From: Pseudosulfitobacter koreensis
GTDB lineage: Bacteria; Pseudomonadota; Alphaproteobacteria; Rhodobacterales; Rhodobacteraceae
Length of the DNA: 64,000 nt
NCBI RefSeq assembly: GCF_024733015.1
Contig: NZ_JANKJG010000007.1
Location: 124,001 to 188,000 of the forward strand
Direction of reading: 5' to 3'
Shown here in pieces: positions 1 to 64,000 of this stretch. Position 1 is the stretch's first letter. Every line of letters starts with the position of its first letter. Below the pieces are notes generated by a model. That model saw only the letters and a program-made list of their open reading frames with translations. It was not told the origin of the DNA and did no database searches. The translations under genes were made by a program, and so were the position numbers.

Positions 1-116
1 GCTTCGAGGCGATGATGAACGATCCGCGCATGAAGGACATGCCCGAGATGCCCTTCGACGGGATGCGGATGATGTGGGGCGGCTTCGAGCCGCTGGTGAC
101 GCTGACCGCCGATTAA
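1..116 (+). CDS. DUF1428 family protein, C-terminal fragment
   Basis: Reading frame open from base 3 to a TAA at 114-116, giving the last 37 residues of a protein that begins outside the window. The tail is Met-rich (FEAMMNDPRM, then MPFDGMRMMWGGFEPLV) and matches my recollection of the C-terminus of the small DUF1428 (YbaA-like) proteins, which typically end in an FDG-R-M-x-x-GGF motif. Function of the family is not established. It is convergent with the ABC transporter operon that follows; the stops are 46 bases apart. Partial, so domain completeness cannot be judged. Confidence 0.75.
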   Translation, partial: FEAMMNDPRMKDMPEMPFDGMRMMWGGFEPLVTLTAD

Positions 117-162
117 GCACAGGCGTAGGGGCAGGGCGCAGCGTGGCGCCCTGCAGCCCGGA

Positions 163-1800
163 TCAGTTCCCGGCGCTTTCCATGCGGCGGTGTTCGATCA
201 CCTCTTCCAGCCAGCCGATCTTCATCTCGGGGACCGAGCTGAGCAGCAGGTCGGTATAGGCGTCGAAGGGCGGCGACAGCACTTCGGACTTCGACCCGTA
301 GCGCACGACCTTGCCCTGATACATCACCGCGATGCTGTCCGCGATGGCGCGCACCGTCGCCAGATCATGCGTGATGAACAGATAGGCGACATCCTCGACC
401 TTTTGCAGCTTCAGCAGCAGTTTCAGGATACCATCCGCCACCAGCGGATCGAGCGCCGAGGTGACCTCGTCGCAGATGATCAGCTTGGGCTTGGCCGCCA
501 GTGCGCGCGCGATGCACACCCGTTGTTTCTGCCCACCGGACAGTTCCGCCGGATAGCGGTCCTGAAACCCCTCACCCAGTTCGATCTCGTCCAGCAGTTC
601 CTGAATCCGGGTCTGCTTTTCGCGCCCCTTGAGGCCAAAGTAGAACTCAAGCGGGCGTCCGATGATCGTGCCGACCGTCTGGCGCGGGTTCATCGCGGTA
701 TCCGCCATCTGATAGATCATCTGCAACTCGCGCAGGTCGTCACGCGGGCGCTGCGGCAGGGCAGGCGGCAGATCGCGTCCGGCAAAGTGGATGTTGCCCG
801 AAGACGGCGGCAGCAGGCCGGTGATCACCCGCGCCAGCGTCGACTTGCCCGACCCACTTTCCCCGACCACGGCCAGCGTTTGACCGGGGTGCAGTTCCAC
901 GTTGATGTCCTTGAGCACGTCGAAACTGGTGCCCTTGTAGCGCGCGGTGATGTTCTCGACCCGCAAAACCGCCTCGTCGGTGGGTTCCTTCTCGATGTGC
1001 TTGATCGAACGGACCGACACCAGCGCCTGCGTGTACTCTTCCTGCGGGTGGTTGATGATCTGGTCGGTGGTGCCGTATTCGACCATATCCCCCTGACGCA
1101 GCACCATGATGTGATCGGCCACCTGCGCCACCACGGCCAGATCGTGCGTGATATAGAGCGCGGCCACACCCGTCACCGCAATCGCGTCCTTGATCGCTTT
1201 CAGAACGTCGATCTGCGTGGTCACGTCCAGCGCGGTGGTCGGCTCGTCAAAGACCACCAGATCGGGTTGCGGGCACAGCGCCAGCGCCGTCATGCACCGC
1301 TGCAACTGCCCGCCCGACACCTGGTGCGGAAAGCGGTTGCCGATGGTTTCGGGGTCGGGCAGGCCAAGCGACTTGAACAGATCGACGGCGCGCGCTTCGG
1401 CGTCCTTCTTGCTGAACTTGCCCTGGCTGATCGCCGCCTCGGTCACCTGCTCCATGATCTTCTTGGCCGGGTTGAACGACGCCGCCGCCGATTGCGAGAC
1501 ATAGGTGACCTCGGCGCCGCGCAGACGCCGGATGTCGCGCGTCCTGGCCTGCAGCAGGTCGCGGCCATTGACCCAGACCTCGCCGCCCGTCAGTTCGACA
1601 CCGCCACGCCCGTAGGCCATCGTGGCAAGGCCGATGGTGGACTTGCCCGCACCGGACTCGCCGATCAGCCCCAGAACCTCGCCCGCCTGAAGATCGAAAT
1701 CGACCCCGTGCACGATTTCGATGTCATGCGGCTTTTCTCCCGGCGGATAGACCGTGGCGCCAATTTTCAGTCCGCGGACTCTTACCAGAGGTTCGCTCAT
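163..1800 (-). CDS. Peptide/nickel-type ABC transporter, fused double ATPase
   Basis: 545 residues with two complete ABC ATPase domains in one chain (DppD-DppF type fusion). First half: Walker A GESGAGKST at 47-55, signature VSGGQ at about 161, Walker B LVVFDEPTTALD at about 181-192, H-loop THD near 218. Second half: Walker A GESGSGKST at 313-321, signature LSGGQ at 420-424, Walker B LIICDE at 440-445. It energises uptake through the two permeases encoded just upstream. Its ATG overlaps the permease stop codon (ATGA, 1797-1800), so translation is probably coupled. Last gene of the minus-strand operon starting near 8541. Substrate is unknown; family members take di/oligopeptides, glutathione, nickel or opines. 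Confidence 0.93.
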   Translation of the reverse strand: MSEPLVRVRGLKIGATVYPPGEKPHDIEIVHGVDFDLQAGEVLGLIGESGAGKSTIGLATMAYGRGGVELTGGEVWVNGRDLLQARTRDIRRLRGAEVTYVSQSAAASFNPAKKIMEQVTEAAISQGKFSKKDAEARAVDLFKSLGLPDPETIGNRFPHQVSGGQLQRCMTALALCPQPDLVVFDEPTTALDVTTQIDVLKAIKDAIAVTGVAALYITHDLAVVAQVADHIMVLRQGDMVEYGTTDQIINHPQEEYTQALVSVRSIKHIEKEPTDEAVLRVENITARYKGTSFDVLKDINVELHPGQTLAVVGESGSGKSTLARVITGLLPPSSGNIHFAGRDLPPALPQRPRDDLRELQMIYQMADTAMNPRQTVGTIIGRPLEFYFGLKGREKQTRIQELLDEIELGEGFQDRYPAELSGGQKQRVCIARALAAKPKLIICDEVTSALDPLVADGILKLLLKLQKVEDVAYLFITHDLATVRAIADSIAVMYQGKVVRYGSKSEVLSPPFDAYTDLLLSSVPEMKIGWLEEVIEHRRMESAGN

Positions 1801-2609
1801 CCCCGGCCCCCTTTCAGTGAAGTGGTTCGGTTCAGGACCCAGTCGGCCACCAGGTTGACGCTGATCGCCAGCGTTGCAATCGCCACCGCCGGATAAAGCG
1901 CCGCGCCGATGCCATAGACGATACCGTCCTTGTTCTCCTTCACGATGCCGCCCCAGTCGGCTTCGGGCGGTTGCACGCCCAGGCCAAGGAACGACAGCGT
2001 CGAGACGAACAGAACCGCGAAGATGAACCGCAGGCCCATTTCAGCCACCAGCGGCGACAGGGCGTTGGGCAGAACCTCGCGGAAGATGATCCAGACCAGT
2101 TTTTCGCCGCGCAGACGCGCCGCTTCGACATAGTCCATCACGGTGATGTCCACCGCGACCGCACGGGCAAGGCGGTAGACGCGCGTGCTGTCCAGCAGGC
2201 CCATGACGACGATCAGCACCGGAATGGTCACCGGCATCACCGACAGGACCACCAGCGCGAAGATCAGCGAGGGGATCGACATGATCAGATCGACAAAGCG
2301 CGACAACAGCTGGTCGGGCCAGCCCCCCATGACGGCGGCGGCAAAGCCCAGCACCGATCCGGTGATGAACGACAGTGCCGTGGCCATCGTGGCGATGAAG
2401 ATCGTGGTGCGCCCGCCATAGATCATCCGGCTGAGCAGGTCGCGCCCGATGGTGTCGGTGCCCAGCAGATGCTCGGCGGACGAGGGCTCCCAGACGTCGC
2501 CGACAACTTCGGCCATGCCATAGGGTGCAATCCAGGGCGCAAAGATCGCCATCAGGAAATAGGTCGCGGTGAAGAACAGCCCGATCAGGGCAGCAAGGGG
2601 TATGCGCAT
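1797..2609 (-). CDS. Peptide/nickel-type ABC permease, DppC-like (N-terminus probably frameshifted)
   Basis: 270-residue inner-membrane permease with the binding-protein-dependent transport inner-membrane domain (EAA-type loop around EAARLRGEKLVWII) and about six membrane segments. DppC proteins normally carry about 20 extra N-terminal residues. Those residues are present but in another frame: an ATG at 2668, overlapping the previous gene's stop as ATGA, opens a 19-codon frame (MTFTPDTTAKLSRSKRGAV) that ends at a TGA overlapping the ATG at 2609. Adding one base in the C6 run 2617-2622 joins the two frames into one DppC-like start (KRGGSLMRIPLAA). I list the intact 3' frame; the true start is likely 2668. 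Confidence 0.88.
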   Translation of the reverse strand: MRIPLAALIGLFFTATYFLMAIFAPWIAPYGMAEVVGDVWEPSSAEHLLGTDTIGRDLLSRMIYGGRTTIFIATMATALSFITGSVLGFAAAVMGGWPDQLLSRFVDLIMSIPSLIFALVVLSVMPVTIPVLIVVMGLLDSTRVYRLARAVAVDITVMDYVEAARLRGEKLVWIIFREVLPNALSPLVAEMGLRFIFAVLFVSTLSFLGLGVQPPEADWGGIVKENKDGIVYGIGAALYPAVAIATLAISVNLVADWVLNRTTSLKGGRG

Positions 2610-2664
2610 CAGACTGCCCCCCGCTTGGACCGACTGAGTTTTGCGGTGGTGTCAGGGGTAAAAG

Positions 2665-3621
2665 TCATTTCGGATGCCTCAGTCTTGGGTTCGCCAGGAT
2701 CGAGACGATGTCCGCTACCATGTTCAGCAGGATGTAGACGGCGGCAAAGATCAGCCCGCAGGCCTGCACCACCGGCACGTCGCGCTTGGACACGTGGTCG
2801 ACCAGATATTGCCCCATGCCGGGATAGGTGAACACCACCTCGATCACGACGACGCCGACCACCAGATAGGCCAGGTTCAGCATCACCACGTTTACGATGG
2901 GGGCGATGGCATTGGGAAAGGCGTGCTTGCGGATCACTTCGAACACGCTCAGGCCCTTCAGTTCGGCGGTTTCGATATAGGCCGATTGCATCACGTTCAG
3001 GATCGCGGCACGGGTCATGCGCATCATATGCGCCAGAACCACCAGCGTAAGCACCGTCACGGGCAGGGCGATGGTGTTCAGCTTTTGCCCCAGGGTCATG
3101 GAATCGTTGATCAATGCAGCCGACGGGGCCCAGCCCAGCTTGACGCCCACGTAGAACATCAGGACGTAGCCGATCAGGAATTCAGGGATGGAAATGGATG
3201 TGAGCGTAATCGCCGAAATCAGCTTGTCCGGCCAGCGGTCGCGGTAGCGTACCGCGGTCAGGCCCAGCAAGATGGCCAGCGGGACAGAGATGATGGCGGC
3301 CCAGAAGGCCAGGAACATGGTGTTGCGGAAACGGTAGCCAAGGCTTTCGGCAATGTCGCGCCCGTTGGTCAGCGCGGTGCCCAGATCGCCCTGCAACACG
3401 CCGCCCAGCCAGGCGAAATAGCGGGTAACAGGAGGGTCGTTCAGTCCCAGTTCGGCACGAAGGTTGGCCAGGGATTGGGGCGTGGCGGACTGTCCCAATA
3501 TGGATTGCGCGACGTCGCCCGGAAGGATCGTGGTGCCAACAAAGATCAGGACCGAGGCCGCAAGGAGCAAAATGACGCCCAGCGCTAAGCGCTGGGCAAT
3601 CAGTTTCAGTACGGGGTGCAT
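2665..3621 (-). CDS. Peptide/nickel-type ABC permease, DppB-like
   Basis: 318-residue permease of the DppB/OppB class: N-terminal hydrophobic anchor (LALGVILLLAASVLIFVGT), the conserved periplasmic GDVAQSILG/NDPPVTRYFAWLGG region, then the core permease domain with the ETAELKGLS...RKHAFPNA EAA loop that contacts the ATPases. Six membrane segments are expected. The gene lies 13 bases after the binding-protein stop codon and its own stop overlaps a candidate ATG for the DppC-like partner. It pairs with that partner to form the importer channel. Substrate not predictable from sequence. Confidence 0.92.
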   Translation of the reverse strand: MHPVLKLIAQRLALGVILLLAASVLIFVGTTILPGDVAQSILGQSATPQSLANLRAELGLNDPPVTRYFAWLGGVLQGDLGTALTNGRDIAESLGYRFRNTMFLAFWAAIISVPLAILLGLTAVRYRDRWPDKLISAITLTSISIPEFLIGYVLMFYVGVKLGWAPSAALINDSMTLGQKLNTIALPVTVLTLVVLAHMMRMTRAAILNVMQSAYIETAELKGLSVFEVIRKHAFPNAIAPIVNVVMLNLAYLVVGVVVIEVVFTYPGMGQYLVDHVSKRDVPVVQACGLIFAAVYILLNMVADIVSILANPRLRHPK

Positions 3622-3634
3622 CTGATATGCGCCC

Positions 3635-5239
3635 TCAAGCCGACTTCAGCCAGCATTTGATCGCCGCCTGGTTCGACATCATCTCGCCGTTCGGGTCGTT
3701 GATCCAGCCGCCCAGATCGTTGCTGACGCCGTTCACGAAGTCGTTGAACATCGGCAGGATCAGACCGCCTTCGTTGCGCAGCATCTGGCCCATTTCGGAA
3801 TAGATCGCCTTGCGCTTCGCGTCGTCCAGCTCGGCCTTGGCCTCGTTCAGCATGGCGTCGAACTCGGGACGTTTCCAGCGGGTGTCGTTCCAGTCTGCGG
3901 TCGACAGATAGGCTGTCGAATACATCTGGTCCTGCACCGGACGGCCACCCCAGTAGGAGGCGCAGAACGGTTGCACGTTCCAGACTTCCGACCAGTAACC
4001 GTCGTTCGGCTCGCGCTTGATCTCCAGCGGGATACCGGCCGCCTGGGCCGACTGCTGGAACAGCGATGCGGCATCGACCGCACCGGGGAAGGCACCGTCG
4101 GACACGCGCAGGATGATGGGGCTGCCATCGTGACCCGAGGCCGCGTAATGCTCTTTCGCCTTTTCCAGCGAATGCTCGCGCTGCGGGATCGACGCGTCGA
4201 ACAGCGGGTAGGACGCGTTGATCGGGAAGTCGTTGCCGATCGAGCCATAGCCGCGCAGGATCTTGTCGACCAGCTCTTCGCGGTTGACCGCGTATTTCAG
4301 CGCCAGACGCAGTTCGTTGTTGTCGAAGGGGGCGGTGTCGATATGCGCGATGAACACATAGTGGCCGCGACCCGAGGACGATTGCACCGACAGGTTCGGT
4401 GCGCGGTCCAGCAGGCTGGCGACCTTGGGATCGACGCGGTTGATCGCGTGAACCTGACCCGATTGCAGCGCCGCCGTCCGCGCGGTGGCATCGTTCAGCA
4501 CCAGAATTTCGACTTCGTCGGCAAAACCACGGTTTTCCGCATCCCAGAAATCGTCACGGCGCTTGAACGCGTGGCGCACGCCGGGCTCGTCGATTTCCAG
4601 CGTATAGGCGCCGGTGCCGATTGCCGCACCGGGATTGTCCATGCCGCCATCGGGCTGGATGATCAGGTGATAGTCGGCCATCAGGAACGGCAGGTCGGCG
4701 TTGGGCGATTCCAGATCGACGATAAAGTTGTCGCCGTCCACTTTCATGTTGGCGATGCCCTTCATGATGCCCAGGGCACCCGATTTGCTTTCCTCGTTCG
4801 AATGGCGCTGCATGGTTTTCAGCACGTCTTCGGCGGTCATTTCCTTGCCGTTCGAGAACGGGATGCCCTTGCGGATCTTGAACACCCACTGCTGCGCATC
4901 TGCCGAGGCTTCGACGCTTTCGGCCATGCGGTAGTCGATCTTGCCTTCGGGATCGACGTCCAGCAGGGTTTCACCCCAGGCATAAAGGTTGTTCAGCGGC
5001 ACTTCGGACGCGGTCAGGGCCGGGTCTTGGGTGTTGGTGGATTCGCCGCCCGACGAGCCGATCTTGATCATGCCGCCCCGCTTGGGCGCTTCATGTGCGG
5101 CGGCCTGTGCGTGGCCTGCCAGCATCGCGTTGGCGGCAACCGCCGACACGCCCAAGGCCGCGGCGCGGCCCACGAATTCGCGGCGCGTCATGCGGCCCTT
5201 GGCGACTTCGCCGGTCATATGTTGCAGTTGTTCATTCAT
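3635..5239 (-). CDS. ABC transporter substrate-binding protein, Tat-exported (SBP family 5)
   Basis: 534 residues. The start at 5239 is chosen because GGGAGA lies about 9 bases upstream; the frame is open further but without a ribosome site. A twin-arginine signal (TRREFV, Arg 19-20, then a hydrophobic stretch ending AGHAQA) sends it folded to the periplasm. The mature part has the SBP_bac_5 layout of dipeptide, nickel and opine binding proteins (VDPEGKIDYRMAES, FKIRKGIPFSNG, TGAYTLE, KYAVNREELV). It sits between the CocE-like hydrolase gene and the permeases, so it probably defines the ligand that the hydrolase acts on. The ligand is unknown. Confidence 0.92.
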   Translation of the reverse strand: MNEQLQHMTGEVAKGRMTRREFVGRAAALGVSAVAANAMLAGHAQAAAHEAPKRGGMIKIGSSGGESTNTQDPALTASEVPLNNLYAWGETLLDVDPEGKIDYRMAESVEASADAQQWVFKIRKGIPFSNGKEMTAEDVLKTMQRHSNEESKSGALGIMKGIANMKVDGDNFIVDLESPNADLPFLMADYHLIIQPDGGMDNPGAAIGTGAYTLEIDEPGVRHAFKRRDDFWDAENRGFADEVEILVLNDATARTAALQSGQVHAINRVDPKVASLLDRAPNLSVQSSSGRGHYVFIAHIDTAPFDNNELRLALKYAVNREELVDKILRGYGSIGNDFPINASYPLFDASIPQREHSLEKAKEHYAASGHDGSPIILRVSDGAFPGAVDAASLFQQSAQAAGIPLEIKREPNDGYWSEVWNVQPFCASYWGGRPVQDQMYSTAYLSTADWNDTRWKRPEFDAMLNEAKAELDDAKRKAIYSEMGQMLRNEGGLILPMFNDFVNGVSNDLGGWINDPNGEMMSNQAAIKCWLKSA

Positions 5240-5388
5240 CTTCAGGTCTCCCTTTGAGTTGTTTTTACGCTTTCGCGCAATCCAGCCAGTCGCCCGACTT
5301 TTGCGCGCGTTATTATTGACTACAGAGTCAACGTTGCGCATTTGTGGCATTGTCGCAAGACTTATTCCCGCGCCAAGCCGCTGTGTGA

Positions 5389-7404
5389 TCAAAGGTGATC
5401 ACGCGGTATGCAGTCCTCCAATGACTTGTCGTATATCAATGTGTCATTTTCATATGCTTCGACTTTCGCCGTCAGGTAGAAGCTTGTCGCATCCGACCAC
5501 ATCTCGCAGCGGGTCTCGGTGCGCAGGCGGATGTCGTCACGCTCGATCTCGTCGGTCCAGTGGCAGGTGCCGCGCGCGCTCAGCGGATCGTCAGGGTGGA
5601 TCGACCAGCGTTCGCGCGCCACAGATCCGTTGATCAGCCCGTGGTCGCTGTCGCGCAGCTTGCCGAAATCATCCTCGATCACCAGCGTCGTGACGCCGCT
5701 GACCATATCGGTCTCCTGCCTGCGCACATGGTGTTCCGGGCGCAGCTCCTCCACTTCCCACGGCTCGGCGGCGGCGGGGGGCGCAAAGGATACGGTGCGG
5801 TCCTCGGGGCGCGGCTGGTGCAGCAGCACGCCCAGTTGCGCGCGCTGAATGTGAACCGCCGCCGCCGTGGGCGCGGGCCAGAGCAACGGCCAATAGGCGG
5901 TCGAGACCGACACCCGCAGGCGGTGGCCCTTGGGCAGCTTGTACCCCACATGGTCCAGCTTCAGCGTCACGAACTGGTCTTGATCCACCGGCATCGCGGC
6001 GGGGTCCGACGCGCTGTCGCGGTGGCTCAGGTTCAGCACGCCATAGGTGATCCGCGTTGATGCGCCATCAGGGTGCACATGGCACAGACGCACCGCCAGC
6101 TGCGCCTGCGGCGCATCGCTGCGCAGGCTGATCTCCAGCGTCGGCGCGCCGAGGATGTCCATATCGGCATCCAGCGGGGCCGAGGTCCACGTCGCAGACA
6201 GCGCATCGTCGCGCCGCTGGTCGCCGGGCATTTCCGGTCCCAGCCAGATCGCGCAATATTCCCCGCCGTCCGCACCGGTATCGGCGGGCGATTGCACCCG
6301 GGTGTCGGCCACGTCCGGATCGGGGCTCAGCACCCCGTCGCCCAGCCAGAAATCGCGGTTGGTCACGGGGGCCTCGTGCATTGTCTCGCGGCCCGCAACG
6401 GCTGCGTCTTGCGTCACCCAGCGCCCCGGACGCTCGGTGTACCATGTGGCCGGGCGCACGCCGTCCATCAGATAGGCGCGGTAATCGGGGTCATCCTCGA
6501 CGCCGGTGTCGATGTCCTTCAGCCAGCGGTCCCACCAGCGCAACGCCTCTTGCAGAAAGCCGATGCGCGGTTCGGGCACGGCGAAATGCGGGTACTTGTG
6601 CGTCCACGGGCCGATGATCCCCTTGGATCCGGGGATATTGCGCAGGATCAGCGGCACCGTGTTCTTGTAGCTGTCGCCCCAGCCGCCCACGGCCAGAACC
6701 TTGGCCTTGATCGTGTCATAGCTTTCGCAGACGCTGCCATGTTCCCAATAGCTGTCGCGCCGCTGGTGACGCAGCCAGAGCGACGGCAGAAACGGTTCCG
6801 CCTCCAGCCGCTCTAGCCACATCTCGCGCCAGTCGGGGCGCAGGGCAGGGTCGGGCGCGCGGCTGGAATAGGACCACATCGTCGCCCCCCAGCCGAGGTT
6901 CTCGTTCAAGAGGTTGCCGCCCTTGTAGTGGATGTCATCGGCAAAGCGGTCGACGGTCGAGCACAGGGTGATGATCGCCTTCAGCTCGGGCGGGGTCATC
7001 GCCGCCACCTGCAGGGAATTGAAGCCGCCCCAGCTGATCCCCATCATGCCGACATTGCCGTTGCACCACGGCTGCGACGCCAGATGGCGGATCACCTCGA
7101 CCGCATCGTCCAGCTCCTGCTGGCTGTACTCGTCTTCCATGATGCCTTCGCTGTCCCCGTTGCCGCGCATGTCGACGCGCGCGCAGGCATAGCCGTGGCC
7201 TGCGAAATACGGGTGGGTCAGCGCATCGCGTGCGCAGGTGCCGTCGCGTTTGCGATAGGGCAGGAATTCCAGAATGGCCGGGACCTGTTCGCTCTCGTCC
7301 TTCGGGCGCCACAGGCGCGCCGACAGGCGGGTGCCGTCCGACATGGTGATCGCGTGGTCGGGGTCTTCGGTAATGTCGCGGGGGGCGTTGGATGCGTCGC
7401 TCAT
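5389..7404 (-). CDS. CocE/NonD family alpha/beta hydrolase
   Basis: 671 residues, S15/CocE type: an N-terminal alpha/beta-hydrolase with nucleophile motif GISWGG (Ser about 124), oxyanion region MRGNGDSEG, and a candidate His in GPWTHKYPH, followed by a C-terminal jelly-roll domain (PADTGADGGEYCAIW... HRLRVSVSTAYWP). Family members cleave esters or amides such as cocaine, glutaryl-7-ACA, alpha-amino-acid esters or X-Pro dipeptides. Start 7404 is preferred because CAGGAAA lies about 10 bases upstream. There is no signal peptide, so it should act in the cytoplasm on something delivered by the co-encoded importer. It begins 51 bases after the glycerate-kinase stop. Confidence 0.88.
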   Translation of the reverse strand: MSDASNAPRDITEDPDHAITMSDGTRLSARLWRPKDESEQVPAILEFLPYRKRDGTCARDALTHPYFAGHGYACARVDMRGNGDSEGIMEDEYSQQELDDAVEVIRHLASQPWCNGNVGMMGISWGGFNSLQVAAMTPPELKAIITLCSTVDRFADDIHYKGGNLLNENLGWGATMWSYSSRAPDPALRPDWREMWLERLEAEPFLPSLWLRHQRRDSYWEHGSVCESYDTIKAKVLAVGGWGDSYKNTVPLILRNIPGSKGIIGPWTHKYPHFAVPEPRIGFLQEALRWWDRWLKDIDTGVEDDPDYRAYLMDGVRPATWYTERPGRWVTQDAAVAGRETMHEAPVTNRDFWLGDGVLSPDPDVADTRVQSPADTGADGGEYCAIWLGPEMPGDQRRDDALSATWTSAPLDADMDILGAPTLEISLRSDAPQAQLAVRLCHVHPDGASTRITYGVLNLSHRDSASDPAAMPVDQDQFVTLKLDHVGYKLPKGHRLRVSVSTAYWPLLWPAPTAAAVHIQRAQLGVLLHQPRPEDRTVSFAPPAAAEPWEVEELRPEHHVRRQETDMVSGVTTLVIEDDFGKLRDSDHGLINGSVARERWSIHPDDPLSARGTCHWTDEIERDDIRLRTETRCEMWSDATSFYLTAKVEAYENDTLIYDKSLEDCIPRDHL

Positions 7405-7455
7405 GGGCGTTGATTTTCCTGTCTGGGCGCGGATGTCAAGGTGATGGGGCGGCAT

Positions 7456-8541
7456 TCATGTTTTGCGTGCAATCAGCAGGTCCATCACGTTGGTGCCCGT
7501 AGGCCCCGGTTTCAGCAGCGCACCGCGCGCCTCCAGCCAGTCATATGGCGCTGCGGTTTCGATGGCTTTTTGTCCGCTCGGCGCCCACGTCTGCCCGTCC
7601 ACCACCGCCCCGGCGGCGTCGGTCGGCCCGTCCGACCCGTCGGTGCCCGCAACAAGGATTTCCAGATCGTCACGCCCCGCGATTTCGCGCGCCAGCAGCA
7701 GCGCCAGCATCATGTTGCGCCCGCCCAGACCGGGGTTCTCGGGCAGGATCACGGTCGGCTCGCCGCCGATCACATGCAGGCCCGGTTCCGCCGTTTTCAG
7801 CGCGGCGGCGATGCGCGGGGCCAGTGCCGTGACGTCATCGTAAAGCGTCTCGGAATTGCCGCGCAAATCATCCCCCGCCGCCTGTGCGACGGCATCGCGG
7901 GCGATGGCGTTCGATGCGACGATGCGCGCATCATGGGCAAATGCCGCATTTTCAGGCGCATCCCCGATGCCCGACCCGATAACCCCCAGACTGTCCCCCT
8001 CGACGTCCGAAATCGCCAGCGTGGTGACACGCGCCCCGCCAAAGGCCCCCAGGAGCTTGCCGCCCTTGATCCGCGACAGCCCGCGCCGCATCTGGTTGAT
8101 CGCATGGATATCCGCGCCCGAGGCCAGCTTCTCTTGCGTGCGCCGCGCCAGATCTTCCAGCGTCAGCCCGTCCTCCAGCACCTCGGCCAGCGATGATGCC
8201 CCGCCCGAGACCAGCATCAGCAGATGCGGCCCGCAGGTCTGCACCGCGTCCAGGATCGCCGCGCCGGCCCGCAGGCTTGCGGTATTGGGCACCGGATGGG
8301 CCGCTTCGATCACCTGCCCGTGGGGCGGCGCGCCGCTCGCGTGCCCGTCCTTGGTGACGATCAGAACCGGCACGTCGGGAAACACCGATGCCGCGGCGCT
8401 TGCCATCGCGGTCGCGGCCTTGCCCACGGCGATGATCCGGTCGGGCTTCGGGATCGGCTGCGCATCCAACGCGCGGCGGACACTGGCGTCGCCGCCCACC
8501 GCATCGACGCCGATGTGCCAAAGATCTGCAAGGGATGTCAT
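7456..8541 (-). CDS. MOFRL/DUF4147-type glycerate 2-kinase-like protein
   Basis: 361 residues. The N-terminal DUF4147 part has IIAVGKAATAMA and LVSGGASSLAE (phosphate/nucleotide loops); the C-terminal MOFRL part has GLGGRNMMLALLLA and AGTDGSDGPTDAAGA, typical of TtuD/GckA glycerate kinases that phosphorylate D-glycerate. It is somewhat shorter than the roughly 400-420 residues usual in the family. Start 8541 is chosen for the GAAGGA about 6 bases upstream. First gene of the minus-strand hydrolase/ABC operon, so it may phosphorylate a hydroxy-acid product released by the hydrolase (inference). A perfect palindrome TTTGCGCAAA at 8563-8572 lies just upstream. Confidence 0.85.
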   Translation of the reverse strand: MTSLADLWHIGVDAVGGDASVRRALDAQPIPKPDRIIAVGKAATAMASAAASVFPDVPVLIVTKDGHASGAPPHGQVIEAAHPVPNTASLRAGAAILDAVQTCGPHLLMLVSGGASSLAEVLEDGLTLEDLARRTQEKLASGADIHAINQMRRGLSRIKGGKLLGAFGGARVTTLAISDVEGDSLGVIGSGIGDAPENAAFAHDARIVASNAIARDAVAQAAGDDLRGNSETLYDDVTALAPRIAAALKTAEPGLHVIGGEPTVILPENPGLGGRNMMLALLLAREIAGRDDLEILVAGTDGSDGPTDAAGAVVDGQTWAPSGQKAIETAAPYDWLEARGALLKPGPTGTNVMDLLIARKT

Positions 8542-8562
8542 GGCGTCCTTCAGCTTTGAGCA

Positions 8563-8572
8563 TTTGCGCAAA
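8563..8572. promoter_or_regulatory. Palindrome TTTGCGCAAA upstream of the glycerate kinase/ABC operon
   Basis: Perfect 10-base palindrome, 22 bases upstream of the ATG at 8541. The position suits an operator for the operon, but no regulator gene is adjacent and no protein can be assigned. Confidence 0.3.
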
Positions 8573-8919
8573 GCCTAGACCCTGCCGTGCGGGCAGGCCA
8601 CCAAAGAAGACCGAGAAAAGTGAAAAAGGCTCTATGCGCCGAATCATGATTCGGTTAGAATCACCTCAGGTTCCGCAAATCACGACAAACGCCCGCATCA
8701 GATGGGCAGGTGAGGGGCCCCGGATGGTGTAAACTGGTACTTTCGTGCCGCCTGCAGAACTGTGGGCGAGCGGCAAAGTCTCATATTATTCAATCCGATA
8801 CAGGCAAAATTCGCCCGCGCCGACATCGGCGCGCGGCACATCAGACTGGCAGGCACGTGAGGGGTGGAAGGCAAGCGGCCTAACCACCCCCGCGGCGTTT
8901 TTCAGCCTCTGATCCGCCC
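8573..8919. other. Non-coding stretch with palindromes and hairpins
   Basis: About 347 bases between the 5' end of the glycerate-kinase operon and the 3' end of dtd. I see no credible gene. It holds a perfect 12-base palindrome GAATCATGATTC (8641-8652), a hairpin around CGCGCCGA-CA-TCGGCGCG (about 8816-8833), and a stem GGGGTGG...CCACCCC (about 8861-8890) followed on the plus strand, seven bases later, by TTTTT. This could be the end of a small plus-strand transcript, but the T run is not directly after the stem and no promoter is obvious. Confidence 0.4.
8641..8652. promoter_or_regulatory. Perfect palindrome GAATCATGATTC
   Basis: 12-base perfect inverted repeat about 100 bases upstream of the glycerate-kinase start, with the half-site repeated nearby (GAATCAC at about 8658). 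Operator-like; the cognate protein is unknown. Confidence 0.3.
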
Positions 8920-9363
8920 CTAATCCGCCGTATCCAGCCACACGGTCACCGGCCCGTCGTTGGTCAGGCTGACGGCCATATCCGCACCGAATTGCCCGGT
9001 CTGCGTGGCGACCCCGAGATCGCGCAGGTCTTGCGCGAACTGCAGATACAACGCCTCCGCCCGATCCGGTTTCGCCGCCCCCGAAAATCCCGGACGGTTG
9101 CCGCGCGACGTATCAGCCGCCAGCGTGAACTGGCTGACCACCAGGGCCGAGCCGCCGACCTGCAGCACCGACAGGTTCATCTTGCCCGCCTCGTCCTTGA
9201 ACAGCCGCAGCTTCGATATTTTCAGCGCCAGCGCGCGGGCCGTGTCGGCGTCATCCTCGGGCATCGCACAGACCAGGATCAGCAGGCCGGGGCCAGTCCG
9301 GCCCACCAGCGCGCCGTCCACATGCACCGACGCCTCGGTCACCCGTTGCAGCAGCGCGCGCAT
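8920..9363 (-). CDS. dtd: D-aminoacyl-tRNA deacylase
   Basis: 147 residues beginning [13 protein letters not shown], the usual Dtd start. It shows the two active-site motifs: [17 protein letters not shown] (family SQFTL-A) and the C-terminal Gly-cis-Pro motif NDGPVTVW. It hydrolyses D-amino acids, and mis-attached glycine, from tRNA in the cytoplasm. The start codon overlaps the stop of the nitroreductase gene (TGATG at 9361-9365), so it is probably the last gene of the minus-strand operon running from about 16600. The frame is open upstream of 9363, but only because it shadows the nitroreductase gene. Confidence 0.96.
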
Positions 9364-10034
9364 CAGTCCTGCCAGTCGATGACGTCGGCAGGCGCCGCGC
9401 GTTCGGTGCGAAAGCTGTTGGCCGGATGATCGGGGTCCGCATAGCCGAAGGATATGGCACACAGCAGGTTGCGATCCTCGGGCAGCCCGAAATGCGCGCG
9501 TACCATCGGCGCATGGGCCGCAATCGCCGCCTGCGCAATCGACGCCACGCCCAGTGCCGCCGCCGCCAGCGTGAACGCGGTGACAAAGCCGCCACTGTCC
9601 ATCGCGCCATATGGCCCCAGCTCCTTGGGCGCAGTCACCAGCGCCACATGCGGCGCGCCGAACAGTCGGTAGTTCTCCATCATCTGCTTGGCTGCCGCCG
9701 GACGGTCACCCTTTTCGATGCCCACGGCATTATAAAGCTGAAAGCCACAGGCCCGACGCCGGTCACCGTAGACGCCGCGATATTTCTCGGGCCACTCCAG
9801 ATCGGGCGCGGGCGCATTGGCCATCGCGTGCGCATAAAGCGCCTCGCGAAAGCGTTCGGTCGCCGCACCTCGGGTCACGGTCAACTGCCAGGGCTGCGCG
9901 TTGCACCAGCTTGGCACCTTCTGGGCAGCAGCAACAATCGCCTCGACGGTCGCCTGCGGCACAGGGTCGGGCAGGTAGCCGCGACAGGAGTAGCGGGCGT
10001 CCAGCACCGCGTTCAGGGTGTCGATCTCACTCAT
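9363..10034 (-). CDS. Nitroreductase family FMN oxidoreductase
   Basis: 223 residues with the nitroreductase fold landmarks: [12 protein letters not shown] (FMN phosphate contact RxSxR-like start), [34 protein letters not shown] and a C-terminal [17 protein letters not shown]. Such enzymes are FMN-dependent NAD(P)H oxidoreductases of nitro compounds, quinones or enones. Start 10034 has AAGAGG 5 bases upstream. It begins 12 bases after the zinc-ribbon gene and overlaps dtd, so it is likely co-transcribed with the SPFH/TelA run. The physiological substrate is unknown. Confidence 0.9.
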
Positions 10035-10046
10035 TTGAACCTCTTG

Positions 10047-11162
10047 TTAACCTTGCGCGGCAAAAAAGCCGACAACACCCGCCACCAGCAACCCAAGCAC
10101 CACCGCGATGGTGATCTTGATCGCCGAATAGGGCCGTTCGCCCTGCACCCGGCCCGTGCGCCCGTTCACGACAAATCTGTACGTATTCCCGCGATATTTG
10201 TACGCCGCCAGCCAGACCGGCAGCAGGATGTGCTTGAACGTCACCTCGCCCAGCGTGGTGTCCATCTGGTGAATGCGCTGACGGTCGCCGCCGATGTCGA
10301 ACCGCACATCGCGCTCGATCACCCGGTCCATATGGGCGCGCGCCTCGGCATAGCCGTCTTTCAGCGCGACCGAATAGGCCTCGGCGCGAAAGCCCGCCAG
10401 ATATTCCGGCGCATAGGGTTCCAGCGCCGACAGATCCCACGGCTGCAACCCGTCGGTATAACGTTTCGGCAGGCTGGTCGACGCCAGCACCAGCACGTCG
10501 TCAAAGAACCGCGCGACCCGGCCCGCGGCACGGTTCCAGCGCACCTTGGCCTCTTGCACCATCGTCGGCTTGCCATCGCGCATCACCGTGCGGGTGACGT
10601 AATAGACCGTGCCGCGTTCGCCCGAATACGAGGTCTTGGTGTCCGCGTCGAAGGTCCAATAGGGCACATAGATGCCCTGCATCGTGCGGCCCTTGCGCGC
10701 ATAGTCCTGCAAACCGTTGGGCGCGAACCACAGCCGTCCCAGCCAGTCGGTCATCGCCTCGCGCGCGGCGGTTTCGGTCAGGCCAAACGGCAGCACCCCG
10801 CGTGGCTTGATATGGCGGTTTACGCCGGTGTCGGCCACCACGGGCGTCGCGCAGAACGGGCATTCGGTGGCGTGCACCTTGGGGTCGAATTCCACCTCGG
10901 CGGCGCAATTGGGGCACTTGGAAACACGGGTTTCCTCGATCTCGGCCTCGGGCAGGCGGGCGTCCATCGCCGCGCGGAAATCCTGTTCACGGATCGCCAC
11001 GCGCCTCGGCGCGGCCTCGTCCACCGCCTGAACATGGCCGCAGTGGTCACATTTCAGCTGGCCCTGACCGGGCGCGAACCGCATGTCGGCACCGCAGGCG
11101 TCACAGGGAAATCGGTGTTCGCCGGCGGGCGCGGGGGGCATCTGGTCGTCTTCAAAGCTCAT
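10047..11162 (-). CDS. Double zinc-ribbon protein with one C-terminal membrane segment
   Basis: 371 residues. Two N-terminal zinc ribbons: CDACGADMRF...CDHCG (about 20-42) and CPNCAAEVEF...CPFC (about 83-104). A long middle region follows (GIYVPYWTFDADTKTSYSG, FKHILLPVWLAAYKYRGNTY), then one hydrophobic helix at the very end (ITIAVVLGLLVAGVVGFFA). Such proteins are often mislabelled as PriA or TFIIB-like but lack helicase motifs. Similar zinc-ribbon membrane proteins are encoded beside SPFH proteins, for example B. subtilis ydjG beside ydjI (from memory). Here an SPFH gene lies two genes upstream, so a role in membrane quality control is a reasonable inference. No enzyme motif seen. Confidence 0.8.
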   Translation of the reverse strand: MSFEDDQMPPAPAGEHRFPCDACGADMRFAPGQGQLKCDHCGHVQAVDEAAPRRVAIREQDFRAAMDARLPEAEIEETRVSKCPNCAAEVEFDPKVHATECPFCATPVVADTGVNRHIKPRGVLPFGLTETAAREAMTDWLGRLWFAPNGLQDYARKGRTMQGIYVPYWTFDADTKTSYSGERGTVYYVTRTVMRDGKPTMVQEAKVRWNRAAGRVARFFDDVLVLASTSLPKRYTDGLQPWDLSALEPYAPEYLAGFRAEAYSVALKDGYAEARAHMDRVIERDVRFDIGGDRQRIHQMDTTLGEVTFKHILLPVWLAAYKYRGNTYRFVVNGRTGRVQGERPYSAIKITIAVVLGLLVAGVVGFFAAQG

Positions 11163-11227
11163 GGCTCAGACCATGCCACTGATCGTCGGGGGTGTCATCT
11201 GGTGTCTTTTGCTTGATTGCGGGGGCG

Positions 11228-11820
11228 TTAAAGATAGCGGTGAAACCGCACCGGCACCATGATCCGCAAGGCGTTGTCGCGCAACCGGTAATGCCGCCAG
11301 ATGTGGAACAGCGCATGGCGCCCGCCACCACGCCCAGGGCATAGAACTGCACGATATGCACGGTTCCAATGATCCCGTTGGCGGTGTCCATGTCCATCGG
11401 CGGCGCGATGGGCAGAAAGCCCCCCGCTTTCAGCAGCACAGCCGAGGTCAGCCCCAGCAGAAACCCGGTGAACGCCACGAAGAACAGCCCCCAGATCAAC
11501 GTCAGATGCAGCCAGCGGTGGGCAGGGCGCAGCCAGCCGCGCAGCTTCGGACCCGGACGGCTGGCCAGCCCGCGCCGCATCAGATCGGCAGTCCACGCCA
11601 GCGACAGCGACACGAACACCAGCGCCAGCATCGAATGCGCCTGAAAGGCACGCGGACCAAAGGGGGTGACATCCTTGGGCTGGACCAGCAGAAACCAGAT
11701 GAACAGAGGCACCATGATCCAGTGCAGCCATTTCAGCGCGACCCGCCGGGAGGGGACGCGGTCGCGCAGATGCGGCTTGCGCGGGCGGATATCATGGGCC
11801 TCTGTCATGTCATCTGACAC
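11228..11820 (-). pseudogene. Cytochrome b561-like membrane protein, single frameshift
   Basis: The frame from ATG 11820 encodes a four-helix b561-type cytochrome: ALKWLHWIMVPLFIW, AFQAHSMLALVF, RPAHRWLHLTLIWGLFF and VHIVQFYALGVVAG with candidate haem His residues. After VVAG the frame runs into Cys/Ser/Thr-rich nonsense and over the next gene. A neighbouring frame continues exactly as the family expects (HALFHIWRHYRLRDNALRIMVP, stop at 11228). A net one-base gain, or two-base loss, near 11314-11325 restores a protein of about 197 residues. This may be a sequencing error or a real mutation. b561 proteins carry electrons from the quinone pool; the partner is unknown. It lies between the SPFH and zinc-ribbon genes in the same operon. 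Confidence 0.78.
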
Positions 11821-11865
11821 GTGGGGCGGACGGGATTAGTTTCACGCCACGCGCCCCGGTCAGCC

Positions 11866-12981
11866 TCAGGCTCCCGGAGGGGGCGGCGGCAGGATGGTGA
11901 ACAGCTGCGCCAGCTCGCCTACGTCCTCGGCGCGCATCCAGCCGTCCTGGCCTGCGGTCCACACATAGGTTTCGCGGGTCAGCGTGCCTTCCGTCGCCAT
12001 GCGGCCCAGCCGCGCCTTGGAGAACGGACCGTCGGTCTTGCCGTCCTCGGCGATGTGCCAGACATGTTCGACCGGCGGTGGCGGCGGTGCTGCGGGCGCA
12101 GGTGCCGCACCTTGGGGCCGTGCCCCCCACGGCCCCGCACCGCCCGCGACCTGCTGGCCGATCTGCATGCCCAGCCCCGCGCCCAGACCGGTCTGCATCG
12201 CCGCAGCGCCTGCACCTTCGCGGCCCATCGCCTCGGCGGTCTGGAACTGCAGGTATTCGTTCAGGTTGCCGATCACCCCCATCGACGAGCGTTTGTCCAT
12301 CACCGCCTCGACCGCAGGCGGAAGCGAGATGTTCTCGATGTAAAGCTCGGGCAGCATCAGCCCGTAGTCCGCGATCACCGGCGTGATCTGCTTGGCCACC
12401 AGCTGCCCCAGCTCGCGGGTATTGGCGGCCATGTCCATCACCGGAATCCCCGAACCTGCCAGCGTGCGCGAAAATTCCTGCACGATGATGTTGCGGATCT
12501 GAAAGCTGATCTCGTCCATGGTGAATTCGCCGTCGGTGCCGACGATCTCCAGCAGGAACTTGGCGGGGTCCGAAACCTTGACCGAATAGGTGCCGAAGGC
12601 GCGCAGGCGCACGGGGCCAAATTCGGGATCACGGGCGATGATCGGGTTCTTGGTGCCCCACTTCAGATCGTTGAACCGGGTGGTGTTGACGAAATAGACT
12701 TCGGATTTGAAGGGCGATTTGAACCCGTGATCCCAGTGCTGCAGGGTCGTCATGATCGGCATGTTGTTGGTCTCAAGCATGTAGAGACCGGGGGTGAACA
12801 CGTCCGCCAGCTGGCCCTCGTGCACAAAAACCGCCGCCTGACCCTCGCGCACGGTCAGCTTGGCGCCGTATTTGATCTCGTGGCCATGCCGCTCGAACCG
12901 CCAGACCATCGTGTCGCGGGTGTTGTCGGTCCAGTGGATGACGTCGATGAATTCGCCGGAGAGGAAATCGAAAATGCCCAT
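11866..12981 (-). CDS. SPFH/Band-7 protein with C-terminal GYF_2-type domain
   Basis: 371 residues. An N-terminal SPFH-like domain (about 30-250: EGQAAVFVHEGQLADVFTPG, RAFGTYSVKVSDPAKFLLEI, DYGLMLPELYIENISLP) is followed by a Gly/Ala/Pro-rich linker (about 265-315). A C-terminal GYF_2/DUF4339 domain (about 316-362) carries the W-H-I...DGKTDGPFSKARL...TYVW...GWMRAEDV pattern. Unlike flotillins there is no N-terminal membrane anchor. It resembles the YdjI-like 'virion core' SPFH group that recruits membrane-stress proteins. The GYF-like domain should bind proline-rich or peptide partners. The gene starts 83 bases after the DUF2927 stop. Function beyond membrane-scaffold chemistry is inference. 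Confidence 0.9.
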   Translation of the reverse strand: MGIFDFLSGEFIDVIHWTDNTRDTMVWRFERHGHEIKYGAKLTVREGQAAVFVHEGQLADVFTPGLYMLETNNMPIMTTLQHWDHGFKSPFKSEVYFVNTTRFNDLKWGTKNPIIARDPEFGPVRLRAFGTYSVKVSDPAKFLLEIVGTDGEFTMDEISFQIRNIIVQEFSRTLAGSGIPVMDMAANTRELGQLVAKQITPVIADYGLMLPELYIENISLPPAVEAVMDKRSSMGVIGNLNEYLQFQTAEAMGREGAGAAAMQTGLGAGLGMQIGQQVAGGAGPWGARPQGAAPAPAAPPPPPVEHVWHIAEDGKTDGPFSKARLGRMATEGTLTRETYVWTAGQDGWMRAEDVGELAQLFTILPPPPPGA

Positions 12982-13064
12982 GTGGCCCTCGCAATTGATG
13001 TGTTGCCTTGCAGCCTGTCACAGCTTGGTCGTTCTCGCCAGAAAAACTGGGAAAAAGGCGCGGT

Positions 13065-14030
13065 CTAAAGCGGCCCGTCCGTCTTTTCGCGCGCCAGAAT
13101 GCGCACCAGCGGCTCGGCCTCGGCCAGGCTCATCCCGATGTCCAGCCGGTCGTCATAAAGCATCCCCAGCAGCATCTCGTCGTGGTCGGTCAGCAGCGCG
13201 AATTCGTCGTCATCGTTAAAGATCGACGGGCGCGCACGCGGGCTGTCGTTGGCCAGCCCCAGCCCCTGCGCCAGCTCTTCGTGGATGCAGCTCAGGCGCA
13301 TCAGATCGGGATTTTCCGACCGGATCACCGCGACGGCGGCGGTATAGGTGTACTTGTCCGGGCCGGTCGCATAGGCGGCCACGGCGCAATAGATGTCATC
13401 GCCCAGGTTCATCAGCGGGGCCAGCGAGGCGGCGGTGATGCCCGGAATGCGAGTCGCTTCTTCGGTCAGCATCTGCACGCGCTCGTCTTCCGACACGAAG
13501 AACACCATGAAGTTGGGGGCGTTGCCCATCGCGATCGGATGGCCGGAGGCGCGCGCCAGCCGCGCGGCGTAGCTTGCGACATCGCTGCGGTCCTGCCTGC
13601 GCTGCGAGGCGGGCACCGATTGGCCGAACGACACCGCCATGCGCACCGGTCCGTCCCAGCGGCGCAGCCTGTCCGGTATGCCCGATGCGACGTTGCCCGC
13701 ACCGTATTCATTGTAGAACACGATCTGGTTGAAGTTGCGGGCCAGCATGTCGGCGCTGAACGGCGTGTCAGGCCCGCCGCCGTCCTGACGCATCAGCCCC
13801 TGGGACAGTTGCGCCGACTGCACCTGCGCCAGATAGCTGCGCTTGGCGGCACTTTCCTCCGAGGTGGGTAGCGCCACGGGGGCAGGCACCGCCACGGACA
13901 CAGGCCGCGCGCGCGGGGTCAGGACAGGCTCCACCGGGGCCACCAGGTCGCAGCCGACCAACGCCAGCCCCAGCGCCATCGCACCAAGCCATCTTGCCCC
14001 CCGCACGTCAGGTAACGCCGCGATGCCCAT
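13065..14030 (-). CDS. DUF2927 lipoprotein, metalloprotease-like motif
   Basis: 321 residues with a lipoprotein signal (lipobox LVGC, Cys about 27), so it should be membrane-anchored facing the periplasm. The DUF2927 region contains CIHEELAQGLGLANDSP, an HExxx-G-type motif, followed by DDDEFALLTDHDEMLLGMLYD. This pattern resembles zincin proteases, but activity has not been established to my knowledge. It begins 3 bases after the telA stop and is almost certainly co-translated with it. A lipoprotein partner in a cytoplasmic TelA/SPFH module suggests a system that spans the membrane. The start at 14030 lacks a strong ribosome site but gives a proper signal peptide. Confidence 0.85.
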   Translation of the reverse strand: MGIAALPDVRGARWLGAMALGLALVGCDLVAPVEPVLTPRARPVSVAVPAPVALPTSEESAAKRSYLAQVQSAQLSQGLMRQDGGGPDTPFSADMLARNFNQIVFYNEYGAGNVASGIPDRLRRWDGPVRMAVSFGQSVPASQRRQDRSDVASYAARLARASGHPIAMGNAPNFMVFFVSEDERVQMLTEEATRIPGITAASLAPLMNLGDDIYCAVAAYATGPDKYTYTAAVAVIRSENPDLMRLSCIHEELAQGLGLANDSPRARPSIFNDDDEFALLTDHDEMLLGMLYDDRLDIGMSLAEAEPLVRILAREKTDGPL

Positions 14031-14033
14031 GAC

Positions 14034-15230
14034 TTAACCCGGAACAGATGTGCCGGAAGTGTCGCCGGTGCCGTCCTTGCGCGCCTTGGCCGAGGCCAGC
14101 GTGTCGCGCAGGTCGGCTTCCAGCTTTTGCAGGTCCGCTTCGGCGGCGGCGCGTTTGGTCTTGCCCTCGTCGGCGATCTGCAGGCTTTCCTGAATGGTGC
14201 CGATCAGGTCGGCATTGGCCTGTTTCACCGCTTCGATGTCAAAGACGCCACGCTCCATCTCGGTGCGGATCACCTTGTTGCTGTCGCGCAGGTTCTTCGC
14301 GTTCGACGTCAGCAACTCGTTGGTCAGATCGTTGGCGTCGCGCACGGCGGCGGCGGCCTCCAGACTGCGCTGCATGGTCACCGCCTGCGCCAGCTGGGTT
14401 TCCCACAGGGGCACGGTGTTCACGAGGGTCGAGTTGATCTTGGTCACCAGCGACTTGTCGTTCTCCTGCACCAGCCGGATCGAGGGCAGCGACTGCATCG
14501 TCACCTGGCGGGTCAGTTTCAGATCGTGCACCCGGCGTTCCAGATCGTCGCGCGCGGCGCGCAGGTCGCGCAGCTCCTGCGCCTTCATCACCTGATCGTT
14601 CTCCGCCGCCGCCTTGACCTCGGCCTCCTTGGCGGGGATCACGTCGCTGTCCATCTCCTCGATCTTGGCCTCGCCCGCCGCGATGTAGAGCGCGAGTTCG
14701 TCATAGAAATCGAGCGTCTTTTCATAGAGCATATCAAGCGACTTGATGTCTTTCAGCAGCTTGTGCTCGTGGGTCAGCAGGTTGTCGGTGATCTTGTCGA
14801 TCTGTCCTTGGACATCCTCGAACTTGGCGGTGAACTTGGCAAAGGGCGCGGCACGCCCCAACAGCTTTTCCCACCACGACCGGTCGCGGCGCACGTCCAG
14901 TTCCGACACAGAGAAGCCGCGGATCGTGGTCACGATGCTGCGCAGGCTGTCGCCCGCGGGCCCCACGTCCTTGTTGCGCACGTCCGTCAGCATCGCCTGC
15001 GAGATGGTCTGCAGTTCCGCCTGCGCGCCCGATCCGAAATAGACGATGGACTGGGTGTCGGTGATGTCGATCTCGTCCATGCGCTTGCGGATCTCGGCGC
15101 TGACGGGGGCATCGGCGTCTTTCAACGCGACGACTTCGGTCGCCGCTTTGGGCTCTGGCAGGATCACCGCGTTGATCTGGTCGACGTCGGCCAGCGATTT
15201 TTGTGCCTGTTGGCGCACTGTGTCGGACAT
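14034..15230 (-). CDS. telA: TelA/KlaA toxic-anion resistance family protein
   Basis: 398 residues, mostly helical and charged, with the TelA family blocks: DVRNKDVGPAGDSLRSIV, WEKLLGRAAPFAKFTAKFEDVQGQIDKI, SLDMLYEKTLDFYDELALYIAAGE, LTRQVTMQSLPSIRLVQENDKSLVTKI and TVPLWETQLAQAV. TelA proteins accompany tellurite and other stress-resistance loci; their mechanism is unresolved. Start 15230 is preferred over the in-frame ATG at 15239 because AGGA sits 9 bases before 15230 and directly abuts 15239. It lies between an XpaC-family gene (26-base gap) and the DUF2927 lipoprotein gene, a neighbour set recalled from comparative studies of Ter-like systems. Confidence 0.92.
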   Translation of the reverse strand: MSDTVRQQAQKSLADVDQINAVILPEPKAATEVVALKDADAPVSAEIRKRMDEIDITDTQSIVYFGSGAQAELQTISQAMLTDVRNKDVGPAGDSLRSIVTTIRGFSVSELDVRRDRSWWEKLLGRAAPFAKFTAKFEDVQGQIDKITDNLLTHEHKLLKDIKSLDMLYEKTLDFYDELALYIAAGEAKIEEMDSDVIPAKEAEVKAAAENDQVMKAQELRDLRAARDDLERRVHDLKLTRQVTMQSLPSIRLVQENDKSLVTKINSTLVNTVPLWETQLAQAVTMQRSLEAAAAVRDANDLTNELLTSNAKNLRDSNKVIRTEMERGVFDIEAVKQANADLIGTIQESLQIADEGKTKRAAAEADLQKLEADLRDTLASAKARKDGTGDTSGTSVPG

Positions 15231-15256
15231 ATCTGTCATTCCTAAATTATTCAGAT

Positions 15257-16201
15257 TTATTCTTCGGTTTTATCAGAGGCGCTTTTGTCGGGGGCAATAT
15301 GAACGCCCTCGCGCTGCAAACGGTCGCGCAGGACGTCAATCTCGACATTCAGATCGCTGCGGTCATCCAGCAGCAGCGCCTCGGTGCGCGCATCGAAATT
15401 CTGTTCCAGATCATCCAGCAAGGCGGCATAATTGGCGCGTGCCTTGGCGTCGCGGGTGCGGGCGTAGATGTCCGCGAACTTGATCGTCGCGTCGCGGGCA
15501 CCCATCAGGTAGACGCCCAGGTAACGCCGCGCCGCCGTCAGATCACGGGGGTCTTCCTCGACCGTGCGGATCAGGGTGCGGGCCTTGGCCTGAAACTGTG
15601 CCAGCCGCGCCTCCATCTTGCGGTCATTGGCGCGCAACAGCGCCTCGGACATCTCGCGCAGGTATCTTTCGGCCTCGTCGACCACGCGGGCCACGCGGTC
15701 CTGCTGGAAGGTGTCGATGCCCTCCATGCCCTTGGCGCGCATCGGGTCGATGCCGAAGGCGGCGATATGCAGCCCGCCTGCGACCACACCGTATATCACC
15801 GACGAGACGACATCGGAGGCATGGGTCAGCCCCGCCAGAAACGCGCCCGCCGCCACGGCGAAGCTCGCCACCAGCTTGCGCGGCAGCGCAGGGCGGCGCG
15901 CGATCTTGCGGTCATGATAGGCGGCCTCGGCGCGCAGGCCTTCGCGGGTCAGCGCGGCGGCCAGCGCCCAGATGGCGGCCCCCACCAGCCCGGTCGCAAG
16001 CGGCACGGCACCGCCGCCGAACGAGGTCAGCGCCAGCGCCAGCGGCGGCAGGAACATCAGGTTCGACCGCAGCCCCGCCGGATCGACCTGCGCAGGGGCG
16101 GGCAGGATGCCATGCTTTTGCGCGGCACTGGACGCGCCGGACACATCACCGCCAACGGGGCCGCCATCGGGGCTGTATTTGCCACCATACCGCTGTGCCA
16201 T
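15257..16201 (-). CDS. XpaC-family membrane protein (5-bromo-4-chloroindolyl phosphate hydrolysis type)
   Basis: 314 residues. After a Gly-rich N-terminus there are two hydrophobic hairpins (LMFLPPLALALTSFGGG / TGLVGAAIWALAAALT, and LVASFAVAAGAFLAGL / VVSSVIYGVVAGGL). A long helical cytoplasmic tail follows (DPMRAKGMEGIDTFQQDR... VEEDPRDLTAARRYLGVYLMGARDATIKFADIYART). That tail is the XpaC signature region. XpaC was named for an indolyl-phosphate phenotype in Bacillus, but the biochemical role is unknown. Its ATG overlaps the stop of the preceding small membrane gene (TGATG), and telA follows within 26 bases. XpaC and TelA genes often occur together. Confidence 0.85.
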   Translation of the reverse strand: MAQRYGGKYSPDGGPVGGDVSGASSAAQKHGILPAPAQVDPAGLRSNLMFLPPLALALTSFGGGAVPLATGLVGAAIWALAAALTREGLRAEAAYHDRKIARRPALPRKLVASFAVAAGAFLAGLTHASDVVSSVIYGVVAGGLHIAAFGIDPMRAKGMEGIDTFQQDRVARVVDEAERYLREMSEALLRANDRKMEARLAQFQAKARTLIRTVEEDPRDLTAARRYLGVYLMGARDATIKFADIYARTRDAKARANYAALLDDLEQNFDARTEALLLDDRSDLNVEIDVLRDRLQREGVHIAPDKSASDKTEE

Positions 16202-16395
16202 CAGTCGGCCCCCAGCCAGCCGGTGCCGACGCCCAGCATCACCACCATCAGCAGACCGAACGAGATTTTCGGGATCGTGCCCGAAGGCGCGCCATCGGCC
16301 CCCGCGCGCGGCGCCTCGCGAAACACCGATGTCACCGCACTGGCGGCCACCAGAACGGCAAGTATCAGGATCGCGATCAGGATCAGTCGGGACAT
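16201..16395 (-). CDS. Small two-helix membrane protein
   Basis: 64 residues: an N-terminal helix (LILIAILILAVLVAASAV), a short polar loop with FREAPRAGADGAPSG, and a second helix (ISFGLLMVVMLGVGTGW). The stop codon overlaps the XpaC-family start (TGATG at 16199-16203), and an AAAGGA lies about 11 bases before its ATG, which supports a real gene. I do not recognise a named family. The tight coupling suggests a membrane partner of the XpaC/TelA module. Confidence 0.7.
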   Translation of the reverse strand: MSRLILIAILILAVLVAASAVTSVFREAPRAGADGAPSGTIPKISFGLLMVVMLGVGTGWLGAD

Positions 16396-16459
16396 CCGGG
16401 AGGGTCCTTTGTTCAGCAGTGGCTTCTACATAAGGCCGCCACGGGAATTTAACCAGTGC

Positions 16460-16600
16460 TCAGCGTGGTCGTGATGGCGATGACGCAGCCCTTTTTTGCG
16501 CAGGTGCGCGGCACCGCACCGCAGCGCGGCTCGACGCGACCAGCAACAGGCCAAGCGCCGAAAGCGCGCCCAGAATTTCAAATGTCATGAGTTCGGTCAT
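16460..16600 (-). CDS. Possible small membrane peptide, perhaps frameshifted
   Basis: 46 codons starting MTELMTFEILGALSALGLLLV, one hydrophobic helix, with GGGGAA about 7 bases upstream of the ATG. After the A6 run (T6 on the plus strand, 16492-16497) the frame becomes Ser/Pro/Arg-rich and stops at 16460. Removing one A joins a frame that reads KGLRHRHHDHAEHWLNSRGG and ends at 16426, which looks more protein-like. If real, it would head the XpaC/TelA operon. Weak call based on ribosome site and helix only. Confidence 0.35.
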   Translation of the reverse strand: MTELMTFEILGALSALGLLLVASSRAAVRCRAPAQKRAASSPSRPR

Positions 16601-16677
16601 GGTGTTTCCCCACAGGTTGCATGTGACGGGACAACCGGACGCGCGGGGGTAAAGTTCCCCGCGCGGTCCCTCGGGGG

Positions 16678-17796
16678 TCAACGCCGGGGCGGCTTGCCCG
16701 TGTTCGGGCCGCGCGACGGGCGCGTGTCCGACGTGCCGCCACGGGCAGGGCGTGCGCTGCCGGGTTTGCTGTCGGCTCTGCCGCCGGGTTTGGGGCCTGC
16801 CTTGCCGCCCGCCGGTTTGCCGCCAAAGCGCTTGCCGTCCGGGCGCTCGGATCGCTCCAACCGCTCCGATGCAGGCTTGCCCACACCAGGTTTTCCAGCA
16901 CCGGGCTTCCCAGAGCTGAACGTCCGCCCCGCAGGCTTACCGCCCGCAAAGGTGCCACCACCCGAACGCGCAGCCGCACCGGGCCGCTGGCCGGAAGTCT
17001 TCGGCCCGCCGGGGCGTTTGACCACGGGTTTCTTCACGGCCGTCCCCGTCGGTGCCACCTCCAGCGCCTCCAGCCCCAACTGATCGCGCAGGATCTTGCG
17101 GCGTATTTCCTCCACCGCACCCGGCTTCAGATCGCCCAGCTGGAACGGACCATAGCTGACGCGGATCAGCCGGTTCACGCTCAGCCCGATCTCTTCCATC
17201 GCGCGGCGGATCTCGCGGTTCTTGCCTTCGCGCAGACCCACGGTCAGCCAGGCGTTCGCGCCCTGCTGGCGGTCCAGCGTCACCTGCATCGGCTGGAATC
17301 GCTCGCCGTCGGCGGTGATCCCGTCGCGCAGGGGGGTGAACGTGTCCTCGGTCGGGCGCCCGTTGACCCGCACCCGGTAGCGCCGCAGCCAGCCGGTCGA
17401 GGGCAGCTCCAGCTTGCGCTTGATCCCGCCATCGTTCGTCAGCAGCAGCAACCCCTCCGAGTTGATGTCCAGTCGCCCGACGCTCATCACCCGCGGCATG
17501 TCCTCGGGCAGGTCGTCAAAGATGGTCTTGCGGCCCTTTTCGTCGGAATCGGTCGCCACCAGCCCGACAGGCTTGTGATAAAGCCACAGGCGTTCGTGTT
17601 CCGGCTCGGCCACCGGCTTGCCGTCCACCACGATCACGTCGGTGGGCATGACGTTCAGCGCGGGGCTGTCGATCTGCACGCCGTTGACGGTGACCCGTCC
17701 GGCTTCGATCATGCGTTCGGCCTCGCGGCGGCTGGCGACGCCTGCGCGGCTGAGGACTTTGGCGATGCGGTCGCCCTGAGGTGTGTCTGTGCTCAT
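16678..17796 (-). CDS. 16S/23S rRNA pseudouridine synthase (RsuA/RluB family)
   Basis: 372 residues. S4 RNA-binding domain at the start ([31 protein letters not shown]), then the pseudouridine synthase domain with catalytic Asp in [17 protein letters not shown] and the [14 protein letters not shown] motif. After about residue 250 the protein turns into a long Gly/Lys/Pro/Arg-rich, probably disordered basic tail. It isomerises a uridine in ribosomal RNA; RluB-like (23S) is more likely than RsuA, but this is not certain. Start 17796 matches the family N-terminus; the open frame upstream is antisense to tadA. Divergent from tadA with 63 bases between starts. Confidence 0.9.
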
Positions 17797-17859
17797 GCAG
17801 TGCGGCATAGAGCAATTCGCGACCTTGCGAAAGCGTCCGTGATCGGGGCATGTGAAGGT

Positions 17860-18309
17860 ATGAGTTTTCGCAGCTTCATGGACCGCGCACTGGATGCCGC
17901 CGCCGCCGCCGCCCTGCGCGGCGAGGTGCCCGTGGGTGCCGTGATCGTCGACCCCATGGGGCAAGTTGTGGCCGTCGCAGGCAACCGCACCCGCGAGATG
18001 TGCGACCCCACGGGCCACGCCGAGATATTGGCGATCCGCGCCGCCTGTGCCGCCGCCCGGTCGGAACGGCTGGTGGGATACGATCTCTATGTCACGCTGG
18101 AACCCTGCGCGATGTGCGCCGCCGCCATCGCCGCCGCGCGCATCGGTCGGCTTTACTACGGTGCCTCCGACCCAAAGTCAGGCGGCGTGGCCCAAGGCGC
18201 ACGGGTCTTCGCCCATCCGCAAAGCCACCACAGCCCCGAAGTCTACGACGGCATCGCCGCCGTCGAGGCAGAAGCGATGCTGAAAGCGTTCTTTGCGGAG
18301 CGGCGGTAG
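17860..18309 (+). CDS. tadA: tRNA adenosine(34) deaminase
   Basis: 149 residues of the cytidine/deoxycytidylate deaminase fold. Zinc and proton-shuttle motif HAE at 53-55 (TGHAEILAI) and the second zinc motif PCAMC (Cys 83 and 86), followed by [17 protein letters not shown], diagnostic of TadA. It converts A34 to inosine in tRNA-Arg(ACG). Start ATG 17860 has GAAGG just upstream. Normal length. Divergent from the pseudouridine synthase gene; convergent with the MBL-fold gene downstream. Confidence 0.96.
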
Positions 18310-18444
18310 GTTACGTCAATCTAGGCCAGTGCGTAGCGGAACACAGGGCAGCGCCTGACCGCGGGTGGGCGCGGATACCTACGTTCATGCCACTTTATGT
18401 CACCGCCTTGGCTCGACGATGAAGAAGCACACAACGGTGAGGAA

Positions 18445-18498
18445 GCGCCCGCCCGTCGTGCTGAAAGCACGCCTTTGGCGTGACGGGCGGTCGGGCGC
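18445..18498. repeat. Structured intergenic element (three-way-junction-like inverted repeats)
   Basis: Between the convergent tadA and MBL-fold genes. CGCCCGTC (18450-18457) pairs with GACGGGCG (18482-18489), extended outward by GCGCC/GGCGC with a small bulge. Inside it sit two hairpins: GTGCT-GAA-AGCAC (18458-18470) and GCC-TTT-GGC (18471-18479). A related inverted copy of GGGCAGCGCC lies at about 18349-18358 versus GGCGCTGCCC at about 18494-18503. This looks like a dispersed palindromic element or a bidirectional transcription end, not a gene. Confidence 0.45.
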
Positions 18499-18544
18499 TG
18501 CCCGGCGGCACTGCGTGCCTTGATTCCGGGCTTTGGTGCTGATC

Positions 18545-19237
18545 CTAAACCTCGATCGCCTCCAGCAACTGCGGCTCGATCACATTGACCCCCGGCAACC
18601 CGTCGATCAACACCGTCGCATCCTGCGCCAGCAGCGGGAAGGTGCGGTAATGACACGGGATCACCGTCTTGAAATTGAAATACCGCTTCGCCGCATAGGC
18701 CGCCGCCGCCATGTCCATGGTGAAATGTCCGCCCGCCGACAGGATGCCGATGTCGGGTTTGTAGTAATCGCCCATCCATTCCATGTCGGCCATGATGTCG
18801 GTGTCGCCCGAGACATAGATGCACTTGCCTTCGCCCCGGATGATGAACCCGCATTCCTGCCCCATGTAGACCGGCGTGTCGCCCTCCATGATCGACGACG
18901 AATGCGATGCAGGCACCAGCGTCACCGAAACCTTGCCCAGCCGGATCGTGCCGCCCCGGTTGAACGCATTGCCCTCGACCGCGCCCTGCGACACCAGATA
19001 CCCCACCAGCTCGACAATCCCCGACACCGGCACGCCGCTGTCCTTGCTCAGTGACGCCACATCCTGCGTGTGGTCGAAATGCCCGTGCGTCACCAGAATC
19101 TGCGTGGCCCCTTTGCAGGCGTCGCGCGCGGCACCGTCGTCCAGCATCGGATTGCCGGTCAGCCAGGGATCAATCAGCAGCACCTGATCCTCGATTTCAA
19201 TGCGGAACGATCCGTGCCCCAGCCAGATGATATTCAT
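18545..19237 (-). CDS. UPF0173 family metal-dependent hydrolase (MBL fold)
   Basis: 230 residues with the metallo-beta-lactamase fold motif HGHFDH (His51 to His56) after a short N-terminus MNIIWLGHGSFRIE. A further metal ligand region lies at PASHSSS, then YVSGDTDIMADME, GGHFTMDM and a C-terminal IPCHYRTF. The family (COG2220-like) is widespread; the substrate is unknown. Start 19237 is supported by GGGAGAAG 6-13 bases upstream. It stands alone on the minus strand between tadA (convergent) and gatC (divergent). Confidence 0.93.
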   Translation of the reverse strand: MNIIWLGHGSFRIEIEDQVLLIDPWLTGNPMLDDGAARDACKGATQILVTHGHFDHTQDVASLSKDSGVPVSGIVELVGYLVSQGAVEGNAFNRGGTIRLGKVSVTLVPASHSSSIMEGDTPVYMGQECGFIIRGEGKCIYVSGDTDIMADMEWMGDYYKPDIGILSAGGHFTMDMAAAAYAAKRYFNFKTVIPCHYRTFPLLAQDATVLIDGLPGVNVIEPQLLEAIEV

Positions 19238-19472
19238 AAATCTTCTCCCTTTGTAGTCCGGCCATACTATAGGGCGTCCAAACTGTTTGGGCAGCCCGCC
19301 GCCGCATTTTTCCTCCACCCCATCGGCAGCGCGGCGGCAGCCTCCTCACGCGGCACCAGACGTTTTTGCCCCGCAATCGCGCGCATTGCACCCATGCCCC
19401 GGCGGCGCGCCCCTTGCAGCGTGGCAGAGGGGGCGGTAAAGCGCTTTCCAAGCAGATGAAGGAGAGTTTCCG

Positions 19473-19760
19473 ATGTCGATTGACCAAAGCACCGCCGCCC
19501 GCGTGGCCAAGCTGGCCCGCATCAAGGTGGAAGAAGACGCGCTGCCCGCACTGGCGGCTGAATTCAACACGATCCTCGGCTTCATCGAGCAGTTGAACGA
19601 AGTGGACGTGGACGGCGTCGAGCCGATGACATCCGTGACCCCGCAGCGCCTGACGCGCCGCAAGGATGTGGTGACCGACGGGGGCCAGCAGCCCAAGGTT
19701 CTGGCCAATGCCTCCGACGCCCGCGAAGGATTTTTTGCCGTGCCGAAGGTGGTGGAATAA
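19473..19760 (+). CDS. gatC: Asp-tRNA(Asn)/Glu-tRNA(Gln) amidotransferase subunit C
   Basis: 95 residues: [22 protein letters not shown] and the belt motif [18 protein letters not shown], then the typical tail [27 protein letters not shown]. GatC wraps around GatA and GatB in the GatCAB complex that amidates mischarged Glu-tRNA(Gln) and Asp-tRNA(Asn). AAGGAGAG lies 8-15 bases upstream of the ATG. Its stop overlaps the gatA start (TAATG at 19758-19762). gatB is not in this window. Confidence 0.97.
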
Positions 19761-21247
19761 TGACCGATCTCAACACATTGACGCTGGCCGATGCCCGCGA
19801 TGCCCTGCGCCGCGGCGACACCACGTCCAAGGACCTGACCGAAGCCTGCCTCAGGGCCATCGACGGGGCAGGGGCGCTGAACGCCTTCGTCCATCACACG
19901 CCGGAAATCGCACTGGAGCGCGCCGCCGAAGCCGACAAGCGCATCGCCGCAGGTGACGCGCCGGACATGTGTGGCCTGCCCATCGGCATCAAGGATCTGT
20001 TCTGCACCGAAGGCGTGCCCTCGCAGGCCGCCAGCCGCATCCTCGAAGGCTTCCTGCCGCAATACGAATCCACCATCACGGCACAGTTGAAATCCGCAGG
20101 TGCCGTGATGCTGGGCAAGCTCAACATGGACGAATTCGCCATGGGCTCGTCCAATGAAACCTCCGTCTACGGCAACGCGGTGAACCCGTGGCGGCGCAGC
20201 GGCGAGGATACGCAACTGACCCCCGGCGGCTCGTCCGGCGGTTCGGCCTCTGCCGTGGCCGCGGATCTGTGCCTTGCGGCCACCGGCACCGACACCGGCG
20301 GCTCGATCCGCCAGCCTGCGGCCTTCACCGGCATCGTCGGCATCAAGCCGACCTACGGGCGCTGCTCGCGCTGGGGCGTGGTGGCCTTTGCCTCCTCGCT
20401 GGATCAGGCCGGCCCGATGACCAAGACCGTGCGCGACAGCGCGATCATGCTGGGTGCCATGTGCGGCCACGACCCCAGGGACAGCACCAGCGCCAACCTG
20501 CCCGTGCCCGACTTCGAGGCGGCGCTGACCGGCGACATCCGTGGCAAGAAGATCGGCATCCCGCGCGAATACCGCATGGACGGCATGCCCGCCGACATCG
20601 AAAAGCTGTGGGACGACGGTGCCGCCATGCTGCGCGACGCCGGGGCCGAGATCGTCGACATCACCCTGCCGCACACCAAATACGCGTTGCCCGCCTATTA
20701 CGTGATCGCCCCCGCCGAGGCATCGTCGAACCTCGCACGCTATGACGGCGTGCGCTTTGGCCACCGCGCCAGGCTCGATCATGGCGACGGCATCACCGAG
20801 ATGTACGAGAAAACCCGCGCCGAAGGCTTCGGCGCCGAGGTGCAGCGCCGCGTGATGGTGGGCACCTACGTGCTCTCCGCAGGCTTCTACGACGCCTATT
20901 ACAACCGCGCCCGCAAGGTCCGCACGCTGATAAAGAAAGACTTCGAGGACGTCTTTGCCCAAGGTGTCGACGCGATCCTGACACCGGCGACCCCCTCCGC
21001 CGCCTTCGGTCTGGGCGAAATGAGCGATGCCGATCCGGTGCAGATGTACCTCAACGACGTCTTCACCGTCACCGTCAACATGGCGGGCCTGCCGGGCATC
21101 GCCGTGCCGACGGGGCTCGACAAGCAAGGGCTCCCCTTGGGCCTGCAACTGATCGGACGGCCCTGGGAAGAGGCGGATTTGCTGTCTTCCGCCTATGCGC
21201 TCGAACAGGCCGCAGGCTTTGTGGCAAAACCGGGCAAATGGTGGTAA
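19760..21247 (+). CDS. gatA: Asp-tRNA(Asn)/Glu-tRNA(Gln) amidotransferase subunit A
   Basis: 495 residues, full length. Amidase-signature triad is visible: Lys78 (GIKDLF), Ser158 in GGSSGGS, nucleophile Ser182 in [11 protein letters not shown]. It hydrolyses glutamine and passes ammonia to GatB for transamidation of the misacylated tRNA. Translationally coupled to gatC. The C-terminus ([31 protein letters not shown]) is canonical. The next gene begins 50 bases downstream. Confidence 0.98.
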
Positions 21248-21297
21248 CACCCTCCCAAACAGTGGGCGCAGACCCACGCAACCGGGCAGAGATGCAC

Positions 21298-22002
21298 ATG
21301 AAACACTTTCTGATGGTCGCCGCAGTCGGCGCTTTGGCCGCATGTCAGCCCGCGATACCCGACAGCGCTGCGGGCGTGGGCTTCGACACGATGGGCCCCG
21401 CCGTGCCGCCCGCACCTTCGGTCTCCAGCCAGCCTTTGGGCGCCGCATCGACATCGCAGACGCCCGGCAGCAGCGGCGCGCGGGGCGGCTTCGATCCCGA
21501 TCTGGTCGCCGCATCGCTGGCCGAGGATGACGCCGCAGCCGCCCTGAACTCGGGCCGCGAGGTGGTCAATGCCAGCCCCTCGAACCCGGCACCCGCGACG
21601 TTCAGCAATCCCGGCATCTCGGACGAGAACAACTTTGACGCCGTGGCCGCGCGCCAGACCATCGAAAGCGACAAGGCCCGCATCGCGCAGAACCGCGCGC
21701 AATACGAAGTGATCCAGCCCACGGCCCTGCCGTCGCGCAGCGACGCCGCTGGCCCCAACGTGGTCGAATACGCGCTGCAGACCAACCACCCTCGCGGCAC
21801 CAAGGTGCACACGCGCATCGGCCTCGGCGGTCAGTCCAAGATGGCCCGCAATTGCGCCGACTACGCCAGCGACGATGACGCCCAGGCCGATTTCCTGGCC
21901 CGTGGCGGCCCGCAGCGCGACCGCAAGGGGCTCGATCCCGATGGCGACGGCTATGCCTGCAACTGGGACCCGGCCCTCTACCGGCGCGCCGCGCGCGGCT
22001 GA
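21298..22002 (+). CDS. Excalibur calcium-binding domain lipoprotein
   Basis: 234 residues. Lipoprotein signal (MKHFLMVAAVGALAAC), then a long low-complexity Ala/Ser/Pro region, then a C-terminal Excalibur domain: NCADYASDDDAQADFLARGG and GLDPDGDGYACNWDP, with the DxDxDGxxC calcium loop and paired cysteines. It should be anchored in the envelope facing the periplasm. Function unknown; Excalibur domains often sit on secreted nucleases and cell-wall proteins. Start 21298 is chosen because it begins directly at the signal peptide; ATG 21292, two codons upstream, is also possible. Confidence 0.85.
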   Translation: MKHFLMVAAVGALAACQPAIPDSAAGVGFDTMGPAVPPAPSVSSQPLGAASTSQTPGSSGARGGFDPDLVAASLAEDDAAAALNSGREVVNASPSNPAPATFSNPGISDENNFDAVAARQTIESDKARIAQNRAQYEVIQPTALPSRSDAAGPNVVEYALQTNHPRGTKVHTRIGLGGQSKMARNCADYASDDDAQADFLARGGPQRDRKGLDPDGDGYACNWDPALYRRAARG

Positions 22003-22035
22003 ACCCGCCCGTTGCAGTTCCCCGCATAGATCCCC

Positions 22036-22692
22036 GTGCAAATTCACAGCCACCCCTCCCCCAATTGCGGCCCCCGCAGGGACGGGTTGCTGCCCGGGCT
22101 GGTGGTGATCCACTACACCGCGATGCAGGGCGCCCAGGCCGCGCTCGAGCGCCTCTGCGACCCCGCGTTCGAGGTCTCCGCCCACTACCTGATCGCCGAG
22201 GATGGCACCGTGACCTGCATGGTGCCCGAACACCTGCGCGCCTGGCACGCGGGTGCCGGGCATTGGGCCGGGCAGGGCGACGTCAATTCCCGCTCGATCG
22301 GGATCGAACTCGACAACGACGGCCGGCGCCCCTTTGCCGAGCCCCAGATGCAAAACCTCGAAGCCTTGCTGCGCGGCATCCTGCGGCGCTGGTCGATCCC
22401 GCCTGAGGGCGTCATCGGTCACTCCGACATGGCCCCCGGTCGCAAATCCGACCCCGGTCCGCATTTCGACTGGCCCCGGCTCGAGGCCGCAGGCCTTGCA
22501 GCCCCGCGCGGCACCGGCGCACCGGACCAAAAACCAGACCTTGATACCTTCCGCGCAGCCGCCCGCGCCGCAGGCTACACCGCCGATGTCTCCGATGCCG
22601 ACCTGCTTGCCGCCGTGCGCCTGCGCTACCGCCCGCAGGCCACCGGGCCGCTCAGCCCGCAGGACTACGCGCCCCTTCATCTTGCCCGTTAA
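22036..22692 (+). CDS. N-acetylmuramoyl-L-alanine amidase, AmpD/Amidase_2 type
   Basis: 218 residues of the zinc amidase_2 fold: LVVIHYTAMQ (first His ligand), VSAHYLIAEDGTV, AWHAGAGHW, SIGIELDNDG, then GVIGHSDMAPGRKSDPGPHFDW carrying the second His and the Asp/Cys-position ligand. A short C-terminal tail (FRAAARAAGYTADVSDADLLAAVRLRYRP) resembles a truncated peptidoglycan-binding domain. It cleaves the lactyl-Ala bond in muropeptides. No signal peptide is seen, so it probably recycles anhydro-muropeptides in the cytoplasm like AmpD. Starts 33 bases after the lipoprotein stop; rnpB follows. Confidence 0.92.
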   Translation: MQIHSHPSPNCGPRRDGLLPGLVVIHYTAMQGAQAALERLCDPAFEVSAHYLIAEDGTVTCMVPEHLRAWHAGAGHWAGQGDVNSRSIGIELDNDGRRPFAEPQMQNLEALLRGILRRWSIPPEGVIGHSDMAPGRKSDPGPHFDWPRLEAAGLAAPRGTGAPDQKPDLDTFRAAARAAGYTADVSDADLLAAVRLRYRPQATGPLSPQDYAPLHLAR

Positions 22693-22772
22693 ACTCCCCC
22701 CAGAGGGCCGATCCGCCCCAAACCACAGCTTTGCCCATTGACGCGCGCCCGCCCGACCGTCTAAGCCGCCCG

Positions 22773-23185
22773 AGCGCGGAAGGCTGGATGGCCGCGGGGG
22801 ACAGGGGCGACCCTGACCTTCGAGGAAAGTCCGGACTCCACAAAGCAACGGTGCCGGGTAACGCCCGGCGGGGGCAACCCCAGGGAAAGCGCCACAGAGA
22901 ACAGACCGCCTTCATGCGGATCGGGCAACCGACATCACATGGGGGTAAGGGTGAAACGGTGGAGTAAGAGACCACCGCGGGACGGGCAACCGGACCGGCA
23001 CGGCAAGCCCCACCGGGAGCAATGCCAAATAGGGACCGCGTGTGGCGCAAGCCGCAGGGCCGCTTTGGCCCGAGCAGGTCCGGGTTGGCAGCTAGAGGCG
23101 CAGGGGTAACTCTGGGCCAAGATGAATGGCCATCCACGGGGGGCAACCCTCGGGACAAAATCCGGCTTACAGGCCTTCCGCGCAT
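22773..23185 (+). ncRNA. rnpB: RNase P RNA (bacterial class A)
   Basis: The universal P4/J3-4 core GAGGAAAGTCCGGACTCC is at about 22822-22839, and the 3' core GGACAAAATCCGGCTTACAG is at about 23152-23171. P1 closes the molecule: GCGCGGAAGGC (22774-22784) pairs with GCCTTCCGCGC (23173-23183). Internal signatures CAGAGAACAGACCGCC and GGGTAAGGGTGAAACGGTGGAGTAAGAGACCACCG are also present. Length of about 410 is normal for alphaproteobacteria. It is the catalytic RNA that matures tRNA 5' ends. Exact ends are set from P1 pairing only. Confidence 0.97.
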
Positions 23186-23311
23186 TACTTCCCGCAATTG
23201 TGGCACCCACACTGATTTTGCGGTTGACTCACCCCCCGATCTGCTTAGAAGGCGGGGTTCAGGAATTACGCGCCCGCCTACCGAGGCCACCGGCGCAGCA
23301 GGAGAAGAGAC

Positions 23312-23479
23312 ATGGCGAAGCCAACCACGATCAAGATCCGTCTGAACTCGTCCGCGGGCACAGGCCACTTCTACGTCACCAAGAAAAACGCACGCACGAT
23401 GACCGAGAAAATGACAACTCGCAAATACGACCCCGTCGCGCGCAAGCACGTTGAATACAAGGAAGGCAAGATCAAGTAA
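23312..23479 (+). CDS. rpmG: 50S ribosomal protein L33
   Basis: 55 codons: [20 protein letters not shown], then [14 protein letters not shown] and a Lys-rich tail ending EGKIK. This is the zinc-free (Cys-lacking) form of L33, usual in proteobacteria. A strong AGGAGAAGAG lies just before the ATG. It directly follows rnpB with about 126 bases between, and is followed by a rho-independent terminator at 23507-23534. Confidence 0.97.
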
Positions 23480-23506
23480 GATCGCCTCTCCGACCTCGAT
23501 ACGCAG

Positions 23507-23534
23507 GGCCGCGCCGCAAGGACGCGGCCTTTTG
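23507..23534 (+). terminator. Rho-independent terminator after rpmG
   Basis: Stem GGCCGCG (23507-23513) / CGCGGCC (23523-23529) with a GC-rich loop and TTTT immediately after, 28 bases beyond the rpmG stop. Confidence 0.85.
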
Positions 23535-23841
23535 CGTCTCTATACCCCCCGCGCATCCGTGCAGCGTCAGGCCCGACCCGCCGCCCAGGCGCGCAGCTCC
23601 TTAGAGGGCCACGGACAGGGCGCTACGGACGGGGCGCCACGGACAGCGTCACACGCAAGCCCGCACACAGCGCCACGTCTACGCGCCACTGACCCCCCGG
23701 GGCACCCCCAGCCGCCAACGCACCGCCACGCGCCCTGCGCGCCTGCCACAGCCTTGCCGCTGATGCCCTGCCAGTCCGCGCAGGCCACCCGCACCACCAA
23801 GCGATTCTTGCGCTTGATCTCCTTCGCCGGGCGGGCCTTCC
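23535..23841. other. Non-coding stretch with short imperfect repeats
   Basis: About 307 bases between the rpmG terminator and the 3' end of the GNAT gene. No believable gene on either strand: the frames are Arg/Pro/Gly-rich and lack ribosome sites. It contains three imperfect copies of GGCGC-[C/T]ACGGAC between about 23606 and 23645. Otherwise I see nothing recognisable. Confidence 0.5.
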
Positions 23842-24309
23842 CTACACGACACCGTCCGCAACCACGGTCACCGGCTCCAGCCCCGCCTGCGCCATCGTGC
23901 GCGCCGACGCTTTATTGAATGCGCCGTAACTCACCGTGATCTGTCCGATGCCCGCCGCGCGACACCCGGCCCGCATATGGGCGATCAGCGCCGCCGCGAT
24001 GCCCTTGCGACGGTGCCCTGCGTCAACGCAGATGTGGTGCAGCACCGCCCGGTGCCGGGCAGGCTTCAGCACCGAAGCCGCGCGCCGCTCCTCTTCATAG
24101 ATCAGGTACCCCACGGGCGCGGATGGGTCACCCGCCACCAGCGCCGTGATGTACGGCTCGGCCAGCCAATCGGTCAGGAACCCGCGCAGCACCGAAGGTG
24201 CAGGCGTCGGCAGGTAGTGCGTGGGCTGGTGTGCGACGTGCAGGTCATGCACCTGCCGCAAGAGAGGCTCCAGCACTCCGGCGTGAGCAGCGGGCAGGGT
24301 GGTGATCAT
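23842..24309 (-). CDS. GNAT family N-acetyltransferase
   Basis: 155 residues with the acetyl-CoA binding motif HHICVDAGHRRKGIAAALIAHM (R-R-x-G-I-A) and a C-terminal QITVSYGAFNKASARTMAQAGLEPV typical of GNAT strand 5 and helix 4. The substrate cannot be inferred. Start 24309 is chosen for GGAGA about 8 bases upstream. It lies downstream of the BI-1-like gene on the same strand, but a terminator (24346-24374) separates them. Confidence 0.87.
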   Translation of the reverse strand: MITTLPAAHAGVLEPLLRQVHDLHVAHQPTHYLPTPAPSVLRGFLTDWLAEPYITALVAGDPSAPVGYLIYEEERRAASVLKPARHRAVLHHICVDAGHRRKGIAAALIAHMRAGCRAAGIGQITVSYGAFNKASARTMAQAGLEPVTVVADGVV

Positions 24310-24345
24310 GGCATCGTTCTCCAGGGACAAAAGGCAGCGCACAAA

Positions 24346-24374
24346 CAAAAAGGGCCGGTCCTGCGACCAGCCCT
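24346..24374 (-). terminator. Rho-independent terminator after the BI-1-like gene (minus strand)
   Basis: Minus-strand stem AGGGCTGGTC-GCAG-GACCGGCCCT (plus positions 24351-24374, one mismatch) followed by a T run (plus-strand A's 24347-24351). It sits 30 bases past the stop of the BI-1-like gene. Confidence 0.8.
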
Positions 24375-24403
24375 TCCGAAAAAACGTGCCGTTGGCTTCT
24401 GCG

Positions 24404-25141
24404 TTATTCGCGGTTGCCGAACAGTTGCAGCAGGAACATGAACATGTTGATGAAGTCCAGGTACAGGTTCAACGCGCCCATGATCGCCGCCTTGCCCAGC
24501 CATTCGGTGTCGGCATGTGCGGCGTGCTGGATGTAGTCGTTCTTGATCTTCTGCGTGTCATAGGCGGTTAGACCGGCAAAGATCAGCACGCCCAGGATCG
24601 ACACTGCGAACATGATCGCAGGCGATTGCAGGAAGATGTTCACGATCGAGGCGACCAGGATACCGATCACGCCCATGATCAGGAACGAACCCCAACCCGA
24701 GATGTCCTTCTTGGTGGTGTAGCCCCAAAGCGACAGACCCGCGAAGGCGATCGAGGTGATCAGGAACACCTGTGCGATGGACATGCCGGTGAAGGCCACG
24801 AAGATCCAGCTCAGCGACAGGCCCATGACGGACGCGAAGGCGTAGAAGAACAGCTGCGCGCCGGCGGCCGACAGCTTGTTGATTGCAGCACCGAAGGCAA
24901 AGACCATGCCCAGCGGCGCGAACATCACGATCCAGCCCAGAATGTTGGGTTGCAGCGTCGCCGGATCACGGAACACGCTCAGCAACGCGGGGTTCGAGCC
25001 GACGGCCCAGGCCACGAGGAAGGTGAGCAGCATGCCCACGGACATGGTGCCGTAGACTTTGTTCATGTGGGCGCGAAGCCCCTGGTCGATCTCGGCAGCA
25101 CGCGTGCCTGCTGCTGTCCGGATCGTGTTGATATCAGCCAT
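24404..25141 (-). CDS. Bax inhibitor-1/YccA family membrane protein
   Basis: 245 residues with seven hydrophobic segments and the BI-1 C-terminal signature (IMFAVSILGVLIFAGLTAYDTQKIKNDY, then the final LNLYLDFINMFMFLLQLFGNRE). BI-1/YccA proteins are pH-sensitive cation leak channels or FtsH modulators in the inner membrane. Start 25141 is supported by GGAGG 7 bases upstream. Monocistronic by appearance: its own terminator follows and a 149-base gap separates it from the DUF1127 gene upstream. Confidence 0.95.
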   Translation of the reverse strand: MADINTIRTAAGTRAAEIDQGLRAHMNKVYGTMSVGMLLTFLVAWAVGSNPALLSVFRDPATLQPNILGWIVMFAPLGMVFAFGAAINKLSAAGAQLFFYAFASVMGLSLSWIFVAFTGMSIAQVFLITSIAFAGLSLWGYTTKKDISGWGSFLIMGVIGILVASIVNIFLQSPAIMFAVSILGVLIFAGLTAYDTQKIKNDYIQHAAHADTEWLGKAAIMGALNLYLDFINMFMFLLQLFGNRE

Positions 25142-25290
25142 TAAAGCCTCCATTAAAAACACTGGTGATCCGCAGATTTCAGCCTGCGGTGTTGCGTGTC
25201 CCAAATATCGGGGCGCGCAGGCCATGTTTCAAGTGTTTTCGGAGCCTTCGCCGCTGCTTTTTCGCAGGTTTTGCCTCAAGTCGGCAGGCG

Positions 25291-25506
25291 TCAGGCCTTC
25301 CAGTTTGCAGGCACGTCCCAGATCGGGCGCGACGCTTCGCGATGTGCGTCCTCGGCGGTGACGCCGATATCGTCCAGTGCGGCCTGGTCCAGCCGGGCAA
25401 GCGCGCGGCGCGACAGCCACAGGCCCAGAAGGCTGCCACGGCTGCGGCGGGTGGGATCTGCGCTTGTAAACAGGGGCGAGCGGGCAATGAGATCGGTCAT
25501 GGTCAT
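25291..25506 (-). CDS. DUF1127 small protein
   Basis: 71 residues. The second half is the DUF1127 (YjiS-like) motif: WLSRRALARLDQAALDDIGVTAEDAHREASRPIWDVP. DUF1127 proteins are small, Arg-rich and in several alphaproteobacteria bind RNA or affect phosphate and stress physiology. Start 25506 has AAAGGAT about 8 bases upstream; ATG 25500 is an alternative. It is divergent from a LysR gene, and the intergenic region holds two ATC-N9-GAT boxes, so it is probably a target of that regulator. Confidence 0.9.
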   Translation of the reverse strand: MTMTDLIARSPLFTSADPTRRSRGSLLGLWLSRRALARLDQAALDDIGVTAEDAHREASRPIWDVPANWKA

Positions 25507-25548
25507 GGTGTCTATCCTTTATCGGTCCGTATGAAACGTCGGGTTCTT

Positions 25549-25563
25549 ATCAATTCTGTTGAT
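25549..25563. promoter_or_regulatory. LysR-type box ATCAA-TTCTG-TTGAT (site 1)
   Basis: Perfect inverted repeat ATCAA-N5-TTGAT, which contains the LysR T-N11-A / ATC-N9-GAT pattern. It lies between the divergent DUF1127 and lysR genes. The second copy is centred 67 bases away at 25616-25630. Confidence 0.65.
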
Positions 25564-25615
25564 GTATATGCCAATTCATGTAACATTTTTAAAACGAATG
25601 TTTGTGCTGCGATGC

Positions 25616-25630
25616 ATCAAAAGGATTGAT
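25616..25630. promoter_or_regulatory. LysR-type box ATCAA-AAGGA-TTGAT (site 2, overlaps lysR ribosome site)
   Basis: Second perfect ATCAA-N5-TTGAT repeat. Its spacer AAGGA is also the Shine-Dalgarno sequence of the LysR gene starting at 25633, so bound protein would block its own expression. Confidence 0.65.
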
Positions 25631-25632
25631 GA

Positions 25633-26508
25633 ATGAGAAATCTGGACATAACCACCCTGCGGTCGTTTGCCGCAGTCGCCGAAACCGGCGGCGTGACCCG
25701 TGCGGCCGGATTTCTGCATCTGACCCAGTCTGCCGTCTCCATGCAGTTGAAAAGGCTGGAAGAAACGCTGGGGCTCGAGCTTCTGGACCGCTCCGGGCGC
25801 ACCATTGCGCTCACCTCGGCGGGCGAGCAGCTGCTGGTCTATGCCAAACGCATGGTCGCGTTGAATGACGAGGTGATCGTGCGTCTGACCGACCAGGCCT
25901 ATGTGGGCACGATCCGTCTGGGCGTGCCGCACGACATCGTCTACCCCGCGATTCCCCGCGTGCTGAAACAGTTCAACGCCGCCTTTCCCCGTGTTCAGGT
26001 GCAGCTGATCTCCTGCTACACCAAGGCGCTCAAGGAAGACTTCGCCAAGGGCGAATGCGACCTGATCCTGACCACCGAAACCTTCGTCGACGCGGGCGGT
26101 GAAACGCTCTGCATCAAGCCGCTGTGCTGGCTCGGGGCACCCGACGGCTCGGCCTGGCGGCAGCGCCCGCTGAAGCTCGCCTTCGGGCGGCACTGCACCT
26201 TCCGGCCCCGCGTGATCGAACGTCTGGACAAGGCGGGCATCGACTGGGACGTGATCGTCGAGACCGACAGCGACCGCACCATCGAGGCGACGGTCAGCGC
26301 AGATCTCGCGATCAACACGATGATCGAAGGCACCGAACCGCCGCATCTGAAACGCATCGACCACGGCGGCCATCTGCCCGAGTTGCCCGCGCAGATGATC
26401 AACCTCTATGGCGCGACCCGGTCGAAGAACATGGTGCACGACGCATTGGCGGATTTGCTGCGCCGTTCCTTTGGTGCCGAGGATCAGGTGCGTCTGCGCG
26501 CGGTATAG
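25633..26508 (+). CDS. LysR family transcriptional regulator
   Basis: 291 residues. N-terminal winged helix (MRNLDITTLRSFAAVAETGG, TRAAGFLHLTQSAVSMQLKRLEETLGLELLDRSGR) and a C-terminal LysR substrate-binding domain (GTIRLGVPHDIVYPAIPRVL, KGECDLILTTET). Divergent from a DUF1127 gene with a 126-base shared promoter region carrying two identical inverted repeats, one over its own ribosome site, which points to autoregulation. The ligand is unknown. ATG 25633 is preferred; ATG 25629 is out of frame. Confidence 0.95.
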   Translation: MRNLDITTLRSFAAVAETGGVTRAAGFLHLTQSAVSMQLKRLEETLGLELLDRSGRTIALTSAGEQLLVYAKRMVALNDEVIVRLTDQAYVGTIRLGVPHDIVYPAIPRVLKQFNAAFPRVQVQLISCYTKALKEDFAKGECDLILTTETFVDAGGETLCIKPLCWLGAPDGSAWRQRPLKLAFGRHCTFRPRVIERLDKAGIDWDVIVETDSDRTIEATVSADLAINTMIEGTEPPHLKRIDHGGHLPELPAQMINLYGATRSKNMVHDALADLLRRSFGAEDQVRLRAV

Positions 26509-26920
26509 TTGAATTCGTCAACTTAATACGGGCTCCTTATTAATAAAATCCTAACGAATACCACCACACTTGGGTTTTTTTTAGCGAAATTGTTTCTGTT
26601 GGCTCTGTCGCGTCTTCGGGCATACCCGACTTTCTGTCAGACCCCTGCCAGCAGGGCTTTTCGCCCGTAAAAACCGAATTTCAGCCCATGCTGCGCAGTA
26701 CCCTATCGGGGAAGGGCGGAAAGCCGCGTATTCAGAAGTTAATTAAATATCAGGCATTTTCGCAGAAGGCTTGTGGTTGAGCGTCTGGGCAGTTGCTTTT
26801 GATGTTCAGACGTATATGTTTTCGCGAGTGCTAAAGAGTTTTTCTATCCAAGCCTGATTATGAACGCGAATTATTGTGCCTCATTTTCGCCTGCGTGGAC
26901 TATTAAGAAAAGGTGTTAAG
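26509..26920. other. AT-rich non-coding region upstream of the XRE gene
   Basis: 412 bases with no credible gene on either strand, clearly richer in A+T than the flanking genes (TTAATTAAATATCAGG at about 26739, TTATTAATAAAATCC at about 26538, TTTTTTTTAG at about 26577). It probably holds the promoter and a long regulated leader for the downstream regulator. I see no known riboswitch and no clear tandem repeat. Confidence 0.5.
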
Positions 26921-27292
26921 ATGGCTCATAAAGTCGACGAATATGTAGGTAAGAGAATTCGCCAGCGCCGCTGGCTGATCGGTATGACCCAGCAAAGACT
27001 GGCCGAACTGGTCGGTATCAAGTTCCAGCAGATCCAGAAATATGAAACCGGCGCGAACCGCGTCAGCGCCTCGCGTCTTTGGGACATCGGCGCGGCGATG
27101 GACGTCAAGGTATCCTTCTTTTTCGAGGGGCTGGACTGCGCACAGGTGCCGCAGGCGTCGGGCCGTCCGGTGCCGGGTGACCTGCTCGAGGACAAGGAAG
27201 CGATGGATCTGGTGCGCTCGTATTACGCGATCCCCAAGAACCAGCGCCGCCGCCTGTTCGAACTTGCACGGGTTCTCAGCGACGTCGCCTGA
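26921..27292 (+). CDS. XRE family regulator, PraR/PhrR-like
   Basis: 123 residues with one helix-turn-helix: VGKRIRQRRWLIGMTQQRLAELVGIKFQQIQKYETGANRVSASRLWDI, followed by VKVSFFFEGLD and a C-terminal helix (DLVRSYYAIPKNQRRRLFELARVL). This layout matches the alphaproteobacterial PraR/PhrR/SinR-like group that controls surface attachment, quorum sensing or acid response in rhizobia; the role here is unknown. AAAGG lies about 7 bases before ATG 26921. A long AT-rich upstream region suggests complex control. Confidence 0.9.
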   Translation: MAHKVDEYVGKRIRQRRWLIGMTQQRLAELVGIKFQQIQKYETGANRVSASRLWDIGAAMDVKVSFFFEGLDCAQVPQASGRPVPGDLLEDKEAMDLVRSYYAIPKNQRRRLFELARVLSDVA

Positions 27293-27350
27293 CTGTCTGG
27301 TCCACGCGGCGGGATGCACTTGCACTGCACCCGCCGAACTGGCACCTCTC

Positions 27351-28151
27351 ATGCCCATGACACATATGCATGATACCCTGCTGGACGTGGCGCAAAAGCT
27401 GGCCGATGCGGCCCGTGCGGCCATTCTGCCGCACTTTCGCACCACGGACCTCGCGGCGGAAAACAAGCTCGAAGGCGGCTACGATCCCGTCACCATCGCC
27501 GACCGCGCCGCCGAAGAGGCGATGCGCGCCATTCTGGCCGACCTGCGCCCCGACGACGCCATCCTGGGCGAGGAATTCGGTGCCACGCAGGGCACCAGCG
27601 GCCTCACCTGGGTGCTCGACCCCATCGACGGCACGCGCGGCTTCGTTTCGGGCACGCCGACATGGGGTGTGCTGATCGCCGTGGGTGGCCCCGACGGCCC
27701 CGAAATCGGGATCATCGACCAGCCCTACATCGGCGAGCGGTTCATCGGCACGCCCGAGGCCGCATGGCTGCACGGGCCACAGGGGCGTGCGCCACTGAAA
27801 ACCCGCAGCCCCCGCCCGCTGTCACAGGCCACCGTCTTCACCACCTTCCCCGAGGTCGGCACCCCCGCCGACGCCGCAGCCTTCGTCGATGTGGCAGGGC
27901 GCGCACGGCTGACACGCTACGGCATGGATTGCTACGCCTATGCGCTGGTCGCCGCAGGGCAGGCCGATCTGGTGATCGAGGCGGGCCTGAACGCCTATGA
28001 CATCCAGGCCCCCATCGCGGTGATCGAGGCCGCAGGCGGCATCGTCACCGACTGGCAGGGCAATCCGGCCCACAACGGCGGGCGCGCACTGGCAGCCGCC
28101 AACCCCGAAATCCACGCCGAAGCGCTGGCGATCCTCGCGCGCCACCCATGA
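27351..28151 (+). CDS. hisN: Histidinol-phosphatase of the inositol monophosphatase family (HisN-type)
   Basis: 266 residues with the IMPase metal-binding motifs: GEEFG, LDPIDGTRGF (DPIDGT) and YGMDCYAYALVAAGQADLVIEAGLNAYDIQAPIAVIEAAGG (WD-equivalent D-I-Q-A). The DGTRGFV/TPTWG pattern is that of HisN-type histidinol-phosphate phosphatases rather than myo-inositol phosphatases. It removes phosphate in the penultimate histidine step. ATG 27351, 27357 and 27366 are all in frame and none has a good ribosome site. Overlaps the next gene's start (ATGA, 28148-28151). Confidence 0.85.
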   Translation: MPMTHMHDTLLDVAQKLADAARAAILPHFRTTDLAAENKLEGGYDPVTIADRAAEEAMRAILADLRPDDAILGEEFGATQGTSGLTWVLDPIDGTRGFVSGTPTWGVLIAVGGPDGPEIGIIDQPYIGERFIGTPEAAWLHGPQGRAPLKTRSPRPLSQATVFTTFPEVGTPADAAAFVDVAGRARLTRYGMDCYAYALVAAGQADLVIEAGLNAYDIQAPIAVIEAAGGIVTDWQGNPAHNGGRALAAANPEIHAEALAILARHP

Positions 28152-29488
28152 CCGAGGTTCTGATTCAGGGCGCCGACCACATCCTGACGATGGACGACAC
28201 CCGCCGCGAGCTGAAAGGCGCCGATATCCTGCTGCGCGACGGCCAGATCGCCGCCGTGGGGCAGGGGCTGAGGACCACGGGCGAGACAGTGCAGGCCCGC
28301 GGCTGCGTGGTCACCCCCGGTCTCGTGAACACCCACCACCACCTCTACCAGACGCTCACCCGCGCCGTGCCGGGCGGACAGGATGCGCTGCTGTTCGGCT
28401 GGCTCAAAACGCTCTATCCGATCTGGGCGCGCTTCACGCCCGATCACATGCACACCTCGGCGCAGGTCGGTCTGGCCGAACTGGCGCTGTCGGGCTGCAC
28501 GCTGTCGTCGGATCACCTCTACCTCTATCCCAATGGCTCAAGGCTCGAAGACACCATTCACGCCGCCGCCGACCTTGGCCTGCGCTTTCATCCCACGCGC
28601 GGCTCCATGAGCATCGGCGAAAGCGCGGGTGGTCTGCCCCCAGACACGCTGGTCGAGACCGAGGCCGCGATTCTCGACGATTGTATCCGCGTCATCGACG
28701 CCTTCCACGATCCCTCCGAGGGGGCGATGTGCCGCGTCGGTCTCGCCCCCTGTTCGCCGTTTTCGGTCAGCACGGACCTCATGCGCGACACCGCCCTGCT
28801 GGCCCGCGACAAGGGCGTGATGCTGCACACCCATCTGGCCGAAAACGACGAAGACATCGCCTACAGCCTGGCCGCATACGGCATGCGCCCCGGTGACTAT
28901 GCCCAAAGCCTCGGCTGGGTCGGCCCCGACGTCTGGCACGCCCACTGCGTCAAGCTGGACCCGTCCGAGATCGCTCTTTTTGCCCGCACCCGCACCGGCG
29001 TCGCCCATTGCCCCTGCTCGAACTGCCGTCTGGGCAGCGGCATCGCACCGGTGCGCGCCATGCGCGACGCGGGCGTGCCCGTGGGCCTTGGCGTCGACGG
29101 ATCGGCCAGCAACGACGCGGGCAATCTGGTCTCCGAGGCGCGGCAGGCGATGCTGCTGCAACGTGTCGCCAACGGCGCCGATGCCATGAGCGCGCGCGAG
29201 GCGCTGGAAATCGCCACCCGTGGCGGGGCCGACATTCTGGGCCGTCCCGACTGTGGGCGCATCGCCGTGGGCAAGCGCGCGGATCTCGCAATCTGGGACA
29301 TCAGCGGTATCGAAAGTGCGGGCAGCTGGGATCCCGCAGCATTGCTCATGGCGGGGCCCACGACAGTGCGCGATCTTTTTGTCGAGGGTCGCCAGATCGT
29401 GCGCGACGGGCAGATCACCACGCTGGACTTGGGTGCTGTGATCGCCCGCCAGAACCGGCTGGCCCGGCGGTTGCAGGACGCGCTCTAG
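28148..29488 (+). CDS. 8-oxoguanine deaminase (amidohydrolase family)
   Basis: 446 residues of the TRZ/ATZ-type amidohydrolase fold: VVTPGLVNTHHHLYQTLTRA (zinc HxH), MLHTHLAENDED, VWHAHCVKLD and VPVGLGVDGSASND (catalytic Asp). CPCSNCRLGSGIAPV is, as I recall, the signature that separates 8-oxoguanine/isocytosine deaminases from chlorohydrolases and S-adenosylhomocysteine deaminases. The product would be urate. Coupled to hisN by a 4-base overlap. A guanine deaminase gene lies about 1 kb further on, opposite strand. Confidence 0.87.
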   Translation: MTEVLIQGADHILTMDDTRRELKGADILLRDGQIAAVGQGLRTTGETVQARGCVVTPGLVNTHHHLYQTLTRAVPGGQDALLFGWLKTLYPIWARFTPDHMHTSAQVGLAELALSGCTLSSDHLYLYPNGSRLEDTIHAAADLGLRFHPTRGSMSIGESAGGLPPDTLVETEAAILDDCIRVIDAFHDPSEGAMCRVGLAPCSPFSVSTDLMRDTALLARDKGVMLHTHLAENDEDIAYSLAAYGMRPGDYAQSLGWVGPDVWHAHCVKLDPSEIALFARTRTGVAHCPCSNCRLGSGIAPVRAMRDAGVPVGLGVDGSASNDAGNLVSEARQAMLLQRVANGADAMSAREALEIATRGGADILGRPDCGRIAVGKRADLAIWDISGIESAGSWDPAALLMAGPTTVRDLFVEGRQIVRDGQITTLDLGAVIARQNRLARRLQDAL

Positions 29489-29500
29489 ACTGCGCAAACC

Positions 29501-30388
29501 TCACTCAAGGATGATCGCGCCGTCCTCTTTCGACTTGTGCTCGGGCTCCACGTGGATGGTGATATGCGTCACGTCCAGCGTCTTTTTCAGCGCGTTCTCG
29601 ATCCGGTCGCAAATCTCATGCGCCTCGAACACCGTGGTCTCGCCCGGCACCACCAGGTGAAAGTCGATGAAGATCGCGGTTCCGGCATGGCGCGTGCGCA
29701 GGTCATGCGCCTCCATCGCGCCGTTCGCCTCGGCGGCGATCACCTCGCGGATACGGCCCAGCGTGGCGTCGGACACCGCCTCGTCCATCAGCCCGCTCAG
29801 CGATTCGCGAACGATCTTCCAGCCTGACCACAGGATGTTCACCGCCACCAGCGAGGCCAGGATCGGGTCCAGTATCCACCACCCCGTGACCACCGCCAGC
29901 ACCACGCCGACCGCCACGCCCACCGATGTCAGCACGTCCGTCACCAGGTGCCTGCCATCCGCCACCAGCGCGGGCGATTTCTGCCTGCGCCCGTTGGTGA
30001 TCAGCACCCAGGCCCACAGCCCGTTGATCAGCGTGGCCCCCAGGTTGACCGCAAGCCCCTCGATCGGGGCGTCCAGCGCTGCAGGGGTCATGAACCCGTC
30101 ATAGGCCTCGCGCAGGATCAGCAGGGCGGCAAGGATGATCATCACCCCTTCCAGCACGGCGCTGAAGAACTCGGCCTTGTGGTGGCCCCAGGGGTGGCCT
30201 TCGTCGGCGGGTTTGGCGGCGACGCGAATGGCGATCAGGGCGGCAAAGGCGGTGGCGACGTTGACCGTGCTTTCCAGCGCATCGGACAAAAGTGCGACCG
30301 ATCCGGTCATCCAATAGGCCAGTGATTTCAGACCCAGGACGGCGAAGCCTATGAAAATACTGCCAATCGCCAGCTTGATCGTGGTCAT
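29501..30388 (-). CDS. Cation diffusion facilitator transporter
   Basis: 295 residues with the CDF pattern: TM segments 1-2 with LLSDALESTVNVATA (metal-site Asp), the HPWGHHKAEFFSAVLEG loop, TM5 with DGRHLVTDVLTSVGVAVG (second metal-site motif HxxxD) and a C-terminal cytoplasmic ferredoxin-like domain (ANGAMEAHDLRTRHAGTAIFIDFHLVVPG). Exports divalent metals such as zinc, iron or cobalt by proton antiport. Convergent with the 8-oxoguanine deaminase gene (12 bases between stops). Substrate metal undetermined. Confidence 0.95.
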   Translation of the reverse strand: MTTIKLAIGSIFIGFAVLGLKSLAYWMTGSVALLSDALESTVNVATAFAALIAIRVAAKPADEGHPWGHHKAEFFSAVLEGVMIILAALLILREAYDGFMTPAALDAPIEGLAVNLGATLINGLWAWVLITNGRRQKSPALVADGRHLVTDVLTSVGVAVGVVLAVVTGWWILDPILASLVAVNILWSGWKIVRESLSGLMDEAVSDATLGRIREVIAAEANGAMEAHDLRTRHAGTAIFIDFHLVVPGETTVFEAHEICDRIENALKKTLDVTHITIHVEPEHKSKEDGAIILE

Positions 30389-30499
30389 GGTGGCCGTCCT
30401 TATCGCCGCTTGACCTTGCAGATACGCAACGCGGGCGCGAAGCTCAAGCTGTTGAATATGCGAATGAAAATCATCCGCATTTCAGCGCGCGGTGATCCG

Positions 30500-31789
30500 C
30501 TACCGCGCCACCGCCCGCCCGTTCACCCAGACCTGCGCGACCGCGCGGTCGTCGCCCATCATGATGGTGGCGAAAACCGCCTCCCAGATGTCGGACACGT
30601 TCGCCGCCCGCTGCGCGATGGCAGGGGTCGAGGCCAGGTCGAGCACGCAGATGTCCGCCTCGTACCCCGGCGCCAGCGTGCCGATGCGGTCCTGCAGGTG
30701 CAGACTGCGCGCCGACCCGGCGGTCGCCAGCCACAGCAGGTGCCGCGCGTGCAGCGGCGTGCCGCGCAGCTGGCCGATCTCATAGGCCGCAGCCATCGTG
30801 CGCAGCATCGAAAACGACGACCCGCCGCCGGTGTCCGTGGCCAGCCCCACGGCAATGCCGCGCGCGGCAAGCCCCGCCAGATCCATCAGCCCCGACCCGA
30901 TGAACGTGTTCGACGTCGGGCAATGCACCACGGCCGCGCCAACCTCGGCCAGCCTGTCCACCTCGCGCGGCTCCATGTGGATCGCATGACCATAAACGCC
31001 GCGCGCACCCAAGAGCCCATGCGCCTCGTAGGTGTCCAGATAATCGCGCGCCTGCGGATAGAGATCCCGCACCCATGCAATTTCATCGACCTGTTCCGAC
31101 AGGTGCGTCTGCATCAGGCAATCGGGGTGCTCGGCCCAAAGCGCGCCGAGTGCCGCAAGCTGTTCAGGCGTCGACGTGGGCGAGAATCGCGGCGTGATCG
31201 CATAGTGCGCGCGCCCCTTGCCGTGCCAGCGGGTCAGCAGCGCCTTGCTGTCGTCATAGGCACTTTGCGCGGTGTCGCGCAGGCTGTCCGGCGCATTGCG
31301 GTCCATGCAGGTCTTGCCCGCGACCACGCGCATGTCACGGGTGGCGGCGGCCTCGAAAAACGCATCGACAGACGCGGGGTGGATGGTGGCAAAGGAACAC
31401 ATCGTCGTGGTCCCATGCGCCAGCGCGAGGTCCAGATAGCTTTCCGACACCTGTGCCGCATACTCCGCATCGCCAAAGCGCGATTCTTCGGGGAACGTAT
31501 AGGTGTTCAGCCAGTCGATCAGCCGCTTGCCCCAGCTCGCGATGATCGCCGTCTGCGGGTAATGCACATGCGCATCGACAAAGCCGGGCAGGATCAGGTG
31601 GCTGCCGTGGTCATGCACCTCGGCCTGCGGTGCGTGCGCGCGCAACCTGTCGGCGGGTCCGGTGGCGACGATGCGGCTGCCTTCGATCAGCACGCCGTGG
31701 CCTGCGTGGATCTGCACCGCGTCCGGATCGGCAAAAGGGTCGCCTGTGGTGGTCAGCACATGGCCGGTCAAAAGGATCTGTTGTGTCAT
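30500..31789 (-). CDS. guaD: Guanine deaminase
   Basis: 429 residues: LILPGFVDAHVHYPQTAIIASWG (zinc HxH and guanine contact region), LMQTHLSEQVDEIAWV, GVYGHAIHMEPREVDRLAE and GLATDTGGGSSFSMLRTM. This is the guanine-deaminase type of amidohydrolase, converting guanine to xanthine. Start 31789 is chosen as the family start (MTQQILLTGHVL); no ribosome site is obvious. It stands between the CDF gene (same strand, 111 bases away) and divergent mgtE. Confidence 0.92.
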   Translation of the reverse strand: MTQQILLTGHVLTTTGDPFADPDAVQIHAGHGVLIEGSRIVATGPADRLRAHAPQAEVHDHGSHLILPGFVDAHVHYPQTAIIASWGKRLIDWLNTYTFPEESRFGDAEYAAQVSESYLDLALAHGTTTMCSFATIHPASVDAFFEAAATRDMRVVAGKTCMDRNAPDSLRDTAQSAYDDSKALLTRWHGKGRAHYAITPRFSPTSTPEQLAALGALWAEHPDCLMQTHLSEQVDEIAWVRDLYPQARDYLDTYEAHGLLGARGVYGHAIHMEPREVDRLAEVGAAVVHCPTSNTFIGSGLMDLAGLAARGIAVGLATDTGGGSSFSMLRTMAAAYEIGQLRGTPLHARHLLWLATAGSARSLHLQDRIGTLAPGYEADICVLDLASTPAIAQRAANVSDIWEAVFATIMMGDDRAVAQVWVNGRAVAR

Positions 31790-31905
31790 GGCGCGCAAGA
31801 TAAGCGGGCGATCACAAAAGGTAAATTGACCTTTGCTACTGTCGCACCATTGTCTGTTGAAACACCCGCGTTTATGGTCGCGGACTTAACGCGGGGACCA
31901 GTGCC

Positions 31906-33315
31906 ATGTCAGATGAAATCCAGGAAATCGAAGAAGAGCACAAGGCCCAGGAGGAACGCGTAGACGAGGCCTACGAGCTGGACCGCAAGGCGGTTGCCGC
32001 GATCCTCTATGCGGTCGACATCGAAGATCAGGAAAAGCTGATCGAGCTGATGGAGCCGCTGCACCCCGCCGACATCGCCGACCTTCTGGAACAGGTGAAC
32101 GCCTTCGACCGTGCGCGGCTGATCCGGCTTTATGACCGCGAATTCGACGGCGACATCCTGTCCGAACTTGATGAAAGCATCCGCGACGAGGTGATCTCGT
32201 TGCTGACGCCGCAGGTGCTGACGCAGGCGGTGCGCGATCTGGACAGCGACGACGTGGTCGATCTGGTCGAAGACATGGACGACACCCAGCAGGGTGCCAT
32301 CCTGGACGCGCTGGAAGACGTAGACCGCATGGCGGTGCGTCAGGCGCTGTCCTACCCGGAATTTTCGGCAGGCCGCCTGATGCAGCGCGAGGTCGTGATG
32401 TCGCCCGAACACTGGACGGTGGGCGACGCCATCGACCATCTGCGCGCCACACCCGAAGAGGACCTGCCCGACCAGTTCTACCACATCGTCGTGGTCGATC
32501 CGCGCCTGCACCCCGTCGGCAACGTCACACTTGGCAAGCTGATGCGCTCGCGCCGCGAGGTGCCGCTGCTGGACATCGTCGAGGACACCTTTCAGGTGAT
32601 CCCCGCCATGCAGGCCGAGGGCGACGTGGCCTATGCGTTCAACCAGTACCACCTGATTTCCGCCCCCGTGGTCGATGACGAGGGCCGCCTGATCGGCCTG
32701 ATCACCATCGACGACGCGATGGCCGTGCTGGACGAGGAACACGAGGAAGACATCATGCGTCTGGCGGGCGTCGGCGAAGGCTCGCTCTCGGACCGCGTGC
32801 TCGACACCACCAAGCAGCGGATGCCGTGGCTGGCGGTCAACCTGCTGACGTCGATCGCCGCCTCGCTGGTCATCGCGCAGTTCGAGATGGCGATCGCGCA
32901 GATCGTGGCGCTGGCGGTCCTGATGCCCATCGTGGCGTCAATGGGCGGCAACGCGGGCACCCAGTCGCTGACCGTGGCGGTGCGCGCGATTGCGACCAAG
33001 GACCTCACCGGCAGCAACGTCTGGCGGGTGATCCGCCGCGAGGTGCTGGTAGGGCTGATCAACGGGCTGGTCTTTGCCGTCGTGATGGGCATCGTCGGGC
33101 TGGTCTGGTTCGGCTCACCCGCGCTGGGCTATGTGATCGCGGCGGCGATGGTGGTCAACATGGTGGTCGCGGGCTTTGCGGGCACCGTGATCCCCGTCGT
33201 GCTCGACCGCGTGGGGGTCGACCCGGCGCTGGCCTCGGGCGCCTTCGTGACGACGGTGACGGATGTTGTCGGCTTCTTCGCCTTTCTCGGACTGGCGGCG
33301 GCGGTCCTGCTGTGA
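31906..33315 (+). CDS. mgtE: Magnesium transporter MgtE
   Basis: 469 residues. N-terminal superhelical MgtE_N domain (about 35-135), two CBS repeats (about 140-265; HIVVVDPRLHPVGNVTL and LISAPVVDDEGRLIGLITIDDAM), the plug helix, then five membrane helices with the conserved VLMPIVASMGGNAGTQSLTV pore motif. A gated Mg2+ channel: the cytoplasmic domains close it when Mg2+ is plentiful. Its stop overlaps the GTG start of the cyclo-ligase gene (GTGA), implying coupled translation. Confidence 0.97.
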   Translation: MSDEIQEIEEEHKAQEERVDEAYELDRKAVAAILYAVDIEDQEKLIELMEPLHPADIADLLEQVNAFDRARLIRLYDREFDGDILSELDESIRDEVISLLTPQVLTQAVRDLDSDDVVDLVEDMDDTQQGAILDALEDVDRMAVRQALSYPEFSAGRLMQREVVMSPEHWTVGDAIDHLRATPEEDLPDQFYHIVVVDPRLHPVGNVTLGKLMRSRREVPLLDIVEDTFQVIPAMQAEGDVAYAFNQYHLISAPVVDDEGRLIGLITIDDAMAVLDEEHEEDIMRLAGVGEGSLSDRVLDTTKQRMPWLAVNLLTSIAASLVIAQFEMAIAQIVALAVLMPIVASMGGNAGTQSLTVAVRAIATKDLTGSNVWRVIRREVLVGLINGLVFAVVMGIVGLVWFGSPALGYVIAAAMVVNMVVAGFAGTVIPVVLDRVGVDPALASGAFVTTVTDVVGFFAFLGLAAAVLL

Positions 33316-33866
33316 CGCTGGCGCAGCAGAAGGCCGCAGCGCGCACGGCGGCATTCGCGCGGCGCGAGGCGGCCTTCGCCGCAGCGCCCCCCGGCGCAAG
33401 CGGCGTCCTCTCCGAAGTGCTGGCGGGACACCGCGGTGTGCCACTGGCAGGCTACATGCCGATCCGCTCCGAGATCGACCCGCTGCCCGCGATGGCCGAG
33501 GCATCTGCCTATGGCCCGGTCGGCGTGCCGGTGAACCAGGGGCCAGCCCAGCCGCTGCTGTTTTCGCTGTGGGAGCCGGACATGCCCCTGCGCGACGGGC
33601 CGTTCGGCGCGCGTCTGCCTGCGGTCGATGCCTGGGTGGTGCCGCAGATCCTGATCGTGCCGCTGGTCGCCTTCGACCGGCGCGGCGGGCGGCTGGGCTA
33701 TGGCGGCGGCTTTTACGACCGCACGCTGGAAGGCCTGCGCGCGCGCGGCCCCGTGCTGGCGGTGGGCTTTGCCTTTGCCGCGCAGGAGGCCGAGGCGCTG
33801 CCGCTGGAGCCCGTGGACCAGCCGCTGGACATGATCGTGACCGAGACGGGTGTGATTACGTTTTGA
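33312..33866 (+). CDS. 5-formyltetrahydrofolate cyclo-ligase
   Basis: 184 residues starting at GTG 33312, which overlaps the mgtE stop. The active-site motif GGRLGYGGGFYDRTL (ATP and folate loop) and the upstream PQILIVPLVAFDRRG are diagnostic. It makes 5,10-methenyl-THF from 5-formyl-THF with ATP and Mg2+. Coupling to a Mg2+ channel gene is unusual; in many proteobacteria this gene instead neighbours zapA and 6S RNA, neither of which is seen here. Confidence 0.93.
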   Translation: MTLAQQKAAARTAAFARREAAFAAAPPGASGVLSEVLAGHRGVPLAGYMPIRSEIDPLPAMAEASAYGPVGVPVNQGPAQPLLFSLWEPDMPLRDGPFGARLPAVDAWVVPQILIVPLVAFDRRGGRLGYGGGFYDRTLEGLRARGPVLAVGFAFAAQEAEALPLEPVDQPLDMIVTETGVITF

Positions 33867-33874
33867 ATGGGTAT

Positions 33875-33933
33875 GGGGGCTTTGCCCCCGCGCCTTCGGC
33901 GCTCCCCCAGGATATTTTTGGCCAAAAGAAATG
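33875..33933. repeat. Intergenic repeat element, copy 1
   Basis: Layout: hairpin GGGGGC-TTT-GCCCCC, hairpin GCGCC-TTC-GGCGC, then CCCCC-AGGATATTT-TTGGCCAAAAGAAA. The same layout and tail recur at 42886-42945. Probably a dispersed palindromic element; it also lies just past the cyclo-ligase stop, so it could serve as a transcript end. Confidence 0.6.
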
Positions 33934-33977
33934 CGGGGGCTTGTTCGGGGCAGGCTGGGACGCATAAGAGGGGCGGC

Positions 33978-34802
33978 ATGAAGATATTGTTTTTGGGCGA
34001 TGTGATGGGCCGCGCGGGCCGGCAGGCGGTGACCGACGGTCTGCCGAAGCTGCGCGAAGCGTGGAAGCTGGATTTTGTCGTGGTCAACGGCGAGAACGCG
34101 ACCTCGGGGATGGGGCTGTCGGCGGCACATGCGCGCGGCATTCTGGACGCGGGGGCCGATTGCGTCACCTTGGGCGATCATGCCTTCGACCAGAAGGACA
34201 TGCTGCAGTTCTGCGAGGCCGAGCCGCGCATCATCCGGCCGCTGAACTTTTCCAAGTCCGCTCCGGGCAAGGGCGCGCGCCTGTTCGAGGCCCGTGGCGG
34301 GCGCAAGGTGCTGGTCTGTCAGGCGCTGGGGCAGGTGTTCATGAAGCGCCCCTTCGACGATCCGTTCTCGGCCACCGAAGCGGTGTTCCGCACCCATCCG
34401 CTGGGCGGTCAGGCCTCGGCGGTGATCGTCGATTTCCACTGCGAGGCGACCAGCGAGAAAATGGCGATGGGCCACTGGTGCGACGGGCGCGCGTCGCTGG
34501 TGGTGGGCACCCACACCCATGTGCCCACGGCGGACGCGATGATCCTGAACAAGGGCACCGCCTATCTGTCCGATGCAGGCATGTGCGGCGATTACGACAG
34601 CGTCATCGGCATGCAGCGCGACGAGCCGCTGCGCCGCTTCATCACCGGCATGCCAAAGGAGCGGTTCACCCCCGCACTTGGCGAGGTCACGCTTTCGGGC
34701 GTCTATATCGAGACCGACGACAAGACCGGCAAGGCCACCCGCATCGAGATGGTGCGTCAGGGCGGGCGGCTGCCTGCGGCGGGTCCTGCGCCCGTGGCCT
34801 GA
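33978..34802 (+). CDS. YmdB-type metallophosphoesterase (TIGR00282 family)
   Basis: 274 residues beginning MKILFLGDVMGRAGRQAV, the first metal motif (GD..GR), then VVNGENATSGMG, TLGDHAFDQKDM, VDFHCEATSEKMAMGHW (F-H-x-E) and VVGTHTHVPTAD (G-T-H-T-H-V-P-T). Family members such as B. subtilis YmdB are phosphodiesterases acting on cyclic nucleotides and affecting RNA turnover and biofilms; the substrate here is unproven. AGAGGGG lies about 6 bases before ATG 33978. Confidence 0.92.
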   Translation: MKILFLGDVMGRAGRQAVTDGLPKLREAWKLDFVVVNGENATSGMGLSAAHARGILDAGADCVTLGDHAFDQKDMLQFCEAEPRIIRPLNFSKSAPGKGARLFEARGGRKVLVCQALGQVFMKRPFDDPFSATEAVFRTHPLGGQASAVIVDFHCEATSEKMAMGHWCDGRASLVVGTHTHVPTADAMILNKGTAYLSDAGMCGDYDSVIGMQRDEPLRRFITGMPKERFTPALGEVTLSGVYIETDDKTGKATRIEMVRQGGRLPAAGPAPVA

Positions 34803-34937
34803 GTTTTGTGCTTTTGCGGCATGATCTGACGCGTTTGTCGACCTGACAAGCAATCTGACACCCACATCTGCTTGCAGCCCCCCCTGTGATCGGCAAAAGT
34901 GTCCAACGGGCATTTTCACAAGGTAGAGCCGCCACAT

Positions 34938-36716
34938 ATGGGCCTTTTCGAGCTTTCGCAGACCGGCGGCGCCTTCCTGACGCTAGGCATCGTCGGGGTC
35001 ATGTTCATCCTGTTCCTGCGCGAGACCTTCCCGACCGAAGTGGTGGCGATCGCCGGGGCCGCCGTGATGCTGGCCACCGGCGTTCTGCCCTATGATGACG
35101 CGCGCCTGGTGCTGGCGAACCCGGCGCCGTGGACGATTGCCGCGATGTTCATCATCATGGGCGCGCTGGTGCGCACCGGCGCGCTGGATGCGTTCACGGC
35201 CCTTGCCAGCCGCCACGCGCGCACCAATCCGGCGCTGGCCATCGGGCTCTTGATGGCCTTTGTCGTGGGGTCCAGCGCCATCGTCAGCAACACGCCCGTC
35301 GTGGTGGTGATGATCCCGGTGTTCATGCAGATCTCGAAGACCATGGGCCTGGCCCCGTCCAAGCTGTTGATCCCGCTGAGCTATGCCGCGATCCTTGGCG
35401 GCACGCTGACCCTGATCGGGACATCGACCAACCTGCTGGTGGACGGCGCGGCGCGGGCCAACGGGCTGGCACCGTTCACGATCTTCGAGGTGACGCCGCT
35501 GGGGGCCATCCTGGTGGTCTGGGGCATGATCTACCTGCGCTTCATCGCCCCCTGGCTGCTGCCCGAACGCGACAGCATGGCCAACCTGCTCAGCGACAAG
35601 CGCAAGATGAAGTTCTTCACCGAGGCGGTGATCCCCCCCGAAAGCAACCTGATCGGACGTGAAGTCTCGGGCGTGCAGCTGTTCAAACGCGAAGGCGTGC
35701 GGCTGATCGACGTGGTGCGCGGCGATCTGTCGTTGCGGCGCAATCTGGCGGGCGTCAGCCTGCAGGTCGGCGACCGCGTGGTGCTGCGCACGCAGATGAC
35801 CGAACTGCTCAGCCTGCAAAGCAACAAGGAACTCAAGCGCGTCGATCAGGTGTCTGCGGTGGAGACCCAGACCGTCGAGGTGCTGATCACGCCGGGCTGC
35901 AAGATGATCGGGCGCTCTCTGGGGTCGATGCGGCTGCGGCGGCGCTACGGCGTCTATACGCTGGCGGTGCACCGTCGCAACCAGAACATCGGCCAGCAGC
36001 TTGACGATCTGGTGGTGCGCGTGGGCGACACGCTGCTGCTGGAAGGCGCGCAGGAAGACATCGCGCGGCTGGCGTCCGACATGGACATGGTCGACGTCTC
36101 GCATCCCTCCAGCCGCGCGTTCCGGCGCGGCCATGCCCCGATTGCCATCGGCGCGCTGATCGGCATCGTGGCGCTGGCGGCCTTCGGCGTGGCGCCGATC
36201 CTGCTTCTGAGCGTGCTGGCGGTGGCACTGGTGCTGATCACCCGCTGCATCGACGCGGACGAGGCGTTTGAATATATCGACGGCAGTCTGCTGGCGCTGA
36301 TCTTCTCGATGCTGGCCATCGGCGCCGCACTCGAGGCATCGGGGGCCGTGGCGCTGATCGCCAATGGCATCGCGCCGGTGATCGGGGATTTCCCGCCCTT
36401 CTTCATCATCTGGGCAATTTACCTGCTGACCAGCGTGCTGACCGAACTGGTCAGCAACAACGCGGTGGCCGTGGTGATGACGCCCATCGTCATCGGCCTC
36501 GGCACGGCGCTGGGCATCGACCCGCGCGCACTGGTGGTGGCGGTGATGGTGGCGGCAAGTGCATCCTTTGCCACGCCCATCGGCTATCAGACCAACATGC
36601 TGGTCTACGGCCCCGGCGGCTACAAGTTCACCGATTTCATGCGCGTGGGCATCCCGCTGAACCTCAGCGTCGGCCTGCTGGCCTCGGCGATCATTCCGAT
36701 GATGTGGCCGCTATGA
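34938..36716 (+). CDS. SLC13/divalent-anion-type transporter with two TrkA-C domains
   Basis: 592 residues. Membrane helices (GAFLTLGIVGVMFILFL, NPALAIGLLMAFVVGSSAIVSNTPVVVVMIP) flank a central cytoplasmic part with two TrkA-C domains (about 220-310 and 315-395; ESNLIGREVSGVQL, GVSLQVGDRVVLR, RVGDTLLLEGAQED). The second membrane half contains TELVSNNAVAVVMTPIVIGLG and SFATPIGYQTNMLVYGPGGYKF. The SNT and TPIGxxTN loops are typical of SLC13/ArsB-like carriers of sulfate, dicarboxylate or phosphate. Start 34938 is chosen over a GTG at 34899. A second protein of the same architecture is encoded at 41021-42793. Confidence 0.9.
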   Translation: MGLFELSQTGGAFLTLGIVGVMFILFLRETFPTEVVAIAGAAVMLATGVLPYDDARLVLANPAPWTIAAMFIIMGALVRTGALDAFTALASRHARTNPALAIGLLMAFVVGSSAIVSNTPVVVVMIPVFMQISKTMGLAPSKLLIPLSYAAILGGTLTLIGTSTNLLVDGAARANGLAPFTIFEVTPLGAILVVWGMIYLRFIAPWLLPERDSMANLLSDKRKMKFFTEAVIPPESNLIGREVSGVQLFKREGVRLIDVVRGDLSLRRNLAGVSLQVGDRVVLRTQMTELLSLQSNKELKRVDQVSAVETQTVEVLITPGCKMIGRSLGSMRLRRRYGVYTLAVHRRNQNIGQQLDDLVVRVGDTLLLEGAQEDIARLASDMDMVDVSHPSSRAFRRGHAPIAIGALIGIVALAAFGVAPILLLSVLAVALVLITRCIDADEAFEYIDGSLLALIFSMLAIGAALEASGAVALIANGIAPVIGDFPPFFIIWAIYLLTSVLTELVSNNAVAVVMTPIVIGLGTALGIDPRALVVAVMVAASASFATPIGYQTNMLVYGPGGYKFTDFMRVGIPLNLSVGLLASAIIPMMWPL

Positions 36717-36738
36717 GGGCGCAGGGCAGGGGCAGCGC

Positions 36739-37824
36739 ATGACCGAACACCAGGGCGCACCGCGCTTCGAGACGGCGGGAGACAGGAACAGAATGCGGAA
36801 CACGACCTACGGCGTTGCCCTCACCCTGATGCTTGGCTGGCTCTTCTGGATCGGCAAGCCGGTGCTCTTGCCGGTGCTTGCCGCACTGATCTCGGTGTAT
36901 ATCCTGCTGGCCGCTGCCGCCGCCATGCAGAACCTGCCGGTGCTGGGCCGTCTGCCCGACTGGGCGCGGCGGACGTTCATCCTGCTGGTGTTCACGCTGG
37001 TCGTGATCTTGCTGTTCATCCTTGTCATCAACAACCTGGCGCAGGTCGCCACCGTCCTGCCGCGCTACGAGAGCAACCTGGAACAGCTGATCACCCGCAA
37101 CGCGAGCCTTTTGGGGATCGAGGACGAGCCGACCTGGGAAAACGTGCGCAGCGTCACGCTGGACCAGGTGGACATCCGCAACTGGATCGCGCCCGCGCTG
37201 CTGTCGCTGCGCGGCTTCGGCACCACGCTGTTTCTGGTCGTGCTCTACGCCAGCTTTTTCATCGCCGAGCGCGGGGCGATGACCCGCAAGGTGGTGATGG
37301 TCATGGGCGGCGAGGAGGCCGGAAGCCGTGCCATCCTGCTGTTGTCGCGGGTCAACGACCGGATCGGGCAGTACCTCTTCGTCAAGACCACGCTCAACAT
37401 CATCCTGGGCGCGCTGTCGTTCGGCATCATGCTGCTGCTGGGGATCGAATTTGCCCTGTTCTGGGCGGTTCTGATCGCATTCCTGAACTACATCCCCTAC
37501 ATCGGCTCGCTGATCGGGGTGATCTTTCCGGTGCTGCTCAGCCTCGCGCAATTCGGCACGCTGAGCATGGCGGGGGCGGTGCTGGTGGCGCTGACGGCGG
37601 CGCAGGTCTTTGTCGGTGCCTACCTCGAGCCGCGCCTGATGGGCCGCGCGTTCAACCTCAGCCCCTTCGTGGTGCTGCTGGCGCTGGCGTTCTGGAGCAC
37701 GCTCTGGGGCTTGCCGGGTGCGCTGCTGGCGGTGCCGCTGACCGCCAGTCTGGTGATCGTGCTGGCCGAGATCCAGTCGGCGCGGCCTATCGCGATGCTG
37801 CTGTCGGCGAACGGCAAGGTCTGA
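36739..37824 (+). CDS. AI-2E/PerM family membrane protein
   Basis: 361 residues, about eight membrane helices, with the family signature FLNYIPYIGSLIGVIFPVLLSL and LSPFVVLLALAFWSTLWGLPGALLAVPLTA. Members include TqsA (autoinducer-2 exporter) and Na+(Li+)/H+ antiporters; the cargo cannot be inferred. It starts 22 bases after the SLC13-type gene, so the two are probably co-transcribed. The stop lies 5 bases from the stop of the convergent FAD-dehydrogenase gene. Confidence 0.9.
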   Translation: MTEHQGAPRFETAGDRNRMRNTTYGVALTLMLGWLFWIGKPVLLPVLAALISVYILLAAAAAMQNLPVLGRLPDWARRTFILLVFTLVVILLFILVINNLAQVATVLPRYESNLEQLITRNASLLGIEDEPTWENVRSVTLDQVDIRNWIAPALLSLRGFGTTLFLVVLYASFFIAERGAMTRKVVMVMGGEEAGSRAILLLSRVNDRIGQYLFVKTTLNIILGALSFGIMLLLGIEFALFWAVLIAFLNYIPYIGSLIGVIFPVLLSLAQFGTLSMAGAVLVALTAAQVFVGAYLEPRLMGRAFNLSPFVVLLALAFWSTLWGLPGALLAVPLTASLVIVLAEIQSARPIAMLLSANGKV

Positions 37825-37829
37825 GGCGG

Positions 37830-39485
37830 TCAGCCGATCGCCTGCGACCGTCCCGCATTGCGACCCGAAAAGATGCAGCCGCCCAAAAACGTGCCCTCAA
37901 GCGCGTTGTAGCCGTGATAGCCGCCGCCGCCAAAGCCCGCGACTTCGCCTGCCGCGAACAGCCCCGGCACCGGTGCCCCGTCCGCGCCGATCATCTGGCT
38001 GTCGAGGTTGGTCTGCAACCCGCCCAGCGTCTTGCGCGTCAGGATGTGCAACTTGACCGCGATCAGCGGGCCGTTCGCGGGATCTAGGAACCTGTGCGGC
38101 TTGGCGGTGCGGATCAGCCTGTCACCCCGATAGTTGCGCGCCGCGTGGATCGCCATCATCTGCGCATCTTTCGAGAATGGATTGTCGACCTGCGCATCGC
38201 GCGCCACGATCTGCGCGCGCAAGGCATCCACCTCCAGCGGCACATCCCCGATGCGGTTCATCCCCGCGACCAGCGTGTCCAGGTCGTCGGCCACGACAAA
38301 ATCCGCGCCATGTTCCTTGAACGCCTCTACGGGGGCTGTCGCGCGCCTGCCCGACAGAATGCGCTGGCGGATCACCTCGGCCCATTTTCCGGATGTGAAA
38401 TCGGGGTTCTGCTCGGACCCGGACAGAGCGAATTCCTTCTTGATGATCTTCTGGGTCAGCACGAACCAGCTGTAATCATGGCCCGTCGCCAGGATCGCGC
38501 GCAGGGTGCCCATGCTGTCGAAACCGGGCAGGGCGGGCGGCGCGAAACGCTTGCCGGTGGCGTCGAACCACATCGACGAGGGCCCCGGCAAAATGCGGAT
38601 GCCGTGCGCGGGCCAGATCGGGTCCCAGTTCTTCACGCCTTCGGTATAATGCCACATGCGGTCGCCGTTGATGACATGCCCGCCCGCCTGCTGCGCGATC
38701 GCGATCATCCGGCCATCGACATGGGCGGGCACGCCCGCGATCATCTCCTTGGGCGCGGGGCCAAGCCGCTGGGTCGGCCAGGCCTTGCGCACCATCTCGA
38801 AATTGCCGCCGATGCCGCCGGACGTCACGATGACCGAGGCGGCCTTGAGCGTGAAATCCCCCACAGGCTCACGGCTGGTCGAGGCCCCGCGCGGGGTCGG
38901 GTCGTCGGCCAAAAGGGTGCCCGACACGCCGGTCGCTGTCCCGTTCGCCATGTCGATGCGGTCGACCTGGTGGCGAAAGCGAAAGTCGATCAGCCCGGCA
39001 GCTTCATGCTCCAGACAGCGGCGGCTGAAATGTTCGAGCGTGCCGGGGCCGGTGCCCCATGTGATATGAAACCGCGGCACCGAATTGCCGTGACCGTCGG
39101 CAAAACCGCCGCCGCGCTCGGCCCAGCCCACCACCGGGAACCAGCGCAGGCCCATCCCGTGCAGCCAGGGGCGCATCTCGCCTGCGGCAAAGTCGATATA
39201 GGCCTCGGCCCATTTGCGCGGCCATGCGTCCTCGGTCCGGTCAAAGCCCGCGCTGCCCATCCAGTCGCCCAAGGCCAGGTCGCGGCTGTCGCGAATACCC
39301 ATGCGCCGCTGCTCTGGCGTGTCGACCATGAAGAGGCCGCCCAGCGACCAGAACGCCTGACCACCGAGGCCACTGCGCGGTTCCTGATCGACGACGATGA
39401 CCCGCTTGCCCCGGTCGCCCAGCTCGGCCGCGGCGGCCAGTCCGGCCAGCCCCGCGCCCACGATGATGGCGTCTGCCTTGTCCAT
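37830..39485 (-). CDS. FAD-binding dehydrogenase (KstD/fumarate-reductase-like flavoprotein)
   Basis: 551 residues. N-terminal FAD Rossmann motif DAIIVGAGLAGLAAAAELGDRGKRVIVVDQE, a central catalytic-domain region (ASVIVTSGGIGGNFEMVRKAWP) and the C-terminal FAD motif GLFAAGEVAGFGGGGYHGYNALEGTFLGGCIFSGR. This is the group usually annotated as FAD-binding dehydrogenase, related to 3-ketosteroid dehydrogenases; the substrate is unknown. Start 39485 has AAGGGAGAG just upstream. It lies 125 bases downstream of the creatinase gene on the same strand. Confidence 0.9.
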   Translation of the reverse strand: MDKADAIIVGAGLAGLAAAAELGDRGKRVIVVDQEPRSGLGGQAFWSLGGLFMVDTPEQRRMGIRDSRDLALGDWMGSAGFDRTEDAWPRKWAEAYIDFAAGEMRPWLHGMGLRWFPVVGWAERGGGFADGHGNSVPRFHITWGTGPGTLEHFSRRCLEHEAAGLIDFRFRHQVDRIDMANGTATGVSGTLLADDPTPRGASTSREPVGDFTLKAASVIVTSGGIGGNFEMVRKAWPTQRLGPAPKEMIAGVPAHVDGRMIAIAQQAGGHVINGDRMWHYTEGVKNWDPIWPAHGIRILPGPSSMWFDATGKRFAPPALPGFDSMGTLRAILATGHDYSWFVLTQKIIKKEFALSGSEQNPDFTSGKWAEVIRQRILSGRRATAPVEAFKEHGADFVVADDLDTLVAGMNRIGDVPLEVDALRAQIVARDAQVDNPFSKDAQMMAIHAARNYRGDRLIRTAKPHRFLDPANGPLIAVKLHILTRKTLGGLQTNLDSQMIGADGAPVPGLFAAGEVAGFGGGGYHGYNALEGTFLGGCIFSGRNAGRSQAIG

Positions 39486-39610
39486 GATGCTCTCCCTTAG
39501 GGAGAGCGTAGCCGCGCAGGGGCGAGGGGTTCCAGTGTTTTGTGAGGGGTGCAGGGCACGCAACCGCCCTGCGGAAAACCGCAGGCCAAAGGCCCCCTGC
39601 ACCCCTAGCG

Positions 39611-40813
39611 TCAGCAGATCACGTTGAACGCGGGCCCGTAAGGATAGCCGGTGATGTTCTCGTGGCCTTCATCGGTGATCACCAGGATGTCATGCTCGCG
39701 ATACCCGCCGGAGCCGGGCGTGCCTTCTGGCACGGTCAGCATCGGCTCCATCGAGATGACCATGCCCGGCGCGAGGACCGTGTCGATGTCCTCGCGCAGT
39801 TCCAGACCCGCCTCGCGGCCATAGTAATGCGACAGGATGCCGAACGAGTGCCCGTAGCCGAAGGTGCGGTATTGCAACAGGTCACGTTCTGCGAAGAATG
39901 CGTTGATCCGGTCCGTCACGTCCGCGCAGCTTGCCCCCGGTTTCAAAAGGCTCATGCCGTATTCATGCGCGGCGACATTGGCCTCCCAGATCGCAAGGCT
40001 GGCGGCGTCCACCGTGTCCACGAACAGCGTCCGCTCAAGCGCCGTGTAATACGCGCTGATCATCGGAAAGGTATTCAGGCTGAGGATGTCGCCCGGTTGC
40101 AACACGCGTCCGGTGACGGGGTTATGTGCGCCATCCGTGTTCATGCCGGACTGGAACCACACCCATGTATCGCGGTACTCGGCATCCGGAAAACGCCGGG
40201 CGATTTCCAACTCCATCGCGTCACGGCCCGCCATGGCGACGTCGATTTCGCGGGTGCCTGCCCTGATCGCGTCCCTGATGGCATAGCCACCCACATCCGC
40301 CACCTGCGCGCAGGACCGGATCAGCGCGATTTCAGCCGCAGATTTGTGCATCCGCTGACGCATCGTGATCGGCGCGACATCCAAGGTTGCTGCAGGCTTC
40401 AGGAAGCTGACCAGCAGATCGCGTTGGGCAAGGGTCAGGTGATCCGCCTCGTATCCGATGCTTCGGCCCGCACCGGTGACGGACAAGACCGCCCGCCAGT
40501 GGTTGTTCCGTTGCCAATCCGTATAGGTGATGTTGTCGCCATGGCTGCGTCGCCACGGCTGGGCCGCGTCGATCCCGGCGCTGATGGTCACATCCTCGGT
40601 CTGGGTCACGACCAGAGCATAGGGCCGCCCGAACGCACAGTAGAGAAAGCCCGAGTAATAGGCTACGTTGTGCATCGAGGTGAACACGCAGGCGTCAACG
40701 CCGTTGGCCTGCATGTCCGCCCGCAGGCGCGCCAGGCGCGTTTCGTACTCCTGCGCGTCAAAGGGAAGGGTCTTTTCACCCTGATGGAAACGAAAGAATT
40801 CTGGACGATCCAT
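39611..40813 (-). CDS. Creatinase (creatine amidinohydrolase)
   Basis: 400 residues, close to the length of Pseudomonas creatinase, which it resembles throughout (from memory): AFGRPYALVVTQ, QPWRR, YTDWQRNNHW, WFQSGMNTDGAHNPVTGRV (catalytic His about 230), DILSLNTFPMISAYYTALERT, QYRTFGYGHSFG, LSHYYGREAGLELREDIDTV, GYREHDIL. It is a pita-bread (M24) fold without the peptidase metal ligands and splits creatine into sarcosine and urea. AAGGAG 7 bases before ATG 40813 sets the start. No sarcosine oxidase or creatininase gene is visible in the window. Confidence 0.9.
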   Translation of the reverse strand: MDRPEFFRFHQGEKTLPFDAQEYETRLARLRADMQANGVDACVFTSMHNVAYYSGFLYCAFGRPYALVVTQTEDVTISAGIDAAQPWRRSHGDNITYTDWQRNNHWRAVLSVTGAGRSIGYEADHLTLAQRDLLVSFLKPAATLDVAPITMRQRMHKSAAEIALIRSCAQVADVGGYAIRDAIRAGTREIDVAMAGRDAMELEIARRFPDAEYRDTWVWFQSGMNTDGAHNPVTGRVLQPGDILSLNTFPMISAYYTALERTLFVDTVDAASLAIWEANVAAHEYGMSLLKPGASCADVTDRINAFFAERDLLQYRTFGYGHSFGILSHYYGREAGLELREDIDTVLAPGMVISMEPMLTVPEGTPGSGGYREHDILVITDEGHENITGYPYGPAFNVIC

Positions 40814-41020
40814 TTCTGGCTCCTTCATCATGCCGCGGCGCGGACCGAAGGAAGGCGACCTTCCTCGACTGCGCGGCAGCAAAGAAAAATCCCGGCGTTC
40901 AGGAAGGGGAAAAGGGGGGTGCACGTAAATGCTGGCGACGCCATCGCCGACCCTTCGGAATTCTATGATCGAAAACCGCTGTCGAAGGCAAGATTTTTCT
41001 GGGCGCGGGCCTCTAACCTC

Positions 41021-42793
41021 TCACAAAGGCCAGAAGAACAGGATCGCCGGGATCGAGACGCAGACCACGATGATCTCCAGCGGCAGCCCCATGCGCCAGT
41101 AGTCGCCAAAGCGGTAGCCGCCGGGACCCAGGATCAGGGTGTTGTTCTTGTGCCCGATGGGCGTCAGGAACGCCGAGGAGGCGGCGACAGCCACCGCCAT
41201 CAGGAACGGATCGGGGGACACGTCCAGCGTCTGTGCCATCTGGATGCCCACGGGCGCTGCGACGATGGTGGTGGCGGTGTTGTTCAGCACATCCGACAGC
41301 GTCATGGTGACGACCATCAGCACGCTCAACACCACCCAGGCGGGCATGCCGTCGGTCAGACCGACCAGCGCGCCCGAGATCAACTCGGTGCCGCCCGAGG
41401 TCTCCAGCGCCGCCCCCAGCGGGATCATCGAACCCAGGAGCACGACCACAGGCCATTCGATATGGGTGTAAAGTTCCGACAGCGGCACAATGCGCGCCAG
41501 CACATAGGCGATGACCACCAGACCCAGGGCAATGGGCAGGTAGATCAGGCCAAAGCTCGCGGCAGCGACGGCCCCGGCGAACAGGCCGATCGCCAGCCAG
41601 ACCTTGGAATTCTCGGTGACGGCCAGCCCGCGATCCGCCAGCGGCAGCACCCCCAGCCAGTCGGTGACGTGCCCTGCGGTGTCGCGCGGCACCAGCAGCA
41701 ACAGGATGTCGCCGGCCTGCAACGCGGTCTTGCGCAACTCGGACGTGATCTTGCGACCCCTGCGCGAAATGCCCAAGAGCACCGTGCGCTGACGCCACGC
41801 CAGCCCCACGGTCTGCGCCGACCGCCCGTCCAGCCGCGAGCCTTCGCGCACCACCACTTCGATGATCTCGACACCTTCGCCATCGGCGTTCAGCCGTTCC
41901 TCGCGGTCGGCATCGGCAAGGCTGAGGTTCAGCGTCGTGCGGAATTCGTCCAGCGCGTCGGGCGTCGCCTCGATCACCAGCGCATCATCGGCCTGCAATT
42001 CGACGTTGCGCGCCGATCCATAGCGGCGCTTGCCGTCGCGGATCAGCCCCAGAATGGCCACGTCGGCGCTGTCCGCGGCCTCCTGCAGCTCGGCAATCCG
42101 CTGGCCGATCAGCTTGCTTTCGGCGGGCACGCGCAATTCGGCGATGTATTGCGAGATGTCTTCCTTGTTCAGCGTCGCATCCTCGCGCGTGGGGATCAGC
42201 CGCCAGCCGATCAGCGCCACAAAGGCCAGACCGGCAATCGCCGCGATCCCGCCCACGGGGGCAAAGTCGAACATCCGAAACGGCTCGCCCAGCGATTCCT
42301 GCCGGATCGACGCGATGATGATATTGGGCGGCGTCCCGATCAGCGTGGCCATCCCGCCCAGGATGGTGGCAAAACTCAGCGGCATCAGGCTCAACCCCGG
42401 CTGGCGGCCCGCCTTGCGCGCGGTCTGGATGTCGACGGGCATCAGCAGCGCCAATGCGGCCACGTTGTTCATGAACGCCGACAGCACACCGCCCACGGCC
42501 CCCATGATGGTGATATGCGCGCCCAAGGAGCGGCCCGCGTCGATCAGCGTGCGGGTGATCAGCAACACCGCGCCCGACCGCACCAGCCCCGCCGAGACCA
42601 CCAGCACCAGCGCCACGATCAGCGTCGCGGGGTGGCCAAAGCCGGAAAACGCGTCCTTTTCGGGCACCACGCCCAGCACCACGCCGGTCATAAGTGCTGC
42701 AAAGGCCACGATGTCATAGCGGAACCGGCCCCACAGCAGCATCCCGAAGACGGCACCGAAAAGCGTGAAGAGAATAATCTGATCTGTTGTCAT
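41021..42793 (-). CDS. SLC13/divalent-anion-type transporter with two TrkA-C domains (second copy)
   Basis: 590 residues: N-terminal helices (IILFTLFGAVFGMLLWG, FMNNVAALALLMPVDI, LGGMATLIGTPPNIIIASIR), two TrkA-C domains (about 205-375; ESKLIGQRIAELQ, LQAGDILLLLVPRD), then a second membrane half with SDVLNNTATTIVAAPVGIQMAQ and AFLTPIGHKNNTLILGPGGYRFGDYWRMG. Same architecture as the protein at 34938-36716 but clearly diverged. Likely an anion carrier (sulfate, phosphate or dicarboxylate). Start 42793 begins at the first membrane helix; an open extension upstream would translate three tandem 15-base repeats and is unlikely to be coding. Confidence 0.9.
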   Translation of the reverse strand: MTTDQIILFTLFGAVFGMLLWGRFRYDIVAFAALMTGVVLGVVPEKDAFSGFGHPATLIVALVLVVSAGLVRSGAVLLITRTLIDAGRSLGAHITIMGAVGGVLSAFMNNVAALALLMPVDIQTARKAGRQPGLSLMPLSFATILGGMATLIGTPPNIIIASIRQESLGEPFRMFDFAPVGGIAAIAGLAFVALIGWRLIPTREDATLNKEDISQYIAELRVPAESKLIGQRIAELQEAADSADVAILGLIRDGKRRYGSARNVELQADDALVIEATPDALDEFRTTLNLSLADADREERLNADGEGVEIIEVVVREGSRLDGRSAQTVGLAWRQRTVLLGISRRGRKITSELRKTALQAGDILLLLVPRDTAGHVTDWLGVLPLADRGLAVTENSKVWLAIGLFAGAVAAASFGLIYLPIALGLVVIAYVLARIVPLSELYTHIEWPVVVLLGSMIPLGAALETSGGTELISGALVGLTDGMPAWVVLSVLMVVTMTLSDVLNNTATTIVAAPVGIQMAQTLDVSPDPFLMAVAVAASSAFLTPIGHKNNTLILGPGGYRFGDYWRMGLPLEIIVVCVSIPAILFFWPL

Positions 42794-42826
42794 GCGCGGC
42801 AACCTAGAGTGCGGTCGCGGCATGGA

Positions 42827-42871
42827 CCAGCGCATTCTTGGCCAGCGCATTCTTGGCCAGCGCATTCTTGG
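42827..42871. repeat. Three perfect 15-bp tandem repeats
   Basis: CCAGCGCATTCTTGG repeated exactly three times (42827-42841, 42842-42856, 42857-42871) in the gap between the divergent SLC13-type gene and yebC. The 15-base period keeps frame, but nothing else suggests coding. Confidence 0.9.
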
Positions 42872-42885
42872 AGGTGTCGGCAGGC

Positions 42886-42945
42886 AGGGGCTCCGCCCCC
42901 GGCGCATGCGCGCCTCCCCCGGGATATTTGCGGCCAAGAGAAACA
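42886..42945. repeat. Intergenic repeat element, copy 2
   Basis: Same layout as 33875-33933: GGGGC-TCC-GCCCC hairpin, GGCGC-ATGC-GCGCC hairpin, then CCCCC-GGGATATTT-GCGGCCAAGAGAAA. The hairpin arms differ between copies but stay paired, while the GATATTT..GGCCAA.AGAAA tail is nearly identical. Confidence 0.6.
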
Positions 42946-43051
42946 CCGGACGCCGTCCCGTGTGCCAAGGCTTGCAGGCCCCCTGTCGCGTGCACTATAG
43001 CAGCCAGCAAAGCCGCGCGGCGGCGCATGTCAGTTGTATATCGGAGGCGTT

Positions 43052-43801
43052 ATGGCAGGCCACTCAAAATGGGCGAACATCCAGCACCGCAAGGGGCGTC
43101 AGGACAAGTTGCGCGCCAAGGTGTTTTCGAAGATGTCCAAGGAAATCACCGTGGCCGCCAAGATGGGCGACCCCGATCCCGACAAGAACCCGCGTCTGCG
43201 ACTGGCGATCAAGGAGGCCAAGTCGGTTTCCGTGCCCAAGGACGTGATCGACCGCGCGATCAAGAAATCGCAGGGCGGCGACAGCGAGGATTACGAAGAA
43301 ATCCGCTATGAGGGCTATGGCCCCAACGGCGTCGCGGTGATCGTCGAGGCGATGACCGACAACCGCAACCGGACCGCTTCGGTGGTACGCTCGACTTTCA
43401 CCAAGAACGGCGGCAACCTGGGCGAAACCGGCAGCGTCGGCTTCATGTTCGACCGCAAGGGCGAGATCGTCTACCCGGCCGCCATCGGCGACGCCGACAC
43501 CGTGATGATGGCCGCGATCGAGGCGGGCGCGGAAGACGTGGAAAGCACCGAGGACGGTCACGTGATCTGGTGCGCCGATACGGACCTGAACGAGGTGTCG
43601 ACCGCGCTCGAGGCCGAGCTGGGCGAAAGCGACGCGACCCGGCTGGTGTGGAAACCCACCGTCACCACCGAGATGGACCTGGAAAGCATGCAAAAGCTGA
43701 TGAAGCTGATCGACGCGCTGGAAGACGATGACGACGTGCAGCGCGTCACCGCCAACTTCGAAGCGTCGGACGCGGTGATGGATCAGCTCGGCGACGAGTA
43801 A
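43052..43801 (+). CDS. yebC: YebC/PmpR family transcription/translation factor
   Basis: 249 residues, full length: [84 protein letters not shown]1-type protein; members act as DNA-binding regulators or, as reported more recently, in relieving ribosome stalling. GGAGG lies 7 bases before ATG 43052. A strong terminator follows at 43827-43854. No ruvC neighbour is present. Confidence 0.96.
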
Positions 43802-44085
43802 CCCATACCACCGGCAACATCCGTGCGCCGCTCCGTCGTCGGAGCGGCGTTTTTGTTGCAGAACAGACCGCGCGCAATGCTGCCCCACCCATGGGACACG
43901 GCGGCCTGCGGACGTTGGCGGCGTAGACGGCGCATCACCGACCGCAGGGCGGACAGCCGGTCATTGGCGGTTTCGCCCCCGGCGCGGGCCTGCACGGCAA
44001 GGATCTTTTCCTGAGTTTCCAAAGCGCTTTCGATCATCGCGAAATCGGTTTCTGTCAGTTCAAGGCTCAGGGTAATAGCGGACAT
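43783..44085 (-). CDS. Hypothetical helical protein
   Basis: 100 residues starting [20 protein letters not shown], then [18 protein letters not shown] and an Arg-rich [21 protein letters not shown] lies about 7-14 bases upstream of ATG 44085. The C-terminal third runs antisense through the yebC terminator and overlaps the yebC 3' end by 19 bases, so the true protein may be shorter or the call wrong. I do not recognise the family. Upstream sits a 14-base direct repeat flanking a perfect hairpin (44104-44145), suggesting regulated expression. Confidence 0.5.
43827..43854 (+). terminator. Rho-independent terminator after yebC
   Basis: Perfect stem GCCGCTCCG-TCGT-CGGAGCGGC (43827-43848), then G and TTTTT. 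25 bases past the yebC stop. Confidence 0.93.
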
Positions 44086-44103
44086 CGTTAAATTCCTTCG
44101 GTT

Positions 44104-44145
44104 ATCAAGTCTTGTGCCAAAAGGCACAGCAATCAAGTCTTGTGC
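44104..44145. repeat. 14-bp direct repeat flanking a hairpin
   Basis: ATCAAGTCTTGTGC occurs exactly at 44104-44117 and again at 44132-44145 (28-base period). The hairpin TGTGCC-AAAA-GGCACA (44113-44128) overlaps the first copy. It lies 19 bases upstream of the hypothetical minus-strand gene starting at 44085; an operator or attenuator is possible. Confidence 0.6.
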
Positions 44146-44296
44146 ATATGGTGTAAGTTTCGCGCCACGCCAAGCGCTGATCGCAGAAATATGACGGATT
44201 TATCAAAGCGTTCACGCACCGGTGATGGCCTGTTGCGATTTGCGCAGGGCTGCGCGCTGCACTAGACAGGTGCGACGCAGGATCGGATTTTCGCAC

Positions 44297-44893
44297 ATGA
44301 CATCGTTTCTACCGGGGTTCTATCTGGGCTTCTCGCTGATCCTGGCCATCGGCTCGCAGAACGCCTTCGTGCTGCGGCAGGGGTTGATGCGCGCCCATGT
44401 GTTCTGGGTCTGCCTGACCTGTGCGCTTTCCGATGCGGTGCTGATCAGCGCGGGCGTCGCGGGTTTCGGCGCATTGGCCGAGGCTGTGCCCTGGCTCGAG
44501 ACGGTGATGCGCTGGTTCGGGGCCGCGTTCCTGATCTGGTACGGCGCGCTGAACGCGCGCAGCGCGTGGCGGGGCGGTCAGGCGCTCGATGCCGCCGATG
44601 CGCGGGGCGGCTCGTTGCGGTCGACGCTGCTTGTGGTGCTGGCGCTGACCTGGCTGAACCCGCATGTCTACCTCGACACGCTGATGCTGCTGGGCGCCGT
44701 GTCAGCGCAATATCCCGACAAGCTCGCGTTCGGGGCAGGGGCGGTCACCGCCAGCTTCGTGTTCTTCTTCGGCCTGGGCTACGGCGCGCAGCGGCTGCGT
44801 CCGCTCTTTGCCAATCCGCGCAGCTGGCAGGTGCTGGATGCAGCGATCGCGCTGACCATGTGGGCGATCGCGGTCAAGCTGATCCTGATGTAG
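44297..44893 (+). CDS. LysE/ArgO family amino-acid exporter
   Basis: 198 residues with the ArgO/LysE start LPGFYLGFSLILAIGSQNAFVLRQGL, then CALSDAVLISAGVAGFG and LALTWLNPHVYLDTLMLLGAV, and about six membrane helices. Exports basic amino acids (arginine or lysine) by proton-motive force. Start 44297 matches the family. No lysG/argP-type regulator is adjacent. The next gene, a DMT permease, follows after about 85 bases. Confidence 0.93.
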   Translation: MTSFLPGFYLGFSLILAIGSQNAFVLRQGLMRAHVFWVCLTCALSDAVLISAGVAGFGALAEAVPWLETVMRWFGAAFLIWYGALNARSAWRGGQALDAADARGGSLRSTLLVVLALTWLNPHVYLDTLMLLGAVSAQYPDKLAFGAGAVTASFVFFFGLGYGAQRLRPLFANPRSWQVLDAAIALTMWAIAVKLILM

Positions 44894-44980
44894 CGCGCCC
44901 ACGGAACCGCACGTCACGGGCCCGACCGGTCCCAAGGCCCCTTGCACCTCCCCCAACGCTTCCGCATTGATATATCTATG

Positions 44981-45883
44981 ATGGATGGACACGAACCGCG
45001 CCCGATGACGGGCATTCTGTGGATGCTGGTCACGGGGCTTTGCTTCGTGGCCGTGACCGCGCTGGTGAAATCAATGGGGCCGTCGATGCCCCCCGCGCAG
45101 TCGGCTTTCCTGCGCTATGTGCTGGGGATGGTGTTCCTTATCCCGATGCTGGGCGACGTGCGCCGCGCCAACCTGACCCCGCGCCAATGGCGGCTCTTTA
45201 CCTTTCGCGGGCTGTTCCATGCGGGCGGCGTGGCGCTTTGGTTCTATTCGATGACGCGCATTCCCATCGCCGAGGTGACGGCGATCAACTACCTCGCGCC
45301 GGTCTTCGTGTCGGTGGGCGCTGCGATCTTTCTGGGCGAACGTCTTGCCGCGCGGCGCATCTTTGCGGTGGTGATCGCCCTTGTCGGGGCCGCCGTGATC
45401 CTGCGCCCCGGCTTTCGCGAGGTCGCGAATGGCCACATCGCCATGCTGCTGGCGGCGATCGTGTTCTCTGGCTCCTACCTTCTGGCCAAGATCATGACGG
45501 ACGAGGTCAAGCCGACGGTGGTCGTGTTCATGCTGACCATCTTCGTCTCCATCGGGCTGGCCCCGCTGGCGGCGCTTGACTGGGTGACGCCCACATGGGG
45601 GCAGATCGGCGTGCTGGCCTGCGTCGCGGTCTTTGCGCAGGCGGGGCATTACACCATGACGCTGGCCTTTGCCGCAGCGCCGGTGACGGTGACGCAGCCG
45701 ATCACCTTCCTGCAACTGGTCTGGGCCACACTGCTGGGCCTCCTGGTGTTCAACGAGCCGGTGGATATCTGGGTGGTGCTGGGCGGCGTGCTGATCCTGG
45801 CCTCGGTCACCTTCATCACCTTCCGCGAGGCGCAGCTGAAACGCCGCCCGATCACCCCGCCGATTAACGCCACCAAGATGTGA
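44981..45883 (+). CDS. DMT superfamily (EamA) permease
   Basis: 300 residues with two EamA repeats of five helices each: FRGLFHAGGVALWFYSMTRIPIAEVTAINYLAPVF, LAARRIFAVVIALVGAAVILRPG, then AGHYTMTLAFAAAPVTVTQPITFLQLVWATLLGLLVFNE. Drug/metabolite transporter family; the cargo is unknown. ATG 44978 (adjacent) or 44981 could be the start; neither has a convincing ribosome site. Probably a separate unit from the downstream betI operon. Confidence 0.92.
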   Translation: MDGHEPRPMTGILWMLVTGLCFVAVTALVKSMGPSMPPAQSAFLRYVLGMVFLIPMLGDVRRANLTPRQWRLFTFRGLFHAGGVALWFYSMTRIPIAEVTAINYLAPVFVSVGAAIFLGERLAARRIFAVVIALVGAAVILRPGFREVANGHIAMLLAAIVFSGSYLLAKIMTDEVKPTVVVFMLTIFVSIGLAPLAALDWVTPTWGQIGVLACVAVFAQAGHYTMTLAFAAAPVTVTQPITFLQLVWATLLGLLVFNEPVDIWVVLGGVLILASVTFITFREAQLKRRPITPPINATKM

Positions 45884-45918
45884 CCGGTTTTGCAGCTGTC
45901 TTTATTGCCCCGCCTTTA

Positions 45919-45938
45919 TTGATTGACTAGTCAGTAAA
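45919..45938. promoter_or_regulatory. Probable BetI operator
   Basis: Imperfect 20-base palindrome with a perfect core TGACTAGTCA (45924-45933), flanked by TTGAT on the left and GTAAA on the right. It lies 41 bases upstream of the betI GTG start, where BetI autoregulation is expected. Confidence 0.6.
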
Positions 45939-45979
45939 AATCCCTGATCCTTTGCGTCCAAGCAAGGAAGGGATAGCCC

Positions 45980-46552
45980 GTGCCCAAATTGGGAATGGAA
46001 CCGATACGAAGGTCTGCCCTCGTGCAGGCCACCATCGCCGAGATCGGGGCCGCAGGGTCGCTCGACGTCACCGTGGGCCAGATCGCCCGCCGCGCAGGCA
46101 TGTCCAGCGCGCTGGCGCATCACTACTTCGGCGGCAAGGACCAGATATTCCTGGCCGCCATGCGTCATATCCTGACCGAATACGCCAGCGAAGTCCGCAC
46201 CGCGCTGGCTGAAACCACCTGCCATGCCGACCGCGCCGCCGCCATCGTGCGCGGCAGCTTCGCGCAGTCGTGCTTTGCCCCCGCCACGATCAGTGCCTGG
46301 ATGACGTTCTATGGCCGCGCCGCCTCCAACCCCGAGACCCTGCGCCTGCTGCACCTCTATCAGCGGCGACTGCGGTCGAACCTGACCCACGCCCTGCGCG
46401 GTGTCAGCGCCGATCCGGTGGCCGACGCCGAAACCATGGCCGCGCTGATCGACGGTCTCTACCTGCGCGCGGCCCTGTCGGGCACCGACGATGCCGACGC
46501 CTGTGCCGCCGCACTGCGCACCCTCAACACCCTGATCCAGAGGCAACCATGA
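45980..46552 (+). CDS. betI: Choline-responsive TetR-family repressor BetI
   Basis: 190 residues beginning at GTG 45980 with AAGGAAGG upstream. The N-terminal TetR HTH (VTVGQIARRAGMSSALAHHYFGGKDQIFLAAMRHIL) and the ligand domain (CFAPATISAWMTFYGRAASNPETLRLLHLYQRRLRSNLTHALR) are typical of BetI. It represses the bet genes until choline binds. Its stop overlaps the betC ATG (ATGA, 46549-46552). First gene of the betI-betC-transporter-betB-betA operon. Confidence 0.96.
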   Translation: MPKLGMEPIRRSALVQATIAEIGAAGSLDVTVGQIARRAGMSSALAHHYFGGKDQIFLAAMRHILTEYASEVRTALAETTCHADRAAAIVRGSFAQSCFAPATISAWMTFYGRAASNPETLRLLHLYQRRLRSNLTHALRGVSADPVADAETMAALIDGLYLRAALSGTDDADACAAALRTLNTLIQRQP

Positions 46553-48072
46553 CCGACACACCAGCCAAGCAACCCAACATCCTGATCTTCATGGTCGACC
46601 AGTTGAACGGCACGCTGTTCCCCGACGGTCCCGCCGACTGGCTGCACGCGCCCAACATCAAGAAACTCGCCGCCCGCAGCACGCGCTTTCAGAACGCCTA
46701 TACCGCATCGCCGCTCTGCGCGCCGGGACGTGCCGCGTTCATGTCGGGCCAGTTGCCCAGTGCCACGGGTGTCTACGACAACGCCGCCGAATTCCCATCG
46801 TCGATCCCCACCTATGCCCACCACCTGCGCCGCGCGGGCTATCACACCTGCCTGTCGGGCAAGATGCACTTTGTCGGCCCCGACCAGTTGCACGGCTTCG
46901 AAGAGCGTCTGACCACCGACGTCTACCCGCCCGACTTCGGCTGGACGCCCGACTACCGCAAACCCGGCGAGCGGATCGAATGGTGGTATCACAACATGGG
47001 CTCGGTCACCGGATCGGGCGTGGCCGAGATCACCAACCAGATGGAATATGACGACGAGGTCGCCTATCACGCCACCCGCAAGGTCTATGACCTGGGCCGC
47101 CGCCACGACGCGCGCCCCTGGTGCCTGACCGTCAGCTTTACCCACCCGCACGACCCTTACGTCGCGCGCAAGAAATACTGGGACCTCTACGAAGACTGCG
47201 ACCACCTGATGCCCGAGGTCGCGCCGATCCCCTACGACGAACAGGACGCCCATTCCAAACGCATCTTCGACGCGAACGACTGGCGCAGCTTTGACATCTC
47301 GGACGACGACGTGCGCCGCTCGCGCCGCGCCTATTTCGCCAACATCAGCTATCTCGACGACAAGATCGGCGAGATCATGGAGGCGCTCGAAGGCACCCGC
47401 CAGGAGGCGATCATCATGTTCGTCTCGGACCACGGCGACATGCTGGGCAACCGCGGCCTGTGGTTCAAGATGTCCTTCTACGAGGGCTCATCGCGCGTGC
47501 CGATGATGATCAGCGCGCCGCAGATGGAACCGGGCCTTGTGACCGAACCCGTCAGCAACATCGACGTTTGCCCGACGCTGTGCGATCTGGCCGGTGTCTC
47601 GATGGCCGAGGTCGCACCCTGGACCACCGGCATCAGCCTGGTGCCGCAGGGGCAGGGGACCACGCGCACCGAGCCCGTGGCGATGGAATACGCGGCCGAA
47701 GCGTCCTATGCGCCGATGGTGTCGCTGCGGTCGGGAAAATGGAAATTCAACCGCTGCGCGCTCGACCCCGACCAGCTTTTCGACCTTGAGGCCGACCCGC
47801 ACGAGCTGACCAATCTGGCGGATGATCCGGCCCACGCCGACACGCTGGCCGATTTCAGCGCCCAGGCCGACGCCCGCTGGGATCTGGACCGCTTCGACGC
47901 CGATGTGCGCATCAGCCAGGCCCGCCGCTGGGTGGTCTACGAGGCGCTGCGCGAGGGCGGATACTACCCGTGGGATTACCAACCGCTGCAAAAAGCGTCT
48001 GAACGCTACATGCGCAATCACATGGACCTGAACGTGGTGGAAGAAAACGCAAGATACCCGCGCGGCGAGTGA
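46549..48072 (+). CDS. betC: Choline-sulfatase
   Basis: 507 residues. Sulfatase motif C-A-P-G-R (Cys57 to Arg61), the Cys being converted to formylglycine; metal ligands in FMVDQLN (Asp17) and FVSDHGDMLG. C-terminal choline-sulfatase region DLDRFDADVRISQARR...REGGYYPWDYQPLQKASERYMRN. It releases choline and sulfate from choline-O-sulfate in the cytoplasm. Overlaps betI by 4 bases; the transporter gene follows after 87 bases. Confidence 0.96.
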   Translation: MTDTPAKQPNILIFMVDQLNGTLFPDGPADWLHAPNIKKLAARSTRFQNAYTASPLCAPGRAAFMSGQLPSATGVYDNAAEFPSSIPTYAHHLRRAGYHTCLSGKMHFVGPDQLHGFEERLTTDVYPPDFGWTPDYRKPGERIEWWYHNMGSVTGSGVAEITNQMEYDDEVAYHATRKVYDLGRRHDARPWCLTVSFTHPHDPYVARKKYWDLYEDCDHLMPEVAPIPYDEQDAHSKRIFDANDWRSFDISDDDVRRSRRAYFANISYLDDKIGEIMEALEGTRQEAIIMFVSDHGDMLGNRGLWFKMSFYEGSSRVPMMISAPQMEPGLVTEPVSNIDVCPTLCDLAGVSMAEVAPWTTGISLVPQGQGTTRTEPVAMEYAAEASYAPMVSLRSGKWKFNRCALDPDQLFDLEADPHELTNLADDPAHADTLADFSAQADARWDLDRFDADVRISQARRWVVYEALREGGYYPWDYQPLQKASERYMRNHMDLNVVEENARYPRGE

Positions 48073-48159
48073 CATTGCACTGCGGTGGCGTGAAACGTCG
48101 GAAGAGACTAAGCTGACGGCACGCAAAACAAGGCCCGAGAGGCCAATATGGAGGGACAT

Positions 48160-49341
48160 ATGTTAACAAGTATCATTTCATTCGGGGTGCTGCTGGCGTT
48201 CGCGCTGGTAATCTTCTGCACCATCAAATGGTGGAACCTGCGGCTGGTCGGGCCGGACCCGGTGCCGCTTTATATCTTCATCGCGATCCTGTTCACGTCC
48301 GGTCTGGACGTGGGCCTGATCATGTTTCCCATCGCCTTCGACTTTCCGCTCTATGCGGATGTGGCGACCAATCCGGCCTACGATTTCACCAACCCGCTGG
48401 CGATCGAGTTCGGCTTCTGGGGCTTTCTGATCTGGGCCTTCTACTTCCTGACCGCCTTTTACTTCTGCGCGATCGAGCCGCGGGTAAAGTTCTTTGACCA
48501 CGGCATCGTCAAGCTCATCAACAACCTCGTCATCATCACCACCTGTGCGTTCACCGGTGCGCTGTTCCTGATCTACATGCCCTATTACATCCCGCAGATG
48601 GGCGACGGCGAAACGGTGATCCCCGCCTTCTACGTGATCTGTTTCCTGGTGATCCTGGCCGCGTCCTACTCCTCGACCGACATCAAGTATGTCAAGTTCC
48701 TGTCGGTCGGATCGACGGTGGTGTTCTTTGCGCTGATCATCGGCATGTTCATCAACGCAGGCATGTCGGGCGGCGCATTCGTCGACAACATCAGCCTCGT
48801 GGGCGGCTACTTCGGCAACATCCACCAGTTCGTGATCCCGCTGACAGAATACCACGAATTCTACCTGTTCTGGTGGTTTGCGTGGTCGATCATGATCGGC
48901 CAGTTCACCTCGCGCTTTGTCGGCGGGCTCAAGACGTGGCAGCTGCTGGCATCCCTGCTGGTGTTCCCGTCGATCCCGCTTGCGGTGTGGTTCTCGGTGG
49001 CCTTCTACTACCATCAGAACGCCATCGACATGACCGGGCTGGTCAACTGGTCGATGACCGTCGTGGGGATCCTGTTCGTGATCAACTCGTTTGACTCGCT
49101 GATCCGGCTCTACACCGACAACCTGAACCTGACCTCGGACCGCTACGGCAAGGTGCAATACGTGCTGGGCAACGCCGCCCTGCTGTTCGTGCTGACCCTG
49201 CTGTTCCAAAGCCAGTGGTTGCAGATCCAGTGGGTCGGCACCGTCGTGATCGGGCTCTATATCGCCTGCCTGATCTACGTGATCGGCAAACGCGACGCGA
49301 TTTCCGACATGACCAAGACACGGCCGCTTCCGGCCGAATAA
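48160..49341 (+). CDS. Short BCCT-like choline/betaine transporter
   Basis: 393 residues, highly hydrophobic. It carries the aromatic BCCT signature in altered form: FYLFWWFAWSIMIGQFTSRFVGG, plus LTSGLDVGLIMFPIAF-like and NSFDSLIRLYTDNLNL segments. Canonical BCCT carriers have 500-700 residues and 12 helices; this one is shorter at both ends. Its place between betC and betB argues for choline or choline-sulfate uptake. Start 48160 is preferred over ATG 48148 because GGAGGG lies between them. Exact substrate is inference. Confidence 0.78.
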   Translation: MLTSIISFGVLLAFALVIFCTIKWWNLRLVGPDPVPLYIFIAILFTSGLDVGLIMFPIAFDFPLYADVATNPAYDFTNPLAIEFGFWGFLIWAFYFLTAFYFCAIEPRVKFFDHGIVKLINNLVIITTCAFTGALFLIYMPYYIPQMGDGETVIPAFYVICFLVILAASYSSTDIKYVKFLSVGSTVVFFALIIGMFINAGMSGGAFVDNISLVGGYFGNIHQFVIPLTEYHEFYLFWWFAWSIMIGQFTSRFVGGLKTWQLLASLLVFPSIPLAVWFSVAFYYHQNAIDMTGLVNWSMTVVGILFVINSFDSLIRLYTDNLNLTSDRYGKVQYVLGNAALLFVLTLLFQSQWLQIQWVGTVVIGLYIACLIYVIGKRDAISDMTKTRPLPAE

Positions 49342-49413
49342 CCAAACCCCTCCGGCGGTCCGGTCTGCATCCCGCAGGCCGGACCGCCCCCCAGACATCC
49401 AAGAGGCCCCCGA

Positions 49414-50868
49414 ATGCAAACCCAACCCGCCGCCAGCCACTTCATCAACGGTCAATACGTCGAAGACACCGGCGGAGACGCCTTTGACGTGATCTATCCC
49501 GCCACCGGCGAAGTCATTGCCAGAATGCATTCGGCGACCCCCGACATCATCAATCAGGCGCTCGACGCCGCCCGCGCAGCCCAGCCCGCTTGGGCCGCCA
49601 TGTCCGGCACCGAACGGGGCCGCATCCTGCGCCGCGCCGCCGACATGATCCGCGACCGCAACCACGACCTGAGCATTCTTGAAACCTACGACACCGGCAA
49701 ACCCTATCAGGAAACCTCCGTCGCCGACGCCACCAGCGGTGCCGACGCGCTGGAGTATTTCGGCGGTCTCGCGGGCAGCCTGACAGGCGAGCATATCGCA
49801 CTGGGCGACGGCAACTGGGTCTACACGATCCGCGAAGCTTTGGGCGTCTGCGTCGGCATCGGCGCATGGAACTACCCGACGCAAATCGCCTGCTGGAAGG
49901 GCGCACCGGCGCTGGCCTGCGGCAATGCGATGGTGTTCAAACCCTCCGAAACCACGCCGCTCTCGGCGCTGAAAGTCGCCGAAATCCTGCACGAGGCGGG
50001 TCTGCCCGCCGGTCTCTACAACGTGGTGCAGGGCCTGGGCGACGTCGGTGCAGCACTGGTCGTCGATCCGCGCGTCGACAAGGTGTCGCTGACAGGCTCG
50101 GTGCCCACGGGCCGCAAGGTCTATGCCGCCGCCGCCGCCAGCATGAAACACGTCACGATGGAACTGGGCGGCAAATCCCCCCTCGTCATCTTCGACGATG
50201 CCAACCTTGAAAACGCCGTCAGCGGCGCGATCATGGCGAATTTCTATTCCACCGGTCAGGTCTGCTCGAACGGCACCCGCGTCTTCGTCCAGAAGGGGAT
50301 CAAGGACGCCTTTCTCAAACGCCTGTCCGAGCGGCTGGACAACGCGGTGATCGGCGATCCGATGGACCCCGACACCAGCTTTGGCCCGATGGTCAGCAAA
50401 CGCCAGATCGACATCGTCGAGGGCTACATCGCCAAGGGCAAGGCCGAAGGCGCGCGTCTGGCCTATGGCGGCAGCCGCATCGACAAGCCCGGCTTCTGGC
50501 TGCAACCCACCGTCTTTGCCGACGTCACCGACGACATGGCCATCGCCCGCGAGGAAATCTTTGGCCCCGTGATGGCCGTGCTCGATTTCGACGACGAGGC
50601 CGAAGTGCTGGCCCGCGCCAACGACACCGAATTCGGCCTTGCCGCAGGTGTGTTCACCAACGACCTCGCCCGCGCCCACCGCGTCGCCGCAGGCTTCGAG
50701 GCGGGCACCTGCTATATCAACACCTACAACGACGCCCCCGTCGAGGCACCCTTCGGCGGGGTCAAGGCCTCCGGCGTGGGTCGCGAAAACTCCAAGGCCG
50801 CGATCGAGCATTACTCCCAGGTCAAATCCGTCTTCGTCCGTATGGACGACATGGAGGCGCCATTCTGA
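49414..50868 (+). CDS. betB: Betaine aldehyde dehydrogenase
   Basis: 484 residues, ALDH fold: cofactor region [40 protein letters not shown], catalytic Glu250 in MELGGKSP and nucleophile Cys284 in [13 protein letters not shown]. It oxidises betaine aldehyde to glycine betaine with NAD(P)+. The stop overlaps the betA start (TGATG at 50866-50870). The tail [21 protein letters not shown] is characteristic of BetB. Confidence 0.97.
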
Positions 50869-52514
50869 TGAACGCCGATTACATTATCGTGGGCGCGGGC
50901 AGCGCCGGCTGCGCCGTGGCCTACCGTCTGGCCGAAGCAGGCAAATCCGTGCTGGTCATCGAACACGGCGGCACCGATGCGGGCCCCTTCATCCAGATGC
51001 CCGCCGCACTCAGCTATCCGATGAACATGCCGATGTACGACTGGGGCTTTCGCTCGCAACCCGAACCGCACCTGAACGGCCGCCGTCTGGCCACACCGCG
51101 CGGCAAGGTCATCGGCGGCTCGTCCAGCATCAACGGCATGGTCTACGTGCGCGGTCATGCGATGGACTACGACCATTGGCGCGACAGCGGTGCCGAGGGC
51201 TGGGGCTATGCCGACGTGCTGCCCTATTTCAAGCGCATGGAAAACTGGCACGCCAACGGCCACGGCGGCGATCCTGATTGGCGCGGCTCTGACGGCCCCC
51301 TGCACGTCGCGCGCGGCCCCCGCAAGAACCCGCTGTTCCAGGCCTTTGTCGAGGCCGGGCGCGAGGCGGGCTATCAGGTCACCGACGACTACAACGGCCA
51401 CAAGCAGGAAGGCTTCGGCCCGATGGAGCAGACCGTCTGGCGGGGCCGCCGCTGGTCCGCCGCCAACGCCTATCTGCGCCCGGCGCTCAAGCACGAAAAC
51501 TGCAACCTGATGCGCGGTCTGGTGGAAAAGGTGGTGATGGAAGACGGGCGCGCCAAGGGCGTGCAGCTGGCCGGTGGCCGCGTGATCCACGCCAACCGCG
51601 AGGTGATCATCGCCGCCTCGACCATCAACTCGCCCAAGATCCTGATGCATTCGGGCATCGGCCCCGCCGCGCATCTGGCCGAACATGGCATCGACGTGGT
51701 GGCTGATCGCGCGGGCGTCGGCCAGAACCTGCAGGACCACCTTGAACTCTACCTGCAGATGGCCTCGCTGAAGAAAATCACGCTCTACCGCTATTGGAAC
51801 CTGTTTTCCAAATCGCGGATCGGCGCGCAGTGGTTCCTGTCGAAAACCGGTCTCGGCACCTCGAACCAGTTCGAGAGCGCGGCCTTCATCCGCAGCAAGG
51901 CAGGGGTGCAATACCCTGATATCCAGTACCATTTCCTGCCGATGGCCGTGCGCTACGATGGCAAGGCCGCAGCCGAAGGCCACGGGTTTCAGGCCCACGT
52001 CGGCCCGATGCGCTCGGCCTCGCGCGGCGCGGTTACCCTGGCGTCGGGCAATCCGGCAGATGCGCCCAACATCTTGTTCAACTATATGTCCGACCCGCAG
52101 GATTGGGAAGATTTCCGCACCTGCATCCGCCTGACCCGCGAGGTCTTCGCCCAGGACGCGTTCAAACCCTACGTCAAACACGAAATCCAGCCGGGCAAGG
52201 ACGTGCAGACCGACGACGAGCTGGATGATTTCATCCGCGACGAAGTCGAAAGCGCCTATCACCCCTGCGGCACCTGCAAGATGGGCAGCGCCGACGATCC
52301 GATGGCGGTCGTGGACCCCCAGGGCCGCGTGATCGGTGTCGATGGCCTGCGCGTGGTCGACAGCAGCGTTTTCCCGCGGATCACCAACGGCAACCTGAAC
52401 GGCCCGTCGATCATGACCGGCGAAAAGATGGCCGATCATATCCTTGGGCGCAGCCTGCCTGCGGTGAACGACACGCCGTGGGTCCACCCCGACTGGGAAA
52501 CGCAGCAGCGTTAA
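50868..52514 (+). CDS. betA: Choline dehydrogenase (GMC oxidoreductase)
   Basis: 548 residues. FAD-binding start [24 protein letters not shown] signature 1 around [24 protein letters not shown] signature 2 around [14 protein letters not shown], and the catalytic C-terminus [10 protein letters not shown]...[28 protein letters not shown]. It oxidises choline to betaine aldehyde at the membrane. Last gene of the bet operon. The end of the gene, including its TAA, is part of a 13-base sequence repeated 15 bases later (52503 and 52518). Confidence 0.97.
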
Positions 52515-52583
52515 CCCCAGCAGCGTTAACTCTTGCGTGCGAATTTGGTTGTAGTCGGGGCGCTGCCCTGACTAATTAACCAA

Positions 52584-53243
52584 ATGTTAAGACTTTGTGC
52601 GCTCTTTGTTCTGCTCTGCACGCCGCTTGCGGCAGCGCAGGACTTTTCCGGCCCCATAAGGGTGATCGACGCCGACACCATCGACGTGGGCACCACCCGT
52701 GTGCGCCTGCACGGCATCGACGCGCCCGAGATGGACCAGACCTGCCTGACCGGGCAGAACACCGTCATCGAATGCGGACGCTGGGCCACCGATCAGGTGC
52801 GCGCGCGCTTCCAGAACCGTCTGGCACGCTGCACCCCCATCGAGACCGACCAATACGGCCGCACCGTCGCGCGCTGTGTGGTAGGCGACGTGGACATGGG
52901 CCGCGAGATCGTCAGCCTCGGCCTTGCATTTGCCTACAGACGCTACTCCACCGCCTACGTGCTGGACGAAAAAGGCGCCGCCGTGAACGACCGTGGCCTG
53001 CACGCGATGCGCGTCCAATCCCCCGCCCAGTTCCGCGCCTCGGGCGCCGCACCCGCACCCGCACCCCAAGCCCCCGCGCAGGACTGCGTGATCAAGGGCA
53101 ACATCTCGAAGAACGGCTACATCTATCACGTGCCGGGGCAGGAGTTCTACACCCGCACCCGCATCGACACCGCGCGCGGCGAACGCTGGTTCTGCACGGC
53201 GGCAGAGGCACGCGCCGCAGGCTGGCGTCCGGCCCGCAGATAG
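52584..53243 (+). CDS. Secreted staphylococcal-nuclease-like protein with C-terminal sunset-type domain
   Basis: 219 residues. Signal peptide (LRLCALFVLLCTPLAAAQ), SNase domain with VIDADTIDVG, RVRLHGIDAPEMDQTC, YGRTVARCVVGDVDMGREIVSLGLAFAYRRYS (catalytic Arg/Asp/Glu pattern), a Pro/Ala linker, then DCVIKGNISKNGYIYHVPGQ...RWFCTAAEARAAGW, recalled as the 'sunset' domain of thermonuclease-like proteins. Probably a periplasmic or secreted Ca2+-dependent nuclease. Convergent with pccR (17 bases between stops). Confidence 0.88.
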   Translation: MLRLCALFVLLCTPLAAAQDFSGPIRVIDADTIDVGTTRVRLHGIDAPEMDQTCLTGQNTVIECGRWATDQVRARFQNRLARCTPIETDQYGRTVARCVVGDVDMGREIVSLGLAFAYRRYSTAYVLDEKGAAVNDRGLHAMRVQSPAQFRASGAAPAPAPQAPAQDCVIKGNISKNGYIYHVPGQEFYTRTRIDTARGERWFCTAAEARAAGWRPARR

Positions 53244-53260
53244 GCGCGGCGCTAAGACCC

Positions 53261-54661
53261 TCAGCCCACCTGATAGGGCAGCACATCCCGCACATCGGGA
53301 TCGACCTGCAATCGCCGCTCCAGGGGTGGCACCGACCGCTGGTGGCACTGCTTGCGCTCGCAGATCCGGCAGGAAATCCCGATAGGCTCGAACGCATCGC
53401 CGCGCCCCAGATCCAGCCCGTCGGCATAGACCAGATCGCGCGCATGGCTGATCTCGCAGCCGAAGGATATCGCAAACCGCCGCACCGGCGCGCCGAACCG
53501 CCCCGCCGGTTTCGACACGTCCCGCGCAAGGCTCAGGTAACGCACCCCGTCCGGCGTTTCCGCCAGCTGCCGCAGAAACTGCCCCGGCTGCTCGAACGCG
53601 CGGTGCACGTTCCACAAGGGGCAGGCCCCGCCAAAGCGCGCGAATTGCAGCCGCGTCGCCGAATGGCGCTTGGTGATCTGCCCGGCCTGATCGACGCGCA
53701 CGAAAAAGAACGGAATGCCCTTGGCGCCGGGCCGTTGCAGCGTCGACAGCCGGTGCACCACCTGTTCGATCGACGCGCCGAACCGGCTCGACAATATCTC
53801 GATGTCGTGGCGACAATCCTGCGCCGCCTTCAGAAACGCCCGATAGGGCATCAGCGTCGCGCCCGCGAAATAGTTGGCCAGCCCGATCTTGGCGATGGCG
53901 CGCGCCTCGTCCGACTGGAACCGCGCCAGATCCAGCGTCGCCTCCAGCAGCGCATCCTGCCGCACCAGCGCCAGTTGCAGCAGCATCTGGAACGTCTGCG
54001 TCTCGGGCGAAATCCGGGTGGAAATCCGCAGGGTTTTGGCCCCGGCATCATAAGACCGGATCAGGTCCATGTCGTGGAATTGCACCGTCACGCCCGCATT
54101 GCCCAGCCCCGCCACGACCGCCACGCGGATGTTGCCCGGACGCCCCTCGGCGGTGGCGAAATGTTCGGCGGCACGGTCCACCGCGTCGATGTAGTTGTCG
54201 CAATAATGAAAGAAGTCGCGCACCTCTTCCCAGGGGCTCGGACGGGCGCGGGCATCTTCGCGCCCCAGTGCTTCGTCCAGCGACGCCAGCCGCTCGTGGG
54301 TCTGGCGGTAACTTCGGTGCAGCGCGATGAACGCGTGGGCCAGCGCGGGCGCATTCGAGGCCGCCAGCCGCAGATCGGCCATCGGCGGCGCGTCACCCGA
54401 AAACACCGGATCGGCCAGCGCCTCGCGCATGTCCGACACCAGCCGCTCGCTGTCGCCGGTGCTCAGCTCGGTGACGTCCAGACCGAACTCCTGCGCCAGC
54501 GCCAGCACCACGGTCGTGCTGACGGGCCGGTTGTTGTTTTCCATCTGGTTGAGATAGGGCAGGGACACGCCCAGCTTTTCGGCGAAATGCTTTTGCGTCA
54601 TGCCGATGCGCGTGCGCACCTCGCGCAGCTTGGCACCGGCATAGAGTTTCTGTTGAGCCAT
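53261..54661 (-). CDS. pccR: PccR-like (short-chain fatty acyl) transcriptional regulator
   Basis: 466 residues: N-terminal XRE helix-turn-helix (LYAGAKLREVRTRIGMTQKHFAEKLGVSLPYLNQMENN), a middle IrrE/ImmA-like region without an obvious HExxH (NIRVAVVAGLGNAGVTVQFHDMD), and a C-terminal domain with paired cysteines (GGACPLWNVH...GISCRICERKQCHQR). This is the ScfR/RamB/PccR class; R. sphaeroides PccR controls pccB. Start 54661 gives MAQQKLYAGAKL. TTTGCAA boxes lie just upstream (54673-54710), suggesting autoregulation. pccB lies about 1.5 kb away. Confidence 0.9.
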   Translation of the reverse strand: MAQQKLYAGAKLREVRTRIGMTQKHFAEKLGVSLPYLNQMENNNRPVSTTVVLALAQEFGLDVTELSTGDSERLVSDMREALADPVFSGDAPPMADLRLAASNAPALAHAFIALHRSYRQTHERLASLDEALGREDARARPSPWEEVRDFFHYCDNYIDAVDRAAEHFATAEGRPGNIRVAVVAGLGNAGVTVQFHDMDLIRSYDAGAKTLRISTRISPETQTFQMLLQLALVRQDALLEATLDLARFQSDEARAIAKIGLANYFAGATLMPYRAFLKAAQDCRHDIEILSSRFGASIEQVVHRLSTLQRPGAKGIPFFFVRVDQAGQITKRHSATRLQFARFGGACPLWNVHRAFEQPGQFLRQLAETPDGVRYLSLARDVSKPAGRFGAPVRRFAISFGCEISHARDLVYADGLDLGRGDAFEPIGISCRICERKQCHQRSVPPLERRLQVDPDVRDVLPYQVG

Positions 54662-54672
54662 GGGCGCGCACC

Positions 54673-54710
54673 TTTGCAACTTAGCACGCGCCCAGTGTTA
54701 GCTTTGCAAA
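54673..54710 (-). promoter_or_regulatory. PccR-type boxes in front of pccR
   Basis: TTTGCAAC (54673-54680) and perfect palindrome TTTGCAAA (54703-54710), 22 bases apart, between the MFS-gene stop and the pccR start. They match the TTTGCAAA half-site I recall for R. sphaeroides PccR; the published arrangement had two half-sites 4 bases apart. Confidence 0.6.
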
Positions 54711-54711
54711 C

Positions 54712-55941
54712 TCAGTCCGGCAAGGCGTCCGGTGCAATCTGGCGTTCGCGCCAATAGACCGTGCCGATCGACACCATCGCCAGCACCGATGTGATCGTCA
54801 TCATGTACAAGAGCGGAAAGGCCCCCGTTTCGGGCGTCAGCAGCGTGCCGACCAGCCCCGACAGCAACGCGCCGCCGCCGATCTGGATCGCGCCACCCAG
54901 CCCCGATGCCGTTCCCGCCAGATGCGGGCGCACCGACAGCATGCCCGCGGTGGCGTTGGGAATGACCAGACCGTTGCCAAGACCCACGAACATCATCATG
55001 CCAAAGAACGACCACGGGCTGCCGAGGCCCACCGCGAACAGTGCCAGCGACCCCGCGACCCCGATAAAATTCGAGAAACACCCCACCAGCACCATCCGGT
55101 TCACGCCGTACCGCGTGGCAAAGGCCCCGGTGATCGCGTTGCCGACCATATAACCGATGGCGGGCGCGCCAAACACCAGCCCCAGCATCGACGGCGACAT
55201 GTTGAACAGCACCGAACCGACGAAAGGCGCGCCGCCCAGATAGGCAAAGAACGACCCCGAACAAAAGCCCGACGCCAGCGCATAGCCCCAGAACCGCGGG
55301 CTGCGCAGCAATTCGGGGTATTCGCGAAACTGCGCACCCAGTGTCTTGCCGGTGCTGGTCGCCGTCTCGCCAAGGTCGGCCCAGACCACCCACAGCGTGA
55401 TCGCCCCGATGATGAAGAACGCCCAGAAGTTCGCGCGCCAGCCGAACAGCTCGTCCAATACGCCGCCGATTGCGGGGCTGACCATCGGCACCACCGACAT
55501 GAACATCGTCACGATGCCGATCATCGACGCGCTTTCGTTCTGGTCGTACAGGTCGCGGATCACCGCGCGGCTCAGCACCATGGCGACGGCGACGACCGCC
55601 TGACACATGCGGAAAAACAGGAAGATCTCTGCGGTGGGCGCATAGATGCAGCCCAACGTCGCCACCAGAAACAGCGATAGCCCGCCCAGCAGCACCGGCC
55701 TGCGCCCCAGACTGTCGGATATCGGCCCGATCAGCACCTGCATCACCGCGCTGACCCCCAGAAACAGCGCCACCGACAGCTGCATCAGCCTGTATTCGGT
55801 GTCGAAATACTCGGTCATGTTCGGCAACGACGGCAGGAACATGTTCATCACCATGGCCGACATGCCCGCAAGCATGACAAGGGTGATCAAATGGGGCGGA
55901 GTGGAGCGTTTGAGAAAGCGCACAGTTGGTATACGTTGCAT
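54712..55941 (-). CDS. MFS transporter, Bcr/CflA-like
   Basis: About 409 residues with 12 helices, the MFS loop motif GPISDSLGRRPVLLGGL and motif LSRAVIRDLYD typical of the Bcr/CflA multidrug group, plus a mid-protein SPAIGGVLDELFGWRANFW. Start 55941 is a best guess; ATG 55977 is in frame and no start has a clear ribosome site. It is divergent from pccB and co-directional with pccR, whose promoter boxes lie directly after its stop. Whether it exports an acyl metabolite or is unrelated is unknown. Confidence 0.87.
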   Translation of the reverse strand: MQRIPTVRFLKRSTPPHLITLVMLAGMSAMVMNMFLPSLPNMTEYFDTEYRLMQLSVALFLGVSAVMQVLIGPISDSLGRRPVLLGGLSLFLVATLGCIYAPTAEIFLFFRMCQAVVAVAMVLSRAVIRDLYDQNESASMIGIVTMFMSVVPMVSPAIGGVLDELFGWRANFWAFFIIGAITLWVVWADLGETATSTGKTLGAQFREYPELLRSPRFWGYALASGFCSGSFFAYLGGAPFVGSVLFNMSPSMLGLVFGAPAIGYMVGNAITGAFATRYGVNRMVLVGCFSNFIGVAGSLALFAVGLGSPWSFFGMMMFVGLGNGLVIPNATAGMLSVRPHLAGTASGLGGAIQIGGGALLSGLVGTLLTPETGAFPLLYMMTITSVLAMVSIGTVYWRERQIAPDALPD

Positions 55942-56013
55942 TTCGGGAAGGTAGATCGCGCCTCTGGCGGTGTCCATTGCATTCAGCGCATAGCAGCCAT
56001 GCGCCTCCGAATG

Positions 56014-56063
56014 TTTTGCATATTTGCAATTAGCAAATCCATACCGGCAAAGGATTTGCAAAT
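56014..56063 (+). promoter_or_regulatory. Cluster of PccR-type boxes upstream of pccB
   Basis: Between the divergent MFS gene and pccB: TTTTGCAT (56014-56021), TTTGCAAT (56023-56030), TTAGCAAA (56030-56037) and the perfect ATTTGCAAAT (56054-56063). The last lies about 70 bases before the pccB ATG, a promoter-proximal position. Confidence 0.65.
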
Positions 56064-56132
56064 ATTCCACAAGATGCTTTTGTGCGCAGGCCGACCCTGA
56101 TAGCCTGCCTCAAATCGCAACAGGGGCCTGAC

Positions 56133-57665
56133 ATGAAAGACATTCTGACCGAACTGGAAGACCGTCGCGCGGATGCGCGTCTGGGCGGCGGACAAACCCG
56201 CATCGACGCACAGCACGCCCGTGGCAAGCTGACCGCCCGCGAGCGGATCGAATTGCTGCTCGACGAGGACAGCTTTGAAGAATTCGACATGTTCGTGACC
56301 CACCGCTGCACCGACTTCGGGATGGAAAAGCAGAAACCCGCAGGCGATGGCGTCATCACCGGCTGGGGCACCATCAACGGCCGCATGGTCTATGTGTTCA
56401 GCCAGGACTTTACCGTGTTCGGCGGCTCTCTGTCCGAAACCCACGCCCAGAAAATCGTCAAGATCCAGGACATGGCGATCCAGAACGGCGCGCCCGTCAT
56501 CGGCATCAACGATTCCGGCGGTGCCCGCATCCAGGAAGGCGTCGCCTCGCTTGCGGGCTACGCCGAGGTGTTCCAGCGCAACATCATGGCTTCGGGCGTG
56601 GTGCCGCAGATCAGCCTGATCATGGGCCCCTGCGCGGGTGGCGCTGTCTATTCCCCCGCGATGACCGACTTCATCTTCATGGTGCGCGACACGTCCTATA
56701 TGTTCGTGACCGGCCCCGATGTGGTGAAAACCGTGACCAACGAACAGGTCACAGCCGAGGAACTGGGCGGCGCATCGACCCACACCCGCAAATCCAGCGT
56801 CGCCGACGGCGCGTTCGAAAACGACGTCGAGGCATTGGCCGAAGTGCGCCGCCTCGTCGATTTCCTGCCCCTGAACAACCGCGAAAAGCCGCCCGTGCGT
56901 CCCTTCTTCGACGAGCCGGGCCGCATCGAGACCAGCCTCGACACGCTGATCCCCGAAAACGCCAACACCCCCTACGACATGAAGGAATTGATCCACAAGG
57001 TCGCGGACGAGGGCGATTTCTTCGAGATACAGGAAGAGTTCGCCAAGAACATCATCACCGGTTTCATCCGTCTCGAAGGGCAAAGCGTCGGCGTCGTCGC
57101 CAACCAGCCGATGGTTCTCGCGGGCTGTCTCGACATCGACAGCAGCCGCAAGGCCGCGCGTTTCGTGCGCTTCTGCGATGCCTTCGAGATTCCGATCCTC
57201 ACGCTGGTCGATGTCCCCGGCTTCCTGCCCGGCACCGGCCAGGAATTCGGCGGCGTGATCAAGCACGGCGCGAAACTGCTCTTTGCCTACGGCGAGGCGA
57301 CGGTGCCCAAGGTGACCGTGATCACCCGCAAGGCTTACGGCGGCGCCTATGACGTGATGGCGTCCAAGCACCTGCGCGGCGATTTCAACTATGCCTGGCC
57401 CACCGCCGAAATCGCGGTGATGGGCGCCAAGGGCGCGACCGAGATCATCCACCGCGGCGATCTGGGCGATGCGGAAAAGATTGCGAAACATGCCGCCGAT
57501 TACGAGGCGCGCTTTGCCAATCCCTTCGTTGCCGCCGAGCGTGGCTTCATCGACGAGGTCATCATGCCCCATTCGACCCGTCGCCGGATCAGCAAGGCAT
57601 TCGCGTCCCTGCGCACCAAGAAGCTGACGAACCCGTGGAAAAAACACGACAATATTCCACTTTGA
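56133..57665 (+). CDS. pccB: Propionyl-CoA carboxylase beta subunit
   Basis: 510 residues, the normal PccB length. Carboxyltransferase landmarks: [58 protein letters not shown] and, in the C half, [26 protein letters not shown] and [18 protein letters not shown] (oxyanion glycines). It transfers CO2 from biotin on PccA to propionyl-CoA, giving (S)-methylmalonyl-CoA. Start 56133 has GGGG about 10 bases upstream. pccA lies 2.2 kb downstream, after five small genes. Confidence 0.97.
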
Positions 57666-57719
57666 TCGTCGAGGGAACGCAGATGCAGCTGTGCGCGTTG
57701 GCTCCAAAAGGAGCAAGCC

Positions 57720-57983
57720 ATGACCAAGGACCACGGAAAGTCCGTCAAGGACGACGAGACCTACGAAGCGCTGCGCGACGACGGCGCATCGAAGGAAAAA
57801 GCTGCGCGCATCGCGAATGCGAAGGCCAACGACGACCAGCATCCCTCGAAAAAGGGCGGCAGCCAGCCCCCCTACGAGGAGTGGTCGAAGGGCGATCTGT
57901 ACGACCGGGCGCAGGAACTGGACATCGACGGACGCTCGGACATGTCCAAGGATCAGCTGATCGACGCCCTGCGCAACCACTGA
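57720..57983 (+). CDS. DUF7218/Rho_N-type small protein
   Basis: 87 residues. First half: charged SVKDDETYEALRDDGASKEKAARIANAKAND; second half: a Rho N-terminal/SAP-like motif WSKGDLYDRAQELDIDGRSDMSKDQLIDALRNH. Such motifs bind nucleic acid. AAAAGGAG lies about 6 bases before the ATG. It is 54 bases downstream of pccB and likely shares its transcript. Function unknown; also seen as a stand-alone stress-type small protein in other bacteria. Confidence 0.85.
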   Translation: MTKDHGKSVKDDETYEALRDDGASKEKAARIANAKANDDQHPSKKGGSQPPYEEWSKGDLYDRAQELDIDGRSDMSKDQLIDALRNH

Positions 57984-57999
57984 CGTTGCAGGCCGCGCC

Positions 58000-58386
58000 A
58001 TGATGCGCGCGGCCCTCACATCTGCGCTGATCGCCGCCTGCGGCCCGCTCTGGGCCTTCGACGTGCCATCGGGGCAGGCGGTTGATCTGCAAGAGGTCCT
58101 GATCGACGACACCAGCGGCACCAGCATGGTGCGCTTTCGCTTCCTCGCCCCCGCGATCGCGCGCGAGGGCGGCACTATGACCTACGCCGACAGCGCACCC
58201 GATATCGAGGAATTGTGCGCCAGGGTGGTCATCCCCTACATCGCCGAATATGCCCTGACGCCGCAGATCGTGGTGATCTCATTGGCCGACCGCGCGGTCG
58301 AATTCGGCCAGCCCGACCCCGACGCAACCCAGTTTTTCGACGCTTTCCGCATCGAAGGCGACACCTGTATCTGGGAGGCTTTTTGA
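58000..58386 (+). CDS. DUF6497 exported protein
   Basis: 128 residues with a signal peptide (MRAALTSALIAACGPLWAF), then FDVPSGQAVDLQEVLIDD, VRFRFLAPAIAREGG, CARVVIPYIAEYALTPQIVVISLADR and a terminal DTCIWEAF. This matches the pattern I recall for DUF6497, a Rhodobacteraceae-restricted family. Two cysteines in the mature part could form a disulfide. Starts 16 bases after the DUF7218 gene. ATG 58000 or 58003 could be used. Function unknown. Confidence 0.8.
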   Translation: MMRAALTSALIAACGPLWAFDVPSGQAVDLQEVLIDDTSGTSMVRFRFLAPAIAREGGTMTYADSAPDIEELCARVVIPYIAEYALTPQIVVISLADRAVEFGQPDPDATQFFDAFRIEGDTCIWEAF

Positions 58387-58600
58387 TGCCTGCACAATAT
58401 CTTGCGGCGCGACCCTCATGTGAGCGGAAAGTTGCGACTTTGCCGCCACAACGCGACGGGTTGACGCAGTTCGCATATCTTTCACCTTTGGAATCCGCTA
58501 TGATCACACCGAGGAAGCCCCAAGGGGCCCTTAACCCTATTGAGGCAGGGTCCGCACGGTCGTGCGACCAAGGCCTTGTGCAACTGAACAGGAGATCCAG

Positions 58601-58744
58601 ATGTCGAAGAGCATCAAACTTTTGGCAATGTTCGGCTTTGTTGCCGTCATCGCAGCCTGTGCCCGCGAGCAGGCAGAAGAATTCGTCGTGGTCGATCCCG
58701 AGCCCATCTCGGTCGAGCCAGTCTACACCGGCAAATACAAGTAA
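58601..58744 (+). CDS. Very small lipoprotein
   Basis: 47 residues: MSKSIKLLAMFGFVAVIAAC (lipobox IAAC, Cys20), then AREQAEEFVVVDPEPISVEP and VYTGKYK. GGAGATCC lies 5-12 bases before ATG 58601. The mature peptide is only 28 residues, acidic then basic. A perfect hairpin follows (58754-58777). Not recognised; similar tiny lipoproteins are common near pcc genes in this family of bacteria as far as I recall. Confidence 0.75.
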   Translation: MSKSIKLLAMFGFVAVIAACAREQAEEFVVVDPEPISVEPVYTGKYK

Positions 58745-58753
58745 CGACACTCC

Positions 58754-58777
58754 AGAGCAGGCCTTCGGGCCTGCTCT
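58754..58777 (+). terminator. Hairpin after the small lipoprotein gene
   Basis: Perfect stem AGAGCAGGCC-TTCG-GGCCTGCTCT, 10 bases after the stop. There is no T run (ACCCC follows), so it may act as an mRNA 3'-end stabiliser rather than a strong terminator. Confidence 0.55.
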
Positions 58778-58819
58778 GACCCCTGCCTTACGATCCATTC
58801 CGGCGCATGGGGGTGTCCC

Positions 58820-59176
58820 ATGCTGAAACATCGTGGTTTCCCCGGTCGCCTCGCCAGCACCGATTATCAATTCACCCTCCGCCGCGCCAACCCCAAGGGC
58901 GCCACGCCGCTGATCCGCCGCGAGCGCAAGCGCGACCGCAAACCTGCGGACCGCCGCGCCGATCTGGGGTTCATGAAAGCGCTGTGGGAACAGTTCGGCG
59001 ACCAGCCATTCGAGCGCGGCAACCTCGACGGCGGCCGCCTGTCCTGGCTCTTTGGCCGCGAGGTGGTCCCGGCGACCGAGGATTTCGACCCCGCAGCCTA
59101 TGACGCGCTGCTGGTGATCGACGTAAAGGTCGCCCAGGCCTCGTTTCCGGAAGTTTTCGGCGAGCGCTCGGCATGA
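58820..59176 (+). CDS. Hypothetical basic protein
   Basis: 118 residues: MLKHRGFPGRLASTDYQFTL, RRANPKGATPLIRRERKRDRK, then GFMKALWEQFGDQPFERGNLDGGRLSWLFGREVVPATEDFDPAAYDALLVIDVKVAQASFP. No signal peptide or membrane segment. GGGGGTG precedes the ATG at about 6 bases. I do not recognise a family; codon use looks like the neighbours. It lies in the pccB-pccA interval with a terminator 156 bases downstream. Confidence 0.6.
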   Translation: MLKHRGFPGRLASTDYQFTLRRANPKGATPLIRRERKRDRKPADRRADLGFMKALWEQFGDQPFERGNLDGGRLSWLFGREVVPATEDFDPAAYDALLVIDVKVAQASFPEVFGERSA

Positions 59177-59492
59177 ATTTGCTTGGAAATTCCCACTCTG
59201 GGCAAGCATTGGCCGACGCCCGCGCGACGCCCTTGGCGGCAGGGCACCCCCCGTGTCAGGCTCAACCCATGGGTGTCGCGCTCTCACGATTTGCGGCCCC
59301 TGTTTACCATCTCCATACCCCTTCCCTCTACGGGCGGTCTTCTGAAGTCATCCAGAGACCGCCCGCCTTTTTGCGCACCGCCGCTGGGCGGAAACCGGCC
59401 CATGCACAGTGTCGTGATCGTTTTGAATTGCCGGAACCGTGCAATCTGTCATGCGTTAGCGAGGCACATCTGGCAGTAAAAGGACAACAACC
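59177..59492. other. Intergenic region with a terminator
   Basis: 316 bases between the hypothetical gene and the glycine-zipper lipoprotein gene. No credible gene. It holds the terminator at 59332-59372 and, after it, a region with a likely promoter for the lipoprotein gene, but no clear -35/-10 pair that I would commit to. Confidence 0.5.
59332..59372 (+). terminator. Rho-independent terminator
   Basis: Stem GGGCGGTCT (59332-59340) / AGACCGCCC (59356-59364), 15-base loop, then GCC and TTTTT. Confidence 0.85.
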
Positions 59493-59699
59493 ATGCCCCT
59501 CAAAGCAATCATTCTCGCAGGCATCGCTTGCACAGGTCTCGTCGCTTGCGGCGACACGCTCGGCGAACAGGCCCTTGTCGGCGGCGCCGTCGGTGCAGGT
59601 GCGGCTGCGGTCACATCGGGCAGCGTCCTCACGGGTGCCGCTGTCGGTGTTGCAGGCAACGTCGCCTACTGCCAGGCCTACCCGACCAAGTGTAACTGA
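59493..59699 (+). CDS. Glycine-zipper small lipoprotein
   Basis: 68 residues: lipoprotein signal MPLKAIILAGIACTGLVAC, then an Ala/Gly-rich zipper (ALVGGAVGAGAAAVTSG, VLTGAAVGVAGNVAYC) ending CQAYPTKCN. AAAAGGAC lies about 7-14 bases before the ATG. Glycine zippers pack in membranes or oligomerise, as in YMGG/osmotically inducible lipoproteins. A terminator follows at 59792-59819. Function unknown. Confidence 0.82.
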   Translation: MPLKAIILAGIACTGLVACGDTLGEQALVGGAVGAGAAAVTSGSVLTGAAVGVAGNVAYCQAYPTKCN

Positions 59700-59791
59700 T
59701 AACGCAGACCACACTCCGGTCAGGGCAGGGGCGTCGCGCACGGATGTGCGCCGCCCCCTGACCCGTCGATACATTCTAATACATCCCGCAA

Positions 59792-59819
59792 CCGCCTTGC
59801 TTCCGCAGGGCGGCTTTTT
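59792..59819 (+). terminator. Rho-independent terminator upstream of pccA
   Basis: Stem CCGCCTTGC-TTCC-GCAGGGCGG (one G-U pair) followed by CTTTTT. It separates the lipoprotein transcript from pccA, so pccA needs its own promoter or read-through. Confidence 0.8.
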
Positions 59820-59864
59820 GCGTTCGGCACCAACCAACGGCACTTACCAACTCAAGGACCCGAA

Positions 59865-61913
<2,049 letters not shown>

Positions 61914-61978
61914 GCCATCATGGCCCGTGTCGCGTTGCATAACGCCCGCGCACGGGCTTGTGGTGGGGCGCTACCGGC

Positions 61979-62440
61979 TCAGCCTTCGGGCTGGACCCTG
62001 CCGCGCAGTTCCTGCTGGCGCAGCGGCGTCTTGTCGATGCTGCGGGTGATCTCGCGCACGTCCCACGGAAACGGCTTGCGCTGCATCACGTCGCCGTCCT
62101 TGTCGATCAGCGCCATCATGTACCCGCGCGGCCGCAGCTTGCGCCGCAATTCCGACCGCGCATCCGGATCGGTGTCCAGCAGCACCACCACGTCACGTTC
62201 CAGCAACTCGTCGGCGCGCGCGCGCAGCAGGGCCACCTGCTCGACATACCGCGGGTCCGACGGGCTGTCGGCGAAGACGACGATGGGCCGGTTGATCCAT
62301 ATGAACTGGTCCAGATCTTCCTCGCCCGCCGTGGCGAACAACAGTTCGGCAGGCGTCATGGCAGGCGCAAGGGTCGTTTCGTCCGCCAGCGCCGGAAGTG
62401 CACCGAGTGCTATGAAAACAAGGGCAATAAGTCTTTTCAT
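61979..62440 (-). CDS. DUF4174 exported protein
   Basis: 153 residues with a cleavable signal (MKRLIALVFIALGALPALAD), then WINRPIVVFADSPSDPRYVEQVALLRARADELLERDVVVLLDTDPDA and GYMMALIDKDGDVMQRKPFPWDVREITRSIDKTPLRQQELR, the DUF4174 pattern. The fold is thioredoxin-like without the CxxC pair. AGGAGAG lies about 4-10 bases before ATG 62440. Located between pccA (convergent) and the mutase gene (divergent, 263 bases). Function unknown. Confidence 0.88.
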   Translation of the reverse strand: MKRLIALVFIALGALPALADETTLAPAMTPAELLFATAGEEDLDQFIWINRPIVVFADSPSDPRYVEQVALLRARADELLERDVVVLLDTDPDARSELRRKLRPRGYMMALIDKDGDVMQRKPFPWDVREITRSIDKTPLRQQELRGRVQPEG

Positions 62441-62703
62441 GGTCTCTCCTGTTGACCCTAAGATAAGCATTCGCGCGGCAAATTCGATGCACAAAGTGTT
62501 CAACAGTGCGATTAAATCCTCCCCAGGCGAGGCGCGCGCATGATTGTGCCCTCTGACAGGGGCCTCACGCGCCCCATTTGCCCCCGGACATTTCGCCGCC
62601 CTGCACGCAGGCGCGCACGGACTTGCCACACTGACACGAGACCCGGAGCGGACAAGAGCGGGACACACCCTGCCGTTCGCCCAACAGACAGAAGGACATG
62701 AAC

Positions 62704-64000
<1,297 letters not shown>

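Follow-up and report, generated by a model that had tools for sequence, protein, structure and literature searches.

Gene organization of the pccR–pccB locus

The window (the whole 64-kb stretch of Pseudosulfitobacter koreensis DNA that was analysed) contains the regulator gene pccR, which adjoins pccB with one MFS transporter gene between them; a location next to pccB is a trait of PccR genes. The genes of this locus are as follows:

53261–54661, minus strand: pccR, ScfR-family regulator of 466 aa, with an HTH domain, an M78-like middle domain, and a ScfRs C-terminal domain
54712–55977, minus strand: MFS transporter gene, Bcr/CflA family (TIGR00710, 255.4 bits; cut-off, 200.9), start codon uncertain
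56133–57665, plus strand: pccB, propionyl-CoA carboxylase carboxyltransferase subunit (PF01039, 663.6 bits)
59865–61913, plus strand: pccA, biotin carboxylase subunit (PF18140 PCC_BT and biotin carboxylase domains)

In the profile search, the pccR product matched PF09856 (ScfRs) with 233.7 bits (cut-off, 24) and HTH_3 with 43.8 bits at its N-terminal HTH domain, both of which are membership traits of the ScfR family, and its middle domain corresponds to PF06114, named Peptidase_M78 by Pfam. Residues 69–464 align to the structures of M. tuberculosis PrpR (E = 8e-90). C431, C434, and C439 (C-X2-C-X4-C), together with C347 in the GAF-like domain, align with the four [4Fe4S] cysteines of PrpR, and Trp144 occupies the position of PrpR Phe155, providing the aromatic residue that is a trait of PccR. 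In PMC6765138, Phe155 is reported to be the acyl-CoA selector of PrpR, and R. sphaeroides PccR is described as having Trp at this position. The protein scored 434 bits with the RamB equivalog of NCBIfam, below the cut-off of 700, and no match to isocitrate lyase (PF00463), a RamB target, was found in the genome, which is 89.94% complete. Judged from its sequence, the product of 53261–54661 is a ScfR/PccR regulator.

The MFS gene was regarded as divergent from pccR in the preliminary description of this DNA, which is wrong: it has the same direction as pccR and is divergent from pccB. Its end lies one base beyond the box at 54703–54710. Two small proteins of unknown function (DUF7218 and DUF6497) are encoded between pccB and pccA (57720–58386), and a scan with up to one mismatch found no TTTGCAAA box of its own near pccA.

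Distribution of the boxes in the window, the genome, and the family

The TTTGCAAA-type sites of the locus are listed below, with offsets on the pccB side counted from the promoter-proximal box:

54673–54680, minus strand: one-mismatch box TTTGCAAC (GTTGCAAA along pccR), near the putative pccR start point; this second-box position is conserved in the family
54703–54710, minus strand: perfect box TTTGCAAA, between the putative −35 and −10 of pccR
56015–56022, plus strand: distal half-site TTTGCATA, one mismatch, family-array offset −40
56023–56030, plus strand: distal half-site TTTGCAAT, one mismatch, family-array offset −32
56030–56037, plus strand: distal half-site TTAGCAAA, one mismatch, family-array offset −25
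56044–56051, plus strand: degenerate half-site CCGGCAAA, recognized by eye; GCAAA occurs at offset −11 in 13 of 116 loci
56055–56062, plus strand: perfect promoter-proximal box TTTGCAAA of pccB, offset 0

In total, two perfect and four one-mismatch TTTGCAAA sites were identified in 54673–56062; of these six, two fall in the interval from the MFS stop codon to the start of pccR and four between the MFS gene and pccB. The number of sites with up to one mismatch in the whole 64-kb window is ordinary (11 versus 12.95 expected), but six of these 11, including both perfect ones (two in the window versus 0.52 expected from shuffles), fall inside this segment. None of 200 dinucleotide shuffles reached six sites per 1391 bases, the shuffle maximum being four. 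The earlier observation of TTTGCAAA-type boxes at the pccR and pccB promoters is confirmed, and boxes upstream of pccB are a further trait of PccR systems found here. The five boxes listed previously were recovered, four of them at the positions given (54673, 54703, 56023, and 56055) and the fifth starting at 56015 rather than 56014, whereas the one-mismatch site at 56030 had been omitted.

A whole-genome scan for the boxes, which had been suggested as a check, yielded 51 perfect sites, compared with 11 of the reversed word and about 28 estimated from scaled window shuffles. Because of this genome-wide excess, single boxes mean little and arrays matter; the surroundings of the listed perfect sites outside the window (45 loci) were checked for near partners. 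Searches with perfect, two-box, or 8-step half-site patterns (10 of the 12 matches to the last were looked at) found no third convincing intergenic array in the 89.94% complete genome. The clusters at C1:185634 and C17:109440 were rejected as PccR targets, lying inside coding frames, as was C17:34952/34991, whose two sites fall at the start of a presumably cobT-like gene (judged from its translation) and just within it. The site at C14:197550 (L218) is intergenic and has a single partner only. A single perfect box was also found in an AT-rich intergenic region at G000:C14:394100 (L222), about 70 bases before an ORF that we take to be carA.

For the family comparison, 141 PccR loci were assembled, namely the 80 named loci that ranked best among 589, a further 60 from family genomes (57 of 199 searched genomes, chosen mostly for lower identity, and three of the genus), and the window. 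Among the best 80 of 589 named loci, pccR is accompanied by an MFS match in 74 and by a pccB match in 72. Upstream regions were obtained for pccR in 140 loci (L179, without upstream sequence, was dropped) and for pccB in 127. Of the 140 pccR regions, 131 carry a perfect box no further than 75 bases from the gene start, and 120 of the 127 pccB regions carry one no further than 180 bases from theirs; the corresponding shuffle means are 1.7 and 3.0 loci. Box-aligned logos, built after removal of near-duplicates, comprise 128 pccR and 116 pccB regions; of the 137 and 123 non-redundant loci, 9 and 7, respectively, lacked a perfect anchor box and were left out. In these logos, information is low outside the arrays and the promoter elements. 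Because the flanks drift while these features stay, it is the sites that are conserved, not whole sequences. The ordinary count in the whole window, and the fact that other genomic perfect-box clusters overlap coding genes or their starts, would suit a reading in which the boxes are chance short AT-rich words between genes. That reading has a negligible probability: the clustering speaks against it, and the family-wide conservation already refutes it.

The boxes also follow the presence of PccR. As a PccR-negative set, 24 family genomes were used that have either no match (10 genomes) or a weak ScfR-type match with E = 2e-22 or worse (14 genomes); this set omits genomes with intermediate matches, whose E values lie around 1e-68 to 1e-103 and in which other ScfR proteins may be encoded. 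pccB was found in 23 of the 24, giving 22 readable upstream regions (L268, without upstream sequence, was dropped), of which two contain a perfect box and one (L261) contains two or more boxes. The PccR-positive set consists of 13 genomes with pccB outside the fetched stretch, 12 of which yielded pccB, although in at least L276 and L283 the two genes are linked a few kilobases further off. All 12 regions contain a perfect box, and 10 contain two or more. The difference between 12/12 and 2/22 corresponds to p = 1.7e-7 in Fisher's exact test, a value not corrected for phylogeny. The suggestion that PccR targets these boxes is supported to the extent that pccB boxes accompany PccR. The exceptions among the PccR-negative genomes are L261, with an array, and L264, with a single perfect box. 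In L261 (G133), whose assembly consists of about 460 contigs, no PccR orthologue was detected; PccR may be absent from the assembly or have been recently lost.

The genome has two PF09856 matches, and similar boxes are common to ScfR proteins, which is a reason for considering another regulator, such as the second ScfR-like protein at C14:265703, as the user of these boxes. This protein is distant (47.5 bits), however, and the repeated words upstream of its gene differ in the three genus copies read. In addition, the boxes stay with pccR and are mostly missing without it, though weak ScfR-type matches remain in 14 of the 24 genomes of the PccR-negative set. Such an assignment thus appears very improbable. 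The second gene (G000:C14:265703–266962; L017, L031) encodes 436 aa and lies next to an apparent sensor-kinase region. The words upstream of it, TTTTGGAAAA and TTTTGTAAAC, are 42 bases apart and recur in the three genus copies read, out of six (L032, L035, and L036 were left out).

Promoter architecture and box spacing

The following promoter elements were assigned to the two genes:

54695–54700, minus strand: putative −10 of pccR, TAACAC, weak; family TAnnnT at +10
54718–54723, minus strand: putative −35 of pccR, TTGCCG, in the last codons of the MFS gene; family CTTG at −14
56078–56083, plus strand: putative −35 of pccB, TTTTGT; family CTTT at +22
56101–56106, plus strand: putative −10 of pccB, TAGCCT; family TAnnnT at +46

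A consensus promoter scan of the window found neither promoter, and both assignments rest on conservation. The transcripts are predicted to begin at about 56113 (plus strand) for pccB and about 54688 (minus strand) for pccR. With the proximal box of pccB set as 0, TTTGC starts at −40, −32, −25, and +8 in 59, 78, 28, and 64 of the 116 regions, respectively, and at 0 in all 116 by choice of anchor. The opposite-sense GCAAA is rarer in the same frames (13 at −40, 9 at −32, 15 at −25, and fewer than five at +8). The half-site at +8 has the family consensus TTTGCCGA, and this copy is degenerate in the genus of the window. CTTT starts at +22 in 73/116 regions and TAnnnT at +46 in 75/116, the two elements being 17 bases apart. 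The pccB arrays thus precede the −35, at distances of roughly 50 and 90 bases from the putative start, which is an activator position.

These positions are fixed relative to the pccB promoter elements, whereas the distance to the MFS gene varies: no fixed box-to-MFS distance was found in the 29 loci compared, where the MFS match extended to the first residues. Arrays also persist at pccB loci that have no MFS match in the locus (7 of 12 in the comparison of genomes with and without PccR). Both observations argue against the view that the pccB-side arrays chiefly serve the MFS gene, or that pccR is expressed by read-through from it, which we regard as very improbable even though the MFS gene separates the two arrays and, in 74 of the 80 named loci (best 80 of 589), continues into pccR. 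Possible control of the MFS gene by PccR, as proposed earlier, is unsupported in that form, with no MFS promoter element placed and the distance variable. pccR may nevertheless receive read-through from the MFS gene as well. An inverted repeat (GCATAGCAGCCATGC) at 55985–55999, just 5' of the MFS start, has similar counterparts in genus relatives and is perhaps a separate MFS operator.

When the 128 pccR regions are numbered from their first perfect box, CTTG begins at −14 in 70 of them and TAnnnT at +10 in 61. These elements are 17 bases apart, which places the box inside the core promoter. GCAAA half-sites, summed over offsets, number 68 in frames +20 to +23 and 70 in frames +29 to +31 of the 128 regions, and those at +20 to +31 are near the likely start point. 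The pccR boxes thus occupy the −35/−10 spacer and the vicinity of the likely start, which is a repressor position. The autoregulation of pccR predicted from the boxes gains support from this geometry, most likely in the form of repression. Precedents among ScfR proteins point both ways: RamB is described as negatively autoregulated in PMC3420887 and PMC4448153, and M. tuberculosis PrpR is reported to be necessary for the up-regulation of its own gene, its mutants losing up-regulation of prpD and prpR (PMC6765138). The sign of the effect at pccR is therefore the least certain step. A PccR that occupies both arrays but turns its own gene on, or whose effect changes sign depending on the ligand, would follow the PrpR precedent; it seems unlikely, given boxes inside the core promoter, where a bound protein usually blocks polymerase, and the self-repression of RamB.

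The operator of R. (Cereibacter) sphaeroides PccR at pccB, studied by Carter and Alber in 2015 (J Bacteriol 197:3048), is reportedly TTTGCAAA-X4-TTTGCAAA. Their PccR study is cited in PMC12632250 and PMC10370305. The X4 pair is absent from the window. When one mismatch is allowed, only three of the 127 loci show boxes in this arrangement (12 bases apart), and a single one, L168, shows it with two perfect boxes, whereas two boxes 32 or 40 bases apart are present in 85/127 (59 and 52, respectively). L168 comes from a genome (G049) with a plasmid contig that is 99.8% identical to plasmid records of C. sphaeroides 2.4.1. It shares with the window an orthologous regulator and target and TTTGCAAA boxes, and its proximal pccB box keeps the family distance to the CTTT element. 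Its pccB array reads TTTGCAAA-GTCA-TTTGCAAA, whereas in the window the proximal box is accompanied by boxes at distances of 40, 32, and 25 bases and, at 11 bases, by no more than a degenerate half-site. L168 has pccR boxes as well, 20 bases apart compared with 30 in the window. X4 spacing is thus a C. sphaeroides trait that is not general to PccR orthologues. The spacing does differ from X4, as first noted, but this is no peculiarity of the locus: the 32/40-base spacing is typical in the sample, and it is the published operator that appears to be an outlier.

Predicted action of PccR

We consider it likely that PccR binds both arrays, activates pccB with propionyl-CoA, and represses its own gene. 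The analysis shows the sequences, their conservation, their placement relative to conserved promoter elements, and their co-occurrence with PccR, and from there we infer binding, activation, repression, and propionyl-CoA as the ligand. PccR would bind tandem TTTGC half-sites at both promoters, the perfect TTTGCAAA boxes probably being the strongest. At pccB, it would occupy the distal group (56015–56037) and the proximal group (from 56055), upstream of the −35, and when loaded with propionyl-CoA would activate pccB, perhaps together with the genes that follow. In the pccR promoter, PccR would sit in the −35/−10 spacer and near the start point, resulting in self-repression. In R. capsulatus, deletion of pccR impairs growth on propionate (PMC10370305). 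Several observations count against this explanation: the weak −10 of pccR in the window (TAACAC) and the consensus scan that found neither promoter, the L261 array without a detected PccR, the single box in L264, and a report that deletion of the PccR-like gene in P. denitrificans left the tested ccr and icl reporters unaffected.

PrpR resembles PccR in being an acyl-CoA-responsive ScfR protein with a perfect TTTGCAAA within its footprint (PMC3420887), but its two boxes are one base apart in a single shared divergent region, it controls the methylcitrate cycle, and it reportedly helps to activate its own gene (PMC6765138). RamB of C. glutamicum and P. denitrificans is also an ScfR protein with paired boxes, and a C. 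glutamicum RamB site, bound according to mutation, contains TTTGCCGA, the +8 consensus of the PccR family (PMC4448153). It differs in targeting acetate and glyoxylate-cycle genes and in the 18-base distance between the P. denitrificans boxes.

A broader generalization, to which we give somewhat less than an even chance, is that the working unit of PccR is not a palindromic TTTGCAAA X4 pair but a TTTGC half-site that has a direction and recurs about every 8 bases. Upstream of the pccB −35 the array would be directed toward the gene, and within the core promoter of pccR it would run counter to transcription. Position alone would then set activation or self-repression by the same propionyl-CoA-responsive protein throughout the family, and the studied operator would be an outlier.

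No roseobacter PccR operators were found in the literature searched, most subscription papers being outside its reach. Most sampled relatives, marine roseobacters included, have the longer array, and searches based on X4 would miss such operators. From the conserved placement, pccB and pccR are predicted to be affected in opposite ways. In the ethylmalonyl-CoA route, propionyl-CoA carboxylase also serves acetate. Its role in acetate use via this route is described in PMC12632250. The presence of Ccr in the genome (616 bits), together with the lack of an isocitrate lyase match, fits the ethylmalonyl-CoA route, and the PccR switch should therefore matter for acetate as well as propionate.
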